Below, in pieces: positions 1 to 36,089 of a stretch of 36,089 nt of DNA. Source of the stretch: a virus; the IMG/VR virus record IMGVR_UViG_3300035698_025068, positions 1 to 36,089 of that record, one strand, 5' to 3'. The notes beneath the pieces were generated by a model, which worked only from the letters and a program-made list of their open reading frames with translations, had not been told where the DNA came from and made no database searches. Position numbers and translations under genes: made by a program. Numbering within the stretch: position 1 is the first letter of the stretch; each line of letters opens with the position of its first letter.

Positions 1-59
1 CTTATATGATTGTAAAATCAGCTTTTAAACATGAATCTGCTACCTTAGTTTTATTATAG
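1..59 (+). CDS. 3' end of a small protein, paralogue of the gene at 432-542
   Basis: The frame is open from the window edge to the TAG at 57-59. Its last residues read VKSAFKHESATLVLL, closely matching the end of the 36-residue protein at 432-542 (VKSCNYCGAHESAILILL). The DNA around both ends is also similar: about 34 nt ending in the shared TTTTATTATAGGAG, which doubles as the ribosome binding site of the next gene. This copy lacks the CxxC seen in its relative. Function unknown. Confidence 0.5.
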   Translation, partial: YMIVKSAFKHESATLVLL

Positions 60-68
60 GAGAAAAAT

Positions 69-431
69 ATGACAAAGTTACATAAATTAATGAAAGCATG
101 CATATTTTCACAAAAAGAATGGTGTGAAATAATGAAAGAACAGCATGTTTATTCATATTCTGAAGTGTTTGTATTTGCTTTATTTTCTTTAGAAACTTGT
201 CTTAAATTGAAAGGTGATTATTTTATGGTACATATATTAGAAAAGGATATGTCTAATCATTTTAAAGTTTATAAAGAATTAAATAAAATAAAAGATAAAT
301 TAAGAGAAGAAGATAAAAAATTAGGTGAGAAAATTAGAAAGAAAGTATTTAAAGTTATAAATAATCGTATAATTTTAAACTTAAAAGAAGCAAAATATTT
401 TAATTTAAACTTAAATAGGAGAGATGAATAA
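69..431 (+). CDS. Hypothetical protein, 120 aa, basic
   Basis: The start ATG follows an AGGAG six bases upstream, so the start is well supported. No family is recognised. The N-terminal half is mixed and fairly hydrophobic with several Cys. The C-terminal half is rich in Lys and Glu and looks helical (KDKLREEDKKLGEKIRKK). Its stop codon directly abuts the ATG of the next small gene, which suggests cotranscription. Probably a phage accessory protein. Confidence 0.6.
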   Translation: MTKLHKLMKACIFSQKEWCEIMKEQHVYSYSEVFVFALFSLETCLKLKGDYFMVHILEKDMSNHFKVYKELNKIKDKLREEDKKLGEKIRKKVFKVINNRIILNLKEAKYFNLNLNRRDE

Positions 432-542
432 ATGAGAAGAGATACAGAACATTATACATATTTAGATATTGATGGTGGGCAAGAAGTTAAATCTTGTAAT
501 TATTGTGGAGCACATGAATCAGCAATACTAATTTTATTATAG
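432..542 (+). CDS. Small CxxC protein, 36 aa
   Basis: A 36-codon reading frame starts immediately after the preceding stop. AGGAGAG lies about eight bases upstream of the ATG. The protein has a single CNYC knuckle (CNYCGAHES), a half zinc ribbon that would need another protein or a dimer to bind metal. Its C-terminus matches the partial gene at the window's left edge, so this is a locally duplicated small gene. Its stop overlaps the ribosome binding site of the gene at 552. Function unknown. Confidence 0.5.
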   Translation: MRRDTEHYTYLDIDGGQEVKSCNYCGAHESAILILL

Positions 543-551
543 GAGTAATAA

Positions 552-929
552 ATGAAAATGTATCCTGAACATGTAATAGTTTCAAATGAATATGATAGAG
601 ATGGTAATGGTGATATTACATTAAGATTATATCCATTAAAGAAGGGTGGTGTATTTAGATTTTATAGGGTAAAAGGAGGACAAAAAGCACATCCTGATTT
701 AACAGGAGCGGATTTTTGGGAAATAGAAGGTACTGTTTATAAGGCTCAAGAATTTCATAAACACAGGTCATGGATTACAGTTTTTATTGATATTACTTCA
801 AAGCGAAAATTATCCAGAGAAGAATGTAAAAAGACAAGAGTAGTAAATAATCAATACTGGGAAAAATATTATGAGGAAGCAAACATTGAGGAGAAAGAAT
901 ATGAGAAAGAGAATGAAAAAAACGCCTAA
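552..929 (+). CDS. Hypothetical protein, 125 aa
   Basis: ATG preceded by TAGGAG at good spacing. The protein is about 125 residues, with a mixed beta-like N-terminal two thirds and a strongly acidic C-terminal tail (runs of Glu, Lys and Asn). No motif of a known family is visible. The 3' end overlaps the start of the next gene by 29 bases. Function unknown. Confidence 0.6.
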   Translation: MKMYPEHVIVSNEYDRDGNGDITLRLYPLKKGGVFRFYRVKGGQKAHPDLTGADFWEIEGTVYKAQEFHKHRSWITVFIDITSKRKLSREECKKTRVVNNQYWEKYYEEANIEEKEYEKENEKNA

Positions 930-1116
930 TATTTATACAACAAGTGGGCAAAGAAGAAGAGAAAAAGAAATCAAACTTTTTATCAGTATAAAAGCAGCAG
1001 TTTATACAATAATATTTATTATTTTTATACTCTGTTTATATTTTGGTCATAAAAAATATGAACATAAATTATTTAAAGATTATGAAACATATAAAATACC
1101 AACACAAATAAAATAA
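901..1116 (+). CDS. Small single-pass membrane protein, 71 aa
   Basis: I place the start at ATG 901, not the in-frame ATG at 871, because GAGGAG lies seven bases upstream of 901. The protein has a very basic N-terminus (MRKRMKKT and later RRREKEIK), one clear hydrophobic segment of about 20 residues (AVYTIIFIIFILCLYFG), then a short charged tail. By the positive-inside rule the N-terminus should be cytoplasmic. It overlaps the upstream gene by 29 bases. Function unknown; superinfection exclusion or lysis accessory roles are only possibilities. Confidence 0.55.
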   Translation: MRKRMKKTPNIYTTSGQRRREKEIKLFISIKAAVYTIIFIIFILCLYFGHKKYEHKLFKDYETYKIPTQIK

Positions 1117-1138
1117 ACCTAACAAGAGGTATTTTTTT
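1117..1138 (+). terminator. Weak intrinsic terminator candidate
   Basis: ACCT (1117-1120) pairs with AGGT (1127-1130) across a six-base loop, followed after one A by seven T. Four base pairs is short for a terminator. The position is right: after a gene and just before the promoter at 1140. Confidence 0.35.
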
Positions 1139-1139
1139 C

Positions 1140-1168
1140 TTGACTTTTATATTATAATATAATATATT
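1140..1168 (+). promoter_or_regulatory. Sigma70-like promoter upstream of the ribbon-helix-helix gene
   Basis: TTGACT at 1140-1145, a 17-base AT-only spacer, then TATATT at 1163-1168, with further TATAAT hexamers inside the spacer. The TTGACTTT start is shared with the promoters at 2190 and 3904. Confidence 0.55.
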
Positions 1169-1210
1169 TAAATATAAATAGAAAAGAACCTCTTTAGGAG
1201 GAGGCAGAAG

Positions 1211-1404
1211 ATGCAGAAATCAGTATATTTTCCAGATGATAAGGAAACACAAAAGTTATCATACAGGTACAAGCTTTAGAAAAAGTAAACAGACGCTCCT
1301 TTTCTGAATTAGTTTATGAAGGTCTTAGACTTCTTGTTCAGACCACTGGAGTAAACATTGAAGAAGTACAAAGTAGCCAACATCAGACAATAGATTCTGA
1401 TTAA
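1211..1404 (+). pseudogene. Frameshifted ribbon-helix-helix (CopG/Arc-like) regulator
   Basis: After AGGAGGAGG, ATG 1211 opens a frame reading MQKSVYFPDDKETQK that stops at TAG 1277-1279. The -1 frame takes over at the AAAAG of 1251-1255. It continues as VIIQVQALEKVNRRSFSE and onward to TAA 1402-1404. The joined product, about 64 aa, is a convincing ribbon-helix-helix protein: a short beta strand, then an 'RSFSELVYEGLRLL' helix pair. Such proteins are dimeric DNA-binding repressors. Either the gene is broken by one base, the homopolymer was misread, or a shift on A-AAG makes a little full-length protein. It sits between a promoter and the modification gene at 2240, so it could have been a local repressor. 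Confidence 0.6.
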
Positions 1405-1417
1405 TCATAGGAGTAAT

Positions 1418-1639
1418 ATGATGGCTGATACAGAAAAACAAATTATTTGTCCTATATGTGATACTGTACTAAAAGATTGTAATCTTATACAGTTTGCTAT
1501 TATCTTAGGATATAAAAGTATAAAAAGATGTAACTTATCTCATTATGCAAGACCAAAGGCAGAACCAATAAAATTAGAATGTCCAACTTGTGGAACTATG
1601 AATTTATTTAATGGAGAATCTAAGAAGCAACAGGTTTAA
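1418..1639 (+). CDS. Small zinc-ribbon protein, 73 aa
   Basis: Preceded by TAGGAG; two adjacent ATGs (1418, 1421) could serve as start. The protein contains CPIC near residue 11 and CPTC near residue 55, two CxxC knuckles about 40 residues apart. That pattern fits one zinc ribbon with a long insert. No catalytic motif is visible. Such proteins bind nucleic acids or proteins; the specific role is unknown. Confidence 0.6.
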   Translation: MMADTEKQIICPICDTVLKDCNLIQFAIILGYKSIKRCNLSHYARPKAEPIKLECPTCGTMNLFNGESKKQQV

Positions 1640-1685
1640 ACCCACCTGAGTATATACACGTCAAATAACAAATAAGGAGTTATGA

Positions 1686-1943
1686 ATGACAGAACATGAA
1701 AAACTTTTGGAAGAAATAAAAGTGATGCAAAAAAATGGTATTACTAATGTATTATCATGGAAAATTTATTATGATACTATTACAGATAAAGCTTGTGGTA
1801 GGGATAATCATTATGTAGCTGTCTGCGACCAAGATAAACAACTACCCGCGATTATTAACAGACCTAATCATATAGAAGTACGTGATGCTATATTGATAGT
1901 GTTTGATAAAAAGGAGACAGAAAGTGTTGGACTTAAAGGATAA
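1686..1943 (+). CDS. Hypothetical protein, 85 aa
   Basis: The start has AAGGAG at good spacing. No family is recognised. The 3' end overlaps the next gene by 20 bases, and that gene's AAGGAG sits inside this coding region, indicating translational coupling. Confidence 0.55.
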   Translation: MTEHEKLLEEIKVMQKNGITNVLSWKIYYDTITDKACGRDNHYVAVCDQDKQLPAIINRPNHIEVRDAILIVFDKKETESVGLKG

Positions 1944-2187
1944 AAATTTAACATGTGATTCCTGCAAAGAAACTTTTGTATTTACTAAAGGTGAACAAGA
2001 ATATTTTTTAAAGAAAGCATTTAGTGAGCCCAAGAGATGTTCTAATTGTAGAAAAACCAGACGTAAAGAAAGAAGAAAGAAAAGAAAAACATTACTACGT
2101 TCTTTAAAAACAACTGAAAATGTTCAAGTTGGTATTGTTGAACCTGAAAAGAAACCAGCTAAGCAAACAAAAACTGTTACAAAATAG
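1924..2187 (+). CDS. Zinc-ribbon protein with basic tail, 87 aa
   Basis: I choose the GTG at 1924 because AAGGAG (1911-1916) is seven bases upstream; the in-frame ATG at 1903 has no such site. The first ~45 residues carry CDSC and CSNC with a FVFTKGEQEYFLKKAF core between them. This matches the small zinc-ribbon family written C-x2-C-x3-F-x-F-T-x-G-E-Q found in many bacteria. The tail is highly basic (RRKERRKKRKT), suggesting nucleic-acid contact. Exact role unknown. Confidence 0.6.
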   Translation: MLDLKDKNLTCDSCKETFVFTKGEQEYFLKKAFSEPKRCSNCRKTRRKERRKKRKTLLRSLKTTENVQVGIVEPEKKPAKQTKTVTK

Positions 2188-2189
2188 TT

Positions 2190-2222
2190 TTGACTTTCTA
2201 TTGTCAATTCAGATATTATAAT
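2190..2222 (+). promoter_or_regulatory. Promoter with possible operator for gat-queC
   Basis: TTGACT at 2190-2195 is followed by TATTAT at 2214-2219 (18-base spacer) and an overlapping TATAAT at 2217-2222. The inverted repeat TTGAC-N8-GTCAA (2190-2207) overlaps the -35 hexamer and could be a repressor operator. The downstream AGGAGG leads into ATG 2240. Confidence 0.55.
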
Positions 2223-2239
2223 AAATAGGAGGTCAAACT

Positions 2240-3907
2240 ATGTGTGGAATTGTTGCTGTTTGGTGTAGAGAAGGTGTTTTTAGTATTGAACATTTTGATA
2301 AACTTTTTCTTGAAGCAGAGAAAAGAGGTCAGAATGGGTTTGGTATTGTAATTCATACTAAAGGTTCTTCTTGGTTTATTCATGAATTAGAATCTTATAG
2401 TAATAAAAGAGATGAAGTATTAAAGAAGTTTCAATATTATATTGATGAAGGATTATTGAAAACAGGTTCTTTAATATTAGCAAATTTCAGAGCTCAACCA
2501 GAAACAGAAGTCCCAACCTCTTATAAAAATCTACAACCAATAATTCGAGATAATTGTATTCTTGTTCATAATGGAGTTGTAGCAAATTTTATTAAAGATG
2601 AATTAGCAGTTGCAGAAGAACCTTACTATACAGATATTGATAGTGAAGCTATTCTAACAGGCTACCAAAAATTCAATAAAAATTTAAAAGAAATGATGGA
2701 ATATATGGTGGGAGGATTTGCATTCCTATTATATGATATGAAACAAAATAGATTACATTGTGTATCTGATTTCAAACCTTTATCTATTGGCTATGTAAAA
2801 GGATATGGTTTGATACTTCATTCTTCAGAAGAAGCGATTGCAAGTGTAGTAAATAAAATTACAGATTGTAATAGATGTGGATTAAATGTATGGGAAGATT
2901 TTTACTATCACCCACAAGAAGGATATCAAATAAGAAGTATAGATTTAGATAGTGGTATAGAACGGTTAAATAGTTACCAGCCTCGTATTTACCACCCACA
3001 CTATAATAAGATACCTAAGAACAAAGAACCTCGTAAATTGGCCTTAATATCAGCCTCTGGTGGGATAGATAGTGGGTTAACCGCACAGGTTTTGACACAT
3101 TGTGGTTATGATGTAGAATTAATTCATTTTTCTTATGGTCAAAAGAGTGAAGATGCTGAAAGAGAATGCGTGCAGCAGTTGACACGGCATTTTGATTGTT
3201 GGGAAAAAATTATTGATGTTAGGGCTATTTTTGGGGAAGACCCAAGTCAATTAATTGATGAAGATGAAGAAATAACAACAGGAAGTTCTAAAAATATTAA
3301 GACAGTAAGTGCTTGGGTTGCTAATAGAAATGGTGTCTTTCTTTCAATATTAGCTTCTTTAGCAGAGCAAAGAATTTTAAGTAGAGTTTATGATGAAGTT
3401 TATATAGCTTCTGGTATGAGTAATCTAAGCGAGAGTGGTTTCTATCCAGATAATTCAGAAAGATTTATTGGAGCTTTTAGTGAGATGATAAAATATTCAA
3501 CTATTACTTGGCCAAAAATTAAATATATTTCTGTATTTCAAGATATTATGAAATATGAAGAATGGATATTAGGAAATGATTTAGCTTTTCCTTTTGAAAA
3601 AACTTGTTCATGTGATGATGCTAAGATGGAACCTCGTACTGCTTTTGAAAAAGCTGTTGGCAGTGAAGCCAATATAGAATTATGTAATCAATGTGGTTCA
3701 ACCTTATTAAGTAAATGGGCAGCACAAATGGCAGGAGTCACAGACCCTAGAAAATTTTATGATAAAGAAGTTAATATAGAAATTATGGCACCAAAAGTTA
3801 GATTGATAGAAAATAAACCAACATCATTAAACATTATTAGTAGATTAAGATTACCTGCAAAAGAAGATTATATGAAATTATTTAAAATAGTTAAAAATAG
3901 TTCTTGA
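2240..3907 (+). CDS. gat-queC: Glutamine amidotransferase-QueC fusion (Gat-QueC), predicted archaeosine synthase for DNA
   Basis: The protein has 555 aa. It begins MCGIVAVW, so after Met removal Cys2 is the class II glutamine amidotransferase nucleophile; this domain covers roughly residues 2-210. The second half is QueC-like: an ATP-pyrophosphatase loop SGGIDS near residue 273 and zinc-binding Cys at 456, 458, 482 and 485. In archaea and in enterobacterial phage 9g, Gat-QueC proteins use ammonia from glutamine to turn the nitrile of preQ0 into the amidine of archaeosine; in the phage this is in DNA. The gene has its own promoter and lies about 5.6 kb upstream of the rest of the pathway. The separate QueC at 14686 makes it unlikely that this one is the primary preQ0 synthase. 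That division of labour is inferred. Confidence 0.85.
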   Translation: MCGIVAVWCREGVFSIEHFDKLFLEAEKRGQNGFGIVIHTKGSSWFIHELESYSNKRDEVLKKFQYYIDEGLLKTGSLILANFRAQPETEVPTSYKNLQPIIRDNCILVHNGVVANFIKDELAVAEEPYYTDIDSEAILTGYQKFNKNLKEMMEYMVGGFAFLLYDMKQNRLHCVSDFKPLSIGYVKGYGLILHSSEEAIASVVNKITDCNRCGLNVWEDFYYHPQEGYQIRSIDLDSGIERLNSYQPRIYHPHYNKIPKNKEPRKLALISASGGIDSGLTAQVLTHCGYDVELIHFSYGQKSEDAERECVQQLTRHFDCWEKIIDVRAIFGEDPSQLIDEDEEITTGSSKNIKTVSAWVANRNGVFLSILASLAEQRILSRVYDEVYIASGMSNLSESGFYPDNSERFIGAFSEMIKYSTITWPKIKYISVFQDIMKYEEWILGNDLAFPFEKTCSCDDAKMEPRTAFEKAVGSEANIELCNQCGSTLLSKWAAQMAGVTDPRKFYDKEVNIEIMAPKVRLIENKPTSLNIISRLRLPAKEDYMKLFKIVKNSS

Positions 3908-3932
3908 CTTTTAAATAAAAATTTCCTATAAT
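3904..3932 (+). promoter_or_regulatory. Consensus sigma70/sigmaA promoter
   Basis: TTGACT (3904-3909), exactly 17 bases, TATAAT (3927-3932). This is the best promoter in the window. The predicted transcript would start near 3939 and carry a leader of about 155 nt before the helicase gene. Confidence 0.75.
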
Positions 3933-3957
3933 AGAAGAATATTTAAAAAAAATCAAT

Positions 3958-4076
3958 TGTACCACAGGAGGAAGAAGAAAGGACATGTCAATTATTATAC
4001 CTAAAACTTTTATTAAATTGGGGTGGTTACAGACCTGTGGTGCGTCTGAGTGTTGTCCTATCTTCCTAGCCACCCC
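3958..4076 (+). ncRNA. Structured leader RNA with alternative pairings over a Shine-Dalgarno
   Basis: Several complementary segments stand out in this GC-richer patch. GGGGTGG (4020-4026) pairs with CCACCCC (4070-4076). CAGAC (4030-4034) pairs with GTCTG (4044-4048). ACCACAGG (3961-3968) is a perfect complement of CCTGTGGT (4034-4041), extendable to 11 pairs with wobbles. AGGAAGA (3969-3975) pairs with TCTTCCT (4061-4067), and AGGAC (3980-3984) with GTCCT (4055-4059). Some helices compete or would form a pseudoknot. Two of them cover the AGGAGG at 3966-3971. This looks like a cis-regulatory leader; no known riboswitch class is recognised. Confidence 0.45.
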
Positions 4077-4113
4077 TTATAAAAAAGTGAACCATGGAAA
4101 TAACACTAGGTAA
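3985..4113 (+). CDS. Possible 42-aa leader peptide coupled to the helicase gene
   Basis: ATG 3985 opens 42 codons ending at TAA 4111-4113, overlapping the helicase start at 4094 by 20 bases. AGGAGG lies 13 bases upstream and AAGGAC directly before the ATG, so the start context is imperfect. The helicase ATG has no Shine-Dalgarno of its own, which makes coupling to this frame plausible. The peptide sequence resembles nothing known and may simply be a by-product of the RNA structure. Confidence 0.3.
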   Translation: MSIIIPKTFIKLGWLQTCGASECCPIFLATPYKKVNHGNNTR

Positions 4114-5605
4114 TGTTTACAGTAAAGTGGTAGCCGAGGATTTCAAGACCTTAAGATATCACATGTCAATACAAGCCGAAGAAGCTTGGTTTTCTCCACA
4201 GTATAAAGAAGGTAAATGGGATGGTAGAAAATATTTTATTACTCCTTCTGGTGTTTTCTTAACAGGTCTTTATTCAGTTCTACGTCAGTATTGTAAAGAT
4301 AATCATCTTAAATTACGTGTGGAAGACAATAGAAATATTCCTTCTTTTGAAGTTCCAAAACAAGAAGATATTTTTATTGATGGTTTATCTAAAAGGTCAT
4401 ATCAGATTGAAACTATTTATCGTGCATTAAAAATACAGCGTGGAATTTTACATCTTGCTACAAATGCAGGTAAGACAGAATGTGCTTGTGGTATAATAAA
4501 ATACATCAATATGAAGTCTATTTTTCTTGTACACACCAAAGAATTATTATACCAAACAAAAGATAGAATTGAAGACAGATTGAAAATAAAATGTGGGACT
4601 GTTGGTGATTCAGAATTCAATCCAAAAGAGCATACAGTAGCAATGGTACAAACAATTGCTAAAAGAATTGATGCTCCAACATTACTAATGAAGAATTGGG
4701 TAGTTAAAAAAGCTGAGTTGTTGAAAGAGAATAAGTTACTACCTGAAATGGAAATACAACATAAAGTAAAACTTAAAAAATTACGGCAATTAAAACAACC
4801 TGTGATGGATTATCTTCAGACATTAAAAGTAATATTTGTCGACGAATGTCATCATCAACAAAGTAATATGTGGATGACAATTTTAAAACATTCACCCGCT
4901 CCATTTAGATTTGGTTTATCGGGAACACCTTTCAGAGATAATAAAGAAAGTGATTGGAAATTAATGGGAATGACAGGTCGAGTAATTAATCAAGTTACTA
5001 ATCAAGATTTGATAGATTTAGGATATAGTGCTCAACCATATATTTTTATTTTTAGATATGGAGAAAGAGAATATAAGAAACTTTCATATGCCGAAGGGTA
5101 TAAGTTATACATAATCAATAACAAACGTCGTAACCTCCTCATCAAACAGATAGCAGAAGGTATTGAAGGCATCACCTTAATCATTGTCACACAGATTCTT
5201 CATGGTCAAGAATTACAGAAACTTTTACCTGAAGCAATATTTGTCAGTGGTCAAGAAACAAAAGAAGTTAGAAAACAAGTTATGGTTGATATGAGGTCTA
5301 ATAAAATTAAAACTTTGATTACAACGACCATTTACGATGAAGGTGTTGATGTTCCAAATATTCATAATTTAATTATCGCATGTGGTGGTAAAAGTGATAT
5401 CAAAACTATTCAAAGAGTTGGTCGTGGATTAAGAAAAAAGAAAATAGGTGAAAATACATTACGAGTTTTTGATTTTTATGATGAATGGGATGATTACTTG
5501 AAAGAGCATTCGCAATCTAGAATGCGTACATACAAACAACAGAATTTTCCATTGAAAATTATTCATGAAGGCGATGATGTTAAGGAGAAAACCAAGGTTG
5601 TATAA
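4094..5605 (+). CDS. Superfamily 2 DNA helicase, UvsW-like
   Basis: The protein has 503 aa. Visible helicase motifs in order are a Walker A TNAGKT near residue 125, the DExH box DECHH near residue 250, SGTP shortly after, and motif VI QRVGRGLR toward the C-terminus. An N-terminal region of about 100 residues precedes the motor, as in T4 UvsW. UvsW-type enzymes remodel forks and recombination intermediates and unwind R-loops to switch origin-dependent to recombination-dependent replication. The gene follows the strong promoter at 3904 and the structured leader. No ribosome binding site is seen before the ATG, so translation may depend on the leader peptide. Confidence 0.8.
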   Translation: MEITLGNVYSKVVAEDFKTLRYHMSIQAEEAWFSPQYKEGKWDGRKYFITPSGVFLTGLYSVLRQYCKDNHLKLRVEDNRNIPSFEVPKQEDIFIDGLSKRSYQIETIYRALKIQRGILHLATNAGKTECACGIIKYINMKSIFLVHTKELLYQTKDRIEDRLKIKCGTVGDSEFNPKEHTVAMVQTIAKRIDAPTLLMKNWVVKKAELLKENKLLPEMEIQHKVKLKKLRQLKQPVMDYLQTLKVIFVDECHHQQSNMWMTILKHSPAPFRFGLSGTPFRDNKESDWKLMGMTGRVINQVTNQDLIDLGYSAQPYIFIFRYGEREYKKLSYAEGYKLYIINNKRRNLLIKQIAEGIEGITLIIVTQILHGQELQKLLPEAIFVSGQETKEVRKQVMVDMRSNKIKTLITTTIYDEGVDVPNIHNLIIACGGKSDIKTIQRVGRGLRKKKIGENTLRVFDFYDEWDDYLKEHSQSRMRTYKQQNFPLKIIHEGDDVKEKTKVV

Positions 5606-5607
5606 TA

Positions 5608-5642
5608 TATAATTTGATTTTACCTTGTAAAATCAAATTATA
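5608..5642 (+). terminator. Long perfect AT-rich hairpin after the helicase gene
   Basis: Fifteen base pairs (5608-5622 with 5628-5642) around the loop CCTTG. It begins three bases after the helicase stop codon. No T-tract follows, so it may be an RNA-end stabiliser or processing site as easily as a terminator. Confidence 0.45.
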
Positions 5643-5711
5643 CATTGATTTATTAGATGATAAAGGTAAAGAGTTTGTAATTGTTTTTGTTTTAGTATTT
5701 GTTTAAAAGAT

Positions 5712-5831
5712 ATGGAGAATGAAATGGATGGATGGATGGATGAAATGGATGTAAAATTGGTAATGCTTCGCATTAATGGCAGTAAACTGCCATATAAAAA
5801 GCTAACTGATAAAGGACAAGAAAGCACATGA
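5712..5831 (+). CDS. Small protein, 39 aa, encoded through an ATGG repeat and two hairpins
   Basis: ATG 5712 opens 39 codons whose TGA overlaps the next ATG as ATGA (5828-5831), the hallmark of coupled translation. The N-terminus is encoded by ATGG repeats (MDGWMDEMD). The remainder reads VKLVMLRINGSKLPYKKL and then a short tail. No convincing ribosome binding site precedes the ATG. The rest of the frame contains the tandem hairpins at 5761-5793. Function unknown; it may exist mainly to control translation of the downstream gene. Confidence 0.4.
   Translation: MENEMDGWMDEMDVKLVMLRINGSKLPYKKLTDKGQEST
5724..5742 (+). repeat. Tetranucleotide repeat (ATGG)4ATG
   Basis: Four ATGG units plus ATG lie inside the small gene at 5712. 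Because the unit is not a multiple of three, a gain or loss of one unit would shift that gene's frame. A longer version of the same repeat lies at 33681. Confidence 0.85.
5761..5793 (+). promoter_or_regulatory. Two tandem hairpins before the replication genes
   Basis: TAATGC-TTC-GCATTA (5761-5775) is immediately followed by ATGGCAG-TAAA-CTGCCAT (5776-5793), both perfect. They lie 35-67 bases upstream of ATG 5828 and inside the 39-codon frame. They could control translation or RNA processing. Confidence 0.5.
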
Positions 5832-6616
5832 AAAGGTTCCCTAGATTTATTTCAGAAAGAGAAAAAAGATGTATTAGTTTATATTCAGATGTTTTCTTAT
5901 CAGGTTGTACGTGGCATGCTGTAACCGCCGATAAGTTTGGTATGGAAGATTATTCTCAGATGTCAATAAACGATTGGTATATTCTCAGAGTTATTAATGA
6001 GTATGATAGGGCGATTCAGAAATTTATTTTAAAAGGTACCGCGAAAAATTTCTATAAAGGTGTATTTCGTGAGAAAGACCCAAGAATTATTAAAAATAAA
6101 TGGTCTACTTTTAAAACACTTGGAAATAGATTACTTGAATTTAACATATCAGCTAAAACTTATTTTTATTATTACATGTCTGTAAGAAATAAAAAAGTAA
6201 AAGAATATTATTATCTTGCAGGAGATATGAATATGATAACTTTTATAGAGTGGTATGACAAAAGATGTAAAGAAGCAGGATTTAACATAGACGAATTACC
6301 AATCTATTCTGATAAAGCAATATTAAAAAGAGATTTAAAATATTATAATTCTGTAATGGATACTGATATTAAACAATGTAAGCTGAAATCAGAACGTGAC
6401 TATTGGTTAGCACAGATGCCAGATTGGATAACAGACAAGTATATTTATGAATTTCTTAGAAGGAGGTGGGAATATAAAAAACTTTATCTTGAAGGAGAAA
6501 TGGAAGGACCAGGTTTTCCAAATCCGTTTAATGGAGAAGTTAAGCCAATAAATGGTGACACAGCAGAGATTAATGCACTGATAAAAAAAGGATACAAAAT
6601 TAAAAATGAAAAGTGA
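5828..6616 (+). CDS. Hypothetical protein, 262 aa, next to the replicative helicase
   Basis: The start overlaps the preceding small gene as ATGA, and the end overlaps the helicase start by 11 bases. The protein is rich in aromatic residues (many Tyr and Trp) and charged residues, and has no motif I recognise. Its position directly before a DnaB-like helicase and a primase is where helicase loaders or accessory replication proteins often lie. No P-loop is present, so it is not a DnaC-type ATPase. The loader idea is context only. Confidence 0.65.
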   Translation: MKRFPRFISEREKRCISLYSDVFLSGCTWHAVTADKFGMEDYSQMSINDWYILRVINEYDRAIQKFILKGTAKNFYKGVFREKDPRIIKNKWSTFKTLGNRLLEFNISAKTYFYYYMSVRNKKVKEYYYLAGDMNMITFIEWYDKRCKEAGFNIDELPIYSDKAILKRDLKYYNSVMDTDIKQCKLKSERDYWLAQMPDWITDKYIYEFLRRRWEYKKLYLEGEMEGPGFPNPFNGEVKPINGDTAEINALIKKGYKIKNEK

Positions 6617-7961
6617 TGTATATAAATTTTCACCACAGTTTCAAAGACAGCTGTTAAGGTTGATGTTCAGTGATGGTGATTTTCTTTCTAAGTATGTCAC
6701 ACTTGTTGAACCAAAATATTTTGAAGAATATGCAGCAGAATTACTTTGTCATATGTTATTTAAATATTTTGAGAAATTTGAAACAGTCCCAACCTTCATG
6801 GTGGTTGAACAAGAATTAGCTTTGTTGAAAAAAGATAAAAGTTCCAGTTTTACTGAAGATAAAATAGAAGAAGTCACAAAATATTTTAGTAATATTTTTA
6901 AAGAAGAAGTAAAAGATATTGATTACATTGAAGATAAAGTAATTTCTTTTGCAAAAAGTCAAGCATTAAAAAGATTTGTTTTAAGTAGTGCAGAAGTAGC
7001 ATTAAAAATGGATTCAGAAGAAGATTATAATGCACTGCGTGGTAAATTAGATGATGTATTATCGGTAGGAACCAATATTCAGGATTTAGGTGTCGACGCA
7101 TTCCACCTAGATGAGATTGAGAAAAGAATCGAGTCTAGGAAGGAAGGTACAAGAAAAGATGCTATAGCTTTTGGACTTGAGCATTTAGATAAAAAACTTT
7201 ACGGAGGTATTTGTCCTGGCGAAGTGTGTGCTTTACTAGCACCGTCGGGTGTTGGTAAGTCGATTATCATGATTGCTTGTGGAAAGAATGCTTTAAAAAG
7301 AGGTCACACCGTATTTCATTATACTTTAGAATTGACAGAAAAAGTAATTATGAACAGATATGATGCATCTATGTCAAAAATAAAGTATCATAGTCTAGAT
7401 AAATATCCAGAAAAAGTTAGAAGTAGATTAGTAGGAAAACAAGGATTACTTCGTGTTAAATGGTTTCCAGGTGGAGAAACATCAATGCTAGATATAACAA
7501 ATCACATGAAGTTAATGAAATCACTTTATGGGATAGACCCAGATTTTGTGATTATAGATTATGGAGATGAACTTCGGTCGTATACATCAAAAGTTAGAGA
7601 GCATTGGATAACAGCAGGACAAGTATATAAAGAGATTAGTAATTTTGCAGTTAAGTTTAATAAACCAGTATTGACTTGTACACAAACTAATTCAGGAGCA
7701 ATTGATAAAGAAGTTATTACTGTTAAAGATATGGGTGAATCTTATAATAAAGTTAAGAAGTTAGATATTATTATAGCATTTTGTCAGGCAGGAGATGAAG
7801 AAGAAAATAATAAAGGCAGATTATTTACTGCAAAAGTTCGTGATGCTGAGAGTAAATATTTAACTTATGTTGACTTTGATAAAAATAAAATGGATTTGAC
7901 TTGGGATAGAGAAATGCAAGAACGGAAAAAAGATGCTGGAAAAGCTGAGGCAAAGAAGTGA
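6606..7961 (+). CDS. DnaB-like replicative helicase
   Basis: The protein has 451 aa. The N-terminal ~170 residues are helical, as in the DnaB N-terminal domain. The C-terminal RecA-like motor has Walker A APSGVGKS near residue 212 and a Walker B-type strand FVIIDYGDE near residue 317. Hexameric DnaB-family helicases unwind DNA 5' to 3' at the fork. The primase gene follows with a GTGA overlap, so the two form a primosome unit. T4 gp41 is the phage analogue. Confidence 0.8.
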   Translation: MKSDVYKFSPQFQRQLLRLMFSDGDFLSKYVTLVEPKYFEEYAAELLCHMLFKYFEKFETVPTFMVVEQELALLKKDKSSSFTEDKIEEVTKYFSNIFKEEVKDIDYIEDKVISFAKSQALKRFVLSSAEVALKMDSEEDYNALRGKLDDVLSVGTNIQDLGVDAFHLDEIEKRIESRKEGTRKDAIAFGLEHLDKKLYGGICPGEVCALLAPSGVGKSIIMIACGKNALKRGHTVFHYTLELTEKVIMNRYDASMSKIKYHSLDKYPEKVRSRLVGKQGLLRVKWFPGGETSMLDITNHMKLMKSLYGIDPDFVIIDYGDELRSYTSKVREHWITAGQVYKEISNFAVKFNKPVLTCTQTNSGAIDKEVITVKDMGESYNKVKKLDIIIAFCQAGDEEENNKGRLFTAKVRDAESKYLTYVDFDKNKMDLTWDREMQERKKDAGKAEAKK

Positions 7962-8938
7962 ATTATAAAGTTTACATACAAAAACATTTTAAAGATGTAC
8001 GTTGGGCAAAGAATGGAAAGGAAGCAAGATTAAACTGCATTAATCCACAATGTACGGATAAAAGAGGAAATGCAGATATAGAATTTCACTTGTATGTAAA
8101 TGTGGTATCTGGTTTTTTTATATGTCCAAGATGTCAATGGAAAGGTAATTTTTGGTCGTTTATAAGTTTTATAGAAAACATTTCTTGGAAAGAAGTTTAT
8201 CATACATACCAAGAAGATTTAGATGATGTATCTTTGGTCGATTTTAAAAAAGTAATAGAAAATAAAATCTTTATTGAGGAAGAGGAACCAGAAAAGAAAG
8301 TATTTAAAGGTGTAGAAGGTTTTGGTTTTCCAATAATGGAGATAGAAGAAAATACATATGCTTATAAATATTTAGTAGGTCGTGGAATAGGAATGGATAA
8401 AATTAAACAGTATAAATTAAGATATTGTATTACTGGTGCTTATGCATTTAGAATAATAATTCCTATTTATGAGAACCAAAAATTAGTTTATTTTGTTGCA
8501 AGGACGTATATAGATGACCATGTGAAAGTTAAGAACCCGTCTTTGGAAGCAGGGTTTCTACCAAGAGAGGAGGTGTTGTTTGGATATGATAATGTAAAAG
8601 GTTTAAATTGGGCAGTGTTGGTGGAAGGAGCATTTGATGCAATAGCCTCACCCAATGGATTAGGTATTTTAGGTAAGTTTCTTTCAGAAAAGCAGTTGTT
8701 TAAAATTAAGAGTTTAGGTATTGAATTGTTGTATGTGATGTTGGATGGAGATGCACGTGAGGTAGCATTAGACCTAGGTTATAACAGATTAAAATCTTGG
8801 GGTATTCAAGTAAAATTTGTGGACTTAGGTAAGAATGAGGACCCAAGCAGTATAGGTCATGACGAATGTGTAAAGAGGCTTCATCAAGCAGAGGAGTTAA
8901 CCTTTACTAACTTTATTAGGAAAAAGTTGGAGGCTTAG
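7958..8938 (+). CDS. DNA primase, zinc-ribbon plus TOPRIM
   Basis: The protein has 326 aa. The start is GTG 7958, overlapping the helicase stop as GTGA. A zinc ribbon with Cys27, Cys32 and a CPRC near residue 56 occupies the N-terminus. A TOPRIM core follows: VEGAFDA near residue 222 holds the catalytic Glu, and MLDGDA near residue 263 the metal-binding Asp pair. This is the CHC2/TOPRIM primase arrangement seen in DnaG and T7 gp4. It would make RNA primers for the lagging strand. Confidence 0.8.
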   Translation: MNYKVYIQKHFKDVRWAKNGKEARLNCINPQCTDKRGNADIEFHLYVNVVSGFFICPRCQWKGNFWSFISFIENISWKEVYHTYQEDLDDVSLVDFKKVIENKIFIEEEEPEKKVFKGVEGFGFPIMEIEENTYAYKYLVGRGIGMDKIKQYKLRYCITGAYAFRIIIPIYENQKLVYFVARTYIDDHVKVKNPSLEAGFLPREEVLFGYDNVKGLNWAVLVEGAFDAIASPNGLGILGKFLSEKQLFKIKSLGIELLYVMLDGDAREVALDLGYNRLKSWGIQVKFVDLGKNEDPSSIGHDECVKRLHQAEELTFTNFIRKKLEA

Positions 8939-8940
8939 GA

Positions 8941-9507
8941 ATGTATAACCAACCTAGATTTAGAAACACAATGGCATCGCAATGTTTATCTTTAGGATAT
9001 CCCTGGGAGGAAATTGAAGACTTACTCATCTATTCTATGTATCTATCGAAGAGAGGATTAAGCTTTCACTTTGCTTTGAATAAGAAAGAAATTATGAGTA
9101 CTTGTATGGGAACAGTATTTGAAATGTATAATGACTACACAGATTTTGAAAGAAAAGATAGATTGAATTTAATTAAATGGCACATGAAAAATAGAGTAGC
9201 TACTATGTTTGAATATCATGGTGCTCAATGTCGTAGATGTAATGATGTAGATTTGGAAGAATTGTCTCCCTATTTGGCAGATAGATGTGGAAATGATTCT
9301 AAAGATTTTATGGATTTGGTGATGAAGCAATCTTCAGCATTAACAAAAGCTGTGTTTAAAGTTGTTGTTGAAGAAGATGGGATTGACTTTTTTGACACTG
9401 GTAGAGTAAAGTGGAAATCAGTACTTGATAGATTAGGAATAAATCGCTATACTCTTAGTAAGGCATTAGATGAGATAGGCAGTTTACATAAAGATTATAT
9501 ATCTTAG
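8941..9507 (+). CDS. Possible sigma-like or helix-turn-helix protein, 188 aa
   Basis: A strong GGAGG precedes the ATG. The middle has a basic amphipathic stretch (LIKWHMKNRVATMFEYHG) that resembles sigma region 2. The C-terminal ~40 residues look like a helix-turn-helix (VLDRLGINRYTLSKALDEIG). Two Cys (CRRC) lie between them. A phage-encoded sigma factor would suit middle or late transcription, but the match is weak and another DNA-binding role is equally possible. Confidence 0.35.
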   Translation: MYNQPRFRNTMASQCLSLGYPWEEIEDLLIYSMYLSKRGLSFHFALNKKEIMSTCMGTVFEMYNDYTDFERKDRLNLIKWHMKNRVATMFEYHGAQCRRCNDVDLEELSPYLADRCGNDSKDFMDLVMKQSSALTKAVFKVVVEEDGIDFFDTGRVKWKSVLDRLGINRYTLSKALDEIGSLHKDYIS

Positions 9508-9516
9508 GAGGCTATT

Positions 9517-9849
9517 ATGTATATTTTAGAAAAAGAAGTTTGGATATCAGCAGCACATCATCTACCAGAGTATAGCGGAGATTGTAATCATGTGCACGGG
9601 CATAATTGGCGTATTATTGTCACATGTCAATGTAAAGATAATGAATTGGCTGGTGGTATGGTTATAGATTTTAAAGAAATAACTAGTATTTGTCATAGTC
9701 TAGACCATCAGAATTTGAATGATTTTTCAGGTTTAGATAATCCTACAGCGGAAAATATTGCAAAATATTTATGTGTTAGAATTCCAAGATGTACTAAGAT
9801 TGCTATATATGAATCAGAAGGAAGTAAGGCAGTATATATAAAGGAGTAG
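9517..9849 (+). CDS. queD: 6-carboxy-tetrahydropterin synthase QueD
   Basis: The protein has 110 aa, typical for QueD. It converts dihydroneopterin triphosphate to 6-carboxy-5,6,7,8-tetrahydropterin, the second step from GTP to preQ0. The zinc and catalytic residues are all present: His14/His15, catalytic Cys23, and the HGH pair His27 and His29 with the family spacing C-x3-H-x-H. AGGAGG precedes the ATG. It heads the modification operon, with the zinc protein at 9853 between it and queE. Confidence 0.9.
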   Translation: MYILEKEVWISAAHHLPEYSGDCNHVHGHNWRIIVTCQCKDNELAGGMVIDFKEITSICHSLDHQNLNDFSGLDNPTAENIAKYLCVRIPRCTKIAIYESEGSKAVYIKE

Positions 9850-9852
9850 TGT

Positions 9853-10455
9853 ATGCCAGATAAAGGGAATCCTCCATGCTATGGATTTTATAATGGTATG
9901 GTTAAAGAGTGTAGTAAGAAGAAATGTGGTTATACAGTATTGTGTAAGCATATCACAGAAAAATATAAAGGCAAGATTAAGATGCCTGAAGAATGTAAAG
10001 AAGGAGTAAAAGTGGAAGCTCCCAAAGAAGAAAAACCAGAAGTGAAAGATGAGCAACTTGATGAAAAAGAAAAGGTAGCAGAAATGTGCGAGTGTGCAAG
10101 CCCGCTACCTGATTCTGAGAATCTTTATAATTGTAATACTTGTGGTAAGCCATTAAAGGAAAAGTATATTCCTAAGACAGAGCCTATTGAAGCACCTAAA
10201 GTTGAGCCTCCAAGTTCTATAAAAGAAGGATATAAAGCTGTTTTAAAGAGAGCTCGAACAAAATCAGTAGCTGGTCAAATTACTATACAAGCATTAAGTG
10301 TAGATGAAACTACTGTTGATGTTGTTGCTTCTAAAGTAGCAAAGGAATTAGGAAAACCAGTAACAGCAGGACAAGTAACTAGTCATCTTAAATGGATAGC
10401 TAAAAAATATAGCTGTTTAATTTTAAGTAAAGATGGTGGGGTGATTAGACAATGA
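9853..10455 (+). CDS. Zinc-binding protein with CYG-Cys motif, 200 aa
   Basis: The N-terminus has CYGFYNGMVKECSKKKCGY followed by a fourth Cys, a four-Cys cluster. A similar cluster ends the single-strand binding protein at 20402 (CYGKEYSTDDDECLECPY). A Pro/Glu/Lys-rich linker and a second ribbon (CECAS, CNTCG) follow. The last ~75 residues look like a winged helix (VTAGQVTSHLKWIAKKYS). The stop overlaps the queE ATG. It may bind DNA or another protein in the modification process; its reaction, if any, is unknown. Confidence 0.6.
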   Translation: MPDKGNPPCYGFYNGMVKECSKKKCGYTVLCKHITEKYKGKIKMPEECKEGVKVEAPKEEKPEVKDEQLDEKEKVAEMCECASPLPDSENLYNCNTCGKPLKEKYIPKTEPIEAPKVEPPSSIKEGYKAVLKRARTKSVAGQITIQALSVDETTVDVVASKVAKELGKPVTAGQVTSHLKWIAKKYSCLILSKDGGVIRQ

Positions 10456-11060
10456 CCTTACTAGTTAATGAAGTATTTTATTCTATACAATGTGAAGGTT
10501 CTAATGTAGGAATGCCTGCAGTATTTGTCAGATTATCTGGGTGTAATATGAATTGTGATTTTTGTGATACAGACCATAGTGTTAAATCAAAGCATTCTCC
10601 AGAAGATTTAGCTCATAGAGTTTTTATGGAATTTCATAATTTAGGTATAAAACCAGTAAATTCTCTTTGTATTATTACTGGTGGAGAGCCAACAATACAA
10701 GATTTAAGTAAATTTTTACCTTTGCTTAAAGAGAAATTGCATATGATTGTATGTATGGAATCTAATGGTATTTTGTCACCTGAATGGATTCAGGATGTTG
10801 ATTTTATTACTGTTAGTCCTAAGACGCCAATAACAGATATAAAGTTAATTGACCCAGATGAAGTAAAAGTTATTTGGGAGAAAGGAGGTACACCACCAGA
10901 AAATTATTATTCTTTTTTCAATAACCATGGTTGTTCCAGATTTTATATACAACCAGAGGGAAATAAAAAAGAAAATATTGATTCAGCAATTGATTATATT
11001 AAGGTGAATCCACATTGGAGTTTAAGTTTACAAATACAAAAAATGATAGGAGTTAGATAA
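10452..11060 (+). CDS. queE: 7-carboxy-7-deazaguanine synthase QueE (radical SAM)
   Basis: The protein has 202 aa. The radical-SAM cluster motif is CNMNCDFC (Cys31, 35, 38), a regular C-x3-C-x2-C. The N-terminal NEVFYSIQCEG and the TGGEPT motif are typical of QueE. The enzyme rearranges carboxy-tetrahydropterin to 7-carboxy-7-deazaguanine. It overlaps the preceding gene by four bases and the folE fusion as TAATG, so the operon is tightly coupled. Confidence 0.9.
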   Translation: MTLLVNEVFYSIQCEGSNVGMPAVFVRLSGCNMNCDFCDTDHSVKSKHSPEDLAHRVFMEFHNLGIKPVNSLCIITGGEPTIQDLSKFLPLLKEKLHMIVCMESNGILSPEWIQDVDFITVSPKTPITDIKLIDPDEVKVIWEKGGTPPENYYSFFNNHGCSRFYIQPEGNKKENIDSAIDYIKVNPHWSLSLQIQKMIGVR

Positions 11061-11971
11061 TGGGAAAGCTACACATCAGTTGGAAGCAAATAAGCAATAT
11101 GGTTGCTAAGTTAGATAGTGATTTAAGAATCACTTATAAAAAGACACCTATAAAAGTATATGGTGTGCCTAAAAATGGTTGGATGGTAGTAAAAGAATTA
11201 ATGAATATAACGAATGATTATATTGAATCATCTTATGAAGATTGTGATATAGTTGTAGATGATATTATAGATTCTGGCAGGACAGCTGGTAAACATAAAG
11301 CTGCACCTTTTTATGCTTTACTTTCTAAGAAGCAAACATTGAGTGGTATGGTTTGTAAATTTGTAGAGCTTATAGATAAAGGTGATTGGGTTGTGTTTCC
11401 TTGGGAAGGTACTGAGCAAACATCTATAGAAGATAATATTGTACGACTATTACAATATATAGGAGAAGACCCAAATAGAGAAGGTTTAGTAGATACTCCT
11501 GCTAGAGTAGAAAGGTCTTTTAAAGAGTTATATGGAGGTTATTCTCAGAATCCAGATGCAATATTGAAAGCAGTATTTACTGAAGAAAGATATCAAGAAT
11601 TGGTCGTTGTCAAAGACATTGAGTTTTATTCAATGTGCGAACATCATATGTTACCTTTTTATGGAAAAGTCCATATCGGATATCTTCCAGAAGGTAAAGT
11701 TGTTGGTTTAAGTAAACTGTGTAGATTGACAGATATTTTTGCTAGACGTTTACAGATACAAGAAAAGTTAGCTTGTGATATTGTTGATACTATTGAAAGA
11801 GTATTAAAACCAAAAGGTTGTGGTTGTATAATTCAAGCAAAGCATCATTGTATGATGAGTAGAGGAGTTGGAAAACAGAATAGTAATGTGATTACTACTT
11901 CTTTAAGAGGTGAAATGTTGAAAGAACCTTTAAAATCAGAGTTTATAAGGAATTGTTTGAGTGAAAAGTAA
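11060..11971 (+). CDS. folE: Phosphoribosyltransferase-like domain fused to GTP cyclohydrolase I (FolE)
   Basis: The protein has 303 aa. Residues ~25-110 carry a PRPP-binding loop IVVDDIIDSGRT (64-75), the signature of type I phosphoribosyltransferases. Residues ~125-295 are GTP cyclohydrolase I, with zinc ligands in CEHH near residue 193 and in HHCMMSRG near 264. FolE converts GTP to dihydroneopterin triphosphate, the first step toward preQ0. The phosphoribosyltransferase part is short, so it may be a small or degenerate domain. It could act in salvage of a base or nucleotide or only in regulation. The fusion is unusual and its purpose is not known to me. Confidence 0.85.
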   Translation: MGKLHISWKQISNMVAKLDSDLRITYKKTPIKVYGVPKNGWMVVKELMNITNDYIESSYEDCDIVVDDIIDSGRTAGKHKAAPFYALLSKKQTLSGMVCKFVELIDKGDWVVFPWEGTEQTSIEDNIVRLLQYIGEDPNREGLVDTPARVERSFKELYGGYSQNPDAILKAVFTEERYQELVVVKDIEFYSMCEHHMLPFYGKVHIGYLPEGKVVGLSKLCRLTDIFARRLQIQEKLACDIVDTIERVLKPKGCGCIIQAKHHCMMSRGVGKQNSNVITTSLRGEMLKEPLKSEFIRNCLSEK

Positions 11972-12290
11972 AAAATTAACTTTTGTTATTGATATTGATG
12001 GCACATTAACATATGAAACTGATAGACCTTGGTGGCCAGAGAAATATGTGTCTGCAACTCCTAAAGTAAATGCAATTGATATGGTTAGAAAATTGCATAG
12101 TTTAGGACATATAATTATATTACACACTGGTAGGAGAAAAGAAGATAGAAAGGTTACAGAACATTGGTTAGCTATTTTTGGTGTATCTTATGATAAGTTA
12201 ATTATGGGAAAACCAGTTGGCGACTATTACTTGGATAATAAAAATGCAAGTTTTTCTGAATTACACAAGATTATTTCTAAGGAGGGATAA
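11961..12290 (+). CDS. Small HAD-family phosphatase, 109 aa
   Basis: The GTG start at 11961 overlaps the folE stop by 11 bases. Motif I is DIDGT (Asp11 and Asp13), motif II is HTGR, and motif III is GKPVGDYYLDNK with its Lys and Asp. There is no large cap domain. Small HADs of this kind dephosphorylate sugars or nucleotides or act as polynucleotide phosphatases. Lying directly behind folE in a modification operon, it may act on a phosphorylated pathway intermediate; the substrate is not evident. Confidence 0.75.
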   Translation: MKSKKLTFVIDIDGTLTYETDRPWWPEKYVSATPKVNAIDMVRKLHSLGHIIILHTGRRKEDRKVTEHWLAIFGVSYDKLIMGKPVGDYYLDNKNASFSELHKIISKEG

Positions 12291-12291
12291 G

Positions 12292-12930
12292 ATGAGCTAC
12301 GCTGTCGTAACAGGTGGAACATCAGGAATAGGAAAAGCTATTTCTGATGAATTAGAAGAAAGAGAATATGAAGTATTGAGGTTGAATAGTAAAGTTTTTG
12401 ATTTAAATGACCTTGATGAAGCTATAGTTTTTGCAGATAATGTGACACTACCTGATGTTCTTGTTTTAAATGCTGGTATATTACCTTTAGACCATTTAGA
12501 GGATTCAACTGATGACCAGGATTTGAGAGTGATGAATGTTAATTTTATCTCACATTATTATATAGCAAAGAAGCTTGTGCTAAGGGCTTTAAAGGAGCAT
12601 AGAAAATTGCTTATTATAGGAATTAGCAGTATCTCTTCTAGGTCGGAAACAGACAACCCAATGTATGGTGCAGCAAAAGCAGCCCTTAGTTGTCTTATGA
12701 GGTCTTTGGCTTGTATTCAGCCAATGTTTATTAGAACTGCAATTATATCTCCTGGCTTTGTTAATACGAATTTATGTCCAGGTGAATGTCCTCCAGAATT
12801 AATAGCTTCTGTACCTTTAGATAGAGAAGCAGAACCCGAAGAAATAAGACCCATTATCAGAGCTATATTAGATTGTGAATATATTAATGGTTCTGAGTTT
12901 GTGGTAGATGGAGGTAAATCATGCATGTAG
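12292..12930 (+). CDS. Short-chain dehydrogenase/reductase, 212 aa
   Basis: The start is ATG 12292, with GGAGGG seven bases before it. An upstream in-frame ATG lies inside the HAD gene and has no such site. The NAD(P) loop is TGGTSGIG (7-14). The catalytic Ser lies in ISSISS and the YxxxK pair is Tyr125/Lys129 (YGAAK). A classical SDR of normal but short length, it should oxidise or reduce an alcohol, ketone or imine with NAD(P)H. Its ten-base overlap with the radical SAM gene points to a shared pathway. SDRs are not part of the known preQ0 route. Confidence 0.8.
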   Translation: MSYAVVTGGTSGIGKAISDELEEREYEVLRLNSKVFDLNDLDEAIVFADNVTLPDVLVLNAGILPLDHLEDSTDDQDLRVMNVNFISHYYIAKKLVLRALKEHRKLLIIGISSISSRSETDNPMYGAAKAALSCLMRSLACIQPMFIRTAIISPGFVNTNLCPGECPPELIASVPLDREAEPEEIRPIIRAILDCEYINGSEFVVDGGKSCM

Positions 12931-13910
12931 GTGATTACTTTAGGTGTTCTTGTTTATATTTTACAAGAAAGTGTTTTAGAAAATGTGAGTACTGTAGAAT
13001 TCGTGATAATTCTTCTGGTAATAAAGAATTAGATGTGAAGGAATGGAAAGAAGTAGTAAAGATTTTAAATTATTTGGGAGTAGAATTTAATTTAATTTTA
13101 GGAAATGAACCTTTAGCAAGACCGGAAGAGTTTATTGAATTGATTCCTGAGTTTAATAAATTAGAATCTTACGCAGTTTATTCTTCAGCAGGTCCAGAAC
13201 TTTTTGATAAGTATAAGTATAAGATGATAGATGCAGGACTTAAAAATTTTTCAACAGGGATGGATTTTTTAGATGCAGAGCAAGGTGATATTGGTAAGAA
13301 ATCTGTAGATGGTCTTAGAAATACTTTATGGATGAAAGAACACGGTGTGCCTTTAACTTTTTGTGTAACTACTATTTCTAAATTGAATCTTCCTTATTTA
13401 GAAGATATTATGCATGCAGTTTGCTCAAAAGGTTTAGTTTGGGCTTTAAATGTTGTGCATTATGATATGGATGGTGGGTTTGATTTCTTTCCACCAAAAG
13501 AAGAGATTCCAGATTTTGTATTGACAAAAGAAGATGTTCCTTTATTGAAGAAACAGATTGCAGTAATGAAAAAAGGTATTGAGAATGGGTATCGCATTCA
13601 GAATACACCATTATATTTTGATTATTTGGAGAATAAAGGGTGGGATTTAAGATGGCATTGTAAAGAGCCTCTTTTATCAATGGATGCAGATGGTAAGATG
13701 AGACTATGTGGTTATAGAAAAGGTGAAGAAGTAAATAAATTTTCTATCTTTGATTTAACTAATGAGAAAAAGCTAAGAGAATTTATTGATGCTTGGTATG
13801 TTGACAATCATGTTTGTTGTGGTTGTTATTGGATGTATAGTTTTGTTGCAGAAGAAGCATATATGAAAGGCACATTAGCAGAAAGAGTACAAAGGATTGA
13901 ACCTCATTAA
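12921..13910 (+). CDS. Radical SAM enzyme with SPASM-like C-terminus, 329 aa
   Basis: The cluster motif is CFRKCEYC (Cys18, 22, 25). A 'GNEPLARPEE' segment near residue 60 matches the GGEP region of radical SAM barrels. The C-terminal third has a Cys followed by DADGKMRLCGY, then CCGCYW, the pattern of a SPASM/twitch auxiliary cluster. Such enzymes usually modify peptides or perform difficult oxidations or C-C bond chemistry. It is distinct from QueE, which is encoded separately. Its place between SDR and methyltransferase suggests a tailoring step on the deazaguanine; the reaction is unknown. Confidence 0.75.
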   Translation: MHVGDYFRCSCLYFTRKCFRKCEYCRIRDNSSGNKELDVKEWKEVVKILNYLGVEFNLILGNEPLARPEEFIELIPEFNKLESYAVYSSAGPELFDKYKYKMIDAGLKNFSTGMDFLDAEQGDIGKKSVDGLRNTLWMKEHGVPLTFCVTTISKLNLPYLEDIMHAVCSKGLVWALNVVHYDMDGGFDFFPPKEEIPDFVLTKEDVPLLKKQIAVMKKGIENGYRIQNTPLYFDYLENKGWDLRWHCKEPLLSMDADGKMRLCGYRKGEEVNKFSIFDLTNEKKLREFIDAWYVDNHVCCGCYWMYSFVAEEAYMKGTLAERVQRIEPH

Positions 13911-13921
13911 AGGAGCAGGTT

Positions 13922-14689
13922 GTGAAGTATGAAGTTAAGGACGATGGCTTGTATATGGTATTAGAGTCTGGTGATAAAGTTAAATGCTGTGATTTTAAGC
14001 TTGTAGCATCAATAGCAGAAGCATATCTTAAAGATGAATATCATGATTTTGTTAGTAGGGCAGAAGAGGGTGGAGAGGGAGTTCTTTTTGATAGCGAAGA
14101 GATGGATGACTTTTTTCATAGAAATTTACCTAATGATGCAAAAGCAGTATTAGATATTGGGTGTGGAAGTGGTCGAGGAGTAAAGCAAGTTACTGATGCT
14201 ATAGAGCCTAGTCTACTTAGATATAACAAAGCAAAGGAAACTGAATCACATATAGATATTAAATGTGTTTTTGCAGAAGCCCTACCATATCGAAATAAGA
14301 CATTTGATTGTGTATTCTCGATGAGGACTTGGCATTATCTCAGGTCTCAACTAGAAGGTTTTATTGAAGTCAACCGTGTTTTGAAACCAGGAGGCATTTT
14401 TATCTTTGATGTTGTTTATGGTAAGAACTTTCCTTTTGGTGGAATTACAATGGATGCACCTTCTCTGCTGGGTATTTTAAAAGAGCTAGGCTTTGATATT
14501 ATAGAGTTTAGAAATCTACCTATACGACAGGATTTCGGGTATGAATGGGGTTATTATGGTATAGCTCTAATAAAGAAGACGGATACTGATATACAATGTA
14601 TGAGGAAACTACATTTAGTTAAAGATGAAAGAACCAATATGTATAAAGCTAACAATTTTATAATATCAAGGGATGCTAAATTCTTATGA
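13922..14689 (+). CDS. Class I SAM-dependent methyltransferase, 255 aa
   Basis: The start is GTG 13922, six bases after AAGGAG. Motif I is LDIGCGSGRG near residue 77, a post-II acidic segment follows, and VLKPGGIFIFD is motif III. The fold is the Methyltransf_11/UbiE type that normally methylates small molecules. No DPPY or NPPY of DNA adenine or N4-cytosine methylases and no PC loop of C5-cytosine methylases is present. It overlaps queC as ATGA. It could methylate a deazaguanine side chain; methylated deazaguanines are known in phage DNA. Confidence 0.75.
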   Translation: MKYEVKDDGLYMVLESGDKVKCCDFKLVASIAEAYLKDEYHDFVSRAEEGGEGVLFDSEEMDDFFHRNLPNDAKAVLDIGCGSGRGVKQVTDAIEPSLLRYNKAKETESHIDIKCVFAEALPYRNKTFDCVFSMRTWHYLRSQLEGFIEVNRVLKPGGIFIFDVVYGKNFPFGGITMDAPSLLGILKELGFDIIEFRNLPIRQDFGYEWGYYGIALIKKTDTDIQCMRKLHLVKDERTNMYKANNFIISRDAKFL

Positions 14690-15351
14690 AAACCAAGACA
14701 GTATTGCTATATAGTGGTGGATTAGATAGTTATATTACAGGTTTCTTATTCAGGAATGATATTGATGTTGTTTTATATGTAGATTTGAATACTACATATT
14801 CTGAGAAGGAAAGAAAAGTTGTAACTGACCTTCCTATATTATTTCATGAAACAGAAATTTATAGTACAGTTAATATGAAAGATTTGGAAGATACGAAATC
14901 TTTCTTTGTTCCTTGTAGAAATTTGATATTATCTATATTTGCTTCTCATTATGGAAATAAAATATTACTTGGTGGTTTAAAAGAAGATAGGGTAGTTGAT
15001 AATCATAAAGGAGCATTTAAGGATTTTTCAGAAATAGTTTCTATTTATGGTGAAAAACCTGTGACAGTAATAAGTCCTATTCGTAATTTTACTAAGACTG
15101 AATTGGTAAAAGAATATTTTGATAGAGGTGGTCAGTTGTCAGAATTATGGAGGACTACTTCTTGTTATGATAAAAAAGAATTATATTGTGGTAGATGTAA
15201 TAGTTGTTTTAGAAAATTTGTTGCTTTTAAAAATAATAAAATTAAGATAGAATTTTATAATGATAAGTTGTTAGATGCTTATAAAACAAAAGCAAAGAAT
15301 AAAGAATTTATTCCACAAAGGAATAAAGAAATATTGAGAGCTCTAAAATGA
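14686..15351 (+). CDS. queC: 7-cyano-7-deazaguanine synthase QueC
   Basis: The protein has 221 aa, typical length. The ATP-pyrophosphatase motif is SGGLDS (10-15). The C-terminal zinc Cys lie in TTSCYDKKELYCGRCNSC. QueC converts carboxy-deazaguanine to preQ0 using ATP and ammonia. It overlaps both the methyltransferase and dpdA genes by four bases. This stand-alone copy is the likely preQ0 synthase, leaving the Gat-QueC fusion for amidation. Confidence 0.9.
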   Translation: MKTKTVLLYSGGLDSYITGFLFRNDIDVVLYVDLNTTYSEKERKVVTDLPILFHETEIYSTVNMKDLEDTKSFFVPCRNLILSIFASHYGNKILLGGLKEDRVVDNHKGAFKDFSEIVSIYGEKPVTVISPIRNFTKTELVKEYFDRGGQLSELWRTTSCYDKKELYCGRCNSCFRKFVAFKNNKIKIEFYNDKLLDAYKTKAKNKEFIPQRNKEILRALK

Positions 15352-16229
15352 TATTTTATGTTTCAGGTGTAAGTAATCTTAAGCATTATAATTATATATT
15401 GGAGAAGTATCCAAATGTATATTTATTATTTTCTTTTGCTCACCATAAAGTTAGTAAGAAGATATTTGAATTATTAAAACCTTGGTTGAATACTGATAGA
15501 GTATTTATAGATTCAGGTGCATATTCTATTTCAAAAGGTACTTTTGATGCTACAGTTCAAGATTATTGTAATTTTATTAAGCAGTATGATATTAAGATTT
15601 ATGCACATTTAGATGATATAGTTTATGCAGAGAATAATTTGGTGAACTTAAAAATTATGGAAGATGCAGGATTGACACCAGTTCCAGTTTATCATTGGGG
15701 TCACCCTAGAGAACAGTTAGATTATATATTAGAAAGATATGATTATTTATGCTATGGTGGTATTGCAGGTTCAATAGGAGCTAAGCATTTCTTACCTAGT
15801 ACAGATGAGTTGTATTCAAGATATATTGCACCAGAGGGTGGTAAGGTTAAATATAAAGTACATGGATTTGGAGTTGCTTGGGATACAGCAATAACAAGAT
15901 ATCCGTGGTATAGTATTGATAATACTAAATGGTTAAAAGTTTCTGCCTTTGGTGGAGTATTAATTTGTCAAGGAACCAAAACAAAAAGTGTTCCTGTAGC
16001 ACATAATTCTCCTTCTAGAAGAACTAAAAAACATTTATTAAATTTATCAAAGAAAGAACAAGAAAAAATTAGACAAACTATTGTGGAAGCTGATTTTGAT
16101 TATGAGCAAGTAATTCATGACCAAGTGTTTAGAGCGCTATTTAATTTAGACCAATATATGAAGTCAATAGATAATATGGGAGAGTTTGATTATGAAGCTG
16201 TTCAATGGAGCCAAGGATTATTTTATTAA
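15348..16229 (+). CDS. dpdA: DpdA-type DNA guanine transglycosylase
   Basis: The protein has 293 aa. DpdA proteins are tRNA-guanine-transglycosylase relatives that exchange guanine in DNA for a 7-deazaguanine. Features seen here: VFIDSGAYS with the candidate catalytic Asp55, YAHLDD at about residue 84, a YGGIAGS glycine strand, and a conserved C-terminal FGGVLICQG. It is much shorter than bacterial island DpdA and about the size of the short phage forms. Its gene closes the pathway operon immediately after queC. Which base it prefers, preQ0 or a tailored form, cannot be read from sequence. Confidence 0.85.
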   Translation: MIFYVSGVSNLKHYNYILEKYPNVYLLFSFAHHKVSKKIFELLKPWLNTDRVFIDSGAYSISKGTFDATVQDYCNFIKQYDIKIYAHLDDIVYAENNLVNLKIMEDAGLTPVPVYHWGHPREQLDYILERYDYLCYGGIAGSIGAKHFLPSTDELYSRYIAPEGGKVKYKVHGFGVAWDTAITRYPWYSIDNTKWLKVSAFGGVLICQGTKTKSVPVAHNSPSRRTKKHLLNLSKKEQEKIRQTIVEADFDYEQVIHDQVFRALFNLDQYMKSIDNMGEFDYEAVQWSQGLFY

Positions 16230-16238
16230 GGAGATATT

Positions 16239-17333
16239 ATGATTGAGATAAGATTTGATAAGAATAAGATGAATGATAAGGTATTTTATTTGACCAAAAA
16301 ATTATACCAATCTGCTTCATCATCATTAGAAGGTAGAAAAAATGTTGTTAAAGTTCATGAAGGAGGTTTATATTTTTTTAATGGTTTTTCTGGGTTTGAG
16401 TATGAAACAGACATTTCTCAGCTTGGTGAAAGAGTATTATATTTGCATCCTGATTTAATTTGTAAGCTATATGACCAAGGTGATGGTGTTTCTATAATGT
16501 ATGATGAGGAAACAAATAATATTAAATTGATGTTAGGTAAAAAAATAAAAGTTAGAACTACAAATATAGATGTTGAATTGCCTGTGTTATTAAGAAAAGA
16601 AGATATAGTTCCTTTATCGCCTTCTGTATATGCTGATTTTATTGTTGATTTAAAACTAGTTAAAGAATATTATACAAATGATTATACTAAACCTGCATTA
16701 ATGGGAATATATTATGAAGAAGGTTATTTATTTGCAGGAACTAATGTAGGTATGATGATGGTTCATATTGGTGATAAGTTAGATGTAGAAAATAAAATAT
16801 TTTTTCCTTATAATTTTGTTGAATATATTACGATGTTTGATAAAATTATAGGATTATTTAAAGCAGGTAATATGACAGGAGTTTATTTAAATAAAAAGAA
16901 AAACTTTCTATTTTTTGCTGTAGATTCTGCAACAGGTTTAATAAATATTTGGGAATTGTTTTCTAATATGAATATTAGGGATAATGTTTTGGGAGTATTG
17001 GAGATTAATGATGAAACTACAGATGCTTTTAATAAAGTAGTAAATGTTTTGAGTAAAGGTGGAGAAGCACCTTCTACATATGAATTAGTATTTGGTTATC
17101 ATGAAGATGCAGTACAAATAGAAGTAGTAGTACCACATTTGAATGCTAATATAAAATCATCAATTACAGGGCAAAAAGCATGGTCTGAAGAAGGACTGAA
17201 AGTTACGGTTGAAATGGTTACTTTTATGAAATTGTTAAATTCTAAATATTATGAAAAAATATTAATTTTTAGTGATAGATTGATTTTTCTTGGTGCAAAT
17301 TCAAGAGGTATTTTGTTAAGAAGAGGTAGATAA
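16239..17333 (+). CDS. Beta sliding-clamp-like protein
   Basis: The length of 364 aa equals that of a bacterial DNA polymerase III beta subunit. The segment TKPALMGIYYEEGYLFAGTN matches the second-domain pattern of beta clamps (RPALxGV...ATD). No enzymatic motif is present. AAGGAG precedes the ATG, and the polymerase gene begins at the stop as TAATG. A phage-encoded clamp for the adjacent polymerase is the best reading. Overall similarity is weak, so another three-domain fold is possible. Confidence 0.55.
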   Translation: MIEIRFDKNKMNDKVFYLTKKLYQSASSSLEGRKNVVKVHEGGLYFFNGFSGFEYETDISQLGERVLYLHPDLICKLYDQGDGVSIMYDEETNNIKLMLGKKIKVRTTNIDVELPVLLRKEDIVPLSPSVYADFIVDLKLVKEYYTNDYTKPALMGIYYEEGYLFAGTNVGMMMVHIGDKLDVENKIFFPYNFVEYITMFDKIIGLFKAGNMTGVYLNKKKNFLFFAVDSATGLINIWELFSNMNIRDNVLGVLEINDETTDAFNKVVNVLSKGGEAPSTYELVFGYHEDAVQIEVVVPHLNANIKSSITGQKAWSEEGLKVTVEMVTFMKLLNSKYYEKILIFSDRLIFLGANSRGILLRRGR

Positions 17334-19825
17334 TGGTTTATGATAAACATGAAACATCAAGGAAGAGAAGATATTCTGTCTTTTTTGAAGATGTAGAAGA
17401 AGTTTCTGATAGTTTACTTGATAGAAGAGACAAAAGAAGGGGTCAAAGTAAAGAAGATGATAAGAGAACTCCTTGTGAAAAGTGTGGATTATTTGAATCT
17501 TGTATAAGCCCTAAGATATGTCTTTCAGGATATGGTATTAATGATATTGTTTTTGTGGGAGATGCACCAGGGGAGTTAGAAGATAAAAAAGGTAAGGCAT
17601 TTATTGGAGCGGGTGGTAAATTATTAAGAAGGACGTTAGATAAATTTGGTTTATTGCATCAAAGTTCTTTTACTACAGTTGTTAGATGTAAACCAGTTAG
17701 TAGTTCTCCTAGTAATGCTCAAATAAGATACTGTGGTGACCAATTTTTATTACAAGAGTTACAAGAAGTTAAACCAAAGTTAGTTGTTCTTCTTGGAGAT
17801 GTAGCAGTAAAATACTTTTTTGGTAATAAATCTGTTGAGGCTATGAGATATAAAATTCTTAAGTTAGAAGGTTTGAATTTTATGTGCACAGTTCACCCCA
17901 CCCAAGTACTTAGAAATGCTAATTTGAAGTCTACATATCAAATAGACTTTGCAAAGATGAAATATTATTTAGATTCTTATGAAAAGCAAGAGTATTTTAA
18001 ATATCAATTTTTAAAAGAACCTGAACGGGTACGTGAATATCTTAGTTATTTAACTACTGTAGAAAAGTTTGGGTTTGATTATGAAACAATTGGTGTTAGT
18101 CCTTATAAGGAAGATGGTGGTATTGTATCTGCATCTTTTTATGAGGGTTGTAGATTACCTACTGTTATTTATTGGAAAGATTTACTAAAAGAATTACCTT
18201 TATTTAAAGATTTGATGCAATCTCCAGTTAAAAAGATAATGGATAATGGTAAGTATGAAGCTTTACATAGTTGGGCTAGAGGTAGTGTTAGAATAAAGAA
18301 TTTTTCTTTTGACCCTATGATTGCAGCATATTTATTAGATGAAACAAATTCTTGGGAAAGATTGGAAGTTATGGCTTGGCAGTATCTTCCTAATGTTTTA
18401 GGATGGAAATATCTAGCAGAAGAATGGATTACACAGATGGATAAATGTCCAGAACCTATTTTAGGAGAATACTCAGCTAAGGACGCAAAATATACATATC
18501 AGTTAGAAGAGGTAATGAGTAAGTTATTGGAGAAAGAAAGAGTAGAATCTTTGATGCCATTTTTATGTAAATCATATGTTTCTTTTGCTTTTATGGAACA
18601 TAAAGGAGTTAAGATAGATAGAAAATATTTAGAAACTGCAATGGTAGATGTTGAACGTGATATGAATACTTTAAGAGATAAGTTTTTAGAGTTTACAAAG
18701 TTGCATGGATTTGAAGAATTTAATTTGAATTCTCCTATACAATTGAAATCATTATTTTTTGACAAATTAAAATTACCAGTATTAGCAAAAACCAAACCTT
18801 CAAAGAAGTTTCCTAAAGGACAACCTGCGTTAGATAAAGATGTATTGCCAAAATATGAAAAGAAGCATCCTGTTATTGGTGTATTAGTAGAATATAGAAG
18901 ATATCAAAAAGTTCTTTCTACATATTTAACAGGTTTACATAAAAATTTATCTATTGAAGATATTATACATACTTCTTTTCATTTAGTAAAAACAAAAACT
19001 GGTAGAACATCAAGTTCTAAACCTATGAATTTACAAAATATTCCAAGAACTCATAATGATATAAAATGGTCTGGAATCAACCCTTATGCAACAGTTAAGA
19101 GATGTTTTATTTCAAGATATAAAGGTGGAAAGATTTTAGAGTTAGATTATTCTCAGCTAGAATTGAGAGTGCTTGCTATGGTTTCTCAAGATAGGGCTTT
19201 AAAACAAGCATTTATAGATGGTAAAGATATACATGGTGAAGTAGCAAGTCAATTTTCAGGTAATGATAGTCCTACGGAAGAAGATAGAAATAAAGCAAAG
19301 GGCATAAATTTTGGAATACCTTATGGTTCGGGTCCTCAAACTATTGCAGAAAATTTAGATTGTTCTTATTCAGAAGCTGAAACTTATATTAATAAATGGT
19401 TTGAAAGATTTCCTGAAGCGAAGAGGTGGATAGAAGAGACAAAAGTATTTTTAAGAACTTATGGTTATGTAAGAAGTGTTACTCAAAGGAAAAGAAGGAT
19501 TCCAAAAATTTGGAGTAGAGATGAATATAAAAGAGCTGCAGCAGAACGGGAAGGAGTTAATGCAAAAATTCAGGGTCCTGCAAGTGATATTCTTATTACT
19601 GCTATGAATGAGATAGTAGATTTATTTATGGAAAAAAAGTTGCAATCTTTTCCTATAATTCCTGTTCATGATAGTTTATTATTTGATACTCATCCTGATG
19701 AATTTGATTATGTAAAAGATAATGCTAAACGAATAATGGAATCAGTTGATTTACTTTTTATTAATGTTCCTTTAGTTGTGAAAATGAAGTGGGGGTATAA
19801 CTGGAAAGATATGGAAGATATTTAA
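17333..19825 (+). CDS. polA: DNA polymerase I (family A) fused to a family-4 uracil-DNA glycosylase-like domain
   Basis: The protein has 830 aa. Residues ~40-215 match family-4 UDGs: GDAPGELEDKKGKAF, HPTQVLRN, and four Cys (CEKC, RCKP, YCGD) placed as the Fe-S ligands. A 3'-5' exonuclease follows with DYET near residue 249 and a YSAKDAKYTY motif III. The polymerase has motif A LDYSQLELR near 604, motif B RNKAKGINFGIPYG and motif C VHDS near 779. Phage SPO1 polymerase has a comparable N-terminal domain. The first family-4 motif reads GDAPG where GEAPG is usual, so glycosylase activity may be altered and the domain may only sense bases. This is the replicative polymerase. Confidence 0.85.
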   Translation: MVYDKHETSRKRRYSVFFEDVEEVSDSLLDRRDKRRGQSKEDDKRTPCEKCGLFESCISPKICLSGYGINDIVFVGDAPGELEDKKGKAFIGAGGKLLRRTLDKFGLLHQSSFTTVVRCKPVSSSPSNAQIRYCGDQFLLQELQEVKPKLVVLLGDVAVKYFFGNKSVEAMRYKILKLEGLNFMCTVHPTQVLRNANLKSTYQIDFAKMKYYLDSYEKQEYFKYQFLKEPERVREYLSYLTTVEKFGFDYETIGVSPYKEDGGIVSASFYEGCRLPTVIYWKDLLKELPLFKDLMQSPVKKIMDNGKYEALHSWARGSVRIKNFSFDPMIAAYLLDETNSWERLEVMAWQYLPNVLGWKYLAEEWITQMDKCPEPILGEYSAKDAKYTYQLEEVMSKLLEKERVESLMPFLCKSYVSFAFMEHKGVKIDRKYLETAMVDVERDMNTLRDKFLEFTKLHGFEEFNLNSPIQLKSLFFDKLKLPVLAKTKPSKKFPKGQPALDKDVLPKYEKKHPVIGVLVEYRRYQKVLSTYLTGLHKNLSIEDIIHTSFHLVKTKTGRTSSSKPMNLQNIPRTHNDIKWSGINPYATVKRCFISRYKGGKILELDYSQLELRVLAMVSQDRALKQAFIDGKDIHGEVASQFSGNDSPTEEDRNKAKGINFGIPYGSGPQTIAENLDCSYSEAETYINKWFERFPEAKRWIEETKVFLRTYGYVRSVTQRKRRIPKIWSRDEYKRAAAEREGVNAKIQGPASDILITAMNEIVDLFMEKKLQSFPIIPVHDSLLFDTHPDEFDYVKDNAKRIMESVDLLFINVPLVVKMKWGYNWKDMEDI

Positions 19826-19868
19826 ATTTTAGTTTATTATTCTGATATTAAAAATAAAGGAGAATAAA

Positions 19869-20378
19869 ATGCAGATGGATTTACAGAATATGGTTAAGGG
19901 TATAGTGGATTCAGTATTAGAAAAAAATATTGATGGGACAGATTTAGATATTGTAAAAAAGGTTCAAATTGATGAAATGGGTATTAAGGCAAACTGTATA
20001 AACCACCCTTCTTTATATTCTTATTGGACATCTGTTTGGAGAATATCTTTGGATGTTTTAAGAAGGGCAAATGTAGCAAGAAAAAGATATAGGGAAGATG
20101 AGGATGTTAAAATAAGAAAAAATCTTGCTGAAGAGAATAAGAAAATGACTGATACTGCTATTAAGCGGGAAATAGAACAAACTGCAAGATACAGAGAGCT
20201 ATATGATAAATATCTTGATGCACAACATCAAGAGGGTGTTCTTGAAGGATTTGTTAAGTCATTGGAACAAAGAAAAGATATGTTATATTCAACATCTGCA
20301 ACATTAAGAAAAGAAATGGATACAGATATGTCTTTAAAAGAAAAGAAAATAGATGAACATTTTTCAGGTACTAAATAA
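19869..20378 (+). CDS. UvsY-like recombination mediator candidate, 169 aa
   Basis: AAAGGAG precedes the ATG. The protein is almost wholly helical and charged, with YSYWTSVWRISLDVLRRAN followed by long Lys/Glu/Arg helices and a C-terminal 'LRKEMDTDMS'. T4 UvsY has a comparable arrangement (YSKW near the start, then basic helices). Its position between polymerase and the single-strand binding protein, close to RecA, fits a mediator that loads RecA on SSB-coated DNA. Sequence identity is too low to be sure. Confidence 0.45.
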   Translation: MQMDLQNMVKGIVDSVLEKNIDGTDLDIVKKVQIDEMGIKANCINHPSLYSYWTSVWRISLDVLRRANVARKRYREDEDVKIRKNLAEENKKMTDTAIKREIEQTARYRELYDKYLDAQHQEGVLEGFVKSLEQRKDMLYSTSATLRKEMDTDMSLKEKKIDEHFSGTK

Positions 20379-20401
20379 CAAATATATACAGGAGGTATAT
20401 T

Positions 20402-21256
20402 ATGGGAGTTGATAGAGGTGCAATGGATGAAGAACGTCGGGGTGGTTTTTTTAAACCTAAAGAGGGGAATAATTTTTTATTTTTATTACCCCCTAAAGTA
20501 GAACAGAAGAAACCGTGGATAGAAATTTATATGCACTATGGTGTTGGTGTAAATAATAAGTCTCTTGTTTGTCCAAATAAGATGGAGAATAAACCTTGTC
20601 CAGTTTGTGAAAAAGCAGGTAAGATTTATGCTGAAGGTACAAAAGAATCAAAGGAATTAGCAAAGAAGTACTGGCCCGGAACATCTTGGTATGCAGGAGT
20701 TATTGATCTAAAAGATGTACATCTACTACCTCAAATATGGAGGTTTGGTGTTACAGTTAAAAGAGAATTGGTTGATTGCTTTTATGATGCAGAAGAACCG
20801 GATAAGTTTATTGATTATACTAATTTGGAGGCTGGTTTTAAGGTAGTTCTTAAACGTATTGATAAAAGTACTAATGAGAATTATATTGATTATAAAGCAA
20901 CATTAGGTAAAGCTTATTCTTTTGATAAACCAAAAGAGATTTTAAAAAATTTACCTGATATGTCTGAGTATACTGTATGTTTAACTTATGATGAAATAAA
21001 AGAAATCATGTCTTCTGATTATCAAACAACAGAAGAACCGGTTGATAAATCACCAAAAGGTGTAGACCCGTTACCTATGGAAACTAAGAAAGAAGAAGCA
21101 CAAATACAAGCAGAACCTTCAGGAGAACTTGTAAAGAAAGAAAAAGGTTCTGATAAACCAAAACCTAAATGCTATGGTAAAGAGTATTCAACAGACGATG
21201 ATGAATGTCTTGAATGTCCTTATGAAGAAGAATGTGCTAAATTAACAAAGAAATAA
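20402..21256 (+). CDS. Single-stranded DNA-binding protein, gp32-like
   Basis: The protein has 284 aa, preceded by GGAGG. An OB-fold-like N-terminal half contains a zinc cluster around CPNKMENKPCPVC (57-69). The segment SWYAGVIDLKD is typical of T4-type phage SSBs. A Glu/Pro/Lys-rich acidic linker follows, as in gp32-type proteins that recruit partners through their tail. The extreme C-terminus adds a second four-Cys motif (CYG...CLECPYEEEC) shared with the protein at 9853. It protects single strands in replication and recombination. Confidence 0.75.
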   Translation: MGVDRGAMDEERRGGFFKPKEGNNFLFLLPPKVEQKKPWIEIYMHYGVGVNNKSLVCPNKMENKPCPVCEKAGKIYAEGTKESKELAKKYWPGTSWYAGVIDLKDVHLLPQIWRFGVTVKRELVDCFYDAEEPDKFIDYTNLEAGFKVVLKRIDKSTNENYIDYKATLGKAYSFDKPKEILKNLPDMSEYTVCLTYDEIKEIMSSDYQTTEEPVDKSPKGVDPLPMETKKEEAQIQAEPSGELVKKEKGSDKPKPKCYGKEYSTDDDECLECPYEEECAKLTKK

Positions 21257-21265
21257 ACTAATAAA

Positions 21266-21607
21266 ATGATATTCCAAAAAGTCAAATATTTAATTAGAGC
21301 ACATCAGCACAGTAGAGCTGGTAAATTATTTAAGATAAAAGGTCTTAATATGTTTAGGTTCTGCCAGATTTATTTACATAATGAACTTGACTTTTTGGAA
21401 TGTCCAGAACCTGTGTTAATTTATAGTGATACTTTACGAGAACATTTTTATTTATATCATGAAAGTATGGAAGATATAAATGGTGTTCCCGTATTTACGT
21501 TTAAAGATTTTATGGCTATAGCAAGGGAGTATATGAATGAGCATTACCAAGGAAACAAAGAATTTGTCTGTTACCAGAACACCGAAGAAGACGAACTCGG
21601 AAGTTAG
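21266..21607 (+). CDS. Hypothetical protein, 113 aa
   Basis: No clear ribosome binding site precedes this ATG, so the start is uncertain. No known motif is seen. The 3' end overlaps the RecA gene by 71 bases, a long overlap for this genome, and carries that gene's AGGGAG. It lies between SSB and RecA, so a recombination accessory role is possible by position only. Confidence 0.5.
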   Translation: MIFQKVKYLIRAHQHSRAGKLFKIKGLNMFRFCQIYLHNELDFLECPEPVLIYSDTLREHFYLYHESMEDINGVPVFTFKDFMAIAREYMNEHYQGNKEFVCYQNTEEDELGS

Positions 21608-22538
21608 TAAAATTTTAAAAGAGATGACTGTTAAGGTAAAGGATGCGGATTGTTCAGTAGGTTCTGATGTGTTACATACGGATTTTTGGCCTTCAGGTAA
21701 TTCTGCTATTGATTATGTTATTGGTGGTGGTTTGCCAATGGGTAAAATAGTAGAAGTATTTGGTCCTGAATCTTCTGGTAAAACTACATTATTAATGTGT
21801 TGGATAGCAGAAATTCAGAGTCGTGGTGGTATTTGTGCTTTAGTTGATATAGAAAGAGCATTGTCTCCTAATTATGCAATGAAGTTGGGAGTTGATTTAT
21901 CTAATTTATTATTGAGTGAACCAGATAATGGTGAATCAGCATTTGAAGCTATTAGATTTTTAGTTAGGACTAATAAAGTAAAATTGATTGGAGTAGATTC
22001 GGTTGCTGGTTTAGTTCCAAAATATGAACTAGATGGTAAAGTTGGAGATAAACATATAGCATTACAAGCAAGATTGGTTGGCCAAGGGTTACGAATGTTA
22101 GTTGCTGACATAAAAAAAGCTGGATGTTGTGTGGTTTTCTTAAATCAGTTACGAGATAAGATTGGAGTAATGTTTGGTTCACCTACAGATACACCAGGGG
22201 GAAGAGCATTGAAGTTTTGGGCATCGGTCAGATTAGACATAAGAAGAAGAAAAATTTTAGAAGATAAGTTAAAAAAAGTTCTTGGTAATACATCTGAAGT
22301 AATAAATAAGAAAAATAAAGTTGGTTATCCTTTTAAAAAAGCAACAGTTGATATTTTTTATTCTTCTGGTATTAGTCAATATAGTGGTTTATTGGAATTG
22401 GCTGAAAGGTTAGAAGTAGTACAAAAAGTTAAAGGTAGAACTTATTCTTTTAATGGTGAAGAATTTACAAAAGGAAGTTTTGAAACTGAAGTAGCAGGAA
22501 ACCCTGAATTTATAAAGAGAGTGTTTTTCGATGGATAG
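21537..22538 (+). CDS. recA: RecA/UvsX recombinase
   Basis: The protein has 333 aa. AGGGAG lies eight bases before the ATG. Walker A is GPESSGKTT (76-84), the form typical of RecA proper. LIGVDSVAGL is the Walker B strand, and VVFLNQLRDKIGVMFG followed by TPGGRALKFWASV covers the L1/L2 DNA-binding region. It polymerises on single-stranded DNA for strand exchange. Neighbours SSB and Mre11/Rad50 complete a recombination module. The long C-terminal domain of bacterial RecA is reduced. Confidence 0.85.
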   Translation: MSITKETKNLSVTRTPKKTNSEVSKILKEMTVKVKDADCSVGSDVLHTDFWPSGNSAIDYVIGGGLPMGKIVEVFGPESSGKTTLLMCWIAEIQSRGGICALVDIERALSPNYAMKLGVDLSNLLLSEPDNGESAFEAIRFLVRTNKVKLIGVDSVAGLVPKYELDGKVGDKHIALQARLVGQGLRMLVADIKKAGCCVVFLNQLRDKIGVMFGSPTDTPGGRALKFWASVRLDIRRRKILEDKLKKVLGNTSEVINKKNKVGYPFKKATVDIFYSSGISQYSGLLELAERLEVVQKVKGRTYSFNGEEFTKGSFETEVAGNPEFIKRVFFDG

Positions 22539-22764
22539 AGATTTTACTTTTACATGTGAATTTTGTGGTGAGAAAAAACAGTTTTTTAAAGATAAATTAA
22601 GGCAAGTATCTGCAAGTATATATAGAAAAGATGGTACACCAGGATTAAGAATGGCATTATGTATGATATGCAAAGATTGTGTAGAAGCGAAAACAAAAGA
22701 TAGTTATGATAAAAGATTTAGACTAACAAATTTATATAGGTGGATATTAGATTATGACAAGTAG
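22531..22764 (+). CDS. Small zinc-finger protein, 77 aa
   Basis: Two knuckles, CEFC (residues 9-12) and CMICKDC (around 46-52), make a probable zinc finger. The gene overlaps the recA end by eight bases and the Mre11-like gene by eleven, so it belongs to the recombination operon. Function unknown. Confidence 0.55.
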   Translation: MDRDFTFTCEFCGEKKQFFKDKLRQVSASIYRKDGTPGLRMALCMICKDCVEAKTKDSYDKRFRLTNLYRWILDYDK

Positions 22765-23797
22765 ATTTTTACATATGGCTGATTTACATTTGACCAATAA
22801 TTTTCCATATTCTAAAATTAATCCAAAAACTGAGCTCAATGAAAGATTTGAAGAGCAGTTAGGAATAGTGGATTTTATTTGTGAGTATGCAAAGAAAAAT
22901 AAAATAAAGTATATTATGATACCAGGAGATATTTTTCATAGTAATAATCCTAGTAGTAAAATAAGAGTAGAATTAGCTAAAAGGATTGCTTGGAATCAAG
23001 ATATACAATTTTTTGTTGCTTCTGGAAATCATGATACTTGTGGTAGATGGCATAGCTTACAAGATTATGGTTATTTATTGAGAAATGATAACTTTCACTT
23101 TTTTCATAAATATGATACATATGATACAGGTGATTTACATATCACATTTTTACCTTGGGGAGAATCTTTGGCAGATGTTAAGAATACAGGTAGAGGCAGA
23201 AATGTTCCTCATATTTTATTAACACATCAATCAGTAGAAGGAGCAAAATATGATAATGAGTATGTTGTAAAAAATGGTCCTTCTATTGCAGATTTACAAA
23301 AATTAGATTTTGATTATGTAGCACTAGGTCATTTTCATAGAATGCAAAAGTTATGGGACAGAGGATATTTTTCAGGAAGTATTTATCAGAAAGATTTTAA
23401 GGAGATGGGTCAAGATAAATATTTTCTTGATGTAACTTTAGAAAGTAATAAAATAGATGTAAAACCAATAGTTTGTTCTCCAGATAAATTTGTTCTTGTT
23501 GACTCTGTTATGGATGGAGTTAAAAATAAAATTGTTAAGTTAATTACAGAAGAGTATGATGTTACTGATACTATAAAAGAGTTATATTCTAAAGGAGCTC
23601 AGTGGGTTGTAGTAGATTATATTAGAAAAGAGTATAAGAATAAATTAGAAGAAGGTATTAACTTAGATTTGTCTGTAGAAGGCTCTATAAGGAGTTGGTT
23701 AAAAGAAAACGGAGTAAAGGATAAACTTATATTACCGGAGGCATTAGAACTCGTTAGAGTCGTTGATGCTGTGGAAAGAGAATATGAAACTACTTAA
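22754..23797 (+). CDS. sbcD: Mre11/SbcD-like nuclease, T4 gp47 analogue
   Basis: The protein has 347 aa. Calcineurin-like phosphoesterase motifs are all visible: DLH (10-12), PGDIFH near 58, GNHD near 93, THQS near 155 and GHFH near 192. With its Rad50-like partner it resects DNA ends and cuts hairpins to feed recombination-dependent replication. It overlaps the partner gene by 14 bases. Confidence 0.85.
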   Translation: MTSRFLHMADLHLTNNFPYSKINPKTELNERFEEQLGIVDFICEYAKKNKIKYIMIPGDIFHSNNPSSKIRVELAKRIAWNQDIQFFVASGNHDTCGRWHSLQDYGYLLRNDNFHFFHKYDTYDTGDLHITFLPWGESLADVKNTGRGRNVPHILLTHQSVEGAKYDNEYVVKNGPSIADLQKLDFDYVALGHFHRMQKLWDRGYFSGSIYQKDFKEMGQDKYFLDVTLESNKIDVKPIVCSPDKFVLVDSVMDGVKNKIVKLITEEYDVTDTIKELYSKGAQWVVVDYIRKEYKNKLEEGINLDLSVEGSIRSWLKENGVKDKLILPEALELVRVVDAVEREYETT

Positions 23798-25879
23798 TTT
23801 AGAAGTTGAAAATGTTTTTTCTTATGGTCATTGTAAAGTTGATTTTAGTGTATTTGATGCAGGGGTAATTTTAGTAGAAGGTGTAAATGAAGATAATCCT
23901 GCAGATAGTAATGGTTCAGGAAAAAGTAGTTTATTTGAGATTATAAATTGGATTCTTTTTGATGAGACTATTAAGGATGTAAGTAAAGATAGAGTAGTTA
24001 GGTCTAAATGTAAGTCTTGTTTTGGATATTTAAAATTTGAATCTGTAGGTGATATTATTGAGATAACCAAAAAGAAAAAACGTGGTGCATCCTACGAATT
24101 TATTTTAAAAGTAATGGAGAACTTAAAAAGAAAAAGAATCAAACTCATTATTTAAAATATGTTAATACTTTATTGGATTTGAATTTTGATATTTGGAGAA
24201 ATAGTATTATATTAGGTCAGGGTGATAAGAGTGGTTTTTTATTTGGAACTGATAAGAGTAGGAAAGATTTAGTTGGTGGAATATTAGGTTTTTCCTTATT
24301 TGATAAAATTTTGGAAAAAGTTAGAAAAGAAAAGATTCAGGTATTTGAAAAGGAATTGTATTTAGTTGAAGAAAGAATTCAATTCATAAAAGATAAATGT
24401 GGAAATTTAAAGACTAAAAAAGTATATAATAAAGAACTTTTTGATGTTGATTATAGAATTGAAGCAACAAGAAGAGGATTAGATACAATAAAAGTTAATA
24501 TTTATAATATGGAAGAGAATAAGAAAAAGGTGTATAAAAAATTAGAATTAGAAAAATTTTATGCCGAAGATAAGAAAAGTTGGACTGAGCTTAAAGCTTC
24601 TTTAAAAATATATATGACTAATAAAAGGCATATACTAGTAGGATTGGAGCAAGAAATTAAGTATTGCCTCCCTGGATTAGTAACAAAAGAATTGTTAGAT
24701 AGTAATATGAGAGGTTTAGAATCTGGTATAGCACTAGATGTAAGTAATTATGTTTCAGCAGGAAAGGAAATAGCAAGACTTGAAACATTAATTAAAACAG
24801 AACAAAAAGAGAGTAACGGATTTAGTGCTAAGTTAGAGTCTTTTTCAGAAGGTGAATCCTTAGATTGTCCTTATTGTGGTCAGAAGGTTGCTGAGAGTTG
24901 TATTAAGCATTTTGAGATTGCAATAGCAAAAAGTGATGTAAATATTAAATGTTGGTTAGATAATATAAATAAACAAGAAGTTATAGAAAAAATAAGTAAA
25001 GAAAATAGAGTAGTTAAAGAGGCTAAGATTTTGGTGATAGATGATAACCTAGAAAAAATTATATTTGTAGACGGAAAAGAAAGAGATAAAAAAGCAACAG
25101 AAGAGTTAATGGAGCAAAAGAGAACAGACACCAAAGCACAAAAATTAATTTATGAAAAGCAGATGGAACGATGTGAGAAAGATTTAAAAGATATAGGAGA
25201 TGTAGATTTTAATAGTGTAGAATATGATGTATTAGTAAAAGATGAATTAGTAAGAGAAAATATTATAACAGATTCAAATGATGAGCGTATGGAAATAGTT
25301 TCAAATATAAAATTGTTAACTGAGTTTGAAAAAGATATGATTACATTATCTAATCAAGTAGCAGACATAAGAACAAATATTAATAGAAGTAAAATATTGG
25401 AAAAGATGTTTGGCCAACAAGGTATACGAGTTAGGCTTCTTGGTAGTGTTATTCCTTTTATTGAAGTAAGGGTGAATGAGTATCTTTCAGAAATAGATAT
25501 GAGTTATTTTAGAATTGAATTAGATGTAGCAGGTGATAAGTTTAATATTAGGGTATTAGATGATGGAGAAGAAAGAGCTATTGAAACTTTTAGTGGTGGA
25601 GAGAAGAAATTATTAACTGTTTTATTTAATTTAGCATTAGGTGAAATAGTTTCTGATAGAAAGATTGGATTTGATTTTCTAATATTAGATGAGGTTACCG
25701 ATACCTTAGATGAATTACATAGTCAAAGAGTTATTGATATGCTAATTGGTATAGCAAAGAATAAGAAAAAGAAATTATTTTTAATTACACATCAAGGTGG
25801 TACTAGAGATTTACTTGAAAGTTTTGGGGTTCAGAAGATAGTGGTGGAAAAGAAAAATGGGGTAAGTAAAATTAGGTAG
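23784..25879 (+). CDS. sbcC: Rad50/SbcC-like ATPase (gp46 analogue), needs a -1 frameshift at 24104-24110
   Basis: ATG 23784 opens a 123-codon frame with Walker A GSGKSS near residue 48, stopping at TAA 24153-24155. The -1 frame continues without a stop from 24110 to 25879. It has a CPYC zinc hook flanked by coiled coil, FSGGEKKLLT signature, and Walker B LILDEV. Both parts are needed for a working ATPase. Exactly at the join lies T TTA AAA (24104-24110), a canonical X XXY YYZ slippery heptamer. A -1 slip there gives a seamless ILK-SNGEL junction and a protein of about 698 aa. No strong downstream stem is obvious, so a one-base indel or sequencing error in the TTTTAAAA run remains possible. 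Restart at TTG 24173 is a weaker alternative. Confidence 0.75.
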
Positions 25880-25886
25880 GTTTATC

Positions 25887-26375
25887 ATGGTATTTAAGGG
25901 GTATAAATTTTCGGAATCACATAATAAAAAGATTAGTGAATCGAGGAAAGGCATAAAATTTTCAGTTGAGCATAAGAAGAATATTAGTAAATCTAAGATT
26001 GGAAAGAAACATTCAGAAGAACATAAAAGAAAAATTGGTTTAAAAAGTAAAGGTCGTACTTATACAAAAGAACAGAGAAAAAGAAGGTCTGAAGATTCAA
26101 AGGGAGCTGGTAATCCAAATTGGAAGGGCATTTTAGCTATTCGTAGTATAAAAAGATATCGTAGCTTAGTGGAGAAAGAAATTGGTAGATTTTTGTTACC
26201 TACAGAAGTTGTGCATCATATAAATGGAATAACAGGTGATGATAGAATTGAGAATTTAATTGTTTTTATAAATCAAGGTTGTCATAATAGGTTTGGCTCA
26301 GATGAATCTAAAGTGTATGATTATGAAATTATATTTGATGGTCGTAAATTAAGTAAGGAGTGGATTAAATTATGA
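25887..26375 (+). CDS. HNH homing endonuclease with NUMOD3 repeats
   Basis: The protein has 162 aa. The N-terminal half holds several short DNA-binding repeats of the NUMOD3 type (SESHNKKISESRKG, SVEHKKNISKSKIG, SEEHKRKIG). The C-terminal HNH nuclease includes VVHHINGITGDDRIENL and the final CHNRFG. Free-standing HNH genes of this kind are selfish elements that home into phage genomes next to essential genes. It begins eight bases after the Rad50-like gene, the likely home locus. Confidence 0.85.
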   Translation: MVFKGYKFSESHNKKISESRKGIKFSVEHKKNISKSKIGKKHSEEHKRKIGLKSKGRTYTKEQRKRRSEDSKGAGNPNWKGILAIRSIKRYRSLVEKEIGRFLLPTEVVHHINGITGDDRIENLIVFINQGCHNRFGSDESKVYDYEIIFDGRKLSKEWIKL

Positions 26376-26569
26376 AAGTAATTATGGAAAGAAAATGTCC
26401 AGACTGTGTTGCAGGTAGGATTTTTGAGAGCGTAGACAAGATGTACGAAAATGCTGTGACTCTACCATTTGTTTGTTGTCATAAATGTAAAGGTAGTGGT
26501 ATGGTAGAGGAAGAATATACTGGGGTTCATAAAATAGAAGCAGTAGTGGAGGCGGTGACAAGTGAGTAA
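26372..26569 (+). CDS. Small zinc-finger protein, 65 aa
   Basis: The start overlaps the HNH stop as ATGA. CPDC (residues 9-12) and CHKCKGSG (~36-43) resemble one DnaJ-type zinc knuckle pair. The gene overlaps the resolvase start by eight bases. Function unknown. Confidence 0.55.
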   Translation: MKVIMERKCPDCVAGRIFESVDKMYENAVTLPFVCCHKCKGSGMVEEEYTGVHKIEAVVEAVTSE

Positions 26570-27083
26570 GATAATTATTGCTATAGATAATGGTTTATTT
26601 GGTTGTGCATGTAAATCAGAAGAAGATAAAGAACCAATACTTACTGATACTCCTATTGTACCCGTAAAGGTTGGTAAAAAGTTTAGGAATAAATTTGATG
26701 TAAAAGAAATGGTGAAAATATTGGAACAATATAGTCAAATTTATACTTCTTCTATTAAAGACCCTTCTAATATTCTAGCTGTTATTGAGCAAACAATACC
26801 AATGCCTGGTATAGCAAGTATGGCTACAAAGAGTATTGGTTTAGGGGAAGGATTATGGATAGGTATTTTAGCAACATTAAAAATTCCTTGTATGGAATTA
26901 TCTATTAGGAAGTGGCAATCACATTTTGGTATTTGGGGAAAAGGAAAAGAAACAAAGCATGAAGCATATTTATTGGCTTCAAGGTTATTTCCCAGATGTA
27001 GATTAAAGACAGAACGTGGTAGATTATTAGATGGTAGATGTGATGCATTGTTGATGGCAGAATATGCTAGGAGAGAATTATAA
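26562..27083 (+). CDS. RuvC-like Holliday junction resolvase
   Basis: The protein has 173 aa; start GTG 26562 with GGAGG upstream. RNase H-fold acidic residues lie in IIAIDNG (Asp8), AVIEQ (Glu ~77), and DGRCDALLMAEYA at the C-terminus, with KHEAY before it, all as in RuvC and its phage relatives. It would cut branched recombination intermediates before packaging. It lies among the recombination genes and ends as TAATG with the next frame. Confidence 0.75.
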   Translation: MSKIIIAIDNGLFGCACKSEEDKEPILTDTPIVPVKVGKKFRNKFDVKEMVKILEQYSQIYTSSIKDPSNILAVIEQTIPMPGIASMATKSIGLGEGLWIGILATLKIPCMELSIRKWQSHFGIWGKGKETKHEAYLLASRLFPRCRLKTERGRLLDGRCDALLMAEYARREL

Positions 27084-27187
27084 TGTTTAATAAGGCTGGA
27101 GAAACTTTTTATACCCTTACTGTAAAACTATCGAGTAAAAGCCTACTCGATTTCACCTTTCTCTGGCCTTATTATTTAGGAGTTTAG
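27083..27187 (+). CDS. Possible 34-aa frame coincident with a structured RNA
   Basis: ATG 27083 overlaps the resolvase stop (TAATG), with AGGAG about nine bases upstream, and runs 34 codons. Codon choice (CTC, CTA, ACC, TCG, AGC) is unlike neighbouring genes, which favour A/T-ending codons. The sequence is dominated by inverted repeats. It may be translated only incidentally. Confidence 0.25.
   Translation: MFNKAGETFYTLTVKLSSKSLLDFTFLWPYYLGV
27088..27174 (+). ncRNA. Three-way-junction RNA element between coding genes
   Basis: A 17-bp outer stem pairs 27088-27104 with 27158-27174, containing two G-U wobbles, which suggests selection on RNA rather than DNA. Inside it is a perfect 8-bp hairpin (27130-27137 with 27144-27151, loop AAAGCC) and a weak 5-bp arm TTTTA/TAAAA (27107-27111 with 27123-27127). 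The element ends four bases before the AGGAG of the next small gene. It is not a tRNA (no D or T arm) and matches no ribozyme or riboswitch core I know. Confidence 0.55.
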
Positions 27188-27189
27188 TT

Positions 27190-27270
27190 ATGGAAGATGC
27201 AATTGTTTTTGGTATAATAACAATATTTAGTATTAGTTATTTAATTTATAATAATGGAAGAAGCAAATGA
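27190..27270 (+). CDS. Very small membrane protein, 26 aa
   Basis: AGGAG lies seven bases before the ATG. After MEDA the peptide is one hydrophobic helix (IVFGIITIFSISYLIY) with a short basic tail. The stop overlaps the next ATG as ATGA. Function unknown. Confidence 0.4.
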   Translation: MEDAIVFGIITIFSISYLIYNNGRSK

Positions 27271-27404
27271 CACAAGGTTATCCAACAACAGAAGATTATG
27301 TGGATGATGATTATAAAGGATGTTTAATATGGGTGATAATAGTTTTCCTTTTAATACTGCTATTATTTGTTCTAGTATGGGACCAGATGAAATTGTGTTT
27401 GTAG
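27267..27404 (+). CDS. Small membrane protein, 45 aa
   Basis: The start overlaps the previous gene's stop. The acidic N-terminus (EDYVDDDYKG) is followed by one long hydrophobic segment (IWVIIVFLLILLLFVLVW). It is encoded in another frame over the start of the gene at 27329, so at least one of the two must be confirmed. Confidence 0.4.
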   Translation: MTQGYPTTEDYVDDDYKGCLIWVIIVFLLILLLFVLVWDQMKLCL

Positions 27405-27505
27405 CACGGTTAAAAAATAGAAGATTTTTTTCGTTTGAGCAATGGGTAGAAACTTTAATTAGAGAGAATAAACTAGGTAGGATAAGAAATGTCAAACATC
27501 ATTAA
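27329..27505 (+). CDS. Hypothetical protein, 58 aa
   Basis: I place the start at ATG 27329, with AAAGGA nine bases upstream. The protein is compact and soluble-looking (MGDNSFPFNTAIICSSMG then a charged half). It overlaps the 45-aa membrane frame by 76 bases and the next gene's first ATG by 17. Function unknown. Confidence 0.45.
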   Translation: MGDNSFPFNTAIICSSMGPDEIVFVARLKNRRFFSFEQWVETLIRENKLGRIRNVKHH

Positions 27506-27518
27506 CTTGGAGGAAGAA

Positions 27519-27905
27519 ATGGGAAAGAATAAGAAAGAACCTGTAGATTATGTTGTTAATATGGATATCACAATATCTGATTTGTCTAAGATGCCACCAG
27601 ATACCACACCTGCAACATTGTTTATGGATGCATGTATTGGAGCAGTAATTAGAGTAAGTAAGCAGTCAAATGGTTTATCTATGCAAGAGCAAAGAAGATT
27701 GTATTCTTTGAGAGAGACACTTAGACAAGCGACAGTTGTTAAAGAAACAGATAAAGTAATAGTAACAGAAGAAGATTTTAAATTTTTATGGAAATGCTGG
27801 AATAACCAAAGACCAGAAGCAACTATTAATGAATTGCTAATGAGAGTTGAAGTTAACTTAAAGCAGGCACAGGATGAAAGAAATAAAAAAATACAGTCCG
27901 TATAA
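27519..27905 (+). CDS. Hypothetical protein, 128 aa
   Basis: The best start is ATG 27519, five bases after GGAGGA; an in-frame ATG at 27489 is possible but weaker. The protein is predicted mostly helical with a 'LSMQEQRRLYSLRETL' segment. No known family. It overlaps the exonuclease start by 32 bases. Confidence 0.55.
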   Translation: MGKNKKEPVDYVVNMDITISDLSKMPPDTTPATLFMDACIGAVIRVSKQSNGLSMQEQRRLYSLRETLRQATVVKETDKVIVTEEDFKFLWKCWNNQRPEATINELLMRVEVNLKQAQDERNKKIQSV

Positions 27906-28476
27906 AGACATTTTAGTATATGATATAGAATCTTTAAGACTTCCCGATGAAACGCCAAGAGGGTTTGATGACCCTTTTGGTATGGGATTAGGTACAGGTG
28001 TTGTTTATAGTTATAAACATGATTTGTATTGGTTCTTTGGTCCTGAGGAAAAAGAAGATATGATTTTAACTTTAACAGATACTTTAGTTGTTTCTTTTAA
28101 TGGTGTACACTTTGATAATAGAGTATTATTAGGAGATAGAGAAGTACCTTGGACAGATTATGATATTTTTTTAAAGATGATAAATGTAAAATGGGATTGT
28201 GATTCTTTAGCAGAAGCAATTGAAAAGCATGGAAGACGTTCTGTATTTATGGGAGGTATGAAATTAGATACAGTTGCACAAAAAACATTGATGTGTAAAG
28301 GTAAAAATGGTTCTGGTGCTTTAGCCCCCCATTTGATAAGACAAAATAAATGGAAAGAAGTATTTGAGTACAATCTTCAGGATGTTAGGTTGACAAAGCG
28401 GTTGTATGACTTTATTCAGGAGTATGGCTATGTTATAGAAGGAAGTGGTACACAATTAAAGGTAGGTGAAAAATGA
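27874..28476 (+). CDS. DEDD-family 3'-5' exonuclease
   Basis: The protein has 200 aa. Exo I is YDIE (Asp17, Glu19), Exo II is FNGVHFDN near residue 78, and the C-terminal YNLQDVRLTKRLYDF supplies the last Asp, as in RNase H-like DEDD exonucleases. It is a stand-alone proofreading or repair nuclease, distinct from the exonuclease domain of the polymerase. The end overlaps the next gene as ATGA. Confidence 0.65.
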   Translation: MKEIKKYSPYKDILVYDIESLRLPDETPRGFDDPFGMGLGTGVVYSYKHDLYWFFGPEEKEDMILTLTDTLVVSFNGVHFDNRVLLGDREVPWTDYDIFLKMINVKWDCDSLAEAIEKHGRRSVFMGGMKLDTVAQKTLMCKGKNGSGALAPHLIRQNKWKEVFEYNLQDVRLTKRLYDFIQEYGYVIEGSGTQLKVGEK

Positions 28477-28679
28477 AATATTTAGTATCTCCTATACAGT
28501 TAGGTCAATTAATTCAGGAAGATAATAAGCTTAAACGAGAGAAGTTAGTAGAAGATATTTTAAGTCTTTATTATATTATTGATACAACAGATAGTTTAAA
28601 CTTGGATGACCATATTGAAATCAATCTACCTAGAAGAAAAGAAAGAGATAAAAGAAGAAAAGGTGGGAGAAGAAAATAA
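28473..28679 (+). CDS. Hypothetical protein with basic tail, 68 aa
   Basis: Start coupled to the exonuclease stop (ATGA) with GTAGGTG upstream. The body is mixed and the C-terminus very basic (RRKERDKRRKGGRRK), suggesting nucleic-acid binding. It ends as TAATG with the following frame. No family recognised. Confidence 0.5.
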   Translation: MKYLVSPIQLGQLIQEDNKLKREKLVEDILSLYYIIDTTDSLNLDDHIEINLPRRKERDKRRKGGRRK

Positions 28680-28870
28680 TGGGTTATACAATACCATCTT
28701 TACCTCCACCATATACTACTAGCTGTTATTGTATCCCACCAAGAAAAGGTGGAGAAATAGAAAAGATGATACCTAGCATAGACTAGTTTACTTATGATGA
28801 ACATAGTTTGGTTGAAAGAACAGAGATTAAAGAACCTAATTGGGATAATGGGTTTGAGGTGATTAGATGA
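28679..28870 (+). pseudogene. Small gene split by an in-frame amber codon
   Basis: From ATG 28679 (overlapping the previous stop) the frame reads MGYTIPSLPPPYTTSCYC and on for 35 codons to TAG 28784-28786. The same frame then continues coding-like (FTYDEHSLVERTEIKEPNW) to TGA 28868-28870. The sequence on both sides has normal codon choice, so the original product was probably about 63 aa. TAG ends other genes here, so general reassignment is unlikely. A nonsense mutation or leaky read-through are the options. Confidence 0.4.
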
Positions 28871-28928
28871 TAAGTGTATATTTAACTAATTTTTAAATTT
28901 TTCCCTCCTCCCCTGATTATATTTATAT

Positions 28929-29144
28929 ATGAGAAAATTAAATAAAATGATTGGGATAAAGACCAGAACAGAATTAGAAAGAATTGTTTATCATTCCTTA
29001 AAGTATGCATTCAAAAAAGAAATAGTTGAAACTGGCTTAGAAAAGACTTTGTTTGGGATAGGTAAGAAGTATAGAAGCAAAATAGATTGGGAGTTAGAAC
29101 AAATGCAGAAATGGAATAAGTATATTACTTGTGGGAGATTTTAA
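28929..29144 (+). CDS. Hypothetical protein, 71 aa
   Basis: A basic helical protein (MRKLNKMIGIKTRTELERI at its start). No ribosome binding site is present before ATG 28929 or the in-frame ATG 28947. Instead the region has a CCTCCTCCCCT tract at 28904-28914. The stop overlaps the next ATG (TAATG). Function unknown. Confidence 0.5.
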   Translation: MRKLNKMIGIKTRTELERIVYHSLKYAFKKEIVETGLEKTLFGIGKKYRSKIDWELEQMQKWNKYITCGRF

Positions 29145-29287
29145 TGGAATTCACAGAGGAGCAGAAAGAAATAATGGTAGATACAATAAGAGCAATATCA
29201 AATAAAGCTGCAATTCCATATATGTCATATGAAAATTGTGAGAAAGTAGTAGATGCTTTAGTAGAAGAGTTGGAGAAAGATGCTTAG
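29144..29287 (+). CDS. Small acidic protein, 47 aa
   Basis: The start overlaps the previous stop as TAATG, with GGGAG upstream. An acidic, helical peptide (MEFTEEQKEIMVDTI, ending LVEELEKDA). It overlaps the next small gene by eight bases. Function unknown. Confidence 0.5.
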   Translation: MEFTEEQKEIMVDTIRAISNKAAIPYMSYENCEKVVDALVEELEKDA

Positions 29288-29426
29288 TATATTAATAGAA
29301 AAAGGTTTATTGGTAGTTTATGTAATAATAAGTTTAGTATGTATATTTGAAAGAAATTATCCAAAAGCATTATATTGGGTAAGTGCAGGAATGATTACAT
29401 TTTCAGTAATGTGGGGGATGAAGTGA
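29280..29426 (+). CDS. Small membrane protein, 48 aa
   Basis: ATG 29280 follows GGAG. Two hydrophobic segments are visible (GLLVVYVIISLVCIF and ALYWVSAGMITFSVMWG) joined by a short polar turn, so a two-helix hairpin. Its stop overlaps the next start as GTGA. A holin-like topology, but nothing more supports that. Confidence 0.5.
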   Translation: MLSILIEKGLLVVYVIISLVCIFERNYPKALYWVSAGMITFSVMWGMK

Positions 29427-29614
29427 GTGAAAGAGCAAGAAAAGTATTGAAGAAGATTGGGGATAGTTGGGATAAAGTTCAGATGGAGAAGTTTGATACA
29501 ATAGTTCTTCCTAATCAATTATCAAAAAAGGATTATGATGAATGTTATAAATGTGTTATTGCATTAGTTCATGAAGAGGTTAATGATTTGAGATTAAAAG
29601 CAAGGTGGGGATAA
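29423..29614 (+). CDS. Hypothetical protein, 63 aa
   Basis: I choose GTG 29423, which overlaps the previous stop as GTGA and follows a GGGGG-rich site; the in-frame ATG at 29375 lies inside the membrane gene. The peptide is helical and charged (KKIGDSWDKVQMEKFDTIV). It is the last phage gene before the foreign segment at 29615. Confidence 0.5.
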   Translation: MSERARKVLKKIGDSWDKVQMEKFDTIVLPNQLSKKDYDECYKCVIALVHEEVNDLRLKARWG

Positions 29615-29766
29615 GAAGAGACGAATTTGCTCAATTCGAGGAAATATTTGAATACTTATATGATTTTATCCTTGAAGGATGCACGGAGCTTCAACGAATG
29701 AAACGTTTTGTAAACGTATTTTTGCATTACATGTACTGCAACTGTGATATCGGTGAGAAATGTTAA
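29615..29766 (+). pseudogene. 3' remnant of an ABC-3C effector-subunit gene
   Basis: An open frame without its own start reads RRDEFAQFEEIFEYLYDF, continues to FLHYMYCNCDIGEKC, and stops at TAA 29764-29766. It overlaps the next ATG as ATGTTAA, the coupling expected inside an operon. It resembles the C-terminal domain of the first subunit of ABC-three-component systems, recognised from memory and by its downstream partners. The 5' part is missing. Codons differ from the phage genes (CGA, CGT, ATC, TGC are common). Confidence 0.5.
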
Positions 29767-30011
29767 CACCAACAAAATATTTAAATTTGGATTTATCCGT
29801 CGTTAAGATTTCGTCAGAGATACTTAGGCTATTGCGAGCTAATCAATCTATGAAATACGACGAAGTGTTAACGCACTTATGTGACAGCATCTGTGATGAT
29901 GTTCGTCATGTTTTTTCGGCATCAATCAATTTTTTATTCCTTCTAGGGAAAATAAACTATCATGTTAAAAGTGATTCATTAGAATACATAGAAACAAGCG
30001 AAGATCAATAA
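29760..30011 (+). CDS. ABC-3C middle-component-like protein, 83 aa
   Basis: This complete small gene overlaps the preceding fragment and is followed after two bases by the ABC ATPase. The start MLTPTKYLNLDLSVVKISSE and the later FLFLLGKINY fit the small middle components of ABC-three-component defence systems. In those systems the middle protein links an effector to a DUF2326-type ATPase. Here both partners are damaged, so it probably has no defence function by itself. No phage-style ribosome binding site is seen. Confidence 0.55.
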   Translation: MLTPTKYLNLDLSVVKISSEILRLLRANQSMKYDEVLTHLCDSICDDVRHVFSASINFLFLLGKINYHVKSDSLEYIETSEDQ

Positions 30012-30013
30012 AG

Positions 30014-31327
30014 ATGAAATTAAGCAAATTATATTCAAACAATAATGACAAATTTAAGCCAATAGTCTTCAATGAAGATTTTAATGTTATTTACGGCAAA
30101 GTAAACAGGCCAAAAGAAAGCGATAAGGATTCACACAACTTAGGCAAAACATTACTTATTTCCCTTATCGACTTTATGTTATTAAAAGAACTAGCAAGGG
30201 GACATTTTCTGTATGACAATAAGTCCAAATTTAGAAATATGGAGTTCTATCTCGAAATTCTCTTAAATTCCGGAGAATACTTAACAATCAAAAGAGGTGT
30301 CGAGAAAAACACAAAAATATGCCTAAAAAGACATGATACAAAACATCAGAAATACACAACACTAGGTGGACATGATTGGGATCACGACATGATCTCAATT
30401 AGGCAAGCTGTTATGAAAGTGAATAGCTATCTTGCCTTAGACACTATCGTTCCCTGGAAATATCGGCAAGGAGTATCTTATTTTTTAAGGACACAAAGCG
30501 ACTAGCTTGATGAGTTTCAGATAAGCAAGTTCAGTAAAGGTAAACATATTGAATGGAAGCCATATCTAGCAAAAATCCTTGGTTTCAATCATGTATTATT
30601 GCATGAAAAATATGAGTATGACGAAACTATAGAAAAAAGAAAAGAATACAAAACTGAATTTGAAAAACGCCTGGCAACAAAAGCGGACGAATATGACAAA
30701 CTTAAAGGTGCAATAGAAGTTAAACAAAACGATCTTAAAGAAGCAACTGCGCAAATGGACAAGTTTGATTTTTACGAGAATGAACTAAAAATTAACGTTG
30801 AGCTAGTAGATAAAATCGAAGTTGAAATTGCAGAACTTAACAATGATCTGTACAGCTTGAACTATGAAAAAGAACAAATACAGCAATCGCTATCCAGTAA
30901 AGTAGATTTTAACTTTTCTGAAATAAAAGAACTGTATAAAGAAGTGCACATCTATTTTCCAAAAGAGCTAAGCAAAAGCTATGAAGAATTAGTGGAGTTT
31001 AACAATCAACTATACGGAGAAAGACATAAATTTCTAAAAGAGAGAGAAGCAAAGCTTAAAACAGATTCAGAGAATATCAAAAAAAACTTAAAAAAGCTAA
31101 ACAAAAAAAGAGAAGATTACTTGCAGATACTTAGGGGAGAAAAAACATTCAACAAATATAAAATGCTGCAAAAACTTACCGTGCAAAAAGAAGCAGAACT
31201 TGTACGGTTACAAACAGAACTAGAAAGCTTAGATTCGGCAGCAGTTATCCAAAAAGAAATTGAAGAATACCAAAAAGAGCAAAAAGAGCTAATAGATAAA
31301 ATCAATGAGTCTAATTGTAAATCTTAA
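30014..31327 (+). pseudogene. Truncated, amber-interrupted ABC-3C ATPase (DUF2326-like)
   Basis: ATG 30014 starts MKLSKLYSNNNDKFKPI with a HNLGKTLL nucleotide-binding loop near residue 50, typical of DUF2326 ATPases. TAG at 30503-30505 interrupts the frame after LRTQSD, and LDEFQISKFSKGKH follows in frame. Family members usually have Tyr at the interrupted position, one base from TAG. After a long coiled coil the frame stops at 31325-31327. The C-terminal ATPase half with signature and Walker B is missing. It cannot be a working ATPase even with read-through. With the two preceding features it is a captured, decaying piece of an anti-phage operon. Confidence 0.6.
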
Positions 31328-31333
31328 AAGGAT

Positions 31334-31402
31334 ATGGAAAGTATGGGAGTAATATTTACGAATGTGACTAGACAAATTAAGCAAGAGGTAATAGATGGAT
31401 AG
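31334..31402 (+). CDS. Very small frame, 22 aa
   Basis: ATG 31334 follows AAAGGAT and ends as a TAG overlapping the next ATG (ATGGATAG). The peptide reads MESMGVIFTNVTRQIKQEV and a short tail. It may be the first intact phage gene after the foreign segment or the remnant of a gene cut by it. Confidence 0.3.
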   Translation: MESMGVIFTNVTRQIKQEVIDG

Positions 31403-31616
31403 GGCAAGAAAAACATTAAAATATAAAAAGAATATAGCTTTATTAGCAAAGCTAGATTGGGAATATGAATATAGATTAGATTGTTGGGAGAAGCAATTTC
31501 CAGGAGAAAATGAAAAGCAAAGAGTTTCAGGAGAGTTTACACATGAAGTAAGCCATGAAGATTTTGAAAGAGAAGTTAAAAATTTATATAAGAATAGGAA
31601 AGTGAAGTTTCAATAA
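31395..31616 (+). CDS. Hypothetical protein, 73 aa
   Basis: AGAGG lies seven bases before the ATG. A charged helical protein with aromatic residues (LDWEYEYRLDCWEKQF). No family recognised. It belongs to the tight run of small phage genes continuing to 32912. Confidence 0.5.
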   Translation: MDRARKTLKYKKNIALLAKLDWEYEYRLDCWEKQFPGENEKQRVSGEFTHEVSHEDFEREVKNLYKNRKVKFQ

Positions 31617-31626
31617 GGTACAAGGA

Positions 31627-31794
31627 ATGGAATATATTGAAGGTAAAGTGGTATATTTTGAAATAGATGAAGATGGAGAGAGAACATATATAAAAGACCC
31701 TCATAGATATCACGACTTGATGCAGAAGATAAGAAAGGTAATGAGAGATGTGGTACTGTTCTCAGCAGGTCTAGCAATAGGAAGATTAATATAA
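31627..31794 (+). CDS. Small protein, 55 aa
   Basis: AAGG lies eight bases before the ATG. The N-terminal half is acidic and beta-like (GKVVYFEIDEDGERTYIK). The C-terminal end is weakly hydrophobic (VVLFSAGLAIGRLI) and might associate with membrane. The stop overlaps the next ATG as TAATG. Function unknown. Confidence 0.5.
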   Translation: MEYIEGKVVYFEIDEDGERTYIKDPHRYHDLMQKIRKVMRDVVLFSAGLAIGRLI

Positions 31795-31982
31795 TGGATA
31801 TATTACAATTAAAAGATGGTATAAGATTGTTAGATGATGTAGATTTAATAGGTTATTATAGTAGCTGTTGTGGTTTGTATTCAGTAAGTTGTTACTTAAA
31901 TGAAGCTACAGTAGCACAAGAATCAAATCATAAATGTCATATAATTAAAGAAGAGATGCTAAGAAGAATGAAAAAGGAGTAA
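31794..31982 (+). CDS. Hypothetical protein, 62 aa, Cys-containing
   Basis: Start coupled to the preceding stop. The peptide has two adjacent Cys and two further single Cys (SSCCGLYSVSCYL) and a basic end. No family recognised. The AAGGAG of the next gene lies at its 3' end. Confidence 0.5.
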   Translation: MDILQLKDGIRLLDDVDLIGYYSSCCGLYSVSCYLNEATVAQESNHKCHIIKEEMLRRMKKE

Positions 31983-31985
31983 GTT

Positions 31986-32378
31986 ATGAGAAAGGCATTA
32001 ATATTTATTGTATTAAAGGTAGCAGAAGTATTAGGAATAGTATTTTTACCATATTGGCTAGGTACATATAATGTTGAGAGTGTAATGGATGCTAAGGAAT
32101 ACGCTAGAATTCCATTATTCTCAACTTGGATATGTGGTATAATGAATATATTCATAATAGCATTAGTTTTGTTATTATTATTTCTTTTATACAAACTTAA
32201 TATATCATGGACAGAAATTATTCATAAAAAATGGATTAAGAAATTAGAAGGTAATCTTTGTGATACCTGTAAATATGAATTTTGTGATTGTAATGGAAAA
32301 TTTATAGTTTATGGAAGCGAAGGACATGATAATGTGATAAAATGTAAGTCCCATATTAAAGGTAAAGAACAGATATGA
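31986..32378 (+). CDS. Membrane protein with Cys-rich tail, 130 aa
   Basis: AAGGAG precedes the ATG. Two membrane segments are visible, near residues 4-25 (IFIVLKVAEVLGIVFLPYW) and 48-70 (a run of I, A, L, V, F). The C-terminal domain contains CDTCKYEFCDC and one more Cys, a possible metal site on the cytoplasmic side. The stop overlaps the next ATG as ATGA. Function unknown. Confidence 0.55.
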   Translation: MRKALIFIVLKVAEVLGIVFLPYWLGTYNVESVMDAKEYARIPLFSTWICGIMNIFIIALVLLLLFLLYKLNISWTEIIHKKWIKKLEGNLCDTCKYEFCDCNGKFIVYGSEGHDNVIKCKSHIKGKEQI

Positions 32379-32485
32379 AAAAAGATTTTATAATAGGAAT
32401 AGATTATGGTAGTAAGCCTAGTTATTCTGCTAAAGTTACATATCGTAATGGTATTATAATAAAGATAGAATATAATAATGAGTGA
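32375..32485 (+). CDS. Small protein, 36 aa
   Basis: ATGA overlap with the preceding gene and an eight-base overlap with the next. The start MKKDFIIGIDYGSKPSY resembles the first strand of RNase H-fold or actin-like ATPases (IGIDYGS) but is far too short to be one. It may be a remnant or a genuine small protein. Confidence 0.4.
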   Translation: MKKDFIIGIDYGSKPSYSAKVTYRNGIIIKIEYNNE

Positions 32486-32699
32486 TAAGAAACATAAAGA
32501 TATAGGATTAGTAGAAGATATTTTGATAGAAGAATGTGCTGAACTGATTAAAGCAATATGTAAAGCTAAAAGGTTTGGTTGGAGACATCATCACCCAGAT
32601 AAACCTTCACCTACAAGCAACCTTCAAGATATAAAAGATGAAATAAAAGATGTAGAAGAATCTATTGCTAGATTTAAAATTAAATTTTATATTATATAA
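32478..32699 (+). CDS. MazG-like nucleotide pyrophosphohydrolase, short
   Basis: The protein has 73 aa. The helical metal site of MazG-type enzymes is recognisable: EECAEL (E-E-x-x-E) near residue 18, then DEIKDVEESIARF (E-x-x-D) near 52. These enzymes hydrolyse NTPs or dNTPs to monophosphates; phage versions are linked to nucleotide pool or alarmone control. It is shorter than most family members. Confidence 0.5.
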   Translation: MSDKKHKDIGLVEDILIEECAELIKAICKAKRFGWRHHHPDKPSPTSNLQDIKDEIKDVEESIARFKIKFYII

Positions 32700-32708
32700 G
32701 GAAAAGCA

Positions 32709-32912
32709 ATGATAATCAGTGAAGTCATAAAAGGATTAGAAATATTAAAAGATGTAGAAGGTGATATTGATGTAAGAATCTGGGATGATGAATACTATGA
32801 AGATGATAATTATCAATATCCTTTACTCAATACTATGGATATTGGAACTGATACTATTGATGGAGTTAAGTTAAAACCATATATATTATTAAATCATAAT
32901 TTACAGTTATAA
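32709..32912 (+). CDS. Hypothetical protein, 67 aa
   Basis: AAGGA lies six bases before the ATG. The pattern of a helix followed by GDIDVRIWDDEYYEDD is common to small phage proteins of unknown function. No catalytic motif is seen. Confidence 0.5.
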   Translation: MIISEVIKGLEILKDVEGDIDVRIWDDEYYEDDNYQYPLLNTMDIGTDTIDGVKLKPYILLNHNLQL

Positions 32913-32919
32913 AATGCAA

Positions 32920-32949
32920 TTGTGAACTAGGTTAAGGAGGTGGTATAAT
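32920..32949 (+). promoter_or_regulatory. Extended -10 promoter candidate
   Basis: TTGTGA (32920-32925), 18 bases, TGG-TATAAT (TATAAT at 32944-32949). The TG one base before the hexamer makes it an extended -10 element. It could drive the late-looking genes from 33189 through terminase. Confidence 0.5.
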
Positions 32950-33035
32950 GATTAGGTAAAGTAAACTAAACTAAATATTAAGTAATTTATGTTTCTCGAA
33001 TTGAAGTGAACAAAGTAAGGGTATAAAAATAAGTC

Positions 33036-33064
33036 TTGATTAATGTTGAAAAATATATTATATT
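33036..33064 (+). promoter_or_regulatory. Second promoter candidate before gene 33189
   Basis: TTGATT (33036-33041), 17 bases, TATATT (33059-33064), with TATAAT overlapping at 33064-33069. The surrounding AT richness makes chance matches likely. Confidence 0.35.
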
Positions 33065-33188
33065 ATAATTATAAGGTAATATAGAAGTTGTAATAGTTTA
33101 GGAAAAGTAATTCATTTGGGATGTCAATTAACATATTAACAGTATGTAAAAGGCATCCCATTTGTATGTATGGAAGGAATAAGATATT

Positions 33189-33389
33189 ATGATTATAGAA
33201 ATAAAAGCAAAGATAGAAGGTGATGAAGGAAGTTATGCAATAGAAGGAAAGAAGATTGGTCTAGAAGTGGTAGAAGGTTGTATACCAAATAAAGAAATGA
33301 TAAGGCTAATAGTAGATGATGTAAAATATCTTGTAAGTTTAAATGAAATAGCTTTAATAACTAATATGTTTATGGAACTAAGGAAATAA
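33189..33389 (+). CDS. Hypothetical protein, 66 aa
   Basis: AAGGA about ten bases upstream supports the ATG. A compact mixed alpha/beta protein (MIIEIKAKIEGDEGSYAIEG start). No family recognised. First gene after the promoter region. Confidence 0.5.
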   Translation: MIIEIKAKIEGDEGSYAIEGKKIGLEVVEGCIPNKEMIRLIVDDVKYLVSLNEIALITNMFMELRK

Positions 33390-33455
33390 AATAGGTAATG
33401 ATGTATAATCTGTATTGTATTAACTGTAATGAATGGAATAGAAAAGGAGAAAGCA

Positions 33456-33680
33456 ATGGAATATGTAGAGATGATAAGTAAAATCATGGAAAGGGAAGGA
33501 AAAAAGGTGGAGGTTAACATAGGTCAGGTGAAGGAGATAGTAAAGATAGTAAAAGATATTGTGGAAGAGGAATCGGGAGTAAATATTTATCAGTTAGTAT
33601 GTAAAGGCGACCTTTCCGACGTATGTAAAGAAGAAACATTATCAGTAGAAGCTGGTGATGGAGTGGATACCAAAGAGTAG
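33456..33680 (+). CDS. Hypothetical protein, 74 aa
   Basis: I choose ATG 33456, six bases after AAGGAG; the in-frame ATG 33429 has no such site. The protein is helical and Lys/Glu/Val-rich (GKKVEVNIGQVKEIVKIV). Its TAG stop is followed directly by the first ATG of the long ATGG repeat. Function unknown. Confidence 0.5.
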   Translation: MEYVEMISKIMEREGKKVEVNIGQVKEIVKIVKDIVEEESGVNIYQLVCKGDLSDVCKEETLSVEAGDGVDTKE

Positions 33681-33715
33681 ATGGATGGATGGATGGATGG
33701 ATGGATGGATGGATG
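33681..33715 (+). repeat. Tetranucleotide repeat (ATGG)8ATG
   Basis: Eight perfect ATGG units plus ATG. All three frames through it contain ATG starts. With the present copy number each frame hits a stop before the terminase gene at 33748. Repeats of this type vary in number by slippage. Related shorter copies are at 33735 and 33748, and at 5724. Confidence 0.9.
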
Positions 33716-33747
33716 TAACTAACGTATGTAACATATGGATGTAAAGT

Positions 33748-34674
33748 ATGGATGGATGTATAAAAGCAGTAGATAGTATTCAGATAGTAGAAGATTCAGA
33801 TGTTCAACTGTCTATAGATGTAGCATTGTTAGAAGGGATAGCAGTAGAAGAAGTTTCAGATATTCATGTATATCCAAATGTAGCAATACTCGAAGGGGTA
33901 TCAATAGAAGAAGTTGTTAGAATTAGAAAAGATATATTGATACCACTTCAATTTGAACCTTACCTTAAAATAAATGTACAGATGGCACTATCCCAAGACG
34001 ATATGTTTTATCTAGAATCATTTAGAAAGAATGAAAGGTCTGAAAGAAGACAATTGATTGGAAGATATTATTTTGCTATGAAATACAATACTCAGAAGAT
34101 AGCAAAGATGTTAGGAATAGCACAACCAAATATAGCAGCAGAAGTAAACAAAATAAAGAGAGCACTAATAGGTAGAATACAAAGAGACATCACAACTCAT
34201 AATAAAGTATTAGGTCATATGGTTGAGTTAATGATGCAAGTAGAAGAACGTGTAAAAGTATGTTGGAAAAAATATTATGATTTAGATGATGATTGTGAAG
34301 TGATAAGAAAAGTAATGAGAGAGTATTCCAACCAAGCACCAGCAGAAGCAATAGTCCTTACTAGAATAGAACAGTTAGCGGGTAAGTTGCTATCAGTACA
34401 TGGTCACCAACAAACTTATTTAAATTTATTAAGACAAGAAACTAAACAAATGTTGGAGATATGGGAAAGGTTTGGATTGACAGGAGAAGAAGCAGTCAAA
34501 GTTGTGATGAGTGGTAATATAGATGTTAATGTAAGAGTAGAAGAAATAAGAATAAATATAGTAAGAATGATTGGAATAATAAAACAGGAAGTAGCAGACC
34601 AAGATATTAAAGGTGTTGTGTTTGCTAGAATGTCTAAGGAGTTAAAGTTCAGTGGATTTGATTCAACTAATTAA
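33748..34674 (+). CDS. Terminase small-subunit candidate, 308 aa
   Basis: It lies directly before the terminase large subunit. A helix-turn-helix (NTQKIAKMLGIAQPNIAAEV) near residues 111-130 suits the DNA-recognition part of a small terminase, and the remainder is largely helical. The N-terminal ~70 residues contain a tandem repeat (DVALLEGIAVEEVSDI and NVAILEGVSIEEVVRI). There is no ribosome binding site before ATG 33748; ATGG repeats occupy the region. It would recognise phage DNA for packaging. Assignment rests on position and the HTH. Confidence 0.5.
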   Translation: MDGCIKAVDSIQIVEDSDVQLSIDVALLEGIAVEEVSDIHVYPNVAILEGVSIEEVVRIRKDILIPLQFEPYLKINVQMALSQDDMFYLESFRKNERSERRQLIGRYYFAMKYNTQKIAKMLGIAQPNIAAEVNKIKRALIGRIQRDITTHNKVLGHMVELMMQVEERVKVCWKKYYDLDDDCEVIRKVMREYSNQAPAEAIVLTRIEQLAGKLLSVHGHQQTYLNLLRQETKQMLEIWERFGLTGEEAVKVVMSGNIDVNVRVEEIRINIVRMIGIIKQEVADQDIKGVVFARMSKELKFSGFDSTN

Positions 34675-36089
34675 TGAGTCACCAGCAATACCGCCTGTAA
34701 TCTTAAAGGATACAGGAGTGCCAAGGTCTAACATTGACAAGAAGATTCAAGATATGTTAGAGATTGAGTCAAATGGATACAGCCATAAGCTATGGAGATG
34801 GAACCCAGTAAGTGCTGAAGAATGGATAGTTGGGAAGGAGTATCTAAATCTATCTGGTGTAATAAGAAAAGTAGTGCTGGCTGATATTATTAAGTTCTTT
34901 GAAGTAGAGCCAGGACAGAATCCTTGGAAAAGAAAATATGATGAAGCAGTATTTTGTGAAGGAATAGGAAGTGGTAAAAGTTTTAAGACATCTATAATAG
35001 TTACTTACTTCCAACATTTATTATTATGTTTAAGAAGCCCTCAATATTATTTTCATATAGATAAGACATCCAAGATAGCAATTATGAATATGTCCGTCTC
35101 TGAATCTAACGCACGTAAAGTTATCTTTTCAGAAATAAGTATGAAAATAGCAGAATGTGCTTGGTTTCAGGAACTGCCTTGGGAAAGAGATGACGCAAGA
35201 TGTCCTGACCCAAATACAAGAAGTGAATTAAAATTTAAAAACAATACATTTATAATACCTGGGAGTTCAAGTTGGAGAAGTGCTGTCGGGTATAATATTA
35301 TAGTGGGGGTTATTGATGAAGCAGGTTCTTATAGGAATACAGATATGTCTGACCAAGTTGAGGACATTTATCATGCACTTGTTCGTCGTCTTGGGTCACG
35401 TTTTGAGAGTAATGGTGCTGTTGTTATTGCTGGTTCCCCAGTATATGAAGGTGATTTTTTGGAAAAGAAAGTTAAGGAAGGCAAAGACAAAGCGAACCGT
35501 ACCTATTCCGTTAGACGTCCTCTCTGGGAAAGTAAGTATCCAGATTGGGCAGGAGAATTCTTCTGGTCAGACAAAGTCACAAAACTCATCTATGAATATG
35601 AACCAGATTTAACCAAAGATATTGTAAAGATTCCTAAGGTGCCTTTTATATGGAAAGCATTTAAAGCTAATCCTACTAAGGCGTGGAGAGACTTTGGAGC
35701 TTTACCAAGCACATCTATTAGTCCTTTCTTTGAGTATCCAAGAATAGTAGAAGATAATGCAAATAAAGAAAGAAATATTGACCCAGTAGATGTATTAGGT
35801 AGATTTGTAGAGTCATTTAAAAAATCAGCATCTAAAGAGCCTCATGCAATACATGTTGATATTGGACTGACAGGAGATGCATGTGGAATAGCAATGGGTC
35901 ATCCTGATGGAATGAATGAAGAAGGTGGCGTAAAAGTTGTTATAGATTTAATGATGAGAATACAAGGAACTCCAGAAGAGCCAGTACAATTAAGCAAAGT
36001 AAGAGAGATAATATATTCATTAAGGGCTATAGGATTTAATGTACAGTTATGTACCTTTGATGGATTTGAAAGTACAGACATGATGCAGA
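34652..36089 (+). CDS. terL: Terminase large subunit, 3' end beyond the window
   Basis: The frame is open from GTG 34652, nine bases after AAGGAG, to the window edge. TAA 34643-34645 rules out starts further upstream. The packaging ATPase has Walker A EGIGSGKS near residue 103 and Walker B IIVGVIDEAG near 220. The nuclease domain begins with HVDIGLTGDACG near 402, where the first catalytic Asp is expected. At least 479 residues are present. It overlaps the small-subunit gene by 23 bases. It cuts and translocates DNA into the prohead. Confidence 0.85.
   Translation, partial: MDLIQLINESPAIPPVILKDTGVPRSNIDKKIQDMLEIESNGYSHKLWRWNPVSAEEWIVGKEYLNLSGVIRKVVLADIIKFFEVEPGQNPWKRKYDEAVFCEGIGSGKSFKTSIIVTYFQHLLLCLRSPQYYFHIDKTSKIAIMNMSVSESNARKVIFSEISMKIAECAWFQELPWERDDARCPDPNTRSELKFKNNTFIIPGSSSWRSAVGYNIIVGVIDEAGSYRNTDMSDQVEDIYHALVRRLGSRFESNGAVVIAGSPVYEGDFLEKKVKEGKDKANRTYSVRRPLWESKYPDWAGEFFWSDKVTKLIYEYEPDLTKDIVKIPKVPFIWKAFKANPTKAWRDFGALPSTSISPFFEYPRIVEDNANKERNIDPVDVLGRFVESFKKSASKEPHAIHVDIGLTGDACGIAMGHPDGMNEEGGVKVVIDLMMRIQGTPEEPVQLSKVREIIYSLRAIGFNVQLCTFDGFESTDMMQ

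Follow-up and report, generated by a model that had tools for sequence, protein, structure and literature searches.

In the 7-deazaguanine DNA bases known to us from published work, the side chain is a small group (cyano, amido, aminomethyl or formamidino). DpdM is the dPreQ1 methyltransferase, and Cui et al. (2023) reportedly described further phage derivatives that involve DpdL, DpdM and DpdN, with tailoring beyond preQ0 and G+ that includes methylation. To our knowledge, a second radical SAM enzyme, a HAD phosphatase and a divergent QueC are not described there.

Enterobacteria phage 9g encodes FolE, QueD, QueE, Gat-QueC and DpdA, with a sliding clamp and a DNA polymerase after DpdA (PMC6884629). 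Its Gat-QueC makes G+, and a protein of the Gat-QueC type together with DpdA is enough for dG+ in E. coli without QueC (PMC6884629). The QueC-family proteins QatC and Cap9, from defence systems that target proteins, join 7-carboxy-7-deazaguanine (CDG) to amines in an ATP-dependent reaction (PMC13329287). In the hypermodification of phage cytosine by CmoX/CmoY, a carboxylate handle on the base is followed by ATP-dependent amine ligation; these are other enzymes acting on another base, and the main text describing them does not mention radical SAM (PMC12783734).

Four additional enzyme genes in a phage deazaguanine operon

The window analysed here is the whole of IMG/VR record IMGVR_UViG_3300035698_025068 (36,089 b), which is itself a fragment. 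Its source is a bacterial virus. The features that concern us are the following.

2240..3907, + strand: Gat-QueC, in which a glutamine amidotransferase is joined to a QueC domain that retains FYPDN (PF06508, 9e-32; GATase_7, 1e-12)
9517..9849, + strand: QueD (TIGR03367, 1.3e-23)
10452..11060, + strand: QueE (TIGR04508, 2.7e-31)
11060..11971, + strand: fusion of an N-terminal XGPRT-like phosphoribosyltransferase (NCBIfam xanthine PRTase, 6.8e-5) with FolE, GTP cyclohydrolase I (PF01227, 8.9e-67)
11961..12290, + strand: HAD phosphatase, EcbF/BcbF- and PNKP-like, 109 aa (Pfam PF25109 HAD_PNKP, 3.6e-8, above cut-off)
12292..12930, + strand: short-chain dehydrogenase/reductase (SDR), 212 aa (Pfam adh_short, 8e-22)
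12921..13910, + strand: radical SAM enzyme with a four-Cys twitch domain, 329 aa (Pfam Radical_SAM, 1.5e-10)
13922..14689, + strand: class-I SAM-dependent methyltransferase (MT), 255 aa (Pfam Methyltransf_11, 2.6e-14)
14686..15351, + strand: divergent QueC, here QueC*, about 220 aa
15348..16229, + strand: DpdA, DNA guanine transglycosylase (phrog_887, 2.5e-38; tblastn matches to DpdA of 9g-type and other phages, best E 1e-31)

Direct reading of the ORFs gave the series FolE fusion, HAD, SDR, radical SAM, MT, QueC and DpdA on the + strand. The sequence-only reading had placed four enzyme genes between folE and queC, and all four are indeed there, spanning 11961-14689. The upstream gene does encode FolE, as part of the phosphoribosyltransferase fusion, and QueE, the known radical SAM step, is a separate gene outside the cassette, as had been proposed. 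The close coupling of the genes was also borne out. The GTG start of the HAD gene overlaps the FolE stop (11971) by 11 b, the SDR ATG start, preceded by AAGGAGGG, lies 1 b downstream of HAD, and the radical SAM gene overlaps the SDR gene by 10 b. The MT GTG start, preceded by AAAGGAGC, lies 11 b downstream of the radical SAM gene, and the MT/QueC and QueC/DpdA pairs each overlap by 4 b.

Like 9g, the window encodes FolE, QueD, QueE, Gat-QueC and DpdA, with a sliding clamp and DNA polymerase after DpdA. It thus holds the DpdA homologue of a DpdA-type modification system and a complete set for CDG/preQ0 synthesis (FolE, QueD, QueE and a QueC-family enzyme). In contrast to the window, a second QueC, HAD, SDR, an additional radical SAM enzyme and a class-I MT are all missing from the 9g cluster, and the whole 9g record contains a single Radical_SAM match. 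As the complete preQ0/G+ gene set is enough for known modifications (PMC6884629), the phage could make an ordinary base, dPreQ0 or dG+, with HAD, SDR, radical SAM and MT as accessory genes that have no part in the modification and happened to enter the operon. The overlapping coding frames argue against this, and we consider it unlikely in view of the recurrence described below.

The catalytic motifs of the HAD protein (DIDGT, HTGR and GKPVGDYYLD), the SDR (TGGTSGIG, NAG and YGAAK) and the MT (LDIGCGSG) are intact. The HAD protein gave PDB profile matches to 9iqw (8e-10) and 1xpj (3e-8). We do not favour a plain polynucleotide 3'-phosphatase, as the PNKP match is modest, the nearest solved structures are of the EcbF/BcbF type and HAD tracks QueC*. 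The AF2 model of the MT was too low in confidence for use (pLDDT 39.5).

A divergent QueC and a twitch-domain radical SAM enzyme

The gene after the cassette had been read as queC. It does belong to the QueC family, with SGGxDS, VPxRN and the zinc cysteines kept, but it is not a canonical QueC: YxQxHxxE and YPDC, part of the canonical signature and essential for preQ0 synthesis (PMC13329287), are absent, and it scores 48.8 bits against TIGR00364 (cut-off 150.3). By these motifs, the QueC adjoining the cassette is a divergent subfamily, newly recognised here, which calls routine 'queC' annotation into question. The window's second QueC-family protein, Gat-QueC, is encoded apart from it and is comparable to that of 9g. 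As some phages carry only QueC*, it may still be able to produce preQ0 in those phages.

QueC* resembles QatC and Cap9 in its QueC fold and altered substrate motifs, and YxQxHxxE and YPDC are absent from both QueC* and QatC (PMC13329287). The module might therefore make a stand-alone small molecule, or deazaguanylate a protein as QatC/Cap9 do, with no DNA base as product, and the QueC* of phage L145 weakly matches the QatC model (1e-6). However, the window QueC* scores only 19.7 bits against the QatC model NF041925 from NCBIfam (cut-off 280), and a QueC* score of 28 bits is likewise far under that cut-off. QueC*, at about 220 aa, also keeps VPxRN, which QatC lacks, and it sits with dpdA, which lies close downstream of the module in nearly all loci read. 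An unsystematic reading of the loci by eye turned up no gene resembling QatA, QatB, QatD or a CD-NTase. A small-molecule product or a protein target is thus improbable.

The radical SAM enzyme has its catalytic motifs intact (CFRKCEYC and GNEP), and its C-terminus contains C247, C263, C299 and C302. Across 12 homologues from 11 phages with dpdA, seven cysteines never vary: three belong to CX3CX2C, and the other four lie in the C-terminal twitch domain, which corresponds to one predicted auxiliary cluster. At the sequence level, these proteins form a coherent family. Of the earlier radical SAM/SPASM label, the first half holds, whereas the second should read four-Cys twitch domain rather than full SPASM. 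The AF2 model (pTM 0.79) has viperin, BlsE, SuiB, SkfB and MoaA as its nearest folds (TM 0.5-0.65). The enzyme shares the CX3CX2C core and this predicted fold with twitch/SPASM families such as MoaA, viperin, BlsE and BtrN; it differs from them in its four-Cys auxiliary site and dpdA context, and reaches no named radical SAM family at curated NCBIfam cut-offs (best score 36.6 bits, vs 231 for MoaA). Identification as QueE or MoaA is unsupported at these scores, and the QueE model was absent among its profile matches. A RaSEA-named model was absent among them too, from a library that may not include RaSEA.

Recurrence of the cassette beside dpdA

The recurrence survey consisted of dpdA-anchored, ORF-level HMM scans of viral contigs and covered 126 dpdA clusters; IMG/VR contains more than 500 dpdA loci in all. 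Gene sets like that of the window were found beside dpdA in contigs whose DpdA is 25-45% identical to the window DpdA. The radical SAM family occurs in 11 distinct dpdA clusters, the window and 10 further phages, at 16-56% identity, and its gene usually adjoins QueC in the loci read. The cassette genes are therefore recurrent in dpdA clusters and are no one-off insertion. HAD and radical SAM occur together in eight other distinct contigs. In L096, whose PolA is 29% identical to that of the window, SDR, radical SAM and MT follow in the same order (phmmer 1e-27, 4e-51 and 6e-18), with 40% identity for the SDR and 31% for the MT. Recurrence with dpdA and QueC* in distant phages, in several gene orders, again argues against auxiliary genes around an ordinary base. 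As gene order varies among phages, the linkage has been maintained rather than frozen.

The four genes had also been proposed as one unit. They do recur, but not inseparably. SDR and MT are optional: both are absent from the sister phage L002 (HAD 54% identical), as an ordinary base would allow, and both accompany the radical SAM gene in only 2 of 11 clusters (the window and L096). The four genes are thus not one inseparable pathway, and the fullest unit includes QueC*. The radical SAM gene is missing from eight QueC* clusters, and L096 and L151 have it without HAD or QueC*.

HAD is found in 9/11 clusters with the radical SAM gene vs 7/115 others (p 3e-8), and in 15/17 clusters with QueC* vs 0/39 with other QueC only (p 8e-12), neither value being corrected for phylogeny; after collapse at 50% DpdA identity (14 clusters), the QueC*-HAD association has p 0.07. 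In L006, a class V aminotransferase sits between QueC* and HAD, and this phage also carries a deaminase-like ORF.

PRTase-like domains occur in 51/126 dpdA clusters; in the window, L032 and L151 the domain forms one protein with FolE. With the L006 deaminase-like ORF, they would fit purine salvage, in which DpdA frees guanine, the PRTase regenerates GMP from it and HAD tunes the nucleotide pools, leaving only radical SAM, SDR and MT, if anything, to tailor the base. However, HAD tracks QueC* rather than the PRTase, L145 and L160 have HAD with a FolE of 192-201 aa without PRTase fusion, and HAD neighbours QueC* in most loci. We give salvage little credence.

Searches not anchored on dpdA yielded no full-length radical SAM relative away from que/dpdA genes, and the sole full-length relative adjoined them; the picture of relatives living mostly without these genes was thus not what we found. 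Scans with one or two radical SAM queries returned L002 or nothing useful, as the family is too diverged, and a six-sequence alignment was too diverse for a direct scan of the collection. A near-identity DNA search of INPHARED with the window gave no match, and tblastn with the four concatenated proteins gave only generic HAD/PNK, SDR and MT matches, with no shared cluster. Read by eye, the HAD matches of L016/L017 were set aside for their other gene contexts, as was the radical SAM match of L012, which lies among heme-biosynthesis genes.

A candidate tailoring pathway

By co-occurrence, the cassette very likely belongs to the DNA-modification system. As viruses that are only distantly related have similar gene sets next to this operon, it probably builds a more elaborate DNA base. 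Our main reading, with a probability of roughly 0.65, is that HAD, SDR, radical SAM and MT act together with QueC* as the tailoring enzymes of a phage system for 7-deazaguanine modification of DNA and extend the C7 side chain to a hypermodified base.

We infer the order of steps, every substrate and the entry of the product into DNA. FolE, QueD and QueE would make CDG, and Gat-QueC preQ0/G+ as in phage 9g. On the model of QatC and Cap9, and much as in the cytosine pathway, QueC* might spend ATP to couple the carboxylate of CDG with a small amine, which may carry a phosphate, in place of ammonia; this specific amide ligation is a tentative suggestion that we would not call likely. HAD would then remove the phosphate from the conjugate, SDR and the radical SAM enzyme with its twitch domain could alter the exposed alcohol by oxidation, epimerisation or some other change, and MT would cap the remodelled group with a methyl. 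DpdA would swap guanine in DNA either for the completed base or for an intermediate on the way to it, so that elaboration may come before or after insertion. That QueC* ligation, HAD dephosphorylation, radical SAM/SDR/MT remodelling and DpdA placement yield a whole family of amide-linked deazaguanine bases in DNA, tailored by radical SAM chemistry and differing from phage to phage, is similarly speculative.

From the recurrent cassette, with its second radical SAM enzyme, unrecognised QueC subfamily and phosphatase, we predict that uncultured phages have larger hypermodified deazaguanines, and candidate enzymes for testing are now named. If the prediction is true, radical SAM chemistry joins the means by which phages hide their DNA from restriction. 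The cassettes of other phages also contain glycosyltransferase- and deacetylase-like genes.

Organization of the window operon

The sequence-only reading placed four ORFs, encoding a HAD, an SDR, a radical SAM enzyme (rSAM) and a methyltransferase (MT), within a deazaguanine operon, between folE and queC (11961-14689). This was confirmed: the ORFs have ribosome-binding sites and overlaps, profile matches (HAD, SDR, Radical_SAM and Methyltransf_11) and catalytic motifs that are legible directly in the sequence. The sites and overlaps suggest a single transcriptional unit running from queD (9517) through dpdA (16229). The window comprises a complete IMG/VR record, itself a fragment. The identification of DpdA, the DNA guanine transglycosylase, is secure, and the window shows the defining sequence features of a DpdA-type deazaguanine DNA modification system. 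Judged by these genes, the window represents such a system with a putative new tailoring module. In the literature library searched, no paper connected phage deazaguanines with a second radical SAM enzyme, a HAD or a divergent QueC. Cui et al. 2023 reportedly described four further deazaguanine derivatives.

The rSAM also proved distinct from the enzyme of the known QueE step, as had been proposed: no curated model of QueE, MoaA or another named family matched it above its cut-off. Its predicted fold is closest to viperin, BlsE, SuiB, SkfB and MoaA. All full-length relatives retain C18/C22/C25, C247/C263/C299/C302 and W304, and the invariant cysteines read as a radical SAM core plus a four-cysteine 'twitch' site. 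The radical SAM part of the original label thus stands, whereas its SPASM part is replaced by this C-terminal twitch site. If all four auxiliary-site cysteines are ligands, no iron is open to substrate and an electron-transfer role is favoured, as in twitch/SPASM dehydrogenases.

Between queE and folE lies a Lys/Glu-rich protein (9853-10455) with a conserved small C-terminal domain, by eye possibly a DNA-binding helix-turn-helix; L032, L145, L146, L153 and L160 have counterparts in the same interval. A phosphoribosyltransferase (PRT) is fused to the FolE N-terminus in the window (11060-11971), L032 (2712-3704) and L151 (7069-7977).

Distribution of the rSAM family

Two DpdA-anchored IMG/VR scans of 80 loci each, with other fetched loci, yielded 126 clusters at 90% DpdA identity. 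The sequence-only reading had proposed looking for co-occurrence of the cassette families with dpdA, and full-length rSAM relatives were found in 11 of these clusters: the window, its sister phage L002 and the nine viral contig loci below.

Gene orders in rSAM-containing dpdA loci (x, ORF given without a name)
L032: PRT/FolE-x-rSAM-QueC-MT-HAD-DpdA-DpdA
L076 (two rSAM copies): FolE-x-HAD-x-QueC-rSAM-rSAM-Gat-QueC-DpdA
L096: SDR-rSAM-MT-QueC-x-PIG-L-like-GT4-like-DpdA
L145: FolE-rSAM-QueC-HAD-DpdA
L146: FolE-rSAM-x-QueC-MT-HAD-MT-DpdA
L151: rSAM-QueC-PIG-L-like-GT4-like-PRT/FolE-DpdA
L153: FolE-rSAM-QueC-HAD-DpdA, small ORFs interspersed
L156: rSAM-QueC-HAD-DpdA
L160: FolE-rSAM-QueC-HAD-MT-DpdA

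HAD is present in 9/11 rSAM clusters versus 7/115 others (Fisher 3e-8 over 126 clusters, kinship ignored; 4e-6 with DpdA collapsed at 60%). The two rSAM loci without HAD, L096 and L151, are exactly those with a PIG-L-like deacetylase and a GT4-like glycosyltransferase between QueC and DpdA (L096 6374-7836, L151 5611-7076). This pair, with weak Pfam matches (PIG-L-like in L096 only), hints at an amino-sugar-bearing deazaguanine.

L002 resembles the window in QueC (65% identity), DpdA (45%) and PolA (58%). Its operon is the same, with HAD (54% identical) and a divergent rSAM (27-28%) between FolE and QueC, and lacks SDR and MT. For rSAM, the window matches L096 (35% identity) better than L002 (27%), the reverse of the pattern in DpdA, QueC and PolA. 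These identities indicate that the SDR-rSAM-MT block has a history of its own, and it looks like an exchangeable tailoring unit.

The sequence-only reading would have been contradicted by relatives occurring mostly without que or dpdA genes. Searches without the dpdA anchor, whose sensitivity is limited because the family evolves fast and the pattern-based scans were built from one or two sequences, covered 50,697 phage records, 72,556 plasmids and 84,980 genomes without detecting a full-length rSAM homologue, and found only L002 among viral contigs.

Several other features were observed in dpdA loci. L152, L159, L164, L168 and L171 (e.g., L168 4796-7843) carry another radical SAM family, whose members are longer (432-456 aa; Pfam Radical_SAM 5e-14 in L168) and have CX3CX2C distant from the N-terminus. 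Its gene adjoins a GT4-like glycosyltransferase and dpdA, with a small QueD-like ORF (by eye) in 4/5 loci. PRTase-like matches occur in 51/126 clusters, perhaps for salvage of DpdA-released guanine. In L032 (7096-9026), dpdA occurs twice in tandem in one operon. Clamp-loader-like genes of ~690 aa in L145 (14331-16412) and L156 (7683-9758) appear by eye to be interrupted, downstream of an ATPase motif, by a large insertion such as an intein.

A divergent QueC and its association with HAD

A 2026 study (PMC13329287) uses SGGxDS, YxQxHxxE, VPxRN, YPDC and a zinc site to define canonical QueC. It shows that preQ0 synthesis requires the tyrosines in YxQxHxxE and YPDC. Compared with this signature, the window QueC beside the cassette (14686-15351) has SGGxDS, VPxRN and the zinc cysteines, and lacks YxQxHxxE and YPDC. 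D101-x3-D105 takes the place of the YPDC region, and its two aspartates are invariant in an alignment of 13. By its motifs this QueC is non-canonical, and we named it QueC*.

HAD occurs in 15/17 QueC* clusters versus 0/39 whose QueC is solely of other types (p 8e-12), or 13/16 versus 2/41 under an alternative motif definition (p 2e-8), kinship being ignored in both. Collapsing DpdA at 60% leaves the association at p 2e-3; at 50%, which gives 14 clusters, p rises to 0.07. The two genes mostly adjoin, in variable order.

The separate amidotransferase-QueC fusion of the window (Gat-QueC, 2240-3907) retains YPD and resembles that of phage 9g, which together with DpdA yields dG+ in E. coli without QueC (PMC6884629). 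By this analogy, preQ0 or G+ in the window probably needs no QueC*.

Proposed tailoring chemistry

QueC-family enzymes activate the carboxylate of 7-carboxy-7-deazaguanine (CDG) with ATP, and QatC and Cap9 have been described as joining it to a protein N-terminus (PMC13329287). We propose that QueC* would join CDG to a small amine. HAD as a constant partner suggests that this amine is phosphorylated, and HAD would remove the phosphate after ligation. The rSAM, with SDR and MT, may remodel and cap the appended group. A new base seen by LC-MS would make this an important addition; should QueC* prove an ordinary QueC, and the base dG+, the finding would reduce to a variant gene neighbourhood.

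In the viral locus L006, a class V aminotransferase-like ORF lies between QueC* and HAD, and could supply the phosphorylated amine. The aminotransferase-like ORF matches a pyridoxamine-pyruvate transaminase model (2.6e-14); a deaminase-like ORF lies on the other side of HAD, and all three genes sit between QueC* and QueD (10720-12586). On the 175-kb phage contig L005, a weakly TAGT-like (TET-associated) glycosyltransferase lies between dpdA and QueC* (9113-9979).
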